The notes beneath the pieces are model-generated. The model was not told the origin of the DNA. It saw only the letters and a list, made by a program, of their open reading frames with translations, and searched no databases. A stretch of DNA of 49,955 bases from a virus, in IMG/VR virus record IMGVR_UViG_3300048916_000082, positions 1 through 49,955 of that record; one strand, written 5' to 3'. Of this stretch, positions 1-49,955 are shown one piece after another (positions within the stretch are counted from its first letter, which is position 1; every line of letters begins with the position of its first letter). Position numbers and translations under genes: made by a program.

Positions 1-579
1 CTGCCAGCTCGACAGGAATGTGGCCATCCGCCCGACCGCTCCGCTCGCGCCTTCCAGCGCGTTGGCCACCTGCGGGCCCTGCTGGGCGAGAATGAGGAAG
101 GGCGACGTGCCGCCGGCCAACTGCGTCGAGATATCGCTGATCTGGTAGCCGAGGTTGCGCGAAGCGTTCTGCGCGGTACCGAATGCCCGGGTGACGCCGG
201 CCGATGCTCCCGAAGCCCGCTGGAACTCTGTCACCGCCTTGCGGTGCTCCGCCTCGACGAGCGACAGCGCGGCCTTGGTCTGGAGGATCGACTGGTTGTA
301 CTGCTCGAGTGAGGTCTGGCCCGCCTTGTAGGCTGCCTTGGCTACATTGATCTCGCCCGCGGCTTCCGCCTGTGCCTTCGCGAGATTGCTGATGGCGATG
401 TCGGCGGCCTGGTAGGCCTTGGCGAGCCGCTCCTGAACGGCCTTCTCTGCCGTGGTGGCCGACTGCTCGACCTGCTTCATCGCCCCGCCGAACGCGGACG
501 CACTGGCCCGGACCTTGCCGTCGAACCCGTCGACCTTGGCCAGTAGCTCGATGACGACGCGTTCGTTTTTGGATGCCAT
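1..579 (-). CDS. tail tape measure protein, N-terminal part (cut by window edge)
   Basis: The ATG at 579 opens 193 codons that run off the left edge. The N-terminus (MASKNERVVIELLAKVDGF) is followed by alanine- and glutamine-rich helical sequence typical of tape measures, which set tail length and line the tail tube. It follows the tail chaperone genes, the canonical position for this gene. The ATG lies 7 nt after a putative -10 box and has no Shine-Dalgarno sequence, which suggests leaderless translation. The C-terminal part of the same gene is at the right edge (49079-49955). Joined end to end the two parts are out of frame by one base, so an internal part of the gene is probably missing between the window ends. 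Confidence 0.85.
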   Translation of the reverse strand, partial: MASKNERVVIELLAKVDGFDGKVRASASAFGGAMKQVEQSATTAEKAVQERLAKAYQAADIAISNLAKAQAEAAGEINVAKAAYKAGQTSLEQYNQSILQTKAALSLVEAEHRKAVTEFQRASGASAGVTRAFGTAQNASRNLGYQISDISTQLAGGTSPFLILAQQGPQVANALEGASGAVGRMATFLSSWQ

Positions 580-586
580 GGCGGGC

Positions 587-620
587 AATCTACGGCGCGC
601 CCGCCGGCGGCTGTAGGTTC
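587..620 (-). promoter_or_regulatory. putative phage late promoter (tape measure)
   Basis: On the minus strand GAACCTACA (620-612) is followed by 19 nt and TAGATT (592-587), then 7 nt to the ATG at 579. The TGA stop of the upstream chaperone overlaps the motif. It is one of eight sites with the same nonamer and the same spacing. The function is inferred from position and repetition. Confidence 0.65.
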
Positions 621-1295
621 AGGCCCGGCCGGTCGGCGGGTTCGGTTTGGGCTTGCCCTGGTAGAGCTTGGGATCGAGGTTGATCATGTCGATCAGTTTC
701 TGCGTCTTGTCGTGGTCCGGAGCCTTCACGTCGTCGCCGGCGCTATGTGCCTCGTTCCAGTGGTGCAGCAGAGCCTCGTATTCCCACAGCGACAGCGCGC
801 GCGCCTCGGTCGGGCCGATGTTCATCATCGCGCAATTGGTTAGCGCCAGTCCGTAATTCAGGGCGCCGTCGTCGTCTTTGCCGGGCTTCCCCCCGGCTCG
901 GCTTCCCCCGGCGGGTCATATCCCACCATGGTCGCGCCAAGGATCGAGACCGCGTGCTCCCACACCTCGGCCAGAGGACGGTTGAGCACGTAGTTGGCGA
1001 CGAGGCGCTGAGCGACGATCGGTGTGACCTTGATCTCGGCCCCGTCGACCAGGCCCTTGCCGCCGCCGATCAACCCCTGGCGGATGGTCTCGATCAGATC
1101 GAGCGCGTAGAATTCTGCAGAGCCGGGGGCGAGGATGATGTCGTCGCCGACTCGGGTTACGCCCGCCGTCACGCGGCCGAACAGTTTACCGATGCCGCAT
1201 CCGGCCTTCTGCTGCAGCTCGCCGATCCGTTCGAGCGGCAGAGCGAAGGTGTAGGAACCGTCAGCGAATTCGAGATCGATGGTGCTGCTGGCCAT
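619..1295 (-). CDS. tail assembly chaperone frameshift fusion (G-T type)
   Basis: Predicted -1 frameshift product of about 225 residues: 136 residues of the upstream chaperone, then 89 residues in the -1 frame. The -1 frame stays open upstream of the internal ATGATG at 828. Its reading before that ATG (KPGKDDDGALNYGLALTNCA) joins smoothly into MMNIGPTEARALSLWEYEAL, so the coding sequence extends above any internal start. Tail chaperone pairs made by -1 frameshifting are a known feature of siphovirus tails (lambda G/GT), where the fusion recruits tail tube subunits to the tape measure. The alternative is an independent 69-residue ORF starting at 828, but I see no convincing ribosome site for it. 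Confidence 0.7.
858..1295 (-). CDS. tail assembly chaperone (GTA gp10 / TAC-like)
   Basis: A 145-residue protein beginning MASSTIDLEFADGSYTFALP. A short beta start is followed by a helical core (ELQQKAGCGIGKLFGRV) and a region resembling GTA gp10-type tail assembly chaperones. It sits between the tail tube and tape measure genes, as expected for the unshifted chaperone. The final ten residues are low complexity and are encoded downstream of a G-run slippery site, so a fraction of ribosomes probably switch frame before the TGA at 858. It starts one base downstream of the tail tube stop. Confidence 0.75.
   Translation of the reverse strand: MASSTIDLEFADGSYTFALPLERIGELQQKAGCGIGKLFGRVTAGVTRVGDDIILAPGSAEFYALDLIETIRQGLIGGGKGLVDGAEIKVTPIVAQRLVANYVLNRPLAEVWEHAVSILGATMVGYDPPGEAEPGGSPAKTTTAP
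888..894 (-). promoter_or_regulatory. programmed -1 frameshift slippery heptamer
   Basis: The minus-strand heptamer G GGG GGA (894-888) is in the chaperone zero frame as GGG GGA. A -1 slip re-pairs both tRNAs and continues with AAG CCC GGC in the frame of the downstream ORF. Position near the 3' end of the first chaperone gene and frame direction both fit the lambda G/GT arrangement. Confidence 0.65.
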
Positions 1296-1296
1296 G

Positions 1297-1749
1297 TTAC
1301 GGGGTGACCGTGGTGAACTCCCACTCGCCGTCCGATTCGAACTGCAGCGAGAGCGTCGCAAAGTTCTCGTCGCCGCCGGTGATCGCCTGGTTGACCAGCT
1401 TGGCCGGGCCCTCGAAATAACCCTGGAACACCTCGTCGTCGGCCGGTTCGGTGTAGTAGAACCGGTAGTTCTTGGTGATGCCAACCGCGGCATTGATCAT
1501 GTCCAGCTGGGCGCGGTTGAGCGAGCCTTCGCCCGAGAGCGACCACTGCCGCCCGGTGGTGATCAGGCGCCGGATCGGGATGTCTTCAGGGTCGGCACAA
1601 TCGCGGGTGAACTGGTCGGAGGTGTTGACCTGCTGGGTGAAGCTGCGGGTGGAGATGCCACACAGGCCGGTAAAGGTCTCGGTCGGGGTCGCGCCGTCGC
1701 CCATGGCGAGGACAAAATAGGTGCCGCGAATGATGTCGGGCTGGGCCAT
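1297..1749 (-). CDS. major tail tube protein
   Basis: A 150-residue protein (MAQPDIIRGTYFVLAMGDGA) of the length and all-beta character of siphovirus tail tube subunits, with the phrases RSFTQQVNTSDQFTRDCADP and RRLITTGRQWSLSGEGSLN typical of this family. It lies between the tail completion gene and the chaperones. Unlike the neighbouring promoter-proximal genes it has a 58-nt leader and a GGAG Shine-Dalgarno about 10 nt before the ATG, in keeping with the high expression a major tail protein needs. Confidence 0.8.
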   Translation of the reverse strand: MAQPDIIRGTYFVLAMGDGATPTETFTGLCGISTRSFTQQVNTSDQFTRDCADPEDIPIRRLITTGRQWSLSGEGSLNRAQLDMINAAVGITKNYRFYYTEPADDEVFQGYFEGPAKLVNQAITGGDENFATLSLQFESDGEWEFTTVTP

Positions 1750-1807
1750 CGTTTCGGTCTCCGTCCAAGGGATGCACCGCCATCACGGCGGGGGAACTTG
1801 AGACGCG

Positions 1808-1841
1808 ACAATACTCGCGCCTCCCGGCCGGTTGTAGGTTC
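1808..1841 (-). promoter_or_regulatory. putative phage late promoter (tail tube)
   Basis: GAACCTACA (1841-1833), 19 nt, TATTGT (1813-1808) on the minus strand. It sits in the gap after the tail completion gene and about 60 nt before the tail tube ATG. Same motif and spacing as the other late sites, but with a leader. Confidence 0.6.
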
Positions 1842-1846
1842 GCTGG

Positions 1847-2236
1847 TCAGCCGCACTCGCGCGGAACCCGTGCGGAGAGGGTGACGATGGCCTGCCACTC
1901 GTCCTCGCCGGCGAGCGTACGGGTGCCGGTCCACGTCAGGTAAGCCTTGCGGCCGTCGGTCAGCGTGAGGACCTTGCCGTCGAGGCTTGCCCCGACCGCC
2001 TCCGCAATCGAGTTCACGTCGTCGGTGAAGGGGTCCTTGCTGAAGATGTGGAGGGGAGCTGCGATGTCGCCGGGCACCGCATCGCTCATCCCGTAGCGCA
2101 GGAACGGCCAGGTGGGCTGGGCCGGGGCCTTTTCGCCATAGGACCGCGCGCCGATCGCCGTCGCCGTGACCGCAGCGTCAGCCCTCAGGTGGGCGATGAT
2201 CGCCCGCCGCAGCATCAGGATCGGCGCGACGCTCAT
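1847..2236 (-). CDS. tail completion / terminator protein (DUF3168-like)
   Basis: A 129-residue protein: N-terminal helix (MLRRAIIAHLRADAAVTA), then RSYGEKAPAQPTWPFLRYG, SKDPFTDDVNSIAEAVGASLDG and a beta C-terminus. This matches the DUF3168 (HK97 gp17-like) tail terminator pattern, a ring that caps the tail tube at the neck. Its place between the gp10-like protein and the tail tube is syntenic with HK97-type phages. Confidence 0.7.
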   Translation of the reverse strand: MSVAPILMLRRAIIAHLRADAAVTATAIGARSYGEKAPAQPTWPFLRYGMSDAVPGDIAAPLHIFSKDPFTDDVNSIAEAVGASLDGKVLTLTDGRKAYLTWTGTRTLAGEDEWQAIVTLSARVPRECG

Positions 2237-2238
2237 CG

Positions 2239-2598
2239 TTATCGTTCGACGGCAGGAGCCACGGCGTCGCCACTGTCGGCGCGATCATGGTGAGCCAGAT
2301 CCGCTCGATCCACTCCAGCAGGTTGTCCCGGGTCGGCGGCTGCTCCATTGGATTCGGGTGTAGCAGTCTTGGGCGCGGGTGTCGCCTTTTTCACCTTCGG
2401 CGGGCGGATCCGCTTGGTGGGCGTGCCTTCCTTGGCCGGCGGCGCCATTTCGACGCCGTAGCCTCGCGCGACGGCAGCGTCGGCCACCTCGTCCTTGAGC
2501 AGCACCTCGCCGAGGTCGCGCACGACGGTGACGGCGCTGGCCCGGGGCCAATGGTAGTTGAACGGGACCGTGGTCATGTTGATGCGGCGGACACCCAT
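2239..2598 (-). CDS. hypothetical protein in head-tail connector block
   Basis: 119 residues, not recognised. The N-terminal half (MTTVPFNYHWPRASAVTVVRDLGEVLL) looks folded. The C-terminal half is low complexity, rich in K, P, A and T. It lies between the gp10-like gene and the DUF3168 gene, 3 nt before the latter's ATG, so it is part of the connector/tail operon and probably a minor virion or assembly protein (inference). Confidence 0.6.
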   Translation of the reverse strand: MGVRRINMTTVPFNYHWPRASAVTVVRDLGEVLLKDEVADAAVARGYGVEMAPPAKEGTPTKRIRPPKVKKATPAPKTATPESNGAAADPGQPAGVDRADLAHHDRADSGDAVAPAVER

Positions 2599-2602
2599 GG
2601 CG

Positions 2603-3013
2603 TCATCCTTTCCTGATTGCGGCGCTGATCGCCTTGCGGACGTTCTCGGTCACTTCCTTGCGTTTGGCGCGCGCGGCGGGGTTCATGAACGGGCGCGCCG
2701 CCATCTTCGACGTGCCGTATTCGAGCGCGGCTGAGTATTTTGCGTTGCTGGCCACCTCGACCCGCAGTGGCCCGGTCTGGGTCACGTCGATGTTGGTCCT
2801 GAGGTGCCCCGTGTCTTCGTTCGGGGGCTCGCCGGGGCGCGAGGGCACGTGGTTCTTGCCGCTGACCGCGCCTTCCGTGATCGAATGCGCGGCATAGGCG
2901 CGGATCGATTCGCCGCCGACGAACAGCGCGTGGCCGACCAGGGCGATCTTCTCCTGGCCAGCTAGGCGGGTGAGGCGGTCGGCCACGCCCTTCGGTCCGC
3001 TGATCTTCGGCAT
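2603..3013 (-). CDS. HK97 gp10-like tail/neck protein
   Basis: 136 residues with the gp10-family layout: basic N-terminus, helix KGVADRLTRLAGQEKIALVGHALFVG, then the family-typical SRPGEPPNEDTGHLRTNIDVTQ and SALEYGTSKMAARPFMNPA. Members are neck proteins joining head and tail. It overlaps the preceding stop by one base (TGATG). Confidence 0.8.
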   Translation of the reverse strand: MPKISGPKGVADRLTRLAGQEKIALVGHALFVGGESIRAYAAHSITEGAVSGKNHVPSRPGEPPNEDTGHLRTNIDVTQTGPLRVEVASNAKYSAALEYGTSKMAARPFMNPAARAKRKEVTENVRKAISAAIRKG

Positions 3014-3363
3014 CAGGCTCGCCGCCCGCGCAGGTCGAAATAGGCTCCGGCCGGATCCGTGGCGACGCTGGCGATCTTCCAGCGGATGCCGCGCACCGTG
3101 ATCTCGTCGTCGGTGGTCGGCACGGTCACCCCATTCGCCAGCACCAGGATGCGCTGGTCGGTGTCGGAATAGCCCTCAGCGAGCCGCTGGGCCTGCGTTG
3201 TGGCGTCGAGCTGGGCCTTGACCGCCTCGGGGTCGCCGAAGCCGGTGGTGCCGCCTCCCTGGCCATCGTCGGTGCCGTTCCAACGATAGAGCGAAGCGTC
3301 GAGGTAGAGGCCGGACAGCGCCGCCGAGAAGGTCGCCGCGATATCGCCGTCGAGCAGCCCCAT
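3013..3363 (-). CDS. head closure-like protein
   Basis: 116 residues from the ATG at 3363 (TGATG overlap with the connector gene). Begins MGLLDGDIAATFSAALSGLY. Size, beta-rich C-terminus (EITVRGIRWKIASVATDP) and location between the DUF4054-like connector and the gp10-like gene suggest the head-closure/stopper role. Family assignment is by synteny more than by motif. Confidence 0.6.
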   Translation of the reverse strand: MGLLDGDIAATFSAALSGLYLDASLYRWNGTDDGQGGGTTGFGDPEAVKAQLDATTQAQRLAEGYSDTDQRILVLANGVTVPTTDDEITVRGIRWKIASVATDPAGAYFDLRGRRA

Positions 3364-4049
3364 CAGGCTTCCCCTTGCGGGTAGCGGAGGTCGGCATAGG
3401 GCAGGGTGCCGGTCGCGGTCACGCGCGGGCCGCCCCGGTTGGCCCGAGCAAGCGCGAGCCACTGCCGCCCGTAAGAGGTCGAGGCGAGCTCACCCTGAGC
3501 GCCGTTCTTTGCCCGATCGAAGCGCTCAAGCGTGATCGCCCCGGAGCGGATCGAGCGGTAATCGCCGGTGCCGTTTGCGCCCGCTTCGGCCTCGGCGCCG
3601 GTGCCGAGCCCCTGCAGCGTCAGGTAATGCGCCGCGAGGAGCATCTGGCCTATGTCGCGGTCGTCCTCGGCCCAACTGTCGTCCACGGCGCGGGCGGCGC
3701 GGGTCAGCCAGAACTCGATCGAGGCCGGGGGAACATCTGCGAAGCGCGGAAAGGCGGCGATTAGCGCGGCGGAGGCCGAATTAGACGAGACGATGCCGAT
3801 CTCGGCATATTCCTCGAAGGTCCGTCCGCCGGTGGTGACGACGGTGAGCGTGAAACTCGCCGTCTCGCCATCCGCACCGCCAGACAGCCACACCCGCGCC
3901 AGGTCGTTAGAGAAGTCCGAACTGTCGAGCGAGACCGTGCCGGAGGTCTTGACTGGGGTGAACGTCGCTATGGCGTCGCCGCTGTCGAGGGGGACACGCC
4001 ACGAGTAGTCGAACCGCTCGTCGGGGTCTTTGCGGGGCCAAACGATCAT
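3363..4049 (-). CDS. head-tail connector (DUF4054-like) with N-terminal beta domain
   Basis: 228 residues. Residues 1-95 form an all-beta segment (VPLDSGDAIATFTPVKTSGTV, then a GADGETASFTLTV strand pattern). From about residue 100 the DUF4054/connector helical domain appears (AAFPRFADVPPASIEFWLTR, then LLAAHYLTLQG), as found in adaptor proteins that bind the portal ring. The fusion to a beta domain is longer than the usual 130-150-residue connector. The ATG has no Shine-Dalgarno and lies 7 nt after a late-promoter -10 box. Confidence 0.7.
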   Translation of the reverse strand: MIVWPRKDPDERFDYSWRVPLDSGDAIATFTPVKTSGTVSLDSSDFSNDLARVWLSGGADGETASFTLTVVTTGGRTFEEYAEIGIVSSNSASAALIAAFPRFADVPPASIEFWLTRAARAVDDSWAEDDRDIGQMLLAAHYLTLQGLGTGAEAEAGANGTGDYRSIRSGAITLERFDRAKNGAQGELASTSYGRQWLALARANRGGPRVTATGTLPYADLRYPQGEA

Positions 4050-4056
4050 GCAGCCA

Positions 4057-4090
4057 AGGATAGGCCCCGCGCCGGGCCGGGTGTAGGTTC
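4057..4090 (-). promoter_or_regulatory. putative phage late promoter (connector)
   Basis: GAACCTACA (4090-4082), 19 nt, TATCCT (4062-4057), 7 nt, ATG at 4049. The motif overlaps the stop of the repeat-protein gene. Confidence 0.65.
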
Positions 4091-5840
4091 AGCGCGCGGC
4101 GCGGCCGGACGAGGCGATGCGCGAACGGGCGGGAGAGGGTGCCGTGCGCGAGGGGCTGGCGGGTTCGGCAATGCGCGCTGGCGTTGTGATCGCGGTGGTG
4201 CGCGCCGGGCGGTTGTCATTGAAGGTGCGGGCAGCCGACGCGGGGAGATAGGCGCGGAGCCACCACGATCCTGACAGCGTGTCGTTATCTTCAATCAGCG
4301 CCACCTGCCCGAACAGCGGGAGGATCGCCGCGCTGGTCAGGGTGTCGCTGTTTTCTATCAGGTCCACACTAGCCAGCAGCGGGAGCGTTCCCGTTGCCGT
4401 CAGGGTGTCGTCGTTGTCGTTCGCCGCCAGCGTTCCAACCAGCGGCAGGATTGCCGTGGAAACGAGTGTATCGTCGGCCTCGGTCACCGCGAGGGTGGCT
4501 TGCCCCGCCTTGCCGCCGGTGGCCGCGAGAGTGTCGTCGCCTTCTGTGGCGCTCAGAGCCCCGGAGAGGGCCAGCGTACCGCTTGCGGTCAGTTGGTCGT
4601 CGGCTTCGCTGATCGTCGCTGTGGCGGCAAGCTGGAGCCGCCCAGCGGCATTCAGTGTGTCGTCGGCTTCGGTGCTGGCCTCGGTCGCGGTGATGGCGAG
4701 GGTGGCCGTGGCCGCAAGCGTGTCATTCGCCTCCGCCACCGCTGCGGTTCCCGCGACCGGCAGCGCCGCCGTGGCGGTAAGGGTGTCGTCGGCTTCGGCG
4801 CGGGTGAGCGTTGCGCCAATCGCCAGCGCGCCCGTTGCCGTCAGGCTGTCGTCGGCTTCGGTGGCGGCCAGCGTGCCGAGGACCGGCGGGGCCCCACCCG
4901 TGGCGGAAAGGGTATCAGGAGCCTCGGTCGCCCCCAGCGTGGCGTTCAGCGTCAGAGTTGCGGTTGCGGCGAGGCTGTCATCAGCCTCGGTGGTGGCTTC
5001 GGCTCCTACCGCCGCCAGAGCGGCGGTCGCGGCCAAGGTATCGTTTGCTTCGGTGGCTGCAAGAGTTGCAGTCAGAATGAGTGCGGCGGCGGCGGAGAGA
5101 CTGTCCGCCGCCTCGGTTGCAGCCAAGGCGCCTGCGATCGGCAGTTTGCCAGCCGCAGCGAGAGTATCATCAGCCTCGGTGACCGCCAATGCCACCTTGA
5201 GGGCGAGAGCGCCGGTTGCTGCGACCGCATCCGACGCTTCACTGACCGCCAGTGCACCGGTGAGGGTGACTGTGCTGGTAGCCGCCAGTGTGTCACTGGC
5301 CTCGGTCTGGGCCAGCGTTCCAGTGATCGCAACCGTTGCCGTGCTGCTCAGGCTGTCAGCGGCTTCCGTAACCGCCACTGTTCCAGCCAGGGCCAGCACC
5401 CCGGTCGCGGTGAGTGTATCGCTGCCTTCCGTAACCGCTGTCGCTGCGGCAAGGGCAAGCTTGCCTACGCCTGCGAGGGTATCATCACTTTCCGTGATCG
5501 CCAGCGTGCCAGCGATCGGGTTCGCGCCAATCCCAGCCGCAGAGAGCGTGTCATCCGCTTCTGTGACAGCCAGCGCACCAACAAGGGTCAGTGTAGCCGG
5601 TGCGGCTAGGGTGTCGTTGCCTTCGGTTGCCGCCAGAGTCCCAGCGATAGCCAGCGTCGTGGTTGTGGAAAGCGTGTCTGCCGCTTCGGTGATCGCGGCG
5701 GTTGCAGTCCTGCCGGTTGCCGCCGCCTCAAAGAACCAGTCCGACCACACCGAGACGGCATCAGCCGAGGCGCCGGTCTTGCACAGGTTCAGCCAGCGGA
5801 CCGACCCATTCAGGATCTTGCCATCGCCTGAGATCGCCAC
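4089..5840 (-). CDS. 583-residue virion protein built of 21-residue repeats
   Basis: Starts with GTG at 5840, 3 nt after the previous stop. Residues 1-47 are unique (WLNLCKTGASADAVSVWSDW). Residues 48 to about 530 are 23 consecutive repeats of about 21 residues with consensus xLAxTExDDTLxATxxLxLxG. The last 50 residues are basic and R/P/S-rich. The regular acidic turn (EADDTL) alternating with hydrophobic strands suggests a beta-solenoid or extended fibre exposed on the virion. It follows two duplicated surface-type proteins between capsid and connector genes, so a head fibre or decoration is the best guess. I cannot name a family. A 544-residue ORF on the opposite strand is a by-product of the repeats. 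Confidence 0.75.
   Translation of the reverse strand: MAISGDGKILNGSVRWLNLCKTGASADAVSVWSDWFFEAAATGRTATAAITEAADTLSTTTTLAIAGTLAATEGNDTLAAPATLTLVGALAVTEADDTLSAAGIGANPIAGTLAITESDDTLAGVGKLALAAATAVTEGSDTLTATGVLALAGTVAVTEAADSLSSTATVAITGTLAQTEASDTLAATSTVTLTGALAVSEASDAVAATGALALKVALAVTEADDTLAAAGKLPIAGALAATEAADSLSAAAALILTATLAATEANDTLAATAALAAVGAEATTEADDSLAATATLTLNATLGATEAPDTLSATGGAPPVLGTLAATEADDSLTATGALAIGATLTRAEADDTLTATAALPVAGTAAVAEANDTLAATATLAITATEASTEADDTLNAAGRLQLAATATISEADDQLTASGTLALSGALSATEGDDTLAATGGKAGQATLAVTEADDTLVSTAILPLVGTLAANDNDDTLTATGTLPLLASVDLIENSDTLTSAAILPLFGQVALIEDNDTLSGSWWLRAYLPASAARTFNDNRPARTTAITTPARIAEPASPSRTAPSPARSRIASSGRAAR
4260..5699 (-). repeat. 23 tandem 63-bp coding repeats
   Basis: Each 63-nt unit encodes one 21-residue repeat. 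Two units are slightly longer: unit 3 at 23 residues and unit 13 at 22. The units are well diverged at the DNA level, while the TExDDTL core persists, which points to selection on the protein and not to recent expansion. Confidence 0.8.
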
Positions 5841-5843
5841 GGC

Positions 5844-6686
5844 CTACCCCTGTGTCTCTTGGTATTGGGCAGAGACGCCGCCTGTTATGTTGCCCGTGCT
5901 ACCGTGTAGGTAAACCAACTGCAGCACACTGTCGTCGTAGATGCGCGGCATCGCAAGCTGGATCGCATCGTAGATTTCACCCCGCGAGAGCCCTGCAATC
6001 GGAACGATGGCAATGGGGCGAAACAACACGAGAAAGAACGTTCCGCTGGTACGCGTTGCCGACTGAATGAAGCTGGTCGGCGCGCGGATGCCCGTGTCAC
6101 CAGCGGCCAGCGGGAAAATCTCCCACGACCCAGCGCCAGTCGCAGTACTCGCATTTAGCGCTGCCGTTTGCCCCGCAGTGCCGGCTTGACTGGTATAGGT
6201 GAGCGTGACCGTTGGGGAGCCGGAGCCCGCCGCAGTTGACCATTCGATAGCCGCCATGACACCGTCGCCGTTGGTCGACCCTGCCCTGTCGCGAGCAGGG
6301 AGCGTGGCTGGGGTAATTGCTTGGGCTGACGTAAGCGTGGGGGACAGTCCGCTATTCTGCCACAGGCGGTCAACCAGCATCAGCGCGCCGACAGACGCGC
6401 TCGATGTAGCCCCCCGGCACACCGAAAGCCGCCCAAGAAAGCCATTGCCGGATGCAGGGTTACTGCGGGAAATCCGGCTCGCTACTGATCCAAGCGAAGG
6501 GGTGACGGCCTCACCATTGACACCGACACTGGTCGCCGTGGCAGCGGCAGGAGTTCCGGCAGTGTACCAGTCAACTGTGCCCCGGACACCGTTATTGATC
6601 GCCGCGCCCGCAGATAGGCTCGCCTTGGTATAAACCTGCGGCGTTCGTAGACCGGCCAGGACATCATCGGCGGTAGCGATAGCCAT
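5844..6686 (-). CDS. virion-associated protein, second copy of duplicated pair
   Basis: 280 residues from the ATG at 6686 (TGATG overlap with the preceding gene). It aligns along its whole length with the upstream 271-residue product: shared SAQAITPATLPARD, FPLAAGDTG, RAPTSFIQSATRTSGT, MPRIYD, and a similar C-terminus (YQETQG against YSEVQG). Predominantly beta. Location among capsid accessory genes suggests a head-surface or fibre subunit. Function unknown. Confidence 0.7.
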   Translation of the reverse strand: MAIATADDVLAGLRTPQVYTKASLSAGAAINNGVRGTVDWYTAGTPAAATATSVGVNGEAVTPSLGSVASRISRSNPASGNGFLGRLSVCRGATSSASVGALMLVDRLWQNSGLSPTLTSAQAITPATLPARDRAGSTNGDGVMAAIEWSTAAGSGSPTVTLTYTSQAGTAGQTAALNASTATGAGSWEIFPLAAGDTGIRAPTSFIQSATRTSGTFFLVLFRPIAIVPIAGLSRGEIYDAIQLAMPRIYDDSVLQLVYLHGSTGNITGGVSAQYQETQG

Positions 6687-7501
6687 CAGCCCTGCACCTC
6701 CGAATAGGTGCCGAACAGGTTGGCCGCCGTGGTTGCCGTGGGGAACCACAGTAATTGCAGAACAGAGCTATCATAGATGCGCGGCATCCCCGAGGTGAGC
6801 GCGTCGATTGCGCCGCAAGTGCCGCCAACCGGGATATCCAGTTGCGCCAGCCTGCGAAAGCCGACCAGATGCATGGTGCCACTGGTGCGGGTGGCGCTCT
6901 GGATGAAGCTCGTCGGCGCGCGGACGCCGGTATCGCCAGCAGCAAGCGGGAAGATTTCGAAGGTGCCGACCGGGGGCGTGGTGACGGCAGTAAATGCGCC
7001 GGTGCTGCCAGCGTTGCCGCTTTCGTCGGTATAGGTGAGCGTCACCGTAGGGGTGCCCGCGCCGCCCGTGGCCGACCACTCCACCGCGAATTCCACACCG
7101 ACGCCGTTGGTCGTGCCCGTGGCATCGCGGGCGGGGAGCGTGGCCGGGGTGATCGCCTGGGCCGAGGTTGAGGTGACCGAGAGGCCCGAGTTGTTCCACA
7201 GCCGGTCGATCAGCACCAGCGAGCCGCCCTGCGAAGCGAACATCGCGAGACGCGAGAGATAGGCATTGCCGGAAACCGGATTGGTATGGGACAATGCACC
7301 CGCCACCGTGCCCGAAACCGCCGCGCCGTTGACGCCCGCCGCATTCGCCGTCGCAGCGCCGGGGTTGCCTGCGGCATACCACAGGGTATAGGCGCGCTGG
7401 GCACCGGGGTTGGCCATGGTGATGCCGGTTTTCATGATCGGCACCGGAGCTGGGGCCGCAACCATTCCCGCAATGAGTTGGTCAAGCGTGGCAATTGCCA
7501 T
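6686..7501 (-). CDS. virion-associated protein, first copy of duplicated pair
   Basis: 271 residues beginning MAIATLDQLIAGMVAAPAPV. Paralogue of the next gene (see shared motifs there). It differs most in the first 70 residues and in the loop after FEIFPLAAGDTG. Two adjacent homologues suggest a heteromeric or variable surface structure (inference). TGATG overlap on both sides. Confidence 0.7.
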   Translation of the reverse strand: MAIATLDQLIAGMVAAPAPVPIMKTGITMANPGAQRAYTLWYAAGNPGAATANAAGVNGAAVSGTVAGALSHTNPVSGNAYLSRLAMFASQGGSLVLIDRLWNNSGLSVTSTSAQAITPATLPARDATGTTNGVGVEFAVEWSATGGAGTPTVTLTYTDESGNAGSTGAFTAVTTPPVGTFEIFPLAAGDTGVRAPTSFIQSATRTSGTMHLVGFRRLAQLDIPVGGTCGAIDALTSGMPRIYDSSVLQLLWFPTATTAANLFGTYSEVQG

Positions 7502-7665
7502 CAGGTGACCTCCTCAAGATTGGCTTCATCGAAATCGGTTTCGCCATTTGGGCCATTGATCTGCCAGGCACCGGTATCCGGGTTTTGCCCCACCACGACG
7601 AACGTGCCGGGAAGCGCGTCATCGAAGGGGGGGCGGACGCGGACGACGGAGCCTATGGCAATCAC
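7501..7665 (-). CDS. small virion-operon protein (54 aa)
   Basis: GTG at 7665 overlaps the preceding stop (GTGA), and the product ends in a TGATG overlap with the next gene. Sequence begins MIAIGSVVRVRPPFDDALPG and ends in an acidic tail. A short SH3-like or beta-barrel peptide seems possible. The tight coupling on both sides is the main support. Confidence 0.65.
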   Translation of the reverse strand: MIAIGSVVRVRPPFDDALPGTFVVVGQNPDTGAWQINGPNGETDFDEANLEEVT

Positions 7666-8069
7666 GCGTTGCCCGCCGTGAGAGTGAAGCTCGTCACCGA
7701 GAACGACTGCCCTGCGGCGAACGAGGTGTTGTCAACTTGCATATCCCCGCCGCCACCAGTCGCGGTCACCGTGCCCTGAATATGGCAAGTGGTGCCGGCG
7801 CTGTCATGAATGCGGAAGTGGGCCGCCGTGCCAGCGTTATCAGCGCTGGTATCCTGCCAAGTACCGCTCATCGCCTTGGTTCCGCTTGAGGCCGCCGCCA
7901 TCCAGTCGGAGGGGAGGGTGACCGTGGCGAGGACCGTGCCGGAGTTGGCTGCCGCGCAATTGGCCGGAGCCGCCCCGGTGCGGATGGTCAGGATGGCGCT
8001 GGTGCCGGTGGTCGATTCCACCGTGTCGAGGCGGGCGTTGCGGACCGCCGTGCTGTATTGGAGGGTCAT
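7662..8069 (-). CDS. putative virion decoration protein
   Basis: 135 residues, small-residue and beta-rich (MTLQYSTAVRNARLDTVEST, RTGAAPANCAAANSGTVLAT). A strong ribosome site (AAGGAG) precedes the ATG. Proteins of this form are common next to major capsid genes in alphaproteobacterial phages and are annotated as phage structural proteins. The exact role is not known to me. Confidence 0.6.
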   Translation of the reverse strand: MTLQYSTAVRNARLDTVESTTGTSAILTIRTGAAPANCAAANSGTVLATVTLPSDWMAAASSGTKAMSGTWQDTSADNAGTAAHFRIHDSAGTTCHIQGTVTATGGGGDMQVDNTSFAAGQSFSVTSFTLTAGNA

Positions 8070-8130
8070 CAGGTCTTCTCCTTGGCTCGTCGCGGAGCCA
8101 GGGTGCCGGCCCGCTCAACGGTCCCTAAAT

Positions 8131-8544
8131 TCATGCCATCGCTGCGCCGGCCTCGTGGAACAGCACGTCGATCTGCGTGGTCGAGACGCCCAGGCCGACC
8201 TCGGCGACATAATCGCCGGTCGTGTTGTCGGCCGCCGGACGGATGCCGCCGCCGGTGCCGCTGGCGTAGTAGGTCACGCCCACCGCCACCGTGGCGCCGA
8301 TCGTGATCTTGCCACGGGTGAGGATGGTCAGGGGCTGGTTGGCGGCCGCCGCATGCAGCGCGATACCGGCCGGCTTGCGCAGGTCGGCGGTGCCGCTGTT
8401 GACGTCGCAGAGCTTGTATGTGCGGGTGGCGGAGTCGAGTGCAACCACCTGACCGGCGGTGATCGCCGCGCCGGCGGTGACCTGCTTCTTGGTGGCCGAC
8501 GAAGCGGCGACGACATTGGCGGCGGTGATAGTCAGATCGGCCAT
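8131..8544 (-). CDS. capsid cement / decoration protein
   Basis: 137 residues, beta-rich: AGAAITAGQVVALDSATRTYKL, KPAGIALHAAAANQPLTILTRG. This looks like the decoration-protein folds encoded beside capsid genes (DUF2190-like). It shares its general pattern with the 155-residue protein at 9939-10406, on the other side of the major capsid gene. Confidence 0.65.
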   Translation of the reverse strand: MADLTITAANVVAASSATKKQVTAGAAITAGQVVALDSATRTYKLCDVNSGTADLRKPAGIALHAAAANQPLTILTRGKITIGATVAVGVTYYASGTGGGIRPAADNTTGDYVAEVGLGVSTTQIDVLFHEAGAAMA

Positions 8545-8617
8545 CTCGAGTTCTCCTTACGAAACGGGCCGCCGCGCGCATGGCGGGGCGGCCCGGTTGA
8601 TCCGTGGGTGCCGAGGC

Positions 8618-8809
8618 TTATTCGCCCGCGGGTTCGTCCTTGGCCGCGTCCTTGGCGGCCTTGGCGCCCGGCTTGGCGAACCACTCCTCCGCCGCCTCTT
8701 CGCCCTTAGCGAGATCCACATCGACCGTCTCGCCAGCCTCGACCATGACCAGCCCGTCAGCGGTGCGCAGGCCGCGGGGGCCGTCCGAGATGTTGGTGAA
8801 CTTCGCCAT
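8618..8809 (-). CDS. small capsid-region protein (63 aa)
   Basis: MAKFTNISDGPRGLRTADG followed by an acidic and alanine/lysine-rich C-terminus. Short proteins with this N-terminus occur immediately after capsid genes in many GTA-like and lambdoid head modules. The role is unknown and may be structural. Confidence 0.65.
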   Translation of the reverse strand: MAKFTNISDGPRGLRTADGLVMVEAGETVDVDLAKGEEAAEEWFAKPGAKAAKDAAKDEPAGE

Positions 8810-8821
8810 GCTCAGCGCTCC

Positions 8822-9922
8822 TCAGAAACTGTCGCGGTAGACGACCGCCTTTGGCAGCCGCACTTCGACCCCGCCCACGTTCATGATGCCGCCGACCTCG
8901 TAGGTCATGGACGACTTCTGGAACGGCGGGAGGAACTGGTGACCGCCACCGGGCAGGTGGAATTTAATCACCTCAGGGCTGTTCTCGTAGGCGATCATGC
9001 GGCGCGTGGAGCCGGTTCCGGCCGTCTCGAGCTCGCGGCTCTTGAGGATCTTGAGCCCCGCGCCGAAGACGTTGTTCGCCCGTAGGTAGGACAGGACGGT
9101 CATGTCGCTGCCCGAGGCCCGCGGCGTGGTCGCGATAGTGTCGAACGCGGTGGTCGGCAGGATCAGCGTGTCCGCGATGCTGGTTTCGCCGGTGCCGGTC
9201 TCCACCGCGGTCAGCGCTTCGTTGATATCGCGCAGGATCTGGTCGGTGGTCTTCGCGCTCCACAGCCGCGACGAGCCAGTGCCATCCGCCGCCACCTGGG
9301 CTGACGGTGCAGACCCGTTGTTGACCAGCCCGGTGCCGCCCTTTTCGGCCTCGCCACGCGGCGTCTTGCCGTTGATCGCGATGCCGTAGATGAACCTGTC
9401 GGCGGCGCGCTTGGCGGCGCGGGCCTTGTCGCTGGTCAGCGCCCGGCCGAGCATGGCAGCGCGCTGCAGCTCCTGCGTGTTCCACTCATAGCCGATACCG
9501 GCCAGGTAGTACGGCTTGGTGGCCTGGGCCATCCGGGTCGACGCATACGGCATGTCGAACCCGGCGCCGGCCAGGAACTCAGCCTGACCCACATCGTCGG
9601 CCGAGTAGACCAACGTGCCGATGTCCCACAGCGTCCCCGAGGTATCGACGGTCATGAACTGGTTGATGTCGAAGCTCGGATACCGGGTCATGTAGACCTC
9701 GGTCTCGATGCGGTAGAGCTGCGGCGTCAGGAAGGCGATGCCGACCTGGGCGTCGCTCAGGAACGCGTCGACCTTGTCACGGAAGGCAATGGCGTTCTGC
9801 GCGTCGCGTGCCGCCCACAGGCGGATGACATGCGCCTTCAGGTCCGCGTCAGCAGCCATGAACGCCAGCGGGTCGGTGATGCGCCCGGCGGCGGTGTCGA
9901 ACATGTTGGTGATGGCGTTCAT
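8822..9922 (-). CDS. major capsid protein (DUF2184-like)
   Basis: 366 residues. Sequence features such as DINQFMTVDTSGTLWDIGTL, YLAGIGYEWNTQELQRAAML, RAADRFIYGIAINGKTPRG and the C-terminal MTYEVGGIMNVGGVEVRLPKA are characteristic of DUF2184-type HK97-fold capsid proteins. It lies downstream of a DUF2213-type protease/scaffold, the usual partner of this capsid family. No N-terminal delta domain is evident: the scaffold is encoded separately. Confidence 0.85.
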   Translation of the reverse strand: MNAITNMFDTAAGRITDPLAFMAADADLKAHVIRLWAARDAQNAIAFRDKVDAFLSDAQVGIAFLTPQLYRIETEVYMTRYPSFDINQFMTVDTSGTLWDIGTLVYSADDVGQAEFLAGAGFDMPYASTRMAQATKPYYLAGIGYEWNTQELQRAAMLGRALTSDKARAAKRAADRFIYGIAINGKTPRGEAEKGGTGLVNNGSAPSAQVAADGTGSSRLWSAKTTDQILRDINEALTAVETGTGETSIADTLILPTTAFDTIATTPRASGSDMTVLSYLRANNVFGAGLKILKSRELETAGTGSTRRMIAYENSPEVIKFHLPGGGHQFLPPFQKSSMTYEVGGIMNVGGVEVRLPKAVVYRDSF

Positions 9923-9938
9923 CTCAGTCGTCGCCCCC

Positions 9939-10406
9939 TTAGCGCTTCACGATACGGCACACGCCGTCCGTGACAGTTTCGTCCGCGATCCAGCCGCTAT
10001 CGATGTGCGTGGCATCCGCCGCAGTGGCGCCGTAAAGGTCGGCCACGCCGCCGCCCTTGCCGATGGTCACGGCCGCGCCGTCGGTGATGGCGCCGGTGAT
10101 GTAGATGTAGATCGCCCCGCGCGGCATGATCGGCGCGGTCTCGTACTGCGGATAGGTGTCGGCGGTCTGGCCGGCGACGAGGCCGGGGCCCGCCGTGGCG
10201 ATCGTCCAGCCGAGCATGGTCGCGGCCGTGCCGACCGTGGCGGTGCAGCCGTGGTCGCCGCTGCCCCGAAACACCGGAACGCCGAAACCGATTCCGGCGG
10301 CGTCCTCGACCGTGCGCGAGATGCGGTTGGAGGTCTCGCCATTGGCGACCATGCCAGGATAACCCTTGGCAATGGTGCTCGAATAGGTGGTCTGAAGCTC
10401 AGCCAT
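9939..10406 (-). CDS. head decoration / structural protein (DUF2190-like)
   Basis: 155 residues: YSSTIAKGYPGMVANGETSN, GVPVFRGSGDHGC, then ITGAITDGAAVTIGKGGG. This is the structural protein commonly encoded between the DUF2213 protease and the DUF2184 capsid gene, usually regarded as a capsid-stabilising protein. Located 13 nt downstream of the scaffold stop. Confidence 0.7.
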   Translation of the reverse strand: MAELQTTYSSTIAKGYPGMVANGETSNRISRTVEDAAGIGFGVPVFRGSGDHGCTATVGTAATMLGWTIATAGPGLVAGQTADTYPQYETAPIMPRGAIYIYITGAITDGAAVTIGKGGGVADLYGATAADATHIDSGWIADETVTDGVCRIVKR

Positions 10407-10418
10407 CGATCAGGTCCC

Positions 10419-10934
10419 TTAGTACTGGGCCGCGCGAGCGAGGTCGCGGACGGTGGAGTTGTCGGTGACGGTCATGGTACGCACACCATCGGCGATCGCG
10501 CTGCGCAGGGGGTCCGCGGGCTTGACGTCGCGGGTCAGGACCGCGAACGACGCGGCGATCTGCTCGTCGTTCCAGTCCTTTGCGGCATCGCCCATCTTGG
10601 CCGAGACAACCGCCTGCATGATCGCGGCGGCATCGGCGTCCTCGGTGAACGTGACCCCCAGCGCCTTGGCCTTATCGCAGACCTGGGCATAGGCCTTGGC
10701 GGCGTCGCGCAGCTGGGCCGGGGTGACCTTGGCGTCGGCGACCTGCTGCTTGAGGGTGGCGATCTCGGCGTCGCGAGCGGCGAGGTCGGTCTCGATCGCT
10801 GCGATCTTGGTTTCAGCACCAGCCTTGGCGGAAGCAGCGTCGGCGAGCTGCCCAATCAGCTTGTTGATCGCCGCTTCCGCCGCGTCGGTGACCTCGAGCG
10901 GGAGTCCGTCGAAGGTGATCGTCTTGGTCGCCAC
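10419..10934 (-). CDS. nested scaffolding protein, internal in-frame start
   Basis: GTG at 10934 is in frame with the protease gene (225 codons in) and preceded by a near-consensus Shine-Dalgarno GGAGGAA about 6 nt upstream. The product would be 171 residues, starting MATKTITFDGLPLEV and consisting of the coiled-coil scaffold domain. A late-promoter-type site lies 50 nt further upstream. Nested scaffold genes within protease genes are known (lambda C/Nu3). That this one is used is inferred. Confidence 0.6.
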   Translation of the reverse strand: MATKTITFDGLPLEVTDAAEAAINKLIGQLADAASAKAGAETKIAAIETDLAARDAEIATLKQQVADAKVTPAQLRDAAKAYAQVCDKAKALGVTFTEDADAAAIMQAVVSAKMGDAAKDWNDEQIAASFAVLTRDVKPADPLRSAIADGVRTMTVTDNSTVRDLARAAQY

Positions 10935-11609
10935 TTGGCTTCCTCCATCAAAGGGCTTGGACGTCTCGCGACGTTCGCCGGTAGATTTATCGCTGTTGCT
11001 GTTCAGGTCATAGGTTCGCTGGTCGGCGAGGATGCGCTCGATCTCGGGCGAGGGGAGCGCAGCGCAGGTCGCGGCATCGCCGATCCGGCAGGTCGGCCCG
11101 GCGCGGCCTTTGTCGACCACGGCGACATGGTTGCCCCGGATCTGGCGCTGAACGGCCTGGTAGGCGGTGCCATCGGGGGCGGCGCCGTCTTCGAAGGCCA
11201 GCTCGCAGGCATAGCCGTTGCTGAGCTCGCGTTTGCCGGCCTCGACGTCGGCGATGGTCGCCGCATCCATCAGCACCAGGTCGAAGGCAAGGTGCTCGCC
11301 GTCGCGCAGAGCCTTGCCGACCACGCCCTTGGCATGCTGGCGCCAGTTGTCGGCGGTCACGGCATCGCGCGGGTGGTCGTTGGTGACCGGCTTCATCAGG
11401 AAGCTGGCGACGCTAGCCTGGTCGAAGACCTCACTCTCGGGGCGGTAGACGTTGACTGCGGCATCCGCTGCGAAGCGCTGGCCGGTCGGGTCCACCTCGC
11501 TGCCGCGGTAGGCGTAGACGCCGGCGCGGGCAGCGCGGGCCCGGGCAACGAGATAGCCGTCGGCGGTGCGGCGGGGCGCGTCTAGGGTGAGGGCGTCGGC
11601 AAAGAGCAT
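10419..11609 (-). CDS. prohead protease fused to scaffold (DUF2213-like)
   Basis: 396 residues. Residues 1-190 match the DUF2213 protease domain: AAVNVYRPESEVFDQASVAS, PVTNDHP, LSNGYACE and GNHVAVVDKGRAGP, the last being a strong family signature. A linker near residue 215 leads to an alanine/lysine-rich coiled coil (residues 226-396) expected to act as internal scaffold. The ATG at 11609 follows a late-promoter -10 by 6 nt with no Shine-Dalgarno. An internal promoter and GTG start inside the gene can make the scaffold part alone. Confidence 0.85.
   Translation of the reverse strand: MLFADALTLDAPRRTADGYLVARARAARAGVYAYRGSEVDPTGQRFAADAAVNVYRPESEVFDQASVASFLMKPVTNDHPRDAVTADNWRQHAKGVVGKALRDGEHLAFDLVLMDAATIADVEAGKRELSNGYACELAFEDGAAPDGTAYQAVQRQIRGNHVAVVDKGRAGPTCRIGDAATCAALPSPEIERILADQRTYDLNSNSDKSTGERRETSKPFDGGSQVATKTITFDGLPLEVTDAAEAAINKLIGQLADAASAKAGAETKIAAIETDLAARDAEIATLKQQVADAKVTPAQLRDAAKAYAQVCDKAKALGVTFTEDADAAAIMQAVVSAKMGDAAKDWNDEQIAASFAVLTRDVKPADPLRSAIADGVRTMTVTDNSTVRDLARAAQY
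10984..11017 (-). promoter_or_regulatory. putative internal late promoter (scaffold/capsid)
   Basis: GAACCTATG (11017-11009), 19 nt, TAAATC (10989-10984), inside the protease coding sequence in the linker between protease and scaffold domains. The spacing is identical to the intergenic sites. It would boost scaffold, decoration and major capsid transcripts. Confidence 0.55.
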
Positions 11610-11615
11610 GGCCCG

Positions 11616-11649
11616 AAATTACGGGCAGTGCTCGCCGGGGTGTAGGTTC
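11616..11649 (-). promoter_or_regulatory. putative phage late promoter (protease)
   Basis: GAACCTACA (11649-11641), 19 nt, TAATTT (11621-11616), 6 nt, ATG at 11609. It directly follows the TAG stop of the upstream gene. Confidence 0.65.
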
Positions 11650-11650
11650 G

Positions 11651-11905
11651 CTAAGGAGTTGGTTCGCGGACTTGCTGGAGCTTCGCCGGATCGAGCCCGA
11701 CTAGGGTGTGTGAGCCATCGGGCATCTCGAACGTGGCGTGCGCCAGCAGCAACGGCCCGTTCGGATCGGCCGCATGCCAGGATTCTATCAGGGGGCCTTT
11801 CGCGCCGACAGAGCGAAAGTAACCAAGCAGGGAGCCCTCGATTTTGAACACCGCGGCAGCGATGTCAGGATGGTTGAAGACGTGGTAGAAATCACCTTCT
11901 GTCAT
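11651..11905 (-). CDS. hypothetical protein (84 aa)
   Basis: MTEGDFYHVFNHPDIAAAVF with an ATGA overlap to the gene before it. Not recognised. The second half (ANGPLLLAHATFEMPDG-like strands) looks like a small beta protein. Member of a run of four tiny genes between head morphogenesis and protease genes. Confidence 0.6.
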   Translation of the reverse strand: MTEGDFYHVFNHPDIAAAVFKIEGSLLGYFRSVGAKGPLIESWHAADPNGPLLLAHATFEMPDGSHTLVGLDPAKLQQVREPTP

Positions 11906-12156
11906 CACCCTTCCTCCGTCGACACGTTGTCGCGCAAGGTCCAAATGAGAGGCGTCTGATACAGCGGCGTGCCATCTGGCCGAAGCGGTTCCCCCCAGAC
12001 CAACGGGAGCGGCTGTCCCTCCGTCGTGTCGATAGTGGGTCGCTGGTTGCCGTAGCCGAGTTGGAGAGGCGTTCCACGGCGACGCGGGCGCTCTGACCAC
12101 TCGTAGGCGGCCATCATGGCGGCGAAGATGACGAGGGTGGCGAGAGCTTGGATCAT
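11905..12156 (-). CDS. hypothetical membrane-anchored protein (83 aa)
   Basis: One N-terminal hydrophobic segment (MIQALATLVIFAAMMAAYEW) followed by RPRRRGTPLQLGYGNQRPTI, suggesting an N-out or N-in single-span anchor with a positively charged flank. No family recognised. ATGA overlaps at both ends. Confidence 0.6.
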   Translation of the reverse strand: MIQALATLVIFAAMMAAYEWSERPRRRGTPLQLGYGNQRPTIDTTEGQPLPLVWGEPLRPDGTPLYQTPLIWTLRDNVSTEEG

Positions 12157-12308
12157 CCGAAGAACCCCGTGTCCCGATGCAGCCTGCGCAGTCGCTTGGC
12201 GTACTGGTGGTCGGTCTCGCCCGATCGCGGACGCGTCTCACGGAAACGGCGGACGTAGGATTCGCCGAAGAGGATGTGGAGCAGGAGATCGAATGCAGCT
12301 CGGAGCAT
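12153..12308 (-). CDS. small basic protein (51 aa)
   Basis: Begins MLRAAFDLLLHILFGESYVR and continues with arginine-rich sequence. Very short, but its ATG overlaps the preceding stop and its stop overlaps the next ATG (ATGA both times), continuing an unbroken chain of coupled genes. Confidence 0.6.
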   Translation of the reverse strand: MLRAAFDLLLHILFGESYVRRFRETRPRSGETDHQYAKRLRRLHRDTGFFG

Positions 12309-12553
12309 CACGCTTCCCCCAGGGCGGTCGAGTTCACAGTTAACGTCGCGCGCTTCCCATCCGCGCTGAGGCCATCAGACTCCAGCCGCACGACCCGCCC
12401 ACCGCTGCCGTCAATCATGCCAAGCCCATCCAACGGAGTGTAGATGCCGGCCCGCATCTTCCGCAGTTGCTCGTCGACCTGATGTTGGGGGTAGCCGATG
12501 CGGCGCATGGTGTCGGCGCGCTCATCGAGTTCTGATTGAGAGAACCTGGGCAT
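12308..12553 (-). CDS. hypothetical protein (81 aa)
   Basis: MPRFSQSELDERADTMRRIG, then HQVDEQLRKMRAGIYTPLDG. Helical N-terminus, beta C-terminus. Unrecognised. Positioned 10 nt after the Mu-gpF-like gene and coupled to the next. Confidence 0.6.
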   Translation of the reverse strand: MPRFSQSELDERADTMRRIGYPQHQVDEQLRKMRAGIYTPLDGLGMIDGSGGRVVRLESDGLSADGKRATLTVNSTALGEA

Positions 12554-12562
12554 GCCCGCAGG

Positions 12563-13426
12563 CTACAGCACCTCGCCATCCAGCACCAGCACCCCCTGCG
12601 CCACGCACCCGCAGAACGGGGGGATCCCGGGCGCATCATCAGCCGGAATGGTCTCATCGCCGTACTTCTTGCCGCCGCCTCCGAACGTCACCTCGCGCCC
12701 GCTGTCCCGCTCGTAGAGCTTGTCGTTGCGGGCCCGATGCCACGACCGCGGGTGCAGCTTCCCGCTGTGCTTCCACCGGTACACCGAGAGCCCCGCCTCG
12801 CGCTGGCGCTGCGCATCGAGCGCGCTGGTCAGTTTCACCGCCTGGTCGGCTGCCACCCGATCGGCCCGCTTGCGCGCCATGCCAGTCGCCTCAGCGATCT
12901 GCTTGCCCACTTCGCGCGCTGGGGTGCGGGCCTGAATACCCCGGAACACCGCGTCTGAGATCCGCCCCTGTGCCTGCGCCGAGATATCCCGCACCAGCGC
13001 GACGTTGCGCGCGACAACGCCGTCGATCGGCTCCCTCGCGTCGGCCGGGCCGATCAAGTATCCAACATCGACGTTCACCCCGGCCAGCAGCGTGTTGCGC
13101 CAGCGCCAGCGGTGCCAGCCCTCCACCCGGAACGCCCATTCGCGCAGCGCCGGGGTGAGTTCGAGCACCAGGCGCTGCACTTCGTCGGCAAGGTCGCTGA
13201 ACAGGCGGGAGAGGTCGTCCATGCTGTCGGCGGTCAGCACGCGGACGAGCTCGGCGCCGTAGGCCGCCTCAATGCGGGACCGGGCGCCCAGCCACGGGGC
13301 AAGGATGCGGCGGTGGATTGCGGCGAGGGCCAACGCCTGCGCCCGGGTGGCGGTGATCGGGGCGAACGTGACGAGCTTTCGGCGGTTGCCGGCTCGGGTG
13401 GCCATCTGGGCGAGGTTGTAGCGCAT
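12563..13426 (-). CDS. head morphogenesis protein (Mu gpF / SPP1 gp7-like)
   Basis: 287 residues. The C-terminal half carries the minor head protein core: SDAVFRGIQARTPAREVGKQ, RADRVAADQAVKLTSALDAQ, SVYRWKHSGKLHPRSWHR and a C-terminal ADDAPGIPPFCGC motif. These are typical of the phage head morphogenesis domain (PF04233). Such proteins are packaged minor capsid components. The ATG overlaps the portal stop. Confidence 0.85.
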   Translation of the reverse strand: MRYNLAQMATRAGNRRKLVTFAPITATRAQALALAAIHRRILAPWLGARSRIEAAYGAELVRVLTADSMDDLSRLFSDLADEVQRLVLELTPALREWAFRVEGWHRWRWRNTLLAGVNVDVGYLIGPADAREPIDGVVARNVALVRDISAQAQGRISDAVFRGIQARTPAREVGKQIAEATGMARKRADRVAADQAVKLTSALDAQRQREAGLSVYRWKHSGKLHPRSWHRARNDKLYERDSGREVTFGGGGKKYGDETIPADDAPGIPPFCGCVAQGVLVLDGEVL

Positions 13427-14868
13427 CAGGCGCTTCCCTTGCCGCCTCCCTTGGCAGCGCGGCGAGGTGGGGCCGGGTCCACTCGGCCGCCGCCTGCCTT
13501 GCCAGATGCCGGATCACCTCCCTTCGCCGCTAACTCCTCAGCGGTCAGAAGGTCCGCCTCGTCGCCGGGCGGCGCTTCGCCTGCTGCTTCCGCGTCCTCG
13601 AACGCCTTCTCCGACCCCGGCCACTGGCCCGATTCAGTGATCGCGTTCTTCGCCATGTCGGCGAGCGCCACGTCGGGGAACAGCCCGGTGTCGGCGTAGG
13701 TTTTGACGGTGGTCGCCCGCTTGGACTCGATCTCGGCCGCGTCCTTCGGTGACAACTGGCTGAGCGGGTTGAACCGGAACCACACGTCGGAGGGCCGCGA
13801 GCCGAGCGCCGAGCGGATCAGCACCTCGTCGATCCGCTCCAGCGCCGGCGCGACGAGCTCGTCCTGCCGCGCCGCGATCATCGCGTGATAGTCGCGCTCC
13901 TCGCCGTCCCCGGTCGATTGTAGGCCCTTGGGCGACTGGCCGAGCAGGCGGGTGACCGGGATATCGGCCGCGCCAGCCACAACCTGCAGGTAGCTGGTGA
14001 TGATATCGGGAATGCCGGCCCAGGTGATCTGTTTTTGTTCCCATTCCTCGGCGCCATCGAGTACCAGGGCGCGCCAGGTCGACTTCCCCGCCGCCGCGGT
14101 GCCGAGCCGCTGCAAGAGCTTCTGCTCGTACTCGGCTGAGCCGATGCTCGCCATCAGGTCGGGGATCTTGATGATATCGATCTTGGCCTCGTCGATCAGC
14201 GCGGCGAACCCGTCCTGGGCGAGGTCGGCGTTCTTCAGCGCGGTCTGGATCGACTGGTAGAGCGGATCGCCCCAGAACGGATCGACATTGCCGTAGACCG
14301 ATCCGTCCGGCGCGCGCTGCCCGACCAGCGGCACGACCCGCGACGGGTGGATGGTGATCTGGCGGCCATTGCCCGCCTGCAGCGACCATGCCTCGGGTTC
14401 GCCGAACCACGGGCTCTCCGGATCGGTGATGATCTGGCCGGCGCTGATCTGGTGGCGGCCGAACACGTGGAGCCAGGCGAGCGAATCCTTGCCCACGGCT
14501 TCGAGGTCCAGCGGCTTGCCGGGGTCGGCCTCGCCCTTGATTCCCATGACGATTGCGCCGCCGCCCCACAGCCGCGCCAGCACCAGAGCGCGCTTGACCT
14601 TGTCGCGCAGCTGCAGCTTGCGCTCGACCCGCTCCAGCGCCTCGATGTCGGTGTCCTCGGCCTGCCACGAGCGCCACGCGCGGGTCATATCGAGCGGCGG
14701 AATGTCGATGATCTTGCGCATCAGCCACGAGGTCCGATACGCCGCCTCGGCCTGCTGCGGGGTGACCGGCACGAAGTGGTAGCCGGCGTAGGTCGCGCGG
14801 TCGACGCTGGTACCCATCCCCGACATAACGTTGGAGAGCTTATCGAAGAAGGAGAGGACCTTGCCCAT
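13426..14868 (-). CDS. portal protein (DUF1073-like)
   Basis: 480 residues. N-terminal VMSGMGTSVDRATYAGYHFV, YRTSWLMRKIIDIPPLDMTR, LVLARLWGGGAIVMGI, then LLGQSPKGLQSTGDGEERDY and LSQLSPKDAAEIE are signatures of the DUF1073 portal family. It would form the dodecameric DNA channel. Lies between large terminase and head morphogenesis genes as expected. The ATG at 14868 sits 7 nt after a late-promoter -10 without Shine-Dalgarno. The C-terminal 40 residues are low complexity. Confidence 0.85.
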   Translation of the reverse strand: MGKVLSFFDKLSNVMSGMGTSVDRATYAGYHFVPVTPQQAEAAYRTSWLMRKIIDIPPLDMTRAWRSWQAEDTDIEALERVERKLQLRDKVKRALVLARLWGGGAIVMGIKGEADPGKPLDLEAVGKDSLAWLHVFGRHQISAGQIITDPESPWFGEPEAWSLQAGNGRQITIHPSRVVPLVGQRAPDGSVYGNVDPFWGDPLYQSIQTALKNADLAQDGFAALIDEAKIDIIKIPDLMASIGSAEYEQKLLQRLGTAAAGKSTWRALVLDGAEEWEQKQITWAGIPDIITSYLQVVAGAADIPVTRLLGQSPKGLQSTGDGEERDYHAMIAARQDELVAPALERIDEVLIRSALGSRPSDVWFRFNPLSQLSPKDAAEIESKRATTVKTYADTGLFPDVALADMAKNAITESGQWPGSEKAFEDAEAAGEAPPGDEADLLTAEELAAKGGDPASGKAGGGRVDPAPPRRAAKGGGKGSA

Positions 14869-14875
14869 GGCCCCG

Positions 14876-14909
14876 AACTTACGGCGGGGCGGGGCGGGGC
14901 TGTAGGTTC
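14876..14909 (-). promoter_or_regulatory. putative phage late promoter (portal)
   Basis: GAACCTACA (14909-14901), 19 nt, TAAGTT (14881-14876), 7 nt, ATG at 14868. The TGA stop of the terminase gene merges into the motif (TGAACC). Confidence 0.65.
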
Positions 14910-16242
14910 AGACGTTGTCGAGGGAATAGTTCGAGCCGGTTAGCATCAGTTCGGTCAGCGCCCAGACCAGCGCGTCGGCCCGGTCAGGCGAGCCTTCACC
15001 GACGTAGCCTGACGCGGTGAAGTTGCACATCTGGTCCTCGAGATCGGCGAAGTGGCCGACGTGGCTGACCTTGCCCTGCTCGTAGAGCGCAGCGATCGGC
15101 TCGGCGCGTACCGACTTGCCCCGGCTCGCGACCACCTCCTTGTACGGCACGCGCTTATCGGCGGTTCGGATCACGAATTCGACCATCGCCCCGCCGTAGT
15201 TTCGCTCGCCGATGATCCGGTCTGCCTGGTGGCGGTGGTACATCTCCACCGCCCGCCGCCCCCAGCCATCCGGGCTCATCTGGCAGGTCGCGTCCTCGAA
15301 CACGTAGCCGCGGCCGTCGACTCCGATCCCGGCCACAACGATGCCGATGTCGTCGCCGGTGTCGTCGCCCTTGGTGCCCGAGGGGTCGACCGCAACGACG
15401 ATCCGGCGCATCCGCGGCGCCTGGTCGGGGGTGACGCGGGCGGCGTCGATGCCGTGGATCGTGCGCCCGTCCTCGGCCTTGCGGTCCTCCAGCGTCCACA
15501 GCGCGCCGTTGACCTCGGTGGCCCATTCGCCGGCTTGAAATCGCAGCCGCTTGGCCGCGCTCATGCCGCCGAGGATGTCGAAGTACTTATCTGGCAGGTT
15601 GTCCCGGTTGTCGTCGGGATTGATCTGCATCTCGGCATAGTCGGCCGGGTCCGCGACCTTCTCCTTGGTCCCCGGCTTCAGCCCGGCCTTGAACAGCTGG
15701 TACGACCAATGAAGCTTCGAAGGCGGATTACAGTCGAAGTAGGCCTTGAGCGGCAGATGCGTGCGGCCGGCGGCCTTGGCGATCTCGGGATGCAGTTCGC
15801 ATTTCTGCGCGAGGCGGCTCATCGCGGTCTCGATCGAGCCCCACGGGATCTGTGAGCTCTCGTTGAAGTACAGCGTCGCGTACTCCTGCCCGAGCACTTT
15901 TTCGACCCGTTCCTTATCGTCGAGGCCGCCAATCCAGAACTGCGAGCCGCCCGGCAACTCGAGGTAGAAATCGGTCTTGTCGAAGCGGTGGGGCACGCCG
16001 GGAAAGCACGTCGCCATCACCTTGGGCATGGTGTCCGACCACAGGCTGGTCTTGATGTGGTTGAAGCGGAAGCGGAAGGCGGCATGGCGCGAACCAGGCG
16101 CGTTGATCCCGCGCTGGATGATCGCGCGGGTGAGCAGGAAGGTCTTGCCCGACCGCGAGCCGCCGCGGAGCATGATGTTGCTGGCGGGACCGGCGAGGAG
16201 GCGGTTGGCTTCACGCTGCTTGGGGGTGAGGGTGGCGGTCAT
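14908..16242 (-). CDS. terL: terminase large subunit
   Basis: 444 residues. Walker A GGSRSGKT at 27-34, Walker B YATLYFNE at 121-128 with catalytic Glu128, and the RNase H-like nuclease domain starting at VVAVDPSGT (Asp286) with further acidic residues near 316-317. It packages DNA into proheads together with the small subunit upstream. ATGA overlap with the zinc-motif gene. Confidence 0.95.
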   Translation of the reverse strand: MTATLTPKQREANRLLAGPASNIMLRGGSRSGKTFLLTRAIIQRGINAPGSRHAAFRFRFNHIKTSLWSDTMPKVMATCFPGVPHRFDKTDFYLELPGGSQFWIGGLDDKERVEKVLGQEYATLYFNESSQIPWGSIETAMSRLAQKCELHPEIAKAAGRTHLPLKAYFDCNPPSKLHWSYQLFKAGLKPGTKEKVADPADYAEMQINPDDNRDNLPDKYFDILGGMSAAKRLRFQAGEWATEVNGALWTLEDRKAEDGRTIHGIDAARVTPDQAPRMRRIVVAVDPSGTKGDDTGDDIGIVVAGIGVDGRGYVFEDATCQMSPDGWGRRAVEMYHRHQADRIIGERNYGGAMVEFVIRTADKRVPYKEVVASRGKSVRAEPIAALYEQGKVSHVGHFADLEDQMCNFTASGYVGEGSPDRADALVWALTELMLTGSNYSLDNV

Positions 16243-16754
16243 TTGCCCTTGGTGATGAAGCGGTGGACGAGGAGATGGGCCGCCTTGGCATCGATGAGGT
16301 CGCGCGGAATATCTCGCACCGACACGCCGAGATCTTTGGCGAGGATGCTTTTGGCTCGGTGCATTGCGGCAGCATGAGAGTTGCCGTCCATCCGACCTCG
16401 CTCTTTAGCGTTCTTGCGCTCATTGTGCCGCCGGAGGCGGTCGGGATCTGCCTTCAGCTTGTTGGCGTCACGTCGGCGCCATTCACGGCGTATTTCTGGC
16501 TCGGCCGCCTTCTTGTTCCGCCTCCACTGCGCATTGCTCTCGATCATTGAGGAATACGCTGCTGGATCGGCCTTCAGCGCGTCATATTCCTTTTTCCGGT
16601 AGCGTTTAATACGCTCCGGGCGCGTAGCGGCCCACTCCCGCCGCATTGCCAAGCTGCACTCCTTGCAGCGACCTTGTAGGCCATCGGCGCGTCGGCGGTC
16701 TGCCCAGAATGCAGCATCCTCCTTCTCCTCCCCGCACTTCGAGCACCGTTTCAT
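16239..16754 (-). CDS. zinc-motif protein inserted between terminase genes
   Basis: 171 residues. N-terminal C4C6-type zinc site (CSKCGEEKEDAAFW, CKECSLAMRREW) as in phage HNH-like recombination/packaging proteins, but no clear HNH catalytic triad follows. The middle is strongly basic and helical (RRERRRRDANKLKADPDRL-type sequence). HNH proteins adjacent to terminases are known to assist packaging. Here the nuclease signature is missing, so function is uncertain. Confidence 0.65.
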   Translation of the reverse strand: MKRCSKCGEEKEDAAFWADRRRADGLQGRCKECSLAMRREWAATRPERIKRYRKKEYDALKADPAAYSSMIESNAQWRRNKKAAEPEIRREWRRRDANKLKADPDRLRRHNERKNAKERGRMDGNSHAAAMHRAKSILAKDLGVSVRDIPRDLIDAKAAHLLVHRFITKGK

Positions 16755-17017
16755 TCGCCGTCCTCCAGCAGCTCCTGACGCTCGTGGTCGGAGATCAGCC
16801 GGACGGTGCGATTGGTCTCGAAGATCTCGCGGGCAAGTGCGAGTTTCTTGTCGGCGTGTTCGAGCTGAGCGTGGCCGTGCTTGATCTGCTCGATCTTGAT
16901 CAGCTTACCGCCGATGTTGGCTAGTTCCGAGGCGGTCTTGATGTCGACACTGCCTCCACGAAGCTGATCGTAGAGATCAGCCATGTCGGACTGCACATCG
17001 TCGAGAGTCTTGGTCAT
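16751..17017 (-). CDS. hypothetical coiled-coil protein (88 aa)
   Basis: Starts MTKTLDDVQSDMADLYDQLR at 17017, chosen because a GGAGAG ribosome site precedes it. Mostly helical and charged. The repetitive pattern LRGGSVDIKTASELANIGGK resembles small phage proteins found beside terminase small subunits. Function unknown. Confidence 0.65.
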   Translation of the reverse strand: MTKTLDDVQSDMADLYDQLRGGSVDIKTASELANIGGKLIKIEQIKHGHAQLEHADKKLALAREIFETNRTVRLISDHERQELLEDGE

Positions 17018-17030
17018 CTCATTCTCTCCT

Positions 17031-17384
17031 TCACAATTCCGCATCCTCACTCGCCACGTTGATCGTCACGGCGCCCGAGTGCTCGTTCTTCAGTCGCTCC
17101 GTGAACTTGTCCGGCCGGTGGGCCTTCAGCAGGATCTCCAGCATGCGGTCGGACTTGTCGGTGGTGGCGCGCTTCCACGCCTCCATCTCGAGGAGGTCGG
17201 CAGCCTGTTCTTCGGCGTCCTTCCATGCCGCGGCGAACGAGGGGTCGGCGTCGCGCCACTCGTAGACCGTGCGGCGGGGGATGCCTGCGACACGCGCCGA
17301 TTCAGACACGTTGCACGTCTCCGCCAGACGCTGGAGGAAGGCCTCGCGCGCGCGATCTGTGCGAGATGAGCGGTCGCGTGGCAT
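17031..17384 (-). CDS. terS: terminase small subunit
   Basis: 117 residues. N-terminal HTH: FLQRLAETCNVSESARVAGI followed by PRRTVYEWRDADPSFAAAW, the signature of homeodomain-like small terminases, then a helical stretch (MLEILLKAHRPDKF). It recognises the packaging site and loads the large subunit. First gene after a late promoter, with its ATG 6 nt after the -10 element. Confidence 0.85.
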   Translation of the reverse strand: MPRDRSSRTDRAREAFLQRLAETCNVSESARVAGIPRRTVYEWRDADPSFAAAWKDAEEQAADLLEMEAWKRATTDKSDRMLEILLKAHRPDKFTERLKNEHSGAVTINVASEDAEL

Positions 17385-17388
17385 GTCC

Positions 17389-17880
17389 TCAACCTATCCC
17401 GTCCTCAGCCCGCACCTGTAGGTTCGCCGCCCGCCGATCGAACCCGCGCCGCACCGCCATGTCGAGCAGCTCAGCCGGCGATCGACGCCGCGTTCCGACC
17501 AACCAGTCCCCGTTCGGCATCGGCGCGACGACCCAGCCCCCGTTGCGGATCGAGCGCATGAAATGGGCCGCGCGCCGCACCACGCCGGGATGGATCCGGC
17601 GGTCGGCGAGGCGCGAGCGAGCCTCCTGCCGGGTGATCGGCTTCGGCTCACGGCGCTGGGCGCGCAGGTGCTTCACGAAGGCAGCGCGGCGCTCGATCAG
17701 CTGCGTCTTGCCGCTCTCCTCGAGCCAGCGGTTGATGGTCGTGCGCCGGGCCCGGTACCAGGTCTCGCACTCGAGACGGCCCTGTTCGATGAACACGACC
17801 TCGAAATCGTCCGGCCGTGGCCGCGCTGGCCGGAGTGGTCTGTCGTCCATCAGTCCCCCCGTTTGGATTTCTGTGCCCAT
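17389..17880 (-). CDS. hypothetical basic protein, possible DNA-binding
   Basis: 163 residues from ATG 17880 (ATGA overlap). An ATG at 17850 with a GGGGGGA ribosome site is an alternative start and may be the better one. The segment WYRARRTTINRWLEESGKTQ resembles a helix-turn-helix, and the rest is arginine-rich (AAFVKHLRAQRREPKP). It lies just upstream of the late promoter of the terminase operon, so a role as late regulator is conceivable but unproven. Confidence 0.6.
   Translation of the reverse strand: MGTEIQTGGLMDDRPLRPARPRPDDFEVVFIEQGRLECETWYRARRTTINRWLEESGKTQLIERRAAFVKHLRAQRREPKPITRQEARSRLADRRIHPGVVRRAAHFMRSIRNGGWVVAPMPNGDWLVGTRRRSPAELLDMAVRRGFDRRAANLQVRAEDGIG
17391..17425 (-). promoter_or_regulatory. 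putative phage late promoter (small terminase)
   Basis: GAACCTACA (17425-17417), 20 nt, TAGGTT (17396-17391), 6 nt, ATG at 17384. It lies within the 3' end of the upstream gene. The spacing is one longer than at the other sites (or 19 nt to ATAGGT). Confidence 0.6.
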
Positions 17881-18260
17881 CACTTGCCCGCCGGCCAGGT
17901 GTAAAGCGGTTGAATGATCCGCGCTGCACGCCAGGCCGCGCTCTGCGTCTTCCACGGATCCTGGTAGGTCGTGCTCCAGGTCACGGACGCGATCAGCCGG
18001 TAGGCCCAGGCGAAGGGCTGCCCCTGTGGCGGCATGACGTGGGTGACCCGCATCTCCGGCCCGCCGACGAGATCGCCGCCGACCAGGATCGGGTTCCACA
18101 GGATCTTGACCCCGTCCTGATGTTCGACCGAGATCCCCTCGGGCAGCGTGATCGCCGCGACCGGTGGGCTGGACAGGTCGTAATAGGCGCCGAACAGGTC
18201 CCGGGTCTGCTGCTGCATGGCTGGGCCGGTGATGGTCACGGGCTGGCTGGTGTCGGTCAT
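17880..18260 (-). CDS. hypothetical protein (126 aa)
   Basis: Start at ATG 18260 with a GGAG ribosome site. It begins MTDTSQPVTITGPAMQQQTR. Contains PPVAAITLPEGISVEHQDG and aromatic-rich SVTWSTTYQDPWKTQ. No family recognised. First gene after the putative origin and hairpin, so it probably opens the late transcription unit. Confidence 0.6.
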   Translation of the reverse strand: MTDTSQPVTITGPAMQQQTRDLFGAYYDLSSPPVAAITLPEGISVEHQDGVKILWNPILVGGDLVGGPEMRVTHVMPPQGQPFAWAYRLIASVTWSTTYQDPWKTQSAAWRAARIIQPLYTWPAGK

Positions 18261-18362
18261 CACTTCACTCCTGCGAAAGTCAGCCAGCGCCCGGCGTGGG
18301 CCCCGCGGTTGAGGGTGAGCGCCACCACTGCAAACGGACCGGGGGCCTGCGCCACGTCCCGA

Positions 18363-18389
18363 CAGGGAAACCCCTTTAGGGGTTCCCTG
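18363..18389. other. strong hairpin in origin region
   Basis: CAGGGAAACCCC, loop TTTA, GGGGTTCCCTG: an 11-bp stem with one bulged A. There is no T-run on either side, so it is not a classical terminator. It sits between the replication operon and the late operon and could end transcription with Rho, or serve as an origin structure. Confidence 0.5.
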
Positions 18390-18390
18390 C

Positions 18391-18562
18391 GGGTGGCGCG
18401 TCGGCCCCTTTGCTGCGCCACCTTGCGCCACCTTTGCGCCACCTTGGAAGCAGGGTGGCGCAACGGATTTCTGCGGGTTACAGGCACGTGGGAGGCTGAC
18501 TGTTCAGCCCCTGCTTCCACGTGCGCCACCTTTGCGCCACCTTCGATATTGAGGTGACGCAA
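18391..18562. repeat. iteron cluster, candidate replication origin
   Basis: Direct copies of TGCGCCACCTT at 18414, 18424, 18435, 18522 and 18533, spaced 10-11 bp within groups (one helical turn), plus inverted copies at 18453-18463 (GGGTGGCGCAA) and, with one mismatch, 18552-18562 (AGGTGACGCAA), and a partial inverted copy at 18391. This fills most of the 322-nt gene-free stretch 18261-18582, directly downstream of the primase and RepA-like ATPase genes. Iterons beside replication genes are the usual form of a phage or plasmid origin. Confidence 0.6.
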
Positions 18563-18582
18563 GCCGCAGATTCCCGTGCAAA

Positions 18583-19839
18583 TCAGTCGATGTGCCACGT
18601 GCCGACCTCCACGAACGTGCGCTTCTTGCGATGCTCGTCCTCGTCCTCGATCTCGCGCAGCATGTCGTTGCTGACCCACTCCTTGAGGATGTCCTTGATC
18701 CGTCCGCGACCCTTCTCCGGGTCGATATTGCACACCTGGGCGACGACCAGCCCGACCCACTGCTTCGACTGCACGTCTTTGCGAAAGCGCCCCTCAGCCA
18801 CGCGGGATTGCACCTGCTTGAGGTGCCACGTCGATACGCCCTCGAACGCATCCGGCCACTGCCACGGGCATGCGACCCCGACGCTGTCACCGTTGGGCAG
18901 GTCGACGTTATTCATGCGAAACCAGTCTGCCGATTCCGGGGGCGCAAGATTGGCTTTGTCGTTCTGCGTCCGGAAGTAGAACCCGCGTTTGGTAGGCTCG
19001 ATGCCGGCGCGCTCACCCTCCTCCTTGGTCATGCGATTGTAGACCACGACGCTGCGGGCAGCGCCGATCAGCGATACTGCGCCGCGGCTACTCTCAGCCG
19101 TTACCTCCTGCCCGTTGGTCTTGCGGACGTGGTGCACCAGGTTGATCGCGCAATCGCAGATGTCCGCGATCCGGCTCCATTCCTTCGCCACCATGTCGAT
19201 CGCGCGGTTGTCGTTCTCGCTGATTCCATGGCTGGAGACGAAGGGGTCGATGCTGAGCACGTCAATCTGCCGCTCACGCAATTGCTCGACGACTGCCTCG
19301 ACGACTGGGCGTACAATCCTGGCGCCGTCATGCGTTTCCTCGGCAATGCAGATGGGCTGATCGCGGCCGCTGTCCACGAATAGTCGGTCAATAAAATCGC
19401 CGGGTTCGATCCCGAACCACTGCACGGCGGCATGGATGCGTCGCTCCGTTTCCTCGGCCGGATCCTCGAGGTTGTAGAGCCAGACCCGGTGCGGGCCCTC
19501 GAATACCTCCTTGCCAAGCAGCGAGCGGCCAGTGGCAAGAGCGAGCGCCTCGCCGATCTTGACGCTCGACTTGCCCAGGCCGCCAGGCGCAATGTCCAGC
19601 GACAGGAACTTGCGGATCAGGTGCCGTCCGTAGAGCCACTTGCGCGGGGGAATGCTTGCTGGATCGCGCCATACGAAAGGGCTGGCCTTGATCGCCGGAC
19701 GCGCGCTCTCGCCTTCCGCGTCATCGTAGGGGGCAAAAGGCGGCAGCATCGACCGTCGCTGCTGGAATGCCGCACGCACGTGCTCCAGCCCGAATTGCCC
19801 CTCGACATCATTGGCGTCAAAATTGTCCGGCACGCTCAA
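18583..19839 (-). CDS. RepA-like hexameric ATPase/helicase (AAA_25)
   Basis: 418 residues. Walker A GGLGKSS at 86-92, Walker B QIDVLSIDPF at 191-200, and HHVRK at 236-240 matching the RepA/DnaB-type sensor. The C-terminal third (KVQSRVAEGRFRKDVQ region) may be a winged-helix part. Members unwind DNA in phage and plasmid replication. It overlaps the primase gene (ATGA) and is the last gene before the iterons. Confidence 0.8.
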   Translation of the reverse strand: MSVPDNFDANDVEGQFGLEHVRAAFQQRRSMLPPFAPYDDAEGESARPAIKASPFVWRDPASIPPRKWLYGRHLIRKFLSLDIAPGGLGKSSVKIGEALALATGRSLLGKEVFEGPHRVWLYNLEDPAEETERRIHAAVQWFGIEPGDFIDRLFVDSGRDQPICIAEETHDGARIVRPVVEAVVEQLRERQIDVLSIDPFVSSHGISENDNRAIDMVAKEWSRIADICDCAINLVHHVRKTNGQEVTAESSRGAVSLIGAARSVVVYNRMTKEEGERAGIEPTKRGFYFRTQNDKANLAPPESADWFRMNNVDLPNGDSVGVACPWQWPDAFEGVSTWHLKQVQSRVAEGRFRKDVQSKQWVGLVVAQVCNIDPEKGRGRIKDILKEWVSNDMLREIEDEDEHRKKRTFVEVGTWHID

Positions 19840-20729
19840 GCTGCCCTCCCTTGCGGCTTGCCCAGGGGATAGGCCACGTGCGCGCCGATCTCGGCGGCTA
19901 CGGCCTCGGCAGTTTCGATCCCCGGGTTCTTGTATGCCTTGCCTTGTTCGACGAAGGCGCGAGCCGTGGCCTCGTCATCATCGGCGAAAACGGTGAAGGC
20001 GAGGTCGGGCCTCAGCTCGGCCCACAGACGGGCCACCTTGGGCATGTTGGCGGTATTGAAGGTCACGATCACCGGCAGCCCGGTCGCACGGTGCACGGTC
20101 GATCCTGTCGAATAACCCTCGACAAATACTGCCTCTGCAGTGTCGCGGTCGAACTCGCCGATTATAGCGAACAGGCCGTCAATCCGGCCACCTCGCAGGA
20201 ATCGCTTGGTGCCGTCGGGGCCGATCGCCTGAAGGTTCCAGAGCGTCCCTTCCTCGTCGCACATCGGCACGATCAAGCGATTCCCCTCCTGCCGCAGCCC
20301 CTTCACGTCGAGCCGCTTGGCAGCGGCATAGGGGTGATCCGACGAGGCGGCGGGGCAGCGCTGCCACTTCTCGGCCGCGTCGAGCGAGGCCTGCCGCTCG
20401 TTGTCGCGCCGGGTAGCCTCGCGCTTCTCTCGCGCGTCGCGCCATTCGCGCTGCAAGGATTCGCGCTCAGCGGCCGTGAGCGCCGGCCGGTCGCTGTTGG
20501 CCTTCCACTTGAGGGTGCCTGTGTTCGCCTTGTAGTTGCCAAATGCGCCGGCCGGCCGCTCGTCCAGGTAGAGGATGGCCCATCCGTTCTTGCGGCCCTT
20601 GCCATCACCCTCACAGCGGAACCGGATGAGGTTGCCCGAGCCCAGGCGCTGCGCGATCGGTTCGATCGGCACGACGCCGTTCGCTTCCATGAAGCCGATG
20701 AAGTCGGCGATGGCGTCCGAGAAGCTCAT
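19836..20729 (-). CDS. Toprim primase
   Basis: 297 residues from ATG 20729 (ATGA overlap). A short N-terminal domain without a zinc site (RLGSGNLIRFRCEGDGKGRK), a charged helical linker, then a Toprim domain: VFVEGYSTG at 201-209 (catalytic Glu204) and FTVFADDDEATA (Asp250-252). This is the form found in DUF/Toprim-family phage primases paired with a RepA-like ATPase, together priming replication. The lack of a CHC2 zinc finger is noteworthy but seen in this family. Confidence 0.8.
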   Translation of the reverse strand: MSFSDAIADFIGFMEANGVVPIEPIAQRLGSGNLIRFRCEGDGKGRKNGWAILYLDERPAGAFGNYKANTGTLKWKANSDRPALTAAERESLQREWRDAREKREATRRDNERQASLDAAEKWQRCPAASSDHPYAAAKRLDVKGLRQEGNRLIVPMCDEEGTLWNLQAIGPDGTKRFLRGGRIDGLFAIIGEFDRDTAEAVFVEGYSTGSTVHRATGLPVIVTFNTANMPKVARLWAELRPDLAFTVFADDDEATARAFVEQGKAYKNPGIETAEAVAAEIGAHVAYPLGKPQGRAA

Positions 20730-20917
20730 GCCTCCATCAGCCCCAATGCCGGGATAAGCACGTCCATTTCGGCGGCAGTGATGTGCCCGTGCTCGTAGGC
20801 GATCATCATTCGCTGCTTCATTTCGGTCGGATCGTGCCACACGGCAACGACACCCGCCCACACGACGCGAGCGGCAAAATCGGCAAGCGGGAAGATGTTG
20901 GCCGGCTCGTGGTTCAC
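20726..20917 (-). CDS. hypothetical protein (63 aa)
   Basis: GTG at 20917 overlaps the nuclease stop (GTGA), and the stop overlaps the primase ATG. Begins MNHEPANIFPLADFAARVVW. Helical. Unrecognised small member of the replication operon. Confidence 0.6.
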   Translation of the reverse strand: MNHEPANIFPLADFAARVVWAGVVAVWHDPTEMKQRMMIAYEHGHITAAEMDVLIPALGLMEA

Positions 20918-21378
20918 GTCACCGGCTCCTTGATCGGGCAGCCCAATGAGCGCAGCCACGCGATCGCGGACTTCGCCGAGAAGAAGCATGCGACGGCCTG
21001 CCCGGAACGATGCAGCCGGTTCATGGTCTCGATCTGCTGGGCGGAGAGCTTGCCCGGATGACCCTTCGAGTCCGTTCCCTTGACCTCGATCCAAGCGACG
21101 GTTGGGCCCGCGCAGTGCGCATCCTCGGTCGACCATGCGACAGTGAGGTCGGGAACGCCGGCGAGAAGCCCTTCCTTGCGCGCCTGGTGCTGAGCGCCCA
21201 TGCCGCGCTTGCCCGCGTTGGCATTGGCGTAGATCAGCACCTTGGGGCTGGTCTTGCGGATGTAGGACACCAGCCACGCCTGCCGCTCGAGCTCCGATAG
21301 GTGCACCCCGTCCGGCTGTTCGACCGGGAATTCCGGCTCGGGCGCGAGCGTGGTCTCGAGGTCGGCCCAGGTCGTCAC
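20914..21378 (-). CDS. VRR-NUC family nuclease
   Basis: 154 residues with the PD-(D/E)xK core of VRR-NUC domains: GVPDLTVAW (Asp77) and VAWIEVKGT (Glu98, Lys100). Flanking phrases ERQAWLVSYIRKTSP and ANAGKRG are typical of the phage single-domain form, which cuts branched DNA and accompanies replication/recombination genes. GTGA coupling at both ends. Confidence 0.8.
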   Translation of the reverse strand: MTTWADLETTLAPEPEFPVEQPDGVHLSELERQAWLVSYIRKTSPKVLIYANANAGKRGMGAQHQARKEGLLAGVPDLTVAWSTEDAHCAGPTVAWIEVKGTDSKGHPGKLSAQQIETMNRLHRSGQAVACFFSAKSAIAWLRSLGCPIKEPVT

Positions 21379-21593
21379 GCACGGGCCTCCCGGGCCTTGC
21401 GGGCCTCCAGTGTGGCGCGCAGTTCCATCGCCAGCTTCGTTCGCGTACGCTCGGTCGCATGGCTGCGCACGATGCTGTCGATCATGGCCTCGGTGAGGGT
21501 GTGCAGCGGCGCGGTGGAGACCTTGGTGAATGCCGCAATGCGGTTGGCCTTGGCGGTCATCTCGTCGCGCTTGGGGATCTGGCGGGGCTTCAT
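21375..21593 (-). CDS. hypothetical basic helical protein (72 aa)
   Basis: MKPRQIPKRDEMTAKANRIA, then LTEAMIDSIVRSHATERTRT. Basic and helical, no recognised family. Coupled by ATGA to the zinc/DnaA-domain gene. Confidence 0.6.
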   Translation of the reverse strand: MKPRQIPKRDEMTAKANRIAAFTKVSTAPLHTLTEAMIDSIVRSHATERTRTKLAMELRATLEARKAREARA

Positions 21594-22519
21594 GCGGCCT
21601 CCGCTTCGGTCGGAGCGTAGAACTCGGCCACCCGGAGCATCAGCGGCGAAGCGCCGGCCTCGAACGCCTCACACCCGGCGATCACCGTCGAATGATCGCG
21701 GTTCATCCATTGACCGATCTGCGGATAGGAAAAGCCGCGGCGCCGGAAGATCATCATCGCGGTTCGACGCGCCGGGATGACCTGGGCGTTGCGCGAGGCG
21801 CCGAGCACATCGTCGGCAGTCAGCTTGAACGCCTCGGCGACCGCCTCGACCGTCGCGCGCCAGCCGGTCCGGGGCACCGGGCGTAGTTCGACCAGCTTTG
21901 CCGCCAATGCCGCGCGGGCGGCATGGTCAGGTTCGGTTTTCGCGACCACAGCAGCGTCCAGCCCGTTCGCGCGGCGCCAGCGCAGCATCGTGACCTCGTG
22001 CTGGTCCTCGATCATGCGGCGGGCCTCGGCGGCCTTGAAGCCCTTGAGCTTGATCAGGTCCACGTAGTCCTGGCGCAATTCTTCGGGGCACCATGACAGA
22101 CGCGTGGCGCGAAGCGAACGAGCCGCTTTGCGCCGGGCCTCCGATCCGGCCGGCTGCGCGGCCTGGCCGATTTTCCAAACCTCGTTCTCGCGGAAGTAGC
22201 GGGTGCGACGCACGATGATGTCGGGATCGCGGGCCAGAGTGGCGGCGCGGCGGCGCACATCGGCGAGGTAGGCTGGATCGCCGTCGAGCTTGCGGCGGAT
22301 ACCGGCGAGTTGTTTCTCCCGATATGTGGGATCACGCATCGCCGCATGAACAGCGTGCTTGCGGCAGAAGCCAGACGCGTTCGTATGGGAGACGGGCCCA
22401 TCGCACACGGTGCAGCGCTTTTCCTCGCGCGGCTTCTTCCAGCGGGTGGCCACGTGGGCCTTGCACAGGCCGGTGCGGTTGCGGCTGCTGAGTGGGTGGG
22501 CGCAGATGGTGCAATTCAT
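21590..22519 (-). CDS. zinc-finger protein with DnaA domain IV
   Basis: 309 residues. Two N-terminal Cys clusters (CTICAHPL at 3-10 with Cys19, CTVCDGPV at 36-43 with Cys52) look like tandem zinc knuckles. The middle contains WCPEELRQDYVDLIKLKGF. Residues about 230-285 match the DnaA C-terminal DNA-binding domain: FKLTADDVLGASR, ARRTAMMIFRRRGFSYPQIG and NRDHSTVIAGC, the last equivalent to the DnaA signature GRDHTTVLHAC that reads DnaA boxes. There is no AAA+ module. Likely an origin-binding or regulatory protein of the phage. Role inferred. Confidence 0.75.
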   Translation of the reverse strand: MNCTICAHPLSSRNRTGLCKAHVATRWKKPREEKRCTVCDGPVSHTNASGFCRKHAVHAAMRDPTYREKQLAGIRRKLDGDPAYLADVRRRAATLARDPDIIVRRTRYFRENEVWKIGQAAQPAGSEARRKAARSLRATRLSWCPEELRQDYVDLIKLKGFKAAEARRMIEDQHEVTMLRWRRANGLDAAVVAKTEPDHAARAALAAKLVELRPVPRTGWRATVEAVAEAFKLTADDVLGASRNAQVIPARRTAMMIFRRRGFSYPQIGQWMNRDHSTVIAGCEAFEAGASPLMLRVAEFYAPTEAEAA

Positions 22520-22860
22520 GCCGCCTGCCTCCCGAGATGCTTGCGCATCTCCTTGAGGGTGGCCGCGATTTCCAGCGGCGCGAGGCGCAACTGCCGCCCC
22601 GCGTCGACCGGCTCAAATCCCTCCGCCATCAGCTCGGCGAGGTGATCGACGCGTGATACCACGAGGTTTTCGCCGAAGTAGACCCTCCAGCCGCGGCCGG
22701 TCAGCTCGACCTGGTTGCGTGCCTTGCCGCCCGGCGGGGCGATGCGGTGGACCTCGCCGTCCTCGATCATCGCATCGAGCGCGGGCTTGAAGGCCTGCAG
22801 ACTGCGAATCCAGCGGCGGCCGTCGCGCAGAGTCTCGGCGATCATCTGGCGCGGGGTCAC
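22516..22860 (-). CDS. hypothetical protein (114 aa)
   Basis: Starts with GTG at 22860 (GTGA overlap), reading MTPRQMIAETLRDGRRWIRS. Contains a winged-helix-like pattern (ALDAMIEDGEVHRIAPPGGK, QVELTGRGWRVYF) that could bind DNA. The C-terminal helix is basic. ATGA coupling to the zinc/DnaA gene. Confidence 0.6.
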   Translation of the reverse strand: MTPRQMIAETLRDGRRWIRSLQAFKPALDAMIEDGEVHRIAPPGGKARNQVELTGRGWRVYFGENLVVSRVDHLAELMAEGFEPVDAGRQLRLAPLEIAATLKEMRKHLGRQAA

Positions 22861-23324
22861 GCGGCATCCCCCGCGCTCGACAGCGGGGTGACGATCGCGA
22901 TGATATGGTCAGCAGCATCGCGGCACGCGGGCGCTTCGAGGTGATCGATCCGGCCATCCGCCGCCGCCTGGGCGATCGTGGAAACGTGGGGCAGGACGTT
23001 GGCGATCAACTGGGCCGGCGCGACCGCCTCGGGGTTGTGGCGCGTGGCGGTGTAGTGGATGCAGCCGACATAGGCGGCGACGGCGTCCTCACCCAGCGTG
23101 TAGGCCAGGTTCAACGCGTCCGAGGACGCAATGCGCCGGTGCTTGGCCGGGTCGCGGCTAACGATCGCGTCGATGTGGTGGATGTTGACGCCGCTCTCGC
23201 GTGAAAGCGTCTCCCGGCTGAACTCGCGCTTGTCATAGGCGCGTTGCACATGGCGCCTGAGCGTGTTCCGGATGTGTTCGTCCGACGTAACCCCGTGACT
23301 TGGGGCGGCGGCATGGTCAGGCAT
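22857..23324 (-). CDS. putative HTH regulator
   Basis: 155 residues from ATG 23324, chosen for its GAGGT ribosome site 5 nt upstream. Residues about 32-60 (FSRETLSRESGVNIHHIDAI) form a plausible helix-turn-helix followed by SSDALNLAYTLGEDAVAAYV. The size and place in the leftward early operon recall lambda cII-type regulators, but homology is not shown. Confidence 0.55.
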   Translation of the reverse strand: MPDHAAAPSHGVTSDEHIRNTLRRHVQRAYDKREFSRETLSRESGVNIHHIDAIVSRDPAKHRRIASSDALNLAYTLGEDAVAAYVGCIHYTATRHNPEAVAPAQLIANVLPHVSTIAQAAADGRIDHLEAPACRDAADHIIAIVTPLSSAGDAA

Positions 23325-23523
23325 GGGATACCTCGAAAGCATGGGCAACAGGGTTGATTGCGCCCCCGACCGGGAGGCTCGTCGCGGCCGGGGGCTGCTC
23401 GGGGTGCGACCCGCCGGGCAAATCGTTGGCGGCGCAGCACAGCGCGCGCCGGGTGCGGTCGTGGCGCCAGTGGGCCTTGGCCGCGGTGCGGATGATCGCG
23501 CGCTGGCGGTCGGCGCGGGTCAT
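23317..23523 (-). CDS. hypothetical basic protein (68 aa)
   Basis: MTRADRQRAIIRTAAKAHWR start at 23523 (ATGA overlap). Highly basic first half with two cysteines (LCCAAN), proline-rich second half. Function unknown. Confidence 0.5.
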   Translation of the reverse strand: MTRADRQRAIIRTAAKAHWRHDRTRRALCCAANDLPGGSHPEQPPAATSLPVGGAINPVAHAFEVSHA

Positions 23524-23666
23524 GGCCGGTCGTCCCGGGCCGAGAACGCGATGCCTCGGCTGCGCAGCCAGCGGCCGGTCAGCATGCCGAGGGGCGCGGA
23601 CGCCAGGCACCAGGCGAAGGAGATCGCCTTCCAGTGCTCGGTGACGAACGCGAGCGCCCCCCACAT
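23520..23666 (-). CDS. small membrane protein (48 aa)
   Basis: Begins MWGALAFVTEHWKAISFAWC and continues with a second hydrophobic stretch (ASAPLGMLTGRWL) and a basic tail. One or two membrane spans likely. ATGA-coupled to the next gene. Confidence 0.55.
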   Translation of the reverse strand: MWGALAFVTEHWKAISFAWCLASAPLGMLTGRWLRSRGIAFSARDDRP

Positions 23667-23669
23667 CGG

Positions 23670-24182
23670 TCAGGCCCCTCGGGCGCCGGGGTTGTTCGCC
23701 CCGACGCCATCGGCAAAGTTCAGGACCGCAAAGGCTCCGTGGTAATGCAGAGCCAACTGATCATAGGCACGCGCCGCTTCTGCCTCGGTCCGGCAGGGAG
23801 CCGAATAATAGCGGCGACCGTCAACGGTAACGCGGCCAAACCATGCGCCCTGCCTGGTCCGGCAAATCCCACGGAACCCATGAGCATTTCGCACCAGCCG
23901 GTTGATCGCGTTCTGCGAGCTATTGGCGATGCGGAGGTTGGCGCGCCGATTATCGAGGCTGTCCGAGTTGATGTGATCCACGAGGTCGCCGTCGCCAGCC
24001 CCAATGATCAGCCTGTGCATGTAGTGATTGGTGCATGCAGAGCCGCACTTGCTGACAGCGTAGAACTTGCCCGCCTGCCGGCGCGGATTGGCGTACCAAT
24101 TCCACCTGCCAACAAGCGGGAGGTCGCCGGCGTCAATTATGGCGGACAGCCCACGCGAAAGAGAGATCCGGACGGTGCTCAC
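23670..24182 (-). CDS. HNH endonuclease with AP2-like DNA-binding domain
   Basis: 170 residues from GTG 24182. N-terminal HNH_3 type: YMHRLIIGAGDGDLVDHINS then DSLDNRRANLRIANSSQNAI, followed by an AP2-like domain (GFRGICRTRQGAWFGRVTVD, EAEAARAYDQLALHYHG). This two-domain form is a typical free-standing phage homing-type nuclease. It lies in the leftward early operon. Confidence 0.8.
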   Translation of the reverse strand: MSTVRISLSRGLSAIIDAGDLPLVGRWNWYANPRRQAGKFYAVSKCGSACTNHYMHRLIIGAGDGDLVDHINSDSLDNRRANLRIANSSQNAINRLVRNAHGFRGICRTRQGAWFGRVTVDGRRYYSAPCRTEAEAARAYDQLALHYHGAFAVLNFADGVGANNPGARGA

Positions 24183-24550
24183 ACCTGCACCTCCCCCGAC
24201 CCGCTCTTGCGAAGCGGGCCGGGCTCGGTAACCCTGCGGTTGTCGAGACCTGCAGGGGATAAAAATGACACCGGAAGAACGGTTGCCGCACGAAGCCGCG
24301 CTGCTCGCGCTGAAGCTGGCCATGAACAACACGCTAGCGCTGCACCAAGCAGGGCTGCTGCCATCAGACCTAGCCGGATATTGCGCCGGCGAGATGAAGC
24401 GCGTTGCGAAGCTATTCGACGACGCCGTTGGGCTAGAAGCTCTTCCTCCGCGGCTTTCCGAGCATCTGCATACTCTGGCCGTTCGAATAGACCCTCAGGG
24501 AAGAGCTCCGTATCCAAAAACAGGCGGGTGATTGCTTCGGCACTACGCAT
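24179..24550 (-). CDS. possible small protein with one membrane span
   Basis: 123 residues from ATG 24550 (GAGGG ribosome site, 8-nt overlap with upstream gene, GTGA overlap with the downstream gene). The first 45 residues (MRSAEAITRLFLDTELFPEG) look natural. Residues 70-90 are hydrophobic. The second half overlaps a better-looking plus-strand ORF and may be a shadow. The two readings cannot both be fully trusted. Confidence 0.45.
   Translation of the reverse strand: MRSAEAITRLFLDTELFPEGLFERPEYADARKAAEEELLAQRRRRIASQRASSRRRNIRLGLMAAALLGAALACCSWPASARAARLRAATVLPVSFLSPAGLDNRRVTEPGPLRKSGSGEVQV
24265..24531 (+). CDS. possible plus-strand gene inside the leftward operon (88 aa)
   Basis: MTPEERLPHEAALLALKLAM with a GGGGAT ribosome site upstream and good amphipathic helices (HQAGLLPSDLAGYCAGEMKR). 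It lies antisense to the early leftward transcript and to the minus-strand ORF at 24179-24550. Protein quality favours it, operon logic favours the other. Confidence 0.45.
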   Translation: MTPEERLPHEAALLALKLAMNNTLALHQAGLLPSDLAGYCAGEMKRVAKLFDDAVGLEALPPRLSEHLHTLAVRIDPQGRAPYPKTGG

Positions 24551-24824
24551 CCGATTGCCCTCGGGGCTGAGGCGCGGGCCGAATAGGGACGTAGTCGTCG
24601 GCGGGGCGAGCGAGCGTCCCACGGCGGGCCTGGGCGCTCTTGATCGCCGCCAGTACCTTGACCTCCTGCGCCTCGGTCATGGGACCCCAGCTGTGGACGA
24701 TGTCGCGCAGACGCGCGTTCTCGCGGCGGCGGATCCGCACTTCGGTCGTCAAGACCACAGCGACATTCACGAGGGAGATCGTGATCGCGACAACGGCCGC
24801 TATGATGGCGGTGTCCGCGCCCAT
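24543..24824 (-). CDS. small membrane protein (93 aa)
   Basis: One N-terminal span (ADTAIIAAVVAITISLVNVA) followed by a charged helix (EVRIRRRENARLRDIVHSWG) and a proline-rich tail. Second gene of the leftward early operon, TGATG-coupled to the Cro-like gene. Function unknown. Confidence 0.6.
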   Translation of the reverse strand: MGADTAIIAAVVAITISLVNVAVVLTTEVRIRRRENARLRDIVHSWGPMTEAQEVKVLAAIKSAQARRGTLARPADDYVPIRPAPQPRGQSDA

Positions 24825-25084
24825 CACGCCGCGTCCTGCTGGGGGGAGGGGGCGTCGGCGGGTTCCCGGACCTTGGCTGCAGCAGCAGCGGCTAGTTCAT
24901 CCAGCGTGGCCGCTTCAGCCTCAGCGATTGCCCGCCAGTGAGCAGCAGGGATGCTGTCGAGGCGGTTCCATGCCTTCACCGTGTTCGGGTCTACGTTGAT
25001 CATCCGCCCGAGCGCAGCAGGGCCGTTATTCCGTGCGATGATGTCCCGGTGAGAGGGCGTCGCGAGTGATGTTGGGTTCGCCAT
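24824..25084 (-). CDS. Cro-like HTH repressor
   Basis: 86 residues from ATG 25084 (MANPTSLATPSHRDIIARNN). The HTH reads GPAALGRMINVDPNTVKAWN, as in YdaS/Cro-type antirepressors, with an alanine-rich C-terminus. Divergent from the CI-type gene and first in the leftward operon, with the operator 10 nt upstream of its ATG: the classic lytic switch position. Confidence 0.75.
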   Translation of the reverse strand: MANPTSLATPSHRDIIARNNGPAALGRMINVDPNTVKAWNRLDSIPAAHWRAIAEAEAATLDELAAAAAAKVREPADAPSPQQDAA

Positions 25085-25093
25085 CTGGTGAGA

Positions 25094-25143
25094 GGTATAA
25101 AATATACCCTTCGACGTCAAGCACCATCGGTATGACGCATACC
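25094..25143. promoter_or_regulatory. left operator/promoter region (Cro side)
   Basis: Two 15-bp palindromes exactly 35 bp apart: GGTATAAAATATACC (25094-25108) and GGTATGACGCATACC (25129-25143). On the minus strand TTGACG (25120-25115) precedes the first palindrome by 6 nt, so the palindrome covers the -10 region. The second lies over the start of the CI-type transcription unit. The same build recurs at 26788-26837. Confidence 0.75.
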
Positions 25144-25167
25144 CGAATTGTCGCTAGCGATTCGGAT

Positions 25168-25818
25168 ATGGGCGAACAGGGCGACAGACTGAAACTTGCG
25201 CTTGATCGGGCGGGCCTCAAAATGCCCGAGGCTGCCGAGCGGTTTGGTTGGAGCTATAACACGCTCAAGAGCAACGTAAGCGGCGCCATGCCCTTCAGTT
25301 ACAAGAAGGCCCTGGTCTACGCCGGCCGGTTAAAGGTGCGGCCGGACTGGCTCTACGCCGGCACACTGCCGATGACAGAGCCCACGAAAGCTGAGCGGCG
25401 TGCTGCACGGGAGGTGCCCGTCATTGGATGGGTGCAGGCGGGGCAACTGACGGACGTGACGGCGATCCAAGACATTTCCGATGCTGACACAGTCACAACC
25501 GATGGACTCGGTCCCGGGGAGTGGTTCGCCACCGATGTTGTGGGCGACAGTATGGATCGCGTTTCCCCGGAAGGGTCCCGGATATTCGTGAACGCCAGCG
25601 ATCGGCATCCAGTGGCGGGGCGCTTCTATCTCTTCTCGTTGCGGGGGGAGACAACCTACAAACGGTTTTATGACGACCCGGTGACGCGGCTTGAGCCGTT
25701 TTCAACCAACCCGGTGAACCGGCCAATCTTCCCGGCCAAGGATTCAGATTGGCTAGTCATCGGACGAGTGTTCCGCAGCGTCATAGATCTAGATCGCGAG
25801 ATCGGAGGCAGGCTGTGA
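25168..25818 (+). CDS. CI/LexA-type phage repressor (S24 peptidase)
   Basis: 216 residues from ATG 25168 (an upstream ATG at 25132 lies in the operator and is less likely). N-terminal HTH (KMPEAAERFGWSYNTLKSNV), then an S24 self-cleavage domain: cleavage site Ala91-Gly92 in WVQAGQL, Ser128 in VVGDSMD, Lys165 in ETTYKRF. It would hold lysogeny by binding the GGTAT palindromes and be inactivated by RecA during SOS, linking induction to DNA damage. Confidence 0.9.
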   Translation: MGEQGDRLKLALDRAGLKMPEAAERFGWSYNTLKSNVSGAMPFSYKKALVYAGRLKVRPDWLYAGTLPMTEPTKAERRAAREVPVIGWVQAGQLTDVTAIQDISDADTVTTDGLGPGEWFATDVVGDSMDRVSPEGSRIFVNASDRHPVAGRFYLFSLRGETTYKRFYDDPVTRLEPFSTNPVNRPIFPAKDSDWLVIGRVFRSVIDLDREIGGRL

Positions 25819-26222
25819 ACCTCACTGTGTTAGCCGCTGCTGCAGCTACGTTCGATTTGCTCTGCACAGGCACGTCATACACGTCGCCGCCCGGGCAGAC
25901 GAAGGAAGTCGAAGCGCCTTATGAAAAATTGTACAGGATTGACCTAACCGCCAATCGTTACTGCGAAGATTTGTGCTATGAAATTCGACCCATCTATTCG
26001 GTCCAGCCGGCATCCTTAGAGCTGGAGCATAAAGAGATGGACGCTCTTCCGGCCGGGATCAAAATCACAAACACAATAAACCGGATAACGGGGGGGCATG
26101 AGATTTTGAAGACCCGCTCTATAAGCACGCGCTACGGGCCGATGGACGAGATGGACATGTGGCTTGGCAAGTGCGCGCGACAGCCGTTCTCGGGCTTCCC
26201 GAAAATATCGACGCAGTTCTGA
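25815..26222 (+). CDS. secreted/lipoprotein-like protein downstream of repressor
   Basis: 135 residues from GTG 25815, overlapping the repressor stop (GTGA). Hydrophobic N-terminus (MNLTVLAAAAATFDLLCTG) suggests export. Two Cys near YCEDLCYE and a C-terminus CARQPFSGFP resemble short periplasmic proteins common in sphingomonads. Co-transcribed with the repressor, so expressed in lysogens: a lysogenic-conversion or superinfection-immunity candidate (inference). Confidence 0.65.
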   Translation: MNLTVLAAAAATFDLLCTGTSYTSPPGQTKEVEAPYEKLYRIDLTANRYCEDLCYEIRPIYSVQPASLELEHKEMDALPAGIKITNTINRITGGHEILKTRSISTRYGPMDEMDMWLGKCARQPFSGFPKISTQF

Positions 26223-26686
26223 TGGTGCAGGCCCCTTGGACGTGGGATTGGGATGCTATATTCAATGCCACCACTGCAGCCGCCACGGCTCTGGCAGCCT
26301 TGTTCACCGGTCTTATGTTTCTGTTGTCACGCCAATCCTTCGACACGGGGGTGCCCTACGTCCAAATTCTGGCTCGCAACGCCAACGACCGGCGGCGCAT
26401 TGATATCTTCTTGAAAGGCGACACTGCCGGACATTGGCGGGTGTCGGAACTCAAGATCGTTGGTCCGCCCGGCGTGCACTTCGTCCTCCCGGAGATTCGC
26501 GACGACGGCTATGGCGGCGGGGCCATTCGGGAAGGCCGACCTGTGGGGCGGACGCTAACCGACCCGCCGCAATCGCTCTATGTCTCGTCGCTGTCCTCAC
26601 CCGTGCGCATCCGTTGCACGGTCCGCTCCATGGCAGCTCCGAGAACCGCCAGACGCCGGACCATCACCATCACGGCCGCCGACTGA
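26222..26686 (+). CDS. membrane-anchored protein in repressor operon
   Basis: 154 residues, TGATG overlap with the previous gene. One membrane span at about residues 15-36 (TTAAATALAALFTGLMFLLS), then a soluble domain (VPYVQILARNANDRRRIDIF, HWRVSELKIVGPPGVHFVLP). Third gene of the CI operon, again expected to be made in the prophage state. Family not recognised. Confidence 0.6.
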   Translation: MVQAPWTWDWDAIFNATTAAATALAALFTGLMFLLSRQSFDTGVPYVQILARNANDRRRIDIFLKGDTAGHWRVSELKIVGPPGVHFVLPEIRDDGYGGGAIREGRPVGRTLTDPPQSLYVSSLSSPVRIRCTVRSMAAPRTARRRTITITAAD

Positions 26687-26787
26687 ATCGCCACGCAACA
26701 GGCGAGCACCGCCACCATCCATCCCATCGCTTGTTCCTTTCGTGCGGCTTCCTATCCGCGCGGGGGTAGCATGCCAAATTCGAGACG

Positions 26788-26837
26788 GGTATAAAAAATA
26801 CCGATTTCCCTTGACGAGGCGAGGTATGTTTTATACC
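26788..26837 (+). promoter_or_regulatory. right early promoter with two operators
   Basis: Palindromes GGTATAAAAAATACC (26788-26802) and GGTATGTTTTATACC (26823-26837), 35 bp apart. TTGACG (26811-26816) lies 6 nt before the second palindrome. This mirrors the left region exactly. It drives the rightward early operon starting at 26896. The rest of the 26687-26895 gap holds only the leader. Confidence 0.75.
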
Positions 26838-26895
26838 CATATCTCCAACAGCCCCTGAGCCGACAAGCGCAGACGGGGCGAGTTGGAGACCCTCA

Positions 26896-27093
26896 ATGCG
26901 CTTCCTTCTCGAAAATGCCGGTCATCGCCTGGAGGTCGAGCACATCGACCTGCCCAGCGCGCTGATGCACGCATTCAACAACTGGTGGCCTGCCCGCACC
27001 GCCGGCGGCCTGAACCTCTCGCCCGAGCTGACCATCGATGGCGTTCCGCTGATGGACGCGCTGGCGGCGCATGAGCGGAGGGCGGCGGCATGA
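26896..27093 (+). CDS. hypothetical protein (65 aa)
   Basis: MRFLLENAGHRLEVEHIDLP, first gene after the right early promoter. GGAG ribosome site 8 nt upstream. Unrecognised. Small early ORFs at this site often encode host-takeover or anti-defence functions, but nothing in the sequence proves that. Confidence 0.6.
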   Translation: MRFLLENAGHRLEVEHIDLPSALMHAFNNWWPARTAGGLNLSPELTIDGVPLMDALAAHERRAAA

Positions 27094-27323
27094 CCCGCGC
27101 ATTCCGCCCCGGCGAGGCCGAGATGCTGATCGCCAATCCTCTGCGCGGCCCTGAGCCGACTTACACCCTCGATCGGCAGGTTGCCGAAGCCCGCCGTGAG
27201 ATGGGCGAGAAGCGCTGGGCTGAACTCAACCGCGAATGGCACGAAGCCGAATGTGACCGCCGCGAAGCCGTGTGGGAAGCCTCCAAGGAACTGGCCGGGC
27301 GTAACGGAGGGCTGGGAGCATGA
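27090..27323 (+). CDS. hypothetical charged helical protein (77 aa)
   Basis: MTRAFRPGEAEMLIANPLRG followed by a long charged helix (AEARREMGEKRWAELNREWH). ATGA-coupled to its neighbour. Unknown function. Confidence 0.6.
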   Translation: MTRAFRPGEAEMLIANPLRGPEPTYTLDRQVAEARREMGEKRWAELNREWHEAECDRREAVWEASKELAGRNGGLGA

Positions 27324-27697
27324 GCGTTCTGGACAACGCCGACACGGTTGCCGAGGCAATCCGCCCCACGCTGGACAAGTTCGCCGCCGCCGCAGAGCCG
27401 ACCATCCGCAAGGTGGCCGAGACGCTCTATGAGCAACTGCTGTGGGTAACGCAGGACTATATCCGCGAGAACGGCGAGTGGAACATCGGGCAGGAAATAG
27501 AGCGCTGCCGGAAGATCGAACACGAGAACACGCAGCTTCGGATGCGCCACATCGAAATGCTGAGTGCGCTCAAGTCCTTCCGCCAGCACGTCATCCGCAA
27601 CGCTTGCGCATGGGTCGATGCCGAAAGCGGCAGTCACCACAACCCTGTTTGGCTGCACGTCGCGAACGTCATTGCCAAGGCTGAGGGAGAAGCCTGA
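27320..27697 (+). CDS. hypothetical protein (125 aa)
   Basis: MSVLDNADTVAEAIRPTLDK, with long helices and WVDAESGSHHNPVWLHVANV near the C-terminus. ATGA-coupled. Similar small proteins occur in early regions of sphingomonad phages. Function unknown. Confidence 0.6.
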   Translation: MSVLDNADTVAEAIRPTLDKFAAAAEPTIRKVAETLYEQLLWVTQDYIRENGEWNIGQEIERCRKIEHENTQLRMRHIEMLSALKSFRQHVIRNACAWVDAESGSHHNPVWLHVANVIAKAEGEA

Positions 27698-27837
27698 TGC
27701 GCTCGCCCTTCGACCTTCACGCCGAGTTGCACGGCCCCATGCGCCGCTCTGACAAGGTGGTGTTCATCATCACTGCAACCGTGGCGATCTGGCTGGTGCT
27801 GTTCCTGTTGGCTGCTGCCTGGGTGGTGACGCCGTGA
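27697..27837 (+). CDS. small membrane protein (46 aa)
   Basis: Basic N-terminus (PMRRSDK) then a single span (FIITATVAIWLVLFLLAAAW). TGATG overlap upstream and GTGA overlap downstream. Confidence 0.6.
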   Translation: MRSPFDLHAELHGPMRRSDKVVFIITATVAIWLVLFLLAAAWVVTP

Positions 27838-28301
27838 AGCGCGTTGATATACCAACCCGCTTTTGGGCGAAGGTCGACCAGCGCGCCGCAAGCGAGTGCT
27901 GGGAATGGACGGCGCACAAGAATGCTGCCGGTTATGGCAAATTTCAAATCGGCAGGAAGTGCAGGAACGCCCACCGCGTTGCATACGAGCTTACCGTCGG
28001 AGCCATCCAAGACGGGCTGCACATCGATCATCTGTGTAGGAATCGGGGATGTGTAAACCCGGCGCATCTGGAGCCGGTAACTCCAGCGGAAAATGCCCGA
28101 CGCGGAATGTCTGGACCGCTCACGCGAGAACGCTTGGCGAAGCTAACGTCCTGCAAGCACGGGCACGAATTCTCGCCCGAGAATACCCTCATTCGAAGCA
28201 GTGGGCATCGAATTTGTCGGACCTGCAGGCGTGAATCTATGCGTCGGTATCGGGCTGAAGGTAGATGTAGCTGGACCTTAAAGAATAGGGGGAGGACGTG
28301 A
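27834..28301 (+). CDS. HNH endonuclease
   Basis: 155 residues from GTG 27834. The HNH core is HIDHLCRNRGCVNPAHLEPV followed by TPAENARRG. N-terminal ECWEWTAHKNAAGYGKF is typical of small phage HNH proteins. A C-terminal zinc site (CKHGHEF, CRTCRRES) follows. Probably a free-standing homing-type nuclease. Confidence 0.85.
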   Translation: MKRVDIPTRFWAKVDQRAASECWEWTAHKNAAGYGKFQIGRKCRNAHRVAYELTVGAIQDGLHIDHLCRNRGCVNPAHLEPVTPAENARRGMSGPLTRERLAKLTSCKHGHEFSPENTLIRSSGHRICRTCRRESMRRYRAEGRCSWTLKNRGRT

Positions 28302-28402
28302 CCTCTGCGCGCCGCTTCTACCACACCCACCGCCCCTCTCTTGTGAGCGCTCCTGTTGCTCAGATGGATGAGGGCCAGCGCAACACGGCGGAGGCACGCT
28401 GA
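28298..28402 (+). CDS. very small ORF (34 aa)
   Basis: GTG 28298 with a strong GGGGGAGG ribosome site and GTGA overlap with the HNH gene. Reads MTSARRFYHTHRPSLVSAPV. TGATG overlap with the next. Confidence 0.45.
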   Translation: MTSARRFYHTHRPSLVSAPVAQMDEGQRNTAEAR

Positions 28403-28491
28403 TGGATCGCATGTTCCACGCCATGCCGACCTTGCTGGTCGCGGCCTTCATTGTCTGCGGCGCCGCCTACCTCTGGGGGTGGGCGTCGTGA
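28402..28491 (+). CDS. very small membrane protein (29 aa)
   Basis: MDRMFHAMPTLLVAAFIVCG, essentially a single transmembrane helix. Overlapped by start and stop of neighbours, which supports translation. Confidence 0.5.
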   Translation: MDRMFHAMPTLLVAAFIVCGAAYLWGWAS

Positions 28492-28619
28492 CCGCCCCGA
28501 ACGAAACCGCGCTGCAACAGCCGCCTAGCCGCATCAGCCGATTCACCGGCCGCCCCGTCGCAACGCGCGCCGATGGCCTGCCGGCATGGGTGGAGCGGGA
28601 ACAGGAGAAGCGGAAGTGA
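28488..28619 (+). CDS. small ORF upstream of exonuclease (43 aa)
   Basis: GTG 28488 (GTGA overlap). Reads MTAPNETALQQPPSRISRFT and ends WVEREQEKRK. GTGA overlap with the exonuclease gene indicates coupled translation. Confidence 0.55.
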   Translation: MTAPNETALQQPPSRISRFTGRPVATRADGLPAWVEREQEKRK

Positions 28620-29530
28620 CTGCCCACACCAACATTCTCGCCGGCGATGGCGACGACGAATTCCGCGGCTCAGTCGTCGGTGCGTCCGAGGTTTCTGCCC
28701 TGTTCGACGCCAGCCCGTATCTCACACACTTCGAGCTCTGGCACCGCAAGGCCGGTACGATCGCCGTGCCCGAGTTCGGCGGCAATGAGCGCATCGAGGC
28801 GGGCATTCGCCTGGAGCCCGTGATCATCGATTGGGCGTGCGACAAGTGGGGCTATACCAAGGCGCCGACGCCCAAGCGCCTGCGTTGCCCCACTGACATC
28901 GGCGGGCATCCCGACCAGTTCGTGACGTGCCCCGATCGCGGCCAGGGCCTGCTTGAGGTCAAGACCGCTGATTGGCTGGTGGCGAAGGGATGGGGCGACG
29001 AGCCGCCGCTGCACTACCAGTTGCAGGCTGTAACCTACATGGGCCTTGCGGGCCTTGCATGGGCTGACATCGTGATCCTGGTCGGCGGCAACGAACTGCG
29101 CCGGTTCCAGATCGAAGCGCGGCCGAAGCTGTGGGCCGAGATCCAGAAGCGCGCCGCCGAGTTCTGGCAGTCGGTGAGGGACGGCAATCCACCCAGGCCA
29201 GACTACAGCCGCGACGGTGATGCGATCCGCGAGATCAACAGCGCGCCAGGCGATACCCTGATCGACCTGCGTGGCGACAACCTCGCCGCCATCGCCGCAG
29301 CCGAATACCACGTGGGCAAGGCCGAGGAGAAGGCCGGCAAGGCTCGCGCCGAGGCCGCGCTGGCCGAGCTCGTCGACAAGATGGGTGAGCACGGCACCGC
29401 CCTGCTCGACGGCTTCACATTCAAGGCAACCCGCATCGCCGCCATTCCCGACCGGGAGGCCGAGCCGGGCGAGATCATCAAGGGCCGCAAAGCCTACTGC
29501 CGCTATACCTGCAAGGAGATGAAGGCGTGA
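28616..29530 (+). CDS. YqaJ-family exonuclease
   Basis: 304 residues from GTG 28616. YqaJ core: ASEVSALFDASPYLTHFELW, GGNERIEAGIRLEPVIIDWA (Glu67), DIGGHPDQF (Asp100), LLEVKTAD (Glu114, Lys116) and HYQLQAVTYMG. It resects double-strand ends to 3' overhangs for the RecT annealase encoded next, forming a Red-type recombination pair. Confidence 0.9.
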   Translation: MTAHTNILAGDGDDEFRGSVVGASEVSALFDASPYLTHFELWHRKAGTIAVPEFGGNERIEAGIRLEPVIIDWACDKWGYTKAPTPKRLRCPTDIGGHPDQFVTCPDRGQGLLEVKTADWLVAKGWGDEPPLHYQLQAVTYMGLAGLAWADIVILVGGNELRRFQIEARPKLWAEIQKRAAEFWQSVRDGNPPRPDYSRDGDAIREINSAPGDTLIDLRGDNLAAIAAAEYHVGKAEEKAGKARAEAALAELVDKMGEHGTALLDGFTFKATRIAAIPDREAEPGEIIKGRKAYCRYTCKEMKA

Positions 29531-29745
29531 GGGAAATCCCGTTCTGGCTGGTGTGGTGTGAGGACGGCGGCGAGCCGCGCGTGAAGCAGAGCAGCCGAGC
29601 TGCCGCCGACCGCGAGGCTGAACGTCTCGCCAAGCTCAATCCCGGCAAATCATTCTGCGTGCTGCCCTGCGCCGCCCGCTTCACCGAACGCCGCGTCACT
29701 GTCGAGCACTTCAATCTCGATACCGACGACTGCATCCCCTTCTGA
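29527..29745 (+). CDS. hypothetical protein between exonuclease and RecT (72 aa)
   Basis: GTG 29527 (GTGA overlap). MREIPFWLVWCEDGGEPRVK, compact alpha/beta with KSFCVLPCAARFTERRVTVE. Small proteins of this sort regularly sit between YqaJ and RecT in alphaproteobacterial phages. Confidence 0.65.
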   Translation: MREIPFWLVWCEDGGEPRVKQSSRAAADREAERLAKLNPGKSFCVLPCAARFTERRVTVEHFNLDTDDCIPF

Positions 29746-29762
29746 CATAAGGAGTTCATTAT

Positions 29763-30659
29763 ATGGCCAACGCCGTAGCCGAGCGCCGGGACAATCCGGT
29801 CGCCGTGATCCGCCAGAACCTCACGGCGATGGCACCCGAGTTCAAGGCCGCGCTGCCCGCGCACGTCACGGTCGAGAAGTTCACCCGCGTCGCCATGACC
29901 GCGATCCAGAACACGCCCGACCTGATCGAAGCCGATCGGCGCTCGCTGTTCGGCGCCGTCGTTCGTCTTGCGCAGGACGGGTTGCTCCCCGATGGCCGCG
30001 AGGCTGCCCTGGTGATCTTCAACACCAAGAACAAGAGCGGGGGCTGGGACAAGAAGGTCCAGGCGATGCCGATGATCGCCGGCATCCTCAAGAAGGTCCG
30101 GCAGTCCGGCGACGTGGCCAAGATGAGCGCGCAGGTGGTTTACGAGAACGACCACTTCGTCGTGTCCTATGGCTTCGACGAGGACGTGACCCACAACCCC
30201 CCGCCACTGGACAAGGAGCGCGGAAAGCCGATCGGCGCCTATGCCACGGCGGTCCTCAAGGACGGCTCGCGCCTGCTCGAGGTGATGAGCCTCGAGGAGA
30301 TCAACAAGGTCCGCAACGTAAGCCGCTCGAAGGATCGGGGGCCGTGGGTGGACTGGTGGAGCGAAATGGCACGCAAGACCGTGATGCGCCGGCTGTCCAA
30401 GCGCCTGCCGATGTCCACCGATCTCGAGGAGGAAGTGTTCAGCCGCGACGAGACGCTGGGCGGCGATGCCCCGGCGCTGCGGGTGGTGGATCATGGCGAC
30501 CTTGCCGAAGCACCCGACGGAGCCCGGCCCGCGGCGTCCCGCCTCGATCAGCTCGAGCATCACATCGAGGCCGAGGAGGTTCAGCCCGAACCCGAAGGCA
30601 AACCCGATAGCGAAATGGGCGAAGGCTTCACCAGCGCAGACGGCGAGTGGGCGGAATGA
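29763..30659 (+). CDS. recT: RecT single-strand annealing protein
   Basis: 298 residues with an AAGGAG ribosome site. RecT signatures: RSLFGAVVRLAQDGLLPDGR, EAALVIFNTKNKSGG, AMPMIAGILKKVRQSG, VYENDHFVVSYGFDEDVTHN and WSEMARKTVMRRLSKRLPMS. It anneals complementary strands produced by the upstream exonuclease. The acidic C-terminal 60 residues are a plausible SSB-mimic tail. Confidence 0.95.
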   Translation: MANAVAERRDNPVAVIRQNLTAMAPEFKAALPAHVTVEKFTRVAMTAIQNTPDLIEADRRSLFGAVVRLAQDGLLPDGREAALVIFNTKNKSGGWDKKVQAMPMIAGILKKVRQSGDVAKMSAQVVYENDHFVVSYGFDEDVTHNPPPLDKERGKPIGAYATAVLKDGSRLLEVMSLEEINKVRNVSRSKDRGPWVDWWSEMARKTVMRRLSKRLPMSTDLEEEVFSRDETLGGDAPALRVVDHGDLAEAPDGARPAASRLDQLEHHIEAEEVQPEPEGKPDSEMGEGFTSADGEWAE

Positions 30660-30781
30660 GCCGCGCCGATTGGATCTTCGCCAAGCGCGAGGAAGCGCGC
30701 CGGCTGCACCTGGCCTCGTATCGCGCGTGGCTGGAGGCCGGGGCATTTCCGCTACCGATCCACGCGGCCGTCCGCAACTGA
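30656..30781 (+). CDS. small ORF after RecT (41 aa)
   Basis: ATGA overlap with RecT. Reads MSRADWIFAKREEARRLHLA. Basic helical peptide of unknown function. Confidence 0.55.
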   Translation: MSRADWIFAKREEARRLHLASYRAWLEAGAFPLPIHAAVRN

Positions 30782-30793
30782 TCCACAAGGGAG

Positions 30794-30818
30794 CCCGGGA
30801 GGCCAATAACCTCCCGGG
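30794..30818 (+). other. perfect 9-bp hairpin, GC-rich
   Basis: CCCGGGAGG, loop CCAATAA, CCTCCCGGG, in the 86-nt gap after the RecT block. No T-run follows, so it may be an attenuator, RNA-stability element or Rho-dependent stop. A run of nine G follows at 30851-30859 just before the next start codon. Confidence 0.5.
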
Positions 30819-30867
30819 TAGTGATGCATGACGAACACCGAGGCGCAACAGGGGGGGGGCTGGCGAC

Positions 30868-31095
30868 GTGAAGGTCACCAAGTCCCTGCTCAGGACTGCG
30901 GCGCGTTATCTCGCCCGGCTTCGTACCGGAGAACGAATCATGCGTGACGCGAACGGGCGACTGCAATGGGCAAGTGGCCGACCGGTCGGCGCCAAGACCG
31001 TTCGCCACATGCTGAACGCCGGAGAGATTGCCGAGATGGATACCGACCTGTTCGGCGATCCGTCACGCGGCCAGACTTTGGGGATTGACCCATGA
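30868..31095 (+). CDS. hypothetical basic protein (75 aa)
   Basis: GTG 30868. MKVTKSLLRTAARYLARLRT, then RPVGAKTVRHMLNAGEIAEM. ATGA-coupled to the next gene. The G9 run upstream may act as ribosome site. Unknown function. Confidence 0.55.
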   Translation: MKVTKSLLRTAARYLARLRTGERIMRDANGRLQWASGRPVGAKTVRHMLNAGEIAEMDTDLFGDPSRGQTLGIDP

Positions 31096-31334
31096 GCAAC
31101 AACACCCTCGCCGACCTCAACCGCCACCTGTTCCTCCAGCTCGAACGGCTGTCCGAGGACTGCATGACGCTGGAGCAGATTGAGGCCGAGGCCAAACGCG
31201 CCGACGCCATCGTCGATATCGCCGACCAGGTGATCCGCAACGCCGACCTCCAGTTGAAGGCGGCGAACCTGATCGCCACCCACGGTGATCGGTTCAAGCC
31301 CATGCTGCCGGCGCTCGGAGGGCCGAGCGAGTGA
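31092..31334 (+). CDS. hypothetical helical protein (80 aa)
   Basis: MSNNTLADLNRHLFLQLERL, DCMTLEQIEAEAKRADAIVD. This resembles small phage proteins annotated as DNA-binding or unknown, and coiled-coil pairing is likely. ATGA coupling. Confidence 0.6.
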   Translation: MSNNTLADLNRHLFLQLERLSEDCMTLEQIEAEAKRADAIVDIADQVIRNADLQLKAANLIATHGDRFKPMLPALGGPSE

Positions 31335-31990
31335 AGGGCCGGTGTATCCCATACAGCGCCGAGGAAATGGCGTGGCTGGAGGCTAACCGGGCGATGGTCA
31401 TCAGCGACTATCACCGGGCCTTCGTCGAGCGCTTCGGCCGCGAGGACGTGTCGCTGGCCAACCTCCACGGCCTGCGCAAGCGCAAGGGCTGGTTGACCGG
31501 GCGAACTGGTCGCTTCGAGCCGGGGCAGGAGTCCTGGAACAAGGGCAAGCCGTGCGAGCCGGGGAAGGGCGGTCGCCACCCGAACGCCCGCGCCACCCAG
31601 TTCAAGGCCGGCGTGCGCCAGGGCGTGGCGGTGAAGCTCTACAAGCCGATCGGCACCGAACGGCTGAGCAAGGAAGGCTACCTTGAGCGAAAGATCCACG
31701 ACGGCCTGCCGCTGCAATCCCGCTGGCGCGCCGTGCACCTGGTCGAGTGGGAGGCGATTAACGGGCCCGTTCCTGCGGGGCACTGCCTAAAATGCCTCGA
31801 CGGCAACCGTCTGAACACGGCGCCGGATAACTGGCAGCTCGTCTCGCGCGGGGTGCTGTCGCGGCTGAACGGCGGGCGGCACAAGACGCGTTTGCCGTTC
31901 GATGCGGCCGAGCCAGAGGTCAAGCCCGCGGTGATGGCGCTCGCCCAGGTCGAGCAGGCGGCGCACGAGCGGCGGAAGGGCGTAGCATGA
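31331..31990 (+). CDS. HNH endonuclease (HNH_3-like)
   Basis: 219 residues from GTG 31331. N-terminal DNA-binding part (YSAEEMAWLEANRAMVISDY, ANLHGLRKRKGWLTGRTGRF), then the nuclease core RAVHLVEWEAINGPVPAGHC and DGNRLNTAPDNWQLVSRGV. Common in phages as a free-standing nuclease of the homing type. Third HNH-type gene of the genome. Confidence 0.8.
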   Translation: MKGRCIPYSAEEMAWLEANRAMVISDYHRAFVERFGREDVSLANLHGLRKRKGWLTGRTGRFEPGQESWNKGKPCEPGKGGRHPNARATQFKAGVRQGVAVKLYKPIGTERLSKEGYLERKIHDGLPLQSRWRAVHLVEWEAINGPVPAGHCLKCLDGNRLNTAPDNWQLVSRGVLSRLNGGRHKTRLPFDAAEPEVKPAVMALAQVEQAAHERRKGVA

Positions 31991-32175
31991 CCCAGCTCGA
32001 TATCATCGCTGCCCAGCCCGCGGACACGCCCCTCCGCCAGATCCTTGACCCGTTCGACCGGTATGACCTGTTCGACGAGTTGGAGGCGACAGGCCGCAAG
32101 GCAGCGTGGGAGCGCGTGCTCGGGTTCGAGACCTGCGGGCAGGTGATTGAGTGGGCGGGGGGGGTGGATGCATGA
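31987..32175 (+). CDS. hypothetical protein (62 aa)
   Basis: MTQLDIIAAQPADTPLRQIL, RYDLFDELEATGRKAAWERV. Acidic. ATGA coupled on both sides, lying between the HNH gene and the excisionase-like gene. Confidence 0.6.
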   Translation: MTQLDIIAAQPADTPLRQILDPFDRYDLFDELEATGRKAAWERVLGFETCGQVIEWAGGVDA

Positions 32176-32423
32176 CCCTCCTCCTCACCGAAGAGCAGGC
32201 CGCCGAGCGCCTCAACCTCTGCACTCGGACCCTGCGCAAGGCGAGGCAGGAGGGCGCACTGACCTACGTCTTGATTGGACGGGCGGTCCGCTACACAGTC
32301 GATGACCTGGCCGCCTTCGTCGAGGGCGCGAAACGTCAGGATCAGCCATGCCCCAAACCCAAGACCAACGTGCGCGCGCCAAAGCGCAGGGGGAATATCG
32401 TGCCCTTTACCGCGAGGCCCTGA
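32172..32423 (+). CDS. excisionase-like HTH protein
   Basis: 83 residues from ATG 32172. MTLLLTEEQAAERLNLCTRT, LRKARQEGALTYVLIGRAVR, YTVDDLAAFVE is a MerR/Xis-type winged helix (HTH_17). Ends one base before the integrase ATG, the usual site of the recombination directionality factor. A basic tail follows the HTH. Confidence 0.75.
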   Translation: MTLLLTEEQAAERLNLCTRTLRKARQEGALTYVLIGRAVRYTVDDLAAFVEGAKRQDQPCPKPKTNVRAPKRRGNIVPFTARP

Positions 32424-32424
32424 C

Positions 32425-33483
32425 ATGAGCGTGTTCGAGAAGAAGGGCTCGCCCTATTTCCATTTCGACTTCCAGTTCAAAGGCCAGCGCCACCACGGCT
32501 CGACCGGTTGCACGACGCGCCGCGCTGCTGAGGACTTCGAGCGACGCGAGCGCCAACGTGCCGCCCTTCCTTCCCAGAGCCGCCCGCCGATCACTCTGGA
32601 CGAGGCATGCGGGCTCTACCGGGAACACGCCGAGCATCTGCCGAGCTGGCCGACGATCAAATATCTGCTGGCGGCCCTCGTGAAGGGCCTTGGTGCGAAT
32701 CGGGTCCTCTCGGGCATCAGCCAGCGGGACCTGCAGGTCTATTTTGCTCGGCGCAGGGCAGGGCGATCCAATGCCAGCGTCAACCGGGAGATCGAGAATG
32801 CCCGGTCAGTGTGGCGCCACGCCGCAGGCGCGCGCTATGACGTTGGCGAGATCCCCGAATGGAAGCGCCTGTTTCTGAAGGTCTCCAAATCGCCGCCGCG
32901 CGAGTTGGCTGCGGCAACCGAGGAAACCGCGCTATTCGATGCGCTGTCCGGCGATGCATTCGATGTCGTTGCCTTCGCGCTGGAGAGCGGTTGGCGCCGC
33001 GCCGAGGTCATCGGCCTACGCTGGGCCGATTGCAACCTGCCGAGGCTCGAGGCCACGACCCGGATCAAGGGCGGTGATACCGTCGTGCGCCCGCTCACGG
33101 CCTCATTGGTAACGATCATCGCCAATCAGCCGAAGGTCGGGCCATTCGTATTCACCTACGTCTGCCGCAAGAGCCGCGGGAAGCGCAGGGCAGGGCAGCG
33201 TTACCCGATGACCGCGACCGCGCTGCGCACGAGGTTCGATGAGGCGCGCGAGACGGCTGAGCTGGAAGGCTTCCGCTTCCACGACCTGCGCCACACCGCA
33301 GCGACGAGGATCGTGCGCGAGACCGGCTCACTGGCGGCCGCCAAGGAAGCGCTCAAGCACAGCCACATCAACACCACTCTGCGCTACGCCCACGTCCTCG
33401 CGGACGACGTTCGCAAGGCCCTGGATGCAGCGAAGTCCCGAACTATTCCCGAACAGCGCCGCGCGCGTCAGTCGAAAGCCTAG
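32425..33483 (+). CDS. int: tyrosine integrase
   Basis: 352 residues from ATG 32425. Arm-binding N-terminus (GSPYFHFDFQFKGQRHHGST), core-binding domain about residues 55-150, catalytic domain with Arg191/Arg192 (SGWRRAEVIGLRW), HxxR as H286-R289 (FHDLRHTAATR), a His near 312-314 (LKHSHINTT) and nucleophile Tyr321 (LRYAHV). It integrates the phage at a tRNA-Val gene. attP lies immediately downstream. Confidence 0.95.
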   Translation: MSVFEKKGSPYFHFDFQFKGQRHHGSTGCTTRRAAEDFERRERQRAALPSQSRPPITLDEACGLYREHAEHLPSWPTIKYLLAALVKGLGANRVLSGISQRDLQVYFARRRAGRSNASVNREIENARSVWRHAAGARYDVGEIPEWKRLFLKVSKSPPRELAAATEETALFDALSGDAFDVVAFALESGWRRAEVIGLRWADCNLPRLEATTRIKGGDTVVRPLTASLVTIIANQPKVGPFVFTYVCRKSRGKRRAGQRYPMTATALRTRFDEARETAELEGFRFHDLRHTAATRIVRETGSLAAAKEALKHSHINTTLRYAHVLADDVRKALDAAKSRTIPEQRRARQSKA

Positions 33484-33675
33484 GAATTCCGCATGTTTCA
33501 GGGTGACAGAAATTCGGGGTGTAAACGAGATGCTCTACCAACTGAGCTAAGCGCCCGCGCCGCGGGAAGCCGCGCCTTTGCGACAGTTTCTGCCGATCGT
33601 CAACCGGGCGCAAACGGAACAGAGCGGGGCCAACCGGAACATCGCGGCACCCTAAGTCCCGAAATAGTCCCGAAG
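33434..33675. other. attP: tRNA-Val 5' half flanked by arm-type repeats
   Basis: Core 33518-33556 is, on the minus strand, nucleotides 1 to about 38 of a tRNA: acceptor strand GGGCGCT, complete D arm (GCTC/GAGC) and anticodon loop TTTACAC, anticodon UAC (valine). After that the sequence leaves the tRNA pattern. Two similar elements flank it: 33434-33454 and 33655-33675, each AGTCCCGAA plus a second TCCCGAA 11 bp on, 18 of 21 positions identical. They are likely integrase arm sites. In the following 33557-33848 stretch I see no gene. Confidence 0.8.
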
Positions 33676-33848
33676 TGGCCGGCGTGCTTCTGGGTAAACC
33701 CCGCTTTTGCCCCGAAGCCGCACTCGGCGGGGATTCCTGATCTCCGGGAGCTTCAAACCGACCGGCAGAATTGCGCGATCGCCGGGTCGGGCGTTCAAAC
33801 CGAGATCGATTGCCTGTCTCTCCCTACGGGTATGGTGGGGGAGGTGGC

Positions 33849-34724
33849 ATGAGCGATCCTTTTCTCATCACCGGCCCGGCGCTCATCAGCTTCTCAGGCG
33901 GCAGGACCAGCGCCTACATGCTCTGGCGTATCCTCCAGGCGCACGGCGGCAGGCTGCCTGATGACGTGCACGTGACCTTCGCCAACACCGGCAAGGAGCG
34001 CGAGGAGACCCTGCGCTTCGTCCACGAGTGCGGCACGCGCTGGGGTGTGCGGGTGCGGTGGCTGGAATGGCGAACGCGGCGCACGAAGGACGATGAGGGC
34101 GCGGTGATCCCGTTCGCCGATCGGTACGACGAGGTTGGGTTCAACAGCGCCTCACGCGATGGCGCACCATTCGCCGAACTGATCCGAGTCAAGGGCTACG
34201 CACCCAACAGCGTGACCCGGTTTTGCACCGACGAACTCAAAATCAAGGTCATGCGCAACTTCATGCAGGCGCAGGGCTATGATCGCTGGACGAACATCAT
34301 CGGGCTTCGCGCGGATGAAATGCACCGGGTTCTCAAGTCACGCGCCCGGTCGGACAGCGGGAAGGAGCGCTGGGTCAACCGCCAACCGCTCGCCGATGCT
34401 GGCGTCACCAACCGCATGGTTCGCGCGTTCTGGAAGGAGCAGCCCTTCGACCTGCAACTGCTTCCCTTCGAGGGCAACTGCGACGGCTGCTTCCTCAAGG
34501 CCCGTCCGAAGCTGTGGGAGATCGAGCGGACCGCACCGGGCACCCTGCAATGGTGGAGCGACATGGAGACGGTCGCTGGTGGCCGCTTCGTCACCGAATA
34601 CAGCTACGCCGAATTGATCCAGGACGTGCGCCGTCAGCCTGATCTGTTCGCGGGCGGCCTATTCGATGACGACCCCGACATGGACGCTGAGTGCGGCCTC
34701 TGGTGCGCCGGGGAAGCCGCCTGA
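33849..34724 (+). CDS. PAPS reductase-like ATP pyrophosphatase protein
   Basis: 291 residues. N-terminal PP-loop ISFSGGRTSAYM (13-24), VHVTFANTGKEREETLRFVH, SVTRFCTDELKIKVMRNFM and a C-terminal cysteine pair in NCDGCFLKARPKLWEIER. These define the phosphoadenosine phosphosulfate reductase family as found in many phages. The phage form has no proven substrate, and roles in sulfur-based DNA or tRNA modification are proposed. A strong GGGGAGG ribosome site is present. First gene past attP, its GC and codon use are like its neighbours. Confidence 0.85.
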   Translation: MSDPFLITGPALISFSGGRTSAYMLWRILQAHGGRLPDDVHVTFANTGKEREETLRFVHECGTRWGVRVRWLEWRTRRTKDDEGAVIPFADRYDEVGFNSASRDGAPFAELIRVKGYAPNSVTRFCTDELKIKVMRNFMQAQGYDRWTNIIGLRADEMHRVLKSRARSDSGKERWVNRQPLADAGVTNRMVRAFWKEQPFDLQLLPFEGNCDGCFLKARPKLWEIERTAPGTLQWWSDMETVAGGRFVTEYSYAELIQDVRRQPDLFAGGLFDDDPDMDAECGLWCAGEAA

Positions 34725-34758
34725 TCCCCACCCGCACCACATAGGAAGGAAACACGGA

Positions 34759-34791
34759 ATGATAGAGGATAATGATGGGGTAGAGGCGTGA
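34759..34791 (+). CDS. 10-codon leader ORF
   Basis: MIEDNDGVEA, preceded by AGGAAGGAAA at ribosome-site distance and ending in a GTGA overlap with the next start. The good ribosome site belongs to this mini-ORF and not to the GTG at 34788, so the nuclease gene probably depends on translational coupling. Confidence 0.5.
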   Translation: MIEDNDGVEA

Positions 34792-35459
34792 AGGGCTTCA
34801 CCCGCTATTACCGCGACCCTGCGTTCCGGGCTGCTCTGGACGAGCAAGTCACGCTGGCGAAGCAGGCGACCAAGCCAGGCGTTTGGATTACCTACGCCAT
34901 CCACGATCCGCGCCGCGTGGACCATATCGATGGGCGACCGGAAGGGCTGATCGTTTACGTAGGGCAGACCAAGGACTTCGCGAAGCGGGTGCCAAAGCGC
35001 CTGCGCTCGGCGGGTGGTGCCAAGTCGCGCCCGACCGATCGGATCGATGGCCTGCTTTACGAGATCATGTCCAATGGCGGCCCCGTGCCGCGCTGGTCGG
35101 TCTTAGAGGAAGTCACCACCGCCATCGATTCCCTTGTGTCGGAAACCAACTGGGCGCGCGAGCTGGCGGCCAAGGGCTATCCGATCACGAACCAGTGGAG
35201 CGAACATAAGGGTGCCGGGCGGATTGGTCGCGGCGATGTTCCACCGGATCGCATGTGGAAGTTCACCGCTGCCGACGCGATTGGCTCCGGCTTGGGCGTG
35301 GTTGTGGTTGATCCTGAAACCGGCGCCGAGGTGCCGGTGGACCTGACAGCCTTCCCGCCATCAACGCAGATTGAAGCGATCAAGATGCACGCCCGCGCAA
35401 CCGGAAGGCGGGCGCGGATCATCGTCCCGCAGGGATGCGCCCAAGGAGACCTGTCATGA
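34788..35459 (+). CDS. GIY-YIG-like nuclease domain protein
   Basis: 223 residues from GTG 34788. WITYAIHD and GLIVYVGQTKDFAKRV correspond to the two strands of the GIY-YIG motif, and LVSETNWARELAAKGYPITN to the late Glu-containing helix and asparagine turn of that fold. The C-terminal 80 residues are separate (VDPETGAEVPVDLTAFPP). Possible homing or restriction-type nuclease. Motif match moderate. Confidence 0.6.
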   Translation: MKGFTRYYRDPAFRAALDEQVTLAKQATKPGVWITYAIHDPRRVDHIDGRPEGLIVYVGQTKDFAKRVPKRLRSAGGAKSRPTDRIDGLLYEIMSNGGPVPRWSVLEEVTTAIDSLVSETNWARELAAKGYPITNQWSEHKGAGRIGRGDVPPDRMWKFTAADAIGSGLGVVVVDPETGAEVPVDLTAFPPSTQIEAIKMHARATGRRARIIVPQGCAQGDLS

Positions 35460-35695
35460 ACAAAGAACTGATATCCGAACTGGTGGCTGCAATCGAGGAA
35501 GCCGGGCGCGGTTACTCTATCCGCCTGACACGGCTTATCGATGACGAGGCCACATACACGCTGATCTATCGGGATGAACGACACGAGTTCCCTAGCCACG
35601 AAGATGCTAGCGAGTATCTCGCGTGCTGTGCTCGGCAGGAAAAGATTGATGCCGCAGAGCGCTTCCTCGCGGCCAAAGCCAAGGGGGCACAATGA
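35456..35695 (+). CDS. hypothetical protein (79 aa)
   Basis: MNKELISELVAAIEEAGRGY, YTLIYRDERHEFPSHEDASE. Small alpha/beta protein with ATGA coupling both sides. Unrecognised. Confidence 0.6.
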   Translation: MNKELISELVAAIEEAGRGYSIRLTRLIDDEATYTLIYRDERHEFPSHEDASEYLACCARQEKIDAAERFLAAKAKGAQ

Positions 35696-35904
35696 CCCAG
35701 GAACGTGGACGCCAGAGCCGGGCTGACGCCAAGAAGCGGAAGGCCAAGGCGCGAGCCGAACACGCGGCCAAAAACCGCAGTTGGGTCGACAAGCCTCGTC
35801 ATGTGCGGATGGGTTATGCCTCGCAGCCGATGGTCCGGGCCACCAGTGCCCTTAGCCTCGCCGCGATGGAGCGCATGATCGCAAGCTGGGAGCGCCAGTC
35901 ATGA
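35692..35904 (+). CDS. hypothetical basic protein (70 aa)
   Basis: Strongly basic first half (MTQERGRQSRADAKKRKAKA), helical second half (SLAAMERMIASWERQ). ATGA coupled. May bind nucleic acid. Confidence 0.55.
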   Translation: MTQERGRQSRADAKKRKAKARAEHAAKNRSWVDKPRHVRMGYASQPMVRATSALSLAAMERMIASWERQS

Positions 35905-36659
35905 CCCAGGCCCCCACCTATCCCGCCCACATCATCGCCGCTGCGAAGGCGCTGGCAGAGAAGCATGCCTATCCGCTGAAGGTAGAGATGAAAACATGGT
36001 TCACCAACGCCCTCTGCGAAGCCCTGACCACCACACCACCGAGCGAGGAAGCTATGCTCGAACGCGATAACAGTTCGGACCTTTCGCACATTCGCGGCGA
36101 CCTGAAACAGGCCAAGCCCGAACCCACCGAGGATCACCTGCGGCGGGCGTGTGAGGAGTTGGGGCTTGATCCTGAACTCTACTTGAAGGGCGGCTACGGC
36201 ATGTGGGAGGGACGAGCCGTCCGCACCGTCGCCCGCCTGCTGGCCGAGCGTGATGCGATGCAGGCAAGGGTGGAGCCGGCGGCGTGGCTTTACGAGCGCA
36301 AGCCTGGGGAATGGCCGCATGCAAGTCCGACCGTCCAGTTGGCCCGGTGGGATGAAGCTGATGCAGCCCGCCCGTTTTGGACCGAAACCCCCCTCTACAC
36401 CGCCAAGATCGAGCCAGCCCCGTGCACAATGGGCGTGGGCTGCGACGAAGCTGGCGTCTGCTATGCGGAGGCACATGGAGCCCCGGAAAAGTGTCCCCGT
36501 ACCGAACCCACCCCCGATCCCGACCTTGTGCTGGCGCGGGAGGCTGCGGAACGAGTTTGTGCAGAACGCGGCTTTGGCAAAGGAAACCCCGGACTGCTGT
36601 CTGCTGTGGAGCAGGAAGTGCATCGCGCCCTCAAGCTGGCGAAGGAGCAGGGGAAGTGA
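35901..36659 (+). CDS. hypothetical accessory protein (252 aa)
   Basis: MTQAPTYPAHIIAAAKALAE, DHLRRACEELGLDPELYLKG, AAWLYERKPGEWPHASPTVQ and a Cys-containing segment CTMGVGCDEAGVCYA. Looks like a mosaic of short modules often seen in phage accessory ORFs. No catalytic motif visible. Largest unknown in the post-attP array. Confidence 0.65.
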   Translation: MTQAPTYPAHIIAAAKALAEKHAYPLKVEMKTWFTNALCEALTTTPPSEEAMLERDNSSDLSHIRGDLKQAKPEPTEDHLRRACEELGLDPELYLKGGYGMWEGRAVRTVARLLAERDAMQARVEPAAWLYERKPGEWPHASPTVQLARWDEADAARPFWTETPLYTAKIEPAPCTMGVGCDEAGVCYAEAHGAPEKCPRTEPTPDPDLVLAREAAERVCAERGFGKGNPGLLSAVEQEVHRALKLAKEQGK

Positions 36660-36850
36660 ACCCCGAAGAAATTGAACGCTACGCCCGGATCATGGCCCGC
36701 AACCTTGAAGATGGTGACAGCCGGATGCTCCGCGAAAACATTGCGTGCCTTCTGTTCCGCGCCAAGAATGGTCGTGACCCTAGCTGGGAAGAACTGCCGG
36801 GAGCGTTCGACGCCCTCAAGCTGAAAGGCCACCAAGCCCATGACCAGTGA
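36656..36850 (+). CDS. hypothetical protein (64 aa)
   Basis: GTG 36656 (GTGA overlap). MNPEEIERYARIMARNLEDG, helical. Overlaps the next gene by 11 nt. Confidence 0.55.
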   Translation: MNPEEIERYARIMARNLEDGDSRMLRENIACLLFRAKNGRDPSWEELPGAFDALKLKGHQAHDQ

Positions 36851-37025
36851 AGCGCGGGATTACCCCTCCGAAATCTGCGTCCCGTGCGGGAACCGTTACG
36901 GCAAGCCGCGCTCGGGTGTTGCGACTTTCTACGTCGGCACCTGCGGTTGGTGCGGGATGGAAACGATCGTCACCGAACCGCGTGACTATTGCTACCCGAA
37001 GTGGAGCAACCGAAATGACCAGTGA
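36840..37025 (+). CDS. zinc-ribbon protein (61 aa)
   Basis: Two CxxC pairs (EICVPCGNRYG and GTCGWCGMETI) form a probable zinc ribbon. The C-terminal YCYPKWSNRNDQ ends in an overlap with the next start. Possible regulator or anti-restriction factor, unproven. Confidence 0.6.
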   Translation: MTSEARDYPSEICVPCGNRYGKPRSGVATFYVGTCGWCGMETIVTEPRDYCYPKWSNRNDQ

Positions 37026-37404
37026 ACCTGATGACTATGAGGCGCTGGCCGATAGGTTGGCGCATACTGCTGGGCGGGGAGCAAACGGTGCAGTTACCCG
37101 CGCGTTTGCCGTAGCCCTGCGCGATCATGTCGAGGCGAAGCTGGCCGAGGTGCGGGCGGAGCGGGACAGGTGGCAGCAAGTCGCCGTTCTTGAAGGCGAG
37201 GAGCGCAAGGCCGTTATCGCTACTTCTCGCCGCACCATCGCCGAGCAAGCGGCGGTGATCGAGCGGCTACAGTTCGAGTTGCGGAACCTGCTGTCTCGTG
37301 TCGAACGTCGCGTGGACCAGCGTGATTGGGTACTGAGTGGCGACGATGAAAAGGCCGTGTATCACGCCCGCACCGCCTTACAGGAGATAGCCGATGGGAA
37401 GTGA
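37015..37404 (+). CDS. hypothetical coiled-coil protein (129 aa)
   Basis: MTSEPDDYEALADRLAHTAG, then a long coiled coil (LAEVRAERDRWQQVAVLEGE, AEQAAVIERLQFELRNLLSR). Related small coiled-coil proteins are frequent in phage early/accessory regions. Overlaps both neighbours. Confidence 0.6.
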   Translation: MTSEPDDYEALADRLAHTAGRGANGAVTRAFAVALRDHVEAKLAEVRAERDRWQQVAVLEGEERKAVIATSRRTIAEQAAVIERLQFELRNLLSRVERRVDQRDWVLSGDDEKAVYHARTALQEIADGK

Positions 37405-37630
37405 GAAGCCGGTGGCGATCCCGACCGACAATGAAAAACCCGCCCCTTGCCCGCTGTGCGGCAGCGAGAACCTCTCGGTTTCCGAGATATATGGACCTCG
37501 CGGCGGCTTCCAGATCGAATGTGATGACTGCGGCCTTGAAAGCGGATGCAAGCGGTCAGGACATGAGTTGTGGGATTACTGGCACACCCGCCCGACAGCG
37601 AGCGAGCCTAGCCAAAGCCATGTCGGATGA
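37394..37630 (+). CDS. Lar-like zinc protein (possible restriction alleviation)
   Basis: 78 residues with PCPLCGSENLSV, then FQIECDDCGLESGCK and a tryptophan-rich end (ELWDYWHTRP). The CxxC...CxxC spacing and WxxW-type tail match the Lar/restriction-alleviation zinc family. Activity against host restriction is inferred from the family name only. Confidence 0.55.
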   Translation: MGSEKPVAIPTDNEKPAPCPLCGSENLSVSEIYGPRGGFQIECDDCGLESGCKRSGHELWDYWHTRPTASEPSQSHVG

Positions 37631-37652
37631 CCCAAACTCTGAGGAGACCCCC

Positions 37653-37964
37653 ATGTCTAGCCTAGCCAATGAACTGATCGAAGCGGCCATGATGGACTAC
37701 TACGGCAACCGTTGCGATGATTTCGATGCGGTATGCCCGACCTGTCGCGCATGGGCGGAGTATGACGATCTGCTCGAAAAGGGGGTGCGGTTGGGACTGG
37801 AGGCGGCGGCGAAGGCTTGTGTGGAGCAGCAGCGCGTGTTCGCGTCCGATCAATATGCGACAGGTCAGCCGATATCATCGTTTCAAGAGCGGTTCGCTTG
37901 TGGCCGGTGCCTTGAAGAGATCGCCGCCCTCGACGCCGCAGCCATCGCAAGGAGTGATCCATGA
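37653..37964 (+). CDS. hypothetical Cys-containing protein (103 aa)
   Basis: ATG 37653 chosen for its GAGGAG ribosome site; an ATG at 37620 is possible. MSSLANELIEAAMMDYYGNR, CDDFDAVCPTCRAW, GRCLEEIAALDA. Its N-terminus echoes the next gene (MSLANELEKLAGEL), which suggests a partial duplication. Confidence 0.6.
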   Translation: MSSLANELIEAAMMDYYGNRCDDFDAVCPTCRAWAEYDDLLEKGVRLGLEAAAKACVEQQRVFASDQYATGQPISSFQERFACGRCLEEIAALDAAAIARSDP

Positions 37965-38233
37965 GCCTAGCCAATGAACTGGAGAAGCTGGCGGGGGAGC
38001 TTGGCGGCAACACCCCAATGGAACGCATCTGGTCCTACGCGGCATTCGGTTCGACTATGGAACGGCTGCTCCCCACCATCCTCTCCGCTCTAAGGGAGAG
38101 AGAGGCGGCACAGGCTCTGGCGAAGTTCGCAGCCGGTATGGAACCGCTTGGAGCCGAGTTCACCGCAGCACTGGGAAGCGTCGAGGATCTGTACGAGGAT
38201 GATGCAGGCGAACACATGAAGGGGGAAGGGTGA
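37961..38233 (+). CDS. hypothetical helical protein (90 aa)
   Basis: MSLANELEKLAGELGGNTPM, ERLLPTILSALREREAAQAL. ATGA coupled. N-terminal SLANEL shared with the upstream gene product. Unknown function. Confidence 0.6.
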   Translation: MSLANELEKLAGELGGNTPMERIWSYAAFGSTMERLLPTILSALREREAAQALAKFAAGMEPLGAEFTAALGSVEDLYEDDAGEHMKGEG

Positions 38234-38472
38234 TGAGCGAGCGACCATATCCAGAGTTGCTTTCCGCAGAGGAACAGAAGGCCCTCCTTGAGCGCGCGGA
38301 ACACCTATGGGCCGACCTGCAATCCAACAACCTCGGCGGGTTCTCAGGTATCAACCGACCGTTCTTCATCTTACACGAGTTCAGGAGGGTAATTGAGGAA
38401 TTCGGCCATCGGGACACGGGGCTGTCGTGGTCCAGGGATGATCTTGACGCCGCTTCCCAGCCCACCTCTTGA
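38233..38472 (+). CDS. hypothetical protein (79 aa)
   Basis: MSERPYPELLSAEEQKALLE, acidic and helical. Starts at ATG 38233 (TGATG); a GTG directly before it is possible. GGGGGAAGG serves as ribosome site. Confidence 0.6.
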   Translation: MSERPYPELLSAEEQKALLERAEHLWADLQSNNLGGFSGINRPFFILHEFRRVIEEFGHRDTGLSWSRDDLDAASQPTS

Positions 38473-38488
38473 ACGGTAAGGATTGAGT

Positions 38489-38677
38489 ATGGAGAGCGCA
38501 CTGGATCGACTGGCGGTATTCGCAGAGGCGGAAAGCAAGCGCCAGGAAGCCTATCAGGTGATGATCGCCGCGCAGGTTTACGGCACGGCGGCTCGCATGT
38601 GAGTGGACCAGGACGGCACGATCCACGTTGAGGCGATCAAACCGGACGAATGGTTCACCGAATCTCCGAAGCCTTGA
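38489..38677 (+). pseudogene. small gene interrupted by in-frame TGA
   Basis: Reading from ATG 38489 gives MESALDRLAVFAEAESKRQE and ends at TGA 38600-38602 after 37 codons. The same frame continues directly with GTGGACCAGGACGGC and 24 more sensible codons (VDQDGTIHVEAIKPDEWF) to 38677. A single change from TGG to TGA would explain it, though two tiny genes are also possible. Confidence 0.5.
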
Positions 38678-38832
38678 CACTCCCCGCGCAATGGGGGATT
38701 CTATAGAGGCTGCGGCGGTTTAATTCCGGTCGTTCGCATTCGCCGTTTAGTAGGGGGCTGATCACCCCCGCGCAGAACACTCGGCAGTCCGAGGAAGCGG
38801 CCCGCAGCTACTCGCCCACACTCACCAGCCAA
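38678..38832 (+). ncRNA. structured non-coding stretch, possible small RNA or 3' UTR
   Basis: No good ORF. Several short hairpins: CCCC/GGGG near 38683-38697, GGGGG-N7-CCCCC at 38753-38769 with a TGATCA loop, and CTCGG-CAGT-CCGAG near 38790-38805. It leads directly into a rho-independent terminator. Whether it is a discrete RNA is unknown. Confidence 0.35.
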
Positions 38833-38855
38833 GGGGTCGGCGTCGGCCCCTTTTT
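38833..38855 (+). terminator. rho-independent terminator
   Basis: GGGGTCG, loop GCGT, CGGCCCC (7 pairs including one T-G), followed by TTTTT at 38851-38855. It closes the rightward accessory transcript before the convergent lysis operon. Confidence 0.75.
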
Positions 38856-38878
38856 CCGTGGCGGCGCGTTCCAGCCCC

Positions 38879-39130
38879 ATGCTCCCCGCCCGTTATCTGT
38901 ACCTGGTCGAGATCGAGACCAACCAGCCGCTGGCGATTTTCTCGCTCGAGGAGTTCGACCGCGAGGGCGAGGTCATGCTCTACGAGGCCCAGCTGCGCGC
39001 GCAGCACAACGTCGATGACGCGGAGAGCGGCCTGGCGCTCAGGGACAGCCTGTTGGATCCTCTTCCGGAGGGCACTCGCGTACCTGTTCACCCGGCATCA
39101 GCCACCGTTCCGCCTCCTCGCGCGACGTGA
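38879..39130 (+). CDS. hypothetical protein (83 aa) beyond the terminator
   Basis: ATG 38879. MLPARYLYLVEIETNQPLAI, FSLEEFDREGEVMLYEAQLR. Third codon positions are almost all G or C up to about 39060, which strongly supports this frame over the minus-strand ORF covering it. The last 90 nt overlap the convergent gene at 39039-39212, and codon quality falls there, so the tail may be degenerate. No ribosome site seen. Confidence 0.6.
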   Translation: MLPARYLYLVEIETNQPLAIFSLEEFDREGEVMLYEAQLRAQHNVDDAESGLALRDSLLDPLPEGTRVPVHPASATVPPPRAT

Positions 39131-39212
39131 ACTCCGCTGCGTTGCCGTAGATGTCGGCGACCAGCGAGCCATCAGGCTTCACGATCACATAACGCTCAGC
39201 GCTGCTCGCCAT
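39039..39212 (-). CDS. hypothetical protein (57 aa)
   Basis: MASSAERYVIVKPDGSLVAD, YGNAAEFTSREEAERWLMPG. Last gene of the leftward lysis operon. Starts within the end of the zinc-site gene. Confidence 0.6.
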   Translation of the reverse strand: MASSAERYVIVKPDGSLVADIYGNAAEFTSREEAERWLMPGEQVRECPPEEDPTGCP

Positions 39213-39495
39213 GCGGCAGCATCTCCACACTCCGGGAGCCACACTGGCCGCACTTGAGCCGGCGCCGGACGCTGTGGAGGTCCCGATCCCAGTCCCGCGC
39301 CTTGCACAGCTGATCCAGCGCCATCCCGCGCAGCTCCGCCTCGTGCCCGCAGCCGGTGCAGCGGACGGTCAAGGGGATCCCGTGCCGGGATAGATCGCCG
39401 GTGGTGTGGAGGCGTTTCGTGCTCACCTGGCCATGAGAACGGATGTGGAACGATTCGGCAAGCCGGCAAAAATGAGGCGCCGTCATGGGGTACAT
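39196..39495 (-). CDS. zinc-site protein (99 aa)
   Basis: ATG 39495 with TGAGGCG ribosome site. C-terminal zinc ribbon CTGCGHEAELRG ... LKCGQCGSRSVEM. N-terminal MTAPHFCRLAESFHIRSHGQ. Unknown function. The 106-nt gap upstream (39496-39601) holds nothing I can identify. Confidence 0.6.
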   Translation of the reverse strand: MYPMTAPHFCRLAESFHIRSHGQVSTKRLHTTGDLSRHGIPLTVRCTGCGHEAELRGMALDQLCKARDWDRDLHSVRRRLKCGQCGSRSVEMLPHGEQR

Positions 39496-39601
39496 GGCGA
39501 CGCCTCAAGGCTTAGGGATCGCTCGGCGCAGGACGGGGGGAGGGTCGAGGCGCCGATTGGTTGATCAATGGGCGTGGGGGAGATCGGTTCCGTTCACGTC
39601 T

Positions 39602-39790
39602 TCAGGGCAGCACCCGAAGAATCCAGTCCGACGACCGCAGCCGCGAGCGCGGTGTCGACGTGGGCGAGCTGGTGAGGTCGAGCCCGGCAACGGTTGCCAC
39701 CACTTCTTGCGCCAGCCTGCCAACTCCCGGACGCGTCGGGTCCATCCGCATCAGACGCTCGGCTACCTCGTCGAGGGCGAGGTCGGTCAT
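39602..39790 (-). CDS. hypothetical protein (62 aa)
   Basis: MTDLALDEVAERLMRMDPTR, VGRLAQEVVATVAGLDLTSS. ATGA overlap with the o-spanin-like gene. Helical then S/T/R-rich. Confidence 0.55.
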   Translation of the reverse strand: MTDLALDEVAERLMRMDPTRPGVGRLAQEVVATVAGLDLTSSPTSTPRSRLRSSDWILRVLP

Positions 39791-40077
39791 TTCCCTGCCG
39801 TCGTGATCCAGTCGCGCAGCCACGACAGCCGGCGGTTCGCTTCGTCCAGGGCGTTGGCCAGCCCAGCTATCACCCCAGCGGTCTCGCGGTCCGAGAGGCA
39901 CGGCTTGCCATCACAGACCGCCTCGCCGGTAGGAATGGGCGGGTAGGCGACCTCGGCGGCCCGCTCAGCGGGGGGGAGTGCGATTCGCGGCCGCTCGGTT
40001 CCGCAGGCTGGCAGCAGCAGCACGAGCGGCAGGGCCAGCAGGAGCAACGACTTCAGCAGGGTGATCCTCTTGGGCAT
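39787..40077 (-). CDS. o-spanin-like lipoprotein (Rz1 type)
   Basis: 96 residues. Signal peptide with lipobox LLLPAC (LLLLALPLVLLLPACGTERP), a proline-containing linker and a C-terminal helix. It begins inside the i-spanin gene in another frame, the standard Rz/Rz1 nesting. It would sit in the outer membrane and fuse membranes at the last step of lysis. Longer than lambda Rz1. Confidence 0.75.
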   Translation of the reverse strand: MPKRITLLKSLLLLALPLVLLLPACGTERPRIALPPAERAAEVAYPPIPTGEAVCDGKPCLSDRETAGVIAGLANALDEANRRLSWLRDWITTAGK

Positions 40078-40312
40078 GACGAATAGCCTCCTCGGTCAGC
40101 ACGGCCGCCTTGGCGTCTTCGACCTGGCGGCGGGTGTCGTTGGCATTGGCGGTGTCGTTGGCGGCTTGGGTGGCGGCGGTGACCCGGGCCTCGATCTTGG
40201 CCTCGTGGCGGTCGATCACTCCGCGATCGTGGAAGTGCAGCCAAAGCAGCACAGCGACGACGAGGCCGACTGCGCCGATGGCGTAGAGCTGGAGACGGGT
40301 CAGGACTGGCAT
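39965..40312 (-). CDS. i-spanin-like protein (Rz type)
   Basis: 115 residues. N-terminal span (LYAIGAVGLVVAVLLWLHFH) then a long alanine-rich coiled coil (HEAKIEARVTAATQAANDTA). Inner-membrane partner of the overlapping lipoprotein gene. Confidence 0.75.
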   Translation of the reverse strand: MPVLTRLQLYAIGAVGLVVAVLLWLHFHDRGVIDRHEAKIEARVTAATQAANDTANANDTRRQVEDAKAAVLTEEAIRHAQEDHPAEVVAPAGPAARAAAASLRNRAAANRTPPR

Positions 40313-40401
40313 CAGAACGCTCCTCCCATGTGGGCGGCCGCCGCGAGCAGGACGATCACGAGGACGGTGCCGTAAGCGACCGCATGGACAGCGAGCCTCA
40401 T
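40312..40401 (-). CDS. small membrane protein in lysis cassette (29 aa)
   Basis: MRLAVHAVAYGTVLVIVLLA, a single span. ATGA overlap with the holin-like stop and TGATG overlap with the spanin start. A second holin-like or antiholin peptide is possible. Confidence 0.55.
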   Translation of the reverse strand: MRLAVHAVAYGTVLVIVLLAAAAHMGGAF

Positions 40402-40712
40402 GGTGCCGGCTCCACGGGCACTTGAGGTCCAGCGGGCGGCGGAGCGGGTACAGCGCCCGTCTCGGCCGTGACCTTGGCGATGGCCACTTGGCGGTCCTTC
40501 AGCGCGATCGCGCCGGCCGTGGCGCCGATGCAGGCGGCAAGGCCCCCGGGGAACGCGAGGCAGAACTCGGTCACGCTGGTGTCCTTGATCACGCCGGTGG
40601 CGACAAAGACCGGGACCATGACGGTATAGGTGAGCGTTCCGATCGCGCCGAGCACGCGCTGGACTTCGTACTCACCACCAATTCCGCGGAGTGCATTGGC
40701 GAGGCCGTTCAT
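40398..40712 (-). CDS. holin-like membrane protein
   Basis: 104 residues. Two hydrophobic segments (GTLTYTVMVPVFVATGVI and PGGLAACIGATAGAIAL) and a proline-rich C-terminal tail. It follows the endolysin with ATGA overlap. Size and topology fit a class II-type holin, though no specific family is recognised. Confidence 0.65.
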   Translation of the reverse strand: MNGLANALRGIGGEYEVQRVLGAIGTLTYTVMVPVFVATGVIKDTSVTEFCLAFPGGLAACIGATAGAIALKDRQVAIAKVTAETGAVPAPPPAGPQVPVEPAP

Positions 40713-41386
40713 GCCATGGCCTCCGCCAGTTTCCTGTCATAGCTGAATTTGCGGAACGCCGGGCCGTTGTAGAGCGAGGCGAACGACACGCAGTTCGCGG
40801 GGTCGGCGTCGATGCGCTGCAGCGCCTCGGTCAGGTGGTTGAACTCGACGTAGCGGACGAACAGCTCGAGCTGGTCGCCCTCGCTCTGGGCGCAGGTCCA
40901 GGCCAGCGCGTAGGGCGAGGGGTATTCCAGCTCGTCCCACCAGTCGCCCATGACCTGGAACGCCCCCCAGGAGCACGACTGGAAGGCGGCATCGACGGCG
41001 CCGGTGGCGATCGCGGCGGAGAGCCGATCCCAGCTGTCTCCGACGCCGTTGTGGTCGTCGTCGATGCTGTAGCCGCCGGCCTGGGCCATGCTGAAGCTCG
41101 ACGGGCTCCAGTGGCCACCGGTGAGCCGGTGGAACCGGTGGCGCTCGTAGAGGATCTTGGGCAGGCCGGAGCGGTCAAACCCGCTGCGCGCCGCCTCGAT
41201 CTGGCGCACGGCCTTGATCTGCCGGACCGAGCACCCGAGCCGGGACGCCGCCGCCGTGAAGTCGGCCTCGGTCAGCGCGTTCGCGTCCCGGTTGGTGAAG
41301 TGCGCGAGGAGGGCGGCCTTGGACCTCGGGCCCCAGATGCCGTCCGATGCGGCGCCGACCGCCAGCTGGAGATCGGCGATGTTCAT
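40709..41386 (-). CDS. endolysin (N-acetylmuramidase, DUF3380-like)
   Basis: 225 residues. N-terminal peptidoglycan-binding-like part (LQLAVGAASDGIWGPRSKAA), then the muramidase domain: IEAARSG, ILYERHRFHRLTGG with catalytic Glu81, SWGAFQVMG and SLYNG. Cleaves the glycan strand at lysis. No signal peptide, so release depends on the holin. Confidence 0.85.
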   Translation of the reverse strand: MNIADLQLAVGAASDGIWGPRSKAALLAHFTNRDANALTEADFTAAASRLGCSVRQIKAVRQIEAARSGFDRSGLPKILYERHRFHRLTGGHWSPSSFSMAQAGGYSIDDDHNGVGDSWDRLSAAIATGAVDAAFQSCSWGAFQVMGDWWDELEYPSPYALAWTCAQSEGDQLELFVRYVEFNHLTEALQRIDADPANCVSFASLYNGPAFRKFSYDRKLAEAMA

Positions 41387-41811
41387 GCGGGATCTCCATT
41401 CGCATCGAGTGCATCAGCCAGCGCGTCCAGCTCCGGTGAAGGTGCGGGAAGCGGCAAGGTCTTGAGCAGCCGTCGGGCGCGGATGAGGACGAGACTGCGC
41501 GGAGCGTGCGCCTCCAGCTCGATCGAGAGGTCGGTGACCACATCCACCAGGCGGATCGTGGTGAGGCGTTGCTGGTCAAGGTCGGCGCGGAGGGCGAGCA
41601 CGACCGCACGGGTCTCGGCCAGCTGCCCTTCGATCTCCTCGCGAAATTTCGTCTCGCGGGCATCGAGGGAGGCCTCGCGCAGGTCGAGCTTGGCGTCGCG
41701 GCGGATGGCGCGGCGGTCGGTCCACGTAAGCAGCCAGCGGACGGCGCCCCAGACCGAGCCGCCAGCGATTACGCCCACCGCGGCATCGGCTCCCGAAACT
41801 CCGTCGCTCAT
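41383..41811 (-). CDS. membrane/coiled-coil protein of lysis cassette (142 aa)
   Basis: Start ATG 41811. N-terminal hydrophobic stretch (AAVGVIAGGSVWGAVRWLLT) then a long coiled coil (LREASLDARETKFREEIEGQ) and proline-rich tail. It could be a gene transfer-agent-type or phage membrane accessory protein. Role in lysis inferred from position. Confidence 0.6.
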   Translation of the reverse strand: MSDGVSGADAAVGVIAGGSVWGAVRWLLTWTDRRAIRRDAKLDLREASLDARETKFREEIEGQLAETRAVVLALRADLDQQRLTTIRLVDVVTDLSIELEAHAPRSLVLIRARRLLKTLPLPAPSPELDALADALDANGDPA

Positions 41812-41891
41812 TGGCGAGCGCCGTCGAAAGGGCAGAGGGTGTACCGCCACACGCCAAGGGTCAGAACCAGCACCAAGATCGCCATGAACAT
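41808..41891 (-). CDS. small membrane peptide (27 aa), first lysis-operon gene
   Basis: MFMAILVLVLTLGVWRYTLC, ribosome site AGGGGGC upstream, ATGA overlap with the next gene. First ORF after the lysis promoter. Confidence 0.55.
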   Translation of the reverse strand: MFMAILVLVLTLGVWRYTLCPFDGARQ

Positions 41892-41929
41892 TCTGCGCCC
41901 CCTGCCGCACCTTTCAGGCGGCTGCCTTA

Positions 41930-41963
41930 GGGATACGGGGATGTCAGTTGTGGCGGTAGGTTC
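41930..41963 (-). promoter_or_regulatory. putative phage late promoter (lysis cassette)
   Basis: GAACCTACC (41963-41955), 19 nt, TATCCC (41935-41930), then a 38-nt leader to ATG 41891. One mismatch to the nonamer at its last base. Confidence 0.6.
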
Positions 41964-41995
41964 GCTACGGACGGAGGTGGGCGGGCGAACCGCCG

Positions 41996-43462
41996 TCAGA
42001 CATCGAGTTCGGCATAGAAATTGATCAGGGCGATGGCGCTGGAGGCCGTGGTGATGTTGTTGCGCGTCCCGCAGTAGGCACCCATCAGCGTCGTGCTGAC
42101 TGGCAGGTCGGTGGTCGCCGAACCTTCCGTGAATTGCGCGCTGTCGAGCCGTTCCAGCGAGTAGTAGACCGTCGATCCCCCAGCGGCGCAGTAGAGCCGC
42201 GCCTCGTAGACTGCCGCGCTGGTCTTGCCAGGGAAGCTCGCACCGAGGTCCACCTTGGTTGCCGTGCCCGAACCATCGTTAATCATGAACTGGACGTTGG
42301 AATCCGCCGCATCCACCCCGAACCCGACCATGTTGGTCTGTGTCGACGGGTCTGCCCCGATGGGGGCGGTCGTGTTGAGCCCAACGAACCACTGGAAGGA
42401 CGAGTTGGCCATCGATTCGAGACCGAACCTGAACGCGACGAAGAACCCCCCGGTGAGCCAGAAATGCTTGCTCCCCTCGTTGAAGCTCTTTTCCTCCACA
42501 AACGAACCGGCAGTCTGGATGACGTGCCGGCGCAGCTTGGTCAGGGTGTTGGAGGTCGAGATCGAGCCAGAACTGCCGCTAAAGTTCCCGGAGTTGATCC
42601 CCATGACTTGTATCGTGCTGCTACCGTTGGGGACCGCCCACTTGATATGCGAGGAGGCAAGGGCGCGCTGCACCTCCCACATGGCATTGGGTGACCGCGC
42701 CGAGAGGCCATGGCGTCCGGCCCGCTTGCGGTCGAAAATCGTGAGACCGGCACCGGGCGCGCTGGGCGACGTCGAGGTGTATTCGGTCGAAAGATCGGTC
42801 GTACCACCACCGCCGCCGGTCGCGTCAATGGTTATGGTGTCCCCCGCGTCGTTCACGGTGATCGCGATGTTGGTGCCTGCGACAAGAGCCGCCCCGATTG
42901 CATCCCGGGCCTGCTCGTCCGTGTACGAACCGGGAATACCTGCGACGAGCGCCTCTATCGCATCGCGCACCGCGTCTTTGGTGGGGACCTCCAGCGAGCC
43001 ATTCCAGCCAGTCGAATCGTAGGGGTCAGCTGGCACGACAAGGTCGCCGGAAAGCGTGCCGCCCGTCAGCGGCAGGAACGCCCCAGCTCCGGCCAGTGCA
43101 TCGACGGTGACACGCCGCGTCGTCCACTGGGCGATCGTCACGCTCTCGCCGGCCGCATCATCGACGATCACGTTGCCATCGGTCCCGCCGATCGTCAGCT
43201 TGCCTGCGGTGACTGCCGTCACGATGCCCACCGTAAGGTTGTTCGCAGGGTTCCCGGTGAAGCCGGAGACGTTGACGCGCATCCCGACCGCGAAGCCGGC
43301 CGCCAGAAACCCGCTCGCACTATCATTGTAGCTGTTGTCGCTGGCGAGCGCGCTGAGCGTGGTTCCGGTGATCTTCACCGTCGTCGAGAGCTGCGAAACC
43401 TCGAGCAGCTCGTCGCCGGTCAAGGTGCCCGCCGCGGTGAAATCGGTGATATGCCCGGTCAT
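41996..43462 (-). CDS. tail fibre / receptor-binding protein
   Basis: 488 residues. Starts MTGHITDFTAAGTLTGDELL, a phrase common at the start of fibre proteins attached to tail tips. Contains a central FLPLTGGTLSGDLVVPADPY collar-type repeat and a C-terminal beta-sandwich-like domain (WFVGLNTTAPIGADPSTQTN, GFGVDAADSNVQFMIND). Downstream of the tip protein, it is the likely host-recognition gene. Confidence 0.75.
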   Translation of the reverse strand: MTGHITDFTAAGTLTGDELLEVSQLSTTVKITGTTLSALASDNSYNDSASGFLAAGFAVGMRVNVSGFTGNPANNLTVGIVTAVTAGKLTIGGTDGNVIVDDAAGESVTIAQWTTRRVTVDALAGAGAFLPLTGGTLSGDLVVPADPYDSTGWNGSLEVPTKDAVRDAIEALVAGIPGSYTDEQARDAIGAALVAGTNIAITVNDAGDTITIDATGGGGGTTDLSTEYTSTSPSAPGAGLTIFDRKRAGRHGLSARSPNAMWEVQRALASSHIKWAVPNGSSTIQVMGINSGNFSGSSGSISTSNTLTKLRRHVIQTAGSFVEEKSFNEGSKHFWLTGGFFVAFRFGLESMANSSFQWFVGLNTTAPIGADPSTQTNMVGFGVDAADSNVQFMINDGSGTATKVDLGASFPGKTSAAVYEARLYCAAGGSTVYYSLERLDSAQFTEGSATTDLPVSTTLMGAYCGTRNNITTASSAIALINFYAELDV

Positions 43463-43464
43463 GA

Positions 43465-46341
43465 TCAGTCCTCCGTGAGGCGGCCGCTGCCGCCCTCATC
43501 CAAGCGCAGTTCGTCGGCCTCGGTGCTCCGCAGCGCGGCGTTCACCAGGAGCCAATGCGAGAAGTATTGCAGGCTCACGAAATCCCCGTCGTCGTCCGAG
43601 CGCTCGGCGAGGAAGCGCAGCTCCACCAGCCCGGCCGCCGCGAAGCTGGAGTCCGGCACATCGAAGCTCGTGCCGGTAAGGCCAGCATGGGTGTCGAGCA
43701 GATCGCCGGTGAGCCCGTCGCGAACCTCGATGGTCGTCGTCTGCCCACTCTCCGGCGTGACCGTCGCGTCGGTCCAGAGCAGGACCTGGCTGTCCTCCTC
43801 AAGCCGGTTGCGGTTAGCCCAGGTGGTCGTGATCCACGGGTTGGGGCGGTCGAGCGCGTCGATCGGCGCCGCCGCGCTGCTCCACGCTTCGCCGTAGGCC
43901 ACGACGTTCGCGGGCCGATTGGGCAGCCACGGGCGATCGCTAAGCGTCGCGCTGTGCAGGGTCGCCGAGGCAAGCGGCAGCTGGCCGAGCGAGGACCGGG
44001 TCAGCACCTTGACGTCGAGCAGCTCGCCCGCAGAGTGCACTCGGCTGTCCTCGAACAAGGTGGAGCCGTCGACGAACCACACCTTCGTCCCGGCCGGCCA
44101 GGCGCGGGGCACGGTGTCGAGTACGCCGCGCGCCAGATCGAAGCCGCTGGCGTCATCGGTCACCTGAGCGATCTCGTTGCCCTCTTCGCCCGCCTCGCCG
44201 ATCAGCACAAACCCGGCCGTAACGGGGGCAGTGAGCCCGACCAGGTCGGCGAAGGTCACGCCGGCGCTGGTCGCTTCCGCCGGGAGGTCAGCCGCCAGCG
44301 TGGCCCGCCCGATGATGTTGAGCGTGCCCAGCCCGGCCCACTGCGTCCCGCCGGTCGAGAGCGTAACCTCGTCCCACAGCTGTGCCTCGAACACGTCGGC
44401 ATTCGTCGTGCTGGTCAGTACCCCGGCGAGCACTTCGGGATAGGTCGGGTTCGAGATGTACGACGCGACCAGGGTGTGGGCGGCGAAGAACAGCGGCAGG
44501 GTGAAGATCTCGACCTCGTCGGGGTCGGTCGGCGCCTGCGAGGGATCGGTCCACTCGGTCGCTGGCGGGCTGTCGTAAGTGCCGACGTCGAGCCCGAACA
44601 CGTCCTCGATCAGCTCGAGCTTGATCGACGGGTCGCCGACCTTGCCATAATCGACCGTGAGCACGCGCATCACCAGCTGCGACAGCCCGTATTCCGGCCA
44701 GGTGAGCTTGATCACCGAAGCCGGGCGGATGGCCCATTGGCTGCGGTCAACCTCGGCGGTGCAGCTGGCGAGCGGCTGACCGGCGCTGCGCAGGTCGCGC
44801 ATGGCGAGGTCCATGGCGAGCGCCGCGGTGCGCACCCCGTAATAGTTGCGGCTGTCGGAGACCACGCCGTCCTGCGTGGCGATGCTGGCATCGTCCTGGA
44901 CCGTGATCGTCTCTTCCTGCTCATTCGCCGGGTTCGTCCAGGTGACGATGATCTCGTTGGTGATCTCGCCCCACAGCTTACGCGAGAAGTTGGTGACGAC
45001 CGCATTGTCGGGGGTCAGCTCGTCGAGCGTGTCCGGGTCATAGTCGCCTCGGATCAGCGACAGGGTCAGCAGGCCGGTGGCAGGGTCGACGTAGAGCACG
45101 CCGTTGATGTGGTTGAGGATCTCCTGGACAAAGTCCTCGATCTTGGCCTGGCGGGTCCACAGCAGCGACAGCCCGAAGCGCTCGGCATAGAGCGTGTCGG
45201 CCGCGGCGCGGAACGCGATGTCGTCGAGCGCGGTCTCGGGCGTGCCCATGCCCCACGTAGCATCGGTCAGGCACTCGTGGATGATGTGCGCCGGGTTCAT
45301 GTCGTAGACGAGCCCGGAGACGGACAATTCCTGGTAATTCAGGTTCACGCCGGTCGTCGTGCTGCCGAAGTGATAGCTGCCGGAATGGGGGTCGTTGGTA
45401 TAGACTGCGGCCCCACTGAAATAATTCGTCCAGCCGGTCATGTCGCCCGTCTCGGCGCCGCCGTTGATCGGGCCGAACGCCTCCCCATCGACCGTCGCGA
45501 CAATGTCGTCGATGTAGGCATTGTGCATGAACCGCGAGTGCTTATCGAACTCCATCCAGGCCCTAGCCTTGACCGTGCCGGCCGGCGCCACCGCGCTGAC
45601 GGAATTGGCGACCCACACCAGCAGGTCGCGATCCCCGCCATTATCGGGCGTGGTTGACCAGGTCATCGACAGCTGATTGTCGTCGATGTCGAGGAACTCG
45701 ATCCCCATCCGGGCATAATCGTCGGGCGGCGTCTGCGAGAGGCTCTGCTGCCAGAAATTGATCACGACCTCCTTGCCGGAATAGTCGCTGGCGAACGCAC
45801 CCTGCAGGATCGCAGCCTTCTCGGAATACCACTGCTCGGTGTCGTCGGAGCGGCGGAAGATCCGCTGTACGGTGGCCCACACCCCCGGGAGATAGGGGCT
45901 ATTCGCGCTCCAATAGAACCCGTCCTGCCGACCACCGTGGAGGCTGAGCTTGGAAATCGTCCCGCCCACGGTCCACATGCCGGTGAGCGCGCTGATGATC
46001 GCTTGGCCGGTGAACAGCAGACTGGTGATCCCGCGAAAGCCGGGTGTGCTGGCGCCGTCCGGGCGGCCGAGCTTGGTCGCGAAGGCGTCGGGCACCAGCT
46101 GGTCGGCCTTGCCGGGCATGTAGACCACGACCCCGCCGACGCCGCCTTCCTTCTTCACCCCGCCGAACAGCTCGGGCTGGCTGATGGCGAAGCTGCCGGG
46201 ATCGCTTTGCACCCCTTCCCAGGCGACCTTCTCCTTGATCGTTACCTTCCGCAGCGCATCGACCGGGCCGATGCACACGCCGAAGTGCTCACTCATGTAA
46301 TACTCGGTCACCTCGGTCTGAGGCGTGCCGCCCTTACCCAT
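43465..46341 (-). CDS. tail tip attachment protein (J / megatron-like)
   Basis: 958 residues. Middle part carries the tip-protein pattern: NPAHIIHECLTDATWGMGTP, RQAKIEDFVQEILNHINGVL, DPATGLLTLSLIRGDYD, and later WPEYGLSQLVMRVLTVDYGK. The C-terminal region is fibronectin/beta-like. Together with the hub and distal tail proteins it forms the baseplate and central spike that contacts the cell. Confidence 0.8.
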   Translation of the reverse strand: MGKGGTPQTEVTEYYMSEHFGVCIGPVDALRKVTIKEKVAWEGVQSDPGSFAISQPELFGGVKKEGGVGGVVVYMPGKADQLVPDAFATKLGRPDGASTPGFRGITSLLFTGQAIISALTGMWTVGGTISKLSLHGGRQDGFYWSANSPYLPGVWATVQRIFRRSDDTEQWYSEKAAILQGAFASDYSGKEVVINFWQQSLSQTPPDDYARMGIEFLDIDDNQLSMTWSTTPDNGGDRDLLVWVANSVSAVAPAGTVKARAWMEFDKHSRFMHNAYIDDIVATVDGEAFGPINGGAETGDMTGWTNYFSGAAVYTNDPHSGSYHFGSTTTGVNLNYQELSVSGLVYDMNPAHIIHECLTDATWGMGTPETALDDIAFRAAADTLYAERFGLSLLWTRQAKIEDFVQEILNHINGVLYVDPATGLLTLSLIRGDYDPDTLDELTPDNAVVTNFSRKLWGEITNEIIVTWTNPANEQEETITVQDDASIATQDGVVSDSRNYYGVRTAALAMDLAMRDLRSAGQPLASCTAEVDRSQWAIRPASVIKLTWPEYGLSQLVMRVLTVDYGKVGDPSIKLELIEDVFGLDVGTYDSPPATEWTDPSQAPTDPDEVEIFTLPLFFAAHTLVASYISNPTYPEVLAGVLTSTTNADVFEAQLWDEVTLSTGGTQWAGLGTLNIIGRATLAADLPAEATSAGVTFADLVGLTAPVTAGFVLIGEAGEEGNEIAQVTDDASGFDLARGVLDTVPRAWPAGTKVWFVDGSTLFEDSRVHSAGELLDVKVLTRSSLGQLPLASATLHSATLSDRPWLPNRPANVVAYGEAWSSAAAPIDALDRPNPWITTTWANRNRLEEDSQVLLWTDATVTPESGQTTTIEVRDGLTGDLLDTHAGLTGTSFDVPDSSFAAAGLVELRFLAERSDDDGDFVSLQYFSHWLLVNAALRSTEADELRLDEGGSGRLTED

Positions 46342-46768
46342 GGGCCCGGCTCCTCACCGCCTGGCGCACGACTTCGAGCGCCTCGGGATCGCCGGTCGCC
46401 ACCAAGGCCGTGGCGGAGATGCCGTCCCGCACGAACTGGCGCCAATCGAGGCCGGTCCGCGCCGCGAACTGCTGCATCCCTTCTGAGCATTTGCTTGCGC
46501 CCCGGGCGTCGTCGAGCGTGATCACCAGTCCGGTCAGGTCGACCCCGACCAGCCGGCGTTCTATCGCCCGCTTGACCACCGCAACCGCGTGGCCGTTGCC
46601 GGTGGCGAGCATTGCCTTCGCCGGGGTGCCGCTGGCTAGGTGGGCGCGGAAGTCGAGCCCCTGTTCCCGGAACCACCCCCGCACCCCGGACGGACAATAG
46701 CCCGCCTTGATGCAGTCATCCATCGTGACGATCAGATCGTCGCCGACCTCGAAGTCTGCGCCCGTCAT
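46334..46768 (-). CDS. tail-module protein of unknown function (144 aa)
   Basis: MTGADFEVGDDLIVTMDDCI, CPSGVRGWFREQGLDFRAHL. It occupies the position where gene transfer agents and related phages encode the NlpC/P60 peptidase, but no Cys-His peptidase signature is visible. It contains three cysteines (DCIKAGYC, SKCSEG). Overlaps both neighbours. Confidence 0.6.
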   Translation of the reverse strand: MTGADFEVGDDLIVTMDDCIKAGYCPSGVRGWFREQGLDFRAHLASGTPAKAMLATGNGHAVAVVKRAIERRLVGVDLTGLVITLDDARGASKCSEGMQQFAARTGLDWRQFVRDGISATALVATGDPEALEVVRQAVRSRAHG

Positions 46769-46992
46769 GCGTCCACCTTGTAGGTTCGCTTGCCCTTGTC
46801 GCCGAACCAGAGGAGGTTCAGCCCCTTGATCGTGATCGTCCCGAACGGCACGGGCACCGGGCGGCCGGCTTCGGACGTGGGATCGTCGAGATCCTTCACC
46901 GAATCGGGCTTGGGCGTCTTGGGCTTCGGCGTGATCAGGTAATTGATCACCGTGAGCGCGACGACCGCGGCGATGAGTAGCCAGAATGGCAC
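46765..46992 (-). CDS. small membrane-anchored tail-module protein (75 aa)
   Basis: N-terminal span MPFWLLIAAVVALTVINYLI then KPKTPKPDSVKDLDDPTSEA and beta-strands. Found between hub and tip genes in several alphaproteobacterial phages. It is probably an assembly factor. Confidence 0.6.
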   Translation of the reverse strand: MPFWLLIAAVVALTVINYLITPKPKTPKPDSVKDLDDPTSEAGRPVPVPFGTITIKGLNLLWFGDKGKRTYKVDA

Positions 46993-47001
46993 TATACCAC
47001 C

Positions 47002-47892
47002 TCAATAATACGGGTTCTTGTTGATGATGTTCTTCAGCGGGATCCACGGGTCCCCGCCGAAATTCGGAAGGTTTGTGGGGGTGAGCCCGTCGACCGGGAC
47101 ATGCAGCCCCTCGCAATCCCCGTCCTTGTCGGCAAAGGCGTGGTGATTGCAGCCGAGCACGACCGCGACCGCGTCAGCCACGTCGAGATCCTTGGTGATG
47201 CCTGACAGGGTGAGGGTGTCGCCCGAGCGGCGGATGATAGTGCGGCGCTGGGTCGACTGACCCGCCGGGGTCCACTCGAGCATCCCGCGCACGAACTTGC
47301 CCGGATCGAATGCGCCTTCCCAGCCGGCGGTGAGGGTGACGGTGGTGGCGGTCAGCGAGGCGACGGTAGCGGCCACTGTCGCTGCCGCCTTGTCGGCCCG
47401 GCACTGCGGCCCGTAGAGCGCATGCGGGCAGCCGTACTGGTAGTGCCGGCGCAGTCCCGGGCGAAGCATCTGGCTCGACACCGGAACGCCTTGCAGCGTC
47501 AGCTCGCTGCCCTCCCGCGCCGCGCCAAGCACCCGGCCTGACCACACGGCCGAGAAGGCCCCATCGGGATCGTCGAGGTGGCCATGGTAGATGACCAGCG
47601 TGACCACGTTCGAGGGCGGATAGACCCGGAACAGCTCGGCAATGCCGGTGTCGATGTCGAAGTTGATCTTGATCGCCGAGCGATCAAGCGTGCCGTCTGC
47701 AACAATCGCCTCGCGGTCGATCGGGACCGGCTCGTAGGTCACCTCGCCGATGGAGCCGCCATGGTCGGCGGTGACCGCCTGCGTGTGGTCGGTGTAAGCG
47801 AAATATTCACCCGGCTCGGTGCCATAGGTGAAACGGAACAGCTGGATCGGGTCGCCGAGCTGCTGGCTGCTCTCGTAAAAATCGACGCTCAT
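47002..47892 (-). CDS. tail hub protein (DUF2163, four-cysteine)
   Basis: 296 residues from ATG 47892. The C-terminal four cysteines Cys155, Cys164, Cys248 and Cys260 (YGCPHALYGPQC; LGCNHHAFADKDGDC) are the DUF2163 signature; equivalent cysteines hold an iron-sulfur cluster in lambda gpL and the GTA hub. It connects the distal tail ring to the tip protein. Confidence 0.85.
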   Translation of the reverse strand: MSVDFYESSQQLGDPIQLFRFTYGTEPGEYFAYTDHTQAVTADHGGSIGEVTYEPVPIDREAIVADGTLDRSAIKINFDIDTGIAELFRVYPPSNVVTLVIYHGHLDDPDGAFSAVWSGRVLGAAREGSELTLQGVPVSSQMLRPGLRRHYQYGCPHALYGPQCRADKAAATVAATVASLTATTVTLTAGWEGAFDPGKFVRGMLEWTPAGQSTQRRTIIRRSGDTLTLSGITKDLDVADAVAVVLGCNHHAFADKDGDCEGLHVPVDGLTPTNLPNFGGDPWIPLKNIINKNPYY

Positions 47893-49082
47893 ACGAGCAC
47901 CTGCTGGAAGGCCGTGCGGATGGTCGCGAGCTGCGGCGTGATCCACTCGGTCACCAGCTCGTCGGAAGCGAAGCGCACCCGTGGGAGCCAGCTGATGCGG
48001 GCGGTGGTGGCGGTGGTCAGCGTGACGCTGGAATTGAGGGTCACGGCCGTGTTGCCGCCGCTCGGCGCGATATCGGTGACCAGCCGGCGCAGCCTGGTGC
48101 CGTCGCGCTGCACGATTTCGACGGCCTGGCTGACGGCGGCAAAGTCGGTCGCGCCGAAGTCGTCGGCGATCGCGCTGCCCTCGACGGCGATCGTCGCGCC
48201 GGTCACGTCCGCGTGGAGCACCATGTCCGGGCGGCAGGTCGAGCGATAGAACGAGCCGCGCATGCCCTTGGCGCGGAGGAACACCTGCTCGAGCGCGGTG
48301 GCGCTGGCGACCGAGAGGCCGGTGAACTGCGCCTCTAGCACGCCCAGAAGCTGCGGGACGGGCCGGAACTGCGCGGTGCGCCCGTGGCCATAGTCGATCT
48401 GCTCGACCGGCCAGACGTAGTCCATGCTTGGCGGGCCCGACCAATCCGGTTCCTGGCCCAGCACCTCGAGCCCGTTGAAGGTATCGGTTGCGGCCCCCTC
48501 GTCCTCGGGCGGCTCACCGCCAGGGTAGACGTTGAACGACAGCGCAAGGCGAGAGGCGGCAGGTGTGTAGAGCGACCCTTGCGCGGCCCCGAGCAGTCCG
48601 AATAGCCCGGGGCGCACGATCGAGCCCGCCGGCCAGGCGTGGGCGAGGGGATCGACCAGGTTGATCGTCGCTCCGGCGATGCTCTCCACCACCACGGCCT
48701 CAAACACGCCGCCAGCGCCGCACAAGACCAGCACTTGCCCTACCGTGGCCCAGGCAGGCGGCGAGGCTATGGTCAGCGCCGATGCGCCGAGCAGGCTGGC
48801 GCCGGTGCTGGCGACGTAGCGCGAGAAGTCGGGCATCGCCGCCGGGCGGTTCATGCCACCGCGCAGGAACTGGTCGGCGGCGCGCTGAGCATCACCGGAG
48901 ACGACGGCGCTGTATTCGACCGAGAGGCGTGGCGCGTCCCGGATTGCGCGGCGCTGCTCGCGGCTCGAACGCGCGGCGAAGATATCGGTAAGGAATGCCC
49001 GGCGGACACGGTAGCCGGCGGACCAATCCGGCTCGTGGGTCCACAGTCGCGCGACCCCGGGGGTGGCGAGGTCGTACGTCAT
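47889..49082 (-). CDS. distal tail protein (DUF2460-like, enlarged)
   Basis: 397 residues. The start resembles DUF2460 only loosely; the order tape measure - this protein - DUF2163 - tip supports the distal tail role. Contains RSSREQRRAIRDAPRLSVEY, typical of distal tail rings, and a repeated strand pattern in the middle (ASLLGASALTIASPPAWATV). About twice the usual length, which suggests two fused domains. ATGA coupling both sides. Confidence 0.65.
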   Translation of the reverse strand: MTYDLATPGVARLWTHEPDWSAGYRVRRAFLTDIFAARSSREQRRAIRDAPRLSVEYSAVVSGDAQRAADQFLRGGMNRPAAMPDFSRYVASTGASLLGASALTIASPPAWATVGQVLVLCGAGGVFEAVVVESIAGATINLVDPLAHAWPAGSIVRPGLFGLLGAAQGSLYTPAASRLALSFNVYPGGEPPEDEGAATDTFNGLEVLGQEPDWSGPPSMDYVWPVEQIDYGHGRTAQFRPVPQLLGVLEAQFTGLSVASATALEQVFLRAKGMRGSFYRSTCRPDMVLHADVTGATIAVEGSAIADDFGATDFAAVSQAVEIVQRDGTRLRRLVTDIAPSGGNTAVTLNSSVTLTTATTARISWLPRVRFASDELVTEWITPQLATIRTAFQQVLV

Positions 49083-49955
49083 CCGATCGCCTTTTTGAAC
49101 CGGCCCGAGTTCGTACTTGCGAAGTCGAACAGCGCGCGGCGGCCCTTGGTTGAACCCAAGCCCGCATGAAGCACGTCGCCCGGGTCGAGCGTGGGAAACA
49201 GGTTGACTGCGGGCATCGCCGCGGCGGCGCGGGTCACCACGCCTTCGAGTTGCCGTACCGCCTCCGGCGACAGGGTGGCTGCGCCGGTGCTCCCCGGCGC
49301 CGCGGCAGGCGTGTTGTTCGGGCGCACCGCCTGGAGCGCGCCGCCCCCGGCGAATCCCAGGGGCAGCCGCCCGGTATGGTTGATCTGGTTCAGGAATGGC
49401 AGGCCGAGCCCGTCGACCGCCTTCTTGCGGATCACGAACTCGCCGTTCGACAGCCGGGCCGGAATGCTGTCGCTGGTGGCGGTACCGTCGCCCATAACCA
49501 GTCCGCCCGAGGGAAACCCAACCGGACCACCGCTGGCGAATTTGACGCCCTTGTCGCTGTTGAATCCCTTGCCGACCGCGCCACCGTCGGCGAACCCTCC
49601 GAAGATCGCCTTCAGCGCCTTTACGATTAGCATCTTGGCGATGAGCTTGATCAGATCCGAAAGCATCGACTGGATTACTGCGCGAGCTACATCGCCGAGC
49701 GACTTGAAGTTGACGATCGCGTCAGCGAGGCCGTCGGCGAAGGTCGTAAGCCCTCCGGCAGCGATGTTCTCGAATGCCTGGTTGATCTCGTCCGCCTTTT
49801 GCGGGACCTCATCCATCCAGTGCTGGATCGGGCTGGCGTTCTGCTCGGCGTTGCCTTGCTGCGCATTGGCTTTGCGCTGGTCGAGCGTGTCATTCCGTCC
49901 CTGTGCGATCGTGGCGCGGTCGTTTTTGGTATTGAGTTCGTGCTGCTCCTGATCG
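49079..49955 (-). CDS. tail tape measure protein, C-terminal part (cut by window edge)
   Basis: 291 codons to the stop at 49079, open to the right edge. Reads a QG/N-rich coil (NTKNDRATIAQGRNDTLDQR), then helix and hydrophobic stretch (LSDLIKLIAKMLIVKALKAI), a glycine-rich region (FADGGAVGKGFNSDKGVKFA), and the tape-measure C-terminal module SDSIPARLSNGEFVIRKKAV. Same gene as 1-579. Confidence 0.85.
   Translation of the reverse strand, partial: DQEQHELNTKNDRATIAQGRNDTLDQRKANAQQGNAEQNASPIQHWMDEVPQKADEINQAFENIAAGGLTTFADGLADAIVNFKSLGDVARAVIQSMLSDLIKLIAKMLIVKALKAIFGGFADGGAVGKGFNSDKGVKFASGGPVGFPSGGLVMGDGTATSDSIPARLSNGEFVIRKKAVDGLGLPFLNQINHTGRLPLGFAGGGALQAVRPNNTPAAAPGSTGAATLSPEAVRQLEGVVTRAAAAMPAVNLFPTLDPGDVLHAGLGSTKGRRALFDFASTNSGRFKKAIG

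Follow-up and report, generated by a model that had tools for sequence, protein, structure and literature searches.

Most elements that target tRNA genes keep the host promoter, and the upkeep of an essential tRNA by elements that carry a 5′ half has mostly been assumed. The phage attachment region described here contains the 5′ half of a tRNA-Val gene, and the question it raises is what drives transcription of the tRNA gene that such a phage rebuilds upon integration. Considering, at the level of sequence, (i) the structure of the attachment site, (ii) the junctions in lysogens of related phages, (iii) the single-copy status of the target gene, (iv) the conservation of a promoter, (v) a prophage scar and (vi) a prophage remnant, we hold it very probable that the phage integrates at the anticodon loop, cuts the host promoter off and drives the rebuilt tRNA gene with a promoter carried in attP.

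The window, i.e. the whole stretch of DNA analysed, is the full IMG/VR virus record IMGVR_UViG_3300048916_000082 (positions 1 to 49,955; 49,955 bp), which is linear and lacks terminal repeats. Its minus strand encodes terminase, portal and head protease in the left part and tail proteins in the right part, so that the record resembles an opened phage genome, its attachment region lying centrally, and not the edge of a prophage. As part of the same reading, and with the same high probability, its owner would be a temperate phage of sphingomonads. The central region contains the following elements:

32275–33483, plus strand: tyrosine recombinase (integrase) gene, 402 amino acids (PF00589, E=1.1e-20; PHROG integrase, E=7.9e-46)
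33518–33556, minus strand: attP core, nucleotides 1–39 of tRNA-Val(UAC), an exact match to S. aquatilis tRNA-Val nucleotides 1–39
33771–34724, plus strand: phosphoadenosine phosphosulfate reductase-like gene, the next gene on the promoter side (PHROG 424, E=2.7e-53)

The 3′ end of the integrase gene faces the attachment core, whose start lies 34 bp from the integrase stop codon. An integrase identical to that of the window is encoded by a second virus contig (L006). A palindrome near the integrase stop (33474–33489) was considered as a terminator and rejected, as it resembles the conserved end codons of the integrase gene.

The first-pass annotation had described the core as tRNA-Val from base 1 through the anticodon loop, and the comparison with a sphingomonad genome bears this out. 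The 39-nucleotide sequence GGGCGCTTAGCTCAGTTGGTAGAGCATCTCGTTTACACC has a single occurrence in the record, at 33518–33556 on the minus strand (a control pattern gave 0 matches), and corresponds to nucleotides 1–39 of the intact tRNA-Val(UAC) gene of Sphingomonas aquatilis DSM 15581 (locus L035). The mismatch between the two starts at nucleotide 40, directly 3′ of the anticodon loop. As ARAGORN detects no complete tRNA gene in the whole window, the tRNA segment is truly a half. The crossover probably takes place in the 7-bp anticodon loop TTTACAC; in most lysogens of the relatives introduced below, the attL and attR halves are identical over 38–42 nucleotides.

A tRNA half next to an integrase gene could be a chance match or a decayed fragment that has no role in integration. 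Related integrase loci (n = 18, from 4 Sphingomonadales genomes and 14 virus contigs) argue strongly against this. The same tRNA-Val 5′ half is present near or beyond the 3′ end of the integrase gene in 17 of the 18, and in these 17 loci similarity to the host gene ends with GTTTACAC or at most a few bases away. The eighteenth (L014) contains no match to the tRNA half. A pattern scan of virus contigs found many further halves with the integrase gene convergent on them (47–70% identity). The recurrence of the half, its place and its boundary, together with its presence at both prophage ends, refutes a fortuitous origin, which we regard as having practically no chance of being correct.

Similar halves were also encountered in less expected settings. 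A phage recorded as infecting Synechococcus (L158, PP438430.1) has a tRNA-Val half and a promoter of the sphingomonad type, flanked by an integrase of 59% identity, and the integrase of OM868076.1 is as similar as that of this phage; the true host of L158 may be a sphingomonad in the Synechococcus culture. A group of AT-rich phage contigs (L055, L068, L069, L074, L093, L108, L120, L121, L123, L136, L139, L141, L145 and L147) carries a tRNA-Val(UAC) 5′ half that begins with GGGTGTTTAGC. Their integrase is distant and shares its coding strand with the half; in most of them a TTGCAA-N17-TAAAAC-like element precedes the half. This group is apparently a separate instance, in which transcription from the tRNA promoter would enter the integrase gene.

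The junctions created by integration were studied in lysogens of relatives, whose integrases are about 47–65% identical to that of the window, and we infer the integration of the window phage itself from these relatives. A search of the relatives' own genomes found pairs of sites 36–42 kb apart in G001, G003, G004 and G013; in each pair, a truncated half beside the integrase gene is matched by an intact tRNA-Val(UAC) gene with different upstream DNA. Both prophage ends lie on one contig in eight genomes (G001, G003, G004, G013, G050, G074, G086 and G213), and both junctions are present on two contigs in a further three (G110, G358 and G370). In the one-contig lysogens, the host 5′ half is left beside the integrase gene and the intact tRNA-Val(UAC) gene stands at the far end, so that an intact tRNA gene and, in matching orientation, a displaced fragment bound the prophage of each of the eight. 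This fragment comprises the 5′ part of the gene and is located upstream of the rebuilt one. The DNA upstream of the intact gene in lysogens is non-native and of phage type. A winged-helix gene precedes the truncated half in 3 of 5 site pairs and, among 80 sampled host genomes, is found directly before tRNA-Val in 20, which identifies the side of the truncated half as the native host side. Thus the matching attB and the attL and attR junctions, which the first-pass annotation had proposed to look for, are found in relatives at tRNA-Val(UAC), and its expectation that integration joins the host 3′ half to upstream phage DNA can be seen directly in these lysogens. In one of them (G050; L160/L173), the ends are only about 2.5 kb apart with a related integrase between them, and this is either a miniature element or a remnant.

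From these junctions, the following course of integration can be proposed. The integrase would catalyse recombination between attP and the anticodon loop of the host's single tRNA-Val(UAC) gene. Because attP brings a 5′ half, the host promoter and the host 5′ half would be stranded beside the integrase gene as a dead fragment, and at the other end the phage 5′ half and the host 3′ half would together restore a functional gene. In tRNA-dependent lysogeny (Fionnbharth type), integration likewise takes place in the anticodon loop and removes the promoter from the host tRNA (PMC10865867), but there the host tRNA is destroyed and complemented by a whole phage tRNA gene. Such phages encode a complete tRNA of the isotype that they disrupt, and their core of about 10 bp is too short to restore the host tRNA gene. 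The window has neither: it encodes 0 tRNA genes, its core measures about 39 bp, and an intact tRNA gene is rebuilt at attR in the relatives. For this phage, complementation by a whole tRNA gene is refuted and retains a negligible probability.

A tRNA-Val(UAC) 5′ half is present in 345 of 401 Sphingomonadaceae genomes, by our count once in 330 and twice in 15. In nine of the 15 two-copy genomes, the truncated half adjoins a related integrase gene; another (G379) contains an integrase fragment. The 3′ half, scanned with 3 mismatches allowed, occurs exactly once in each of the 13 genomes tested, so the hybrid is the sole tRNA-Val(UAC) gene. By standard decoding rules, no other tRNA would read GUA. 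Since the only gene of this type has phage-type DNA upstream, the phage must supply its promoter, as the first-pass annotation had argued; the single-copy hybrid gene and a promoter at a nearly fixed position in nearly all relatives agree with that claim.

G208 was rejected as a two-copy lysogen because it carries two different complete tRNA-Val genes. At its locus L269, the upstream arm of tRNA-Val is of phage type and a different tyrosine recombinase gene (1699–2775, minus strand) abuts the 3′ side, so that this tRNA gene may be a target from either side. Displaced tRNA-Val 5′ halves lie about 43 kb from the intact gene in G019 (L169/L182) and possibly about 25 kb from it, across a contig end, in G308 (L165/L178). 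The 1.5 kb examined around either displaced half contained no related integrase; both are possibly other elements with the same trick.

Of 15 lysogen pairs, 14 have a fully complementary acceptor stem formed by the phage 5′ strand and the host 3′ strand, and this match spans three versions of pair 6–67. The exception is the MAG G002 (L020, L034), in which the phage half reads GGGCGC and the host half GGGCGA. The resulting C6–U67 mismatch would give the hybrid a weaker predicted fold; strain mixing is a possible cause, as the ends are on different contigs.

A candidate for the promoter that the phage must supply was found by a −35/−10 model trained exclusively on 80 host tRNA-Val upstream sequences, the consensus of which is TTG(A/C)C - 16 or 17 nt - TA(A/G)(A/G)(G/T)G. 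In the window, this host-trained model identifies:

33557–33574, minus strand: leader from the −10 hexamer to tRNA G1, 18 nucleotides (17–19 in most relatives)
33575–33580, minus strand: −10-like hexamer CAAAGG
33598–33603, minus strand: −35 hexamer TTGACG, 17 nucleotides from the −10 hexamer

The element, TTGACG-N17-CAAAGG, ends 18 nucleotides before G1 and has a model score of 12.9; a score of 12.9 or higher occurs with a frequency of 0.0005 (0.05%) among 4000 random 70-nucleotide stretches of the window. The upstream sequences of 37 other phage loci (attP or attR) have a median score of 14.8 and all exceed the 95th percentile of the null, with the qualification that they are mutually related and do not amount to 37 independent tests. 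Their spacer is mostly 16 nucleotides long and their distance to the tRNA mostly 17–19 nucleotides. The minus-strand TTGACG had been noticed before, roughly 40–45 nucleotides ahead of the tRNA 5′ end, and the model places it 42–47 nucleotides before G1. The accompanying remark that no strong −10 is visible is right about strength, as the window hexamer is weaker than that of most relatives, in which TAAATG and TAGAAG are commoner; a −10-like hexamer does nonetheless exist 17 nucleotides from TTGACG. A strict scan for E. coli-type σ70 promoters gave no match at the site. We infer that the phage element is a host-type σ70 promoter from which, in the lysogen, the rebuilt tRNA gene would be transcribed.

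The weak −10 hexamer and the failure of the strict σ70 scan would also suit a different explanation, according to which the rebuilt tRNA gene is transcribed by read-through from upstream phage genes and the TTGAC element is incidental. However, the neighbouring gene at 33771–34724 is transcribed away from the tRNA half, so that an upstream operon is unlikely to supply read-through transcripts. The element furthermore stands 17–19 nucleotides from the tRNA in most relatives and is similar to native host tRNA-Val promoters. In one genome, the element persists in the absence of phage genes. Here, in G105 (L271, C1:771024-771102), an arm and a promoter of phage type stand before a single intact tRNA-Val(UAC) gene, and the host winged-helix gene ends 151 nucleotides upstream of the tRNA gene. 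The arm model score of this gene is 24.7, compared to a maximum of 2.4 and a median of −15.3 for 80 host genes, and no second copy of the 5′ half was found in the genome. G105 is an apparent prophage scar, in which the prophage would have been lost and the phage promoter kept. Taken together, these data leave read-through a very slim chance. The last codons of the G105 winged-helix gene are unlike those of other hosts, as if a deletion had ended there.

A prophage remnant is present in G379. Only 1.8 kb is left of this prophage, including the integrase fragment; the displaced native half has two substitutions, and the phage-fed hybrid gene is intact. If the phage promoter were silent, the cells of G105 and G379 would have no working tRNA-Val(UAC). 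These two natural deletions argue that the phage promoter works and indicate that a host may live on it permanently. Single-copy tRNA-Val genes with a full phage-type arm and promoter upstream were also observed in G041 (L270) and G092 (L273), where no displaced half was found; these are either fossil integrations or assembly gaps.

In attP, the element is directed through the core into the convergent integrase gene, and it could serve mainly the free phage, with an antisense transcript into the integrase 3′ end limiting integrase and the feeding of the tRNA being secondary. The similarity of the element to host tRNA promoters and its retention in the scar and remnant genomes, which have no functional integrase gene, speak against this as the main role, and we consider it improbable, if somewhat less so than read-through. 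Antisense transcription and tRNA feeding are not mutually exclusive. Our preferred reading remains that the attP promoter feeds the rebuilt tRNA gene.

The surroundings of the promoter suggest a further consequence of this arrangement. The first-pass annotation had set the limits of attP at 33434–33675, and these coincide with two outer arm-type repeats, between which a phased array of GTTCC repeats was found (positions relative to tRNA nucleotide 1):

33433–33453, no strand: arm-type repeat pair AAGTCCCGAACTATTCCCGAA on the integrase side, overlapping the integrase gene end; direct repeat D1, +104/+115
33616–33620, minus strand: GTTCC repeat at −64, member of a phased array that may be bound by excisionase or integrase
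33636–33640, minus strand: GTTCC repeat at −84
33654–33674, no strand: promoter-side arm-type repeat pair AAGTCCCGAAATAGTCCCGAA; direct repeat D1, −118/−107, in the same place in most relatives

The outer repeats are pairs of TTCGGGAC spaced 11 bp apart, at −118/−107 and, on the integrase side, at +104/+115. In relatives, the GTTCC array proceeds in 10-bp steps at about −94/−84/−74/−64, and GTTCC at −70 to −30 is present in 27 of 38 phage sequences compared to 4 of 80 host sequences. The geometry of the arms and of the GTTCC array is nearly fixed across relatives, with the exception of L080 and L140, which the arm model does not fit. If the analogy with lambda applies, integrase would bind the outer repeats as arm sites, and excisionase the GTTCC array. 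The promoter (−47 to −19) is located between the GTTCC repeats and the core (+1 to +39), so that it is within the attP complex. As the arm and GTTCC sites flank the promoter so closely, we tentatively suggest that binding of integrase and excisionase at induction shuts off tRNA-Val(UAC), an essential tRNA whose promoter would then be part of a recombination complex, and that repeated integration and decay of members of this phage clade would permanently exchange tRNA-Val promoters across sphingomonads, as in G105; this is a possibility that we rate below even chances.

With a recombinase gene beside a tRNA-matching attP core, the window phage fits the type of tyrosine integrases that use tRNA genes. 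The canonical anticodon-loop integrases, which carry the 3′ half and are found in most mycobacteriophages, share with it a tyrosine integrase, a 30–45 bp core and a tRNA rebuilt at one junction, but they retain the host promoter that the type described here cuts off (PMC10865867). Carriage of a 5′ half is rare, not unprecedented. In the Islander collection, 159 of 3919 genomic islands have a 5′ tDNA fragment; as here, insertion takes place inside the tRNA gene and the 5′ fragment is displaced, so that the rebuilt gene is without its native promoter (PMC4383910). The word 'promoter' is absent from the text found on these islands, whereas the present case includes a promoter, its position in attP and its persistence after prophage loss. 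In the archaeal plasmid pTN3 family, the tRNA is also rebuilt apart from its promoter, and a review notes that such 5′-half cases are seldom encountered in bacteria (PMC5495485, PMC8371274). There, the att site lies inside the integrase gene, which is split on integration, whereas the integrase gene of the window is whole and faces the core from one side, with a dedicated bacterial promoter on the other. Our literature search for bacterial 5′-half tRNA integration with promoter evidence returned nothing closer, the examples of Williams 2002 being taken from PMC8371274. Integration of ICEKp1 likewise alters which promoter reads across the tRNA junction, in the opposite sense: there a host tRNA promoter drives the integrase gene, whereas here an element promoter would drive a host tRNA (PMC13023037). 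Relative to these systems, what appears to be new is that a promoter lies inside attP, that its geometry varies little across a phage clade and that it is kept once the prophage has been lost. These features outline a route for phages to rewire core host promoters and offer a simple system for studying possible control of a host tRNA by a prophage.
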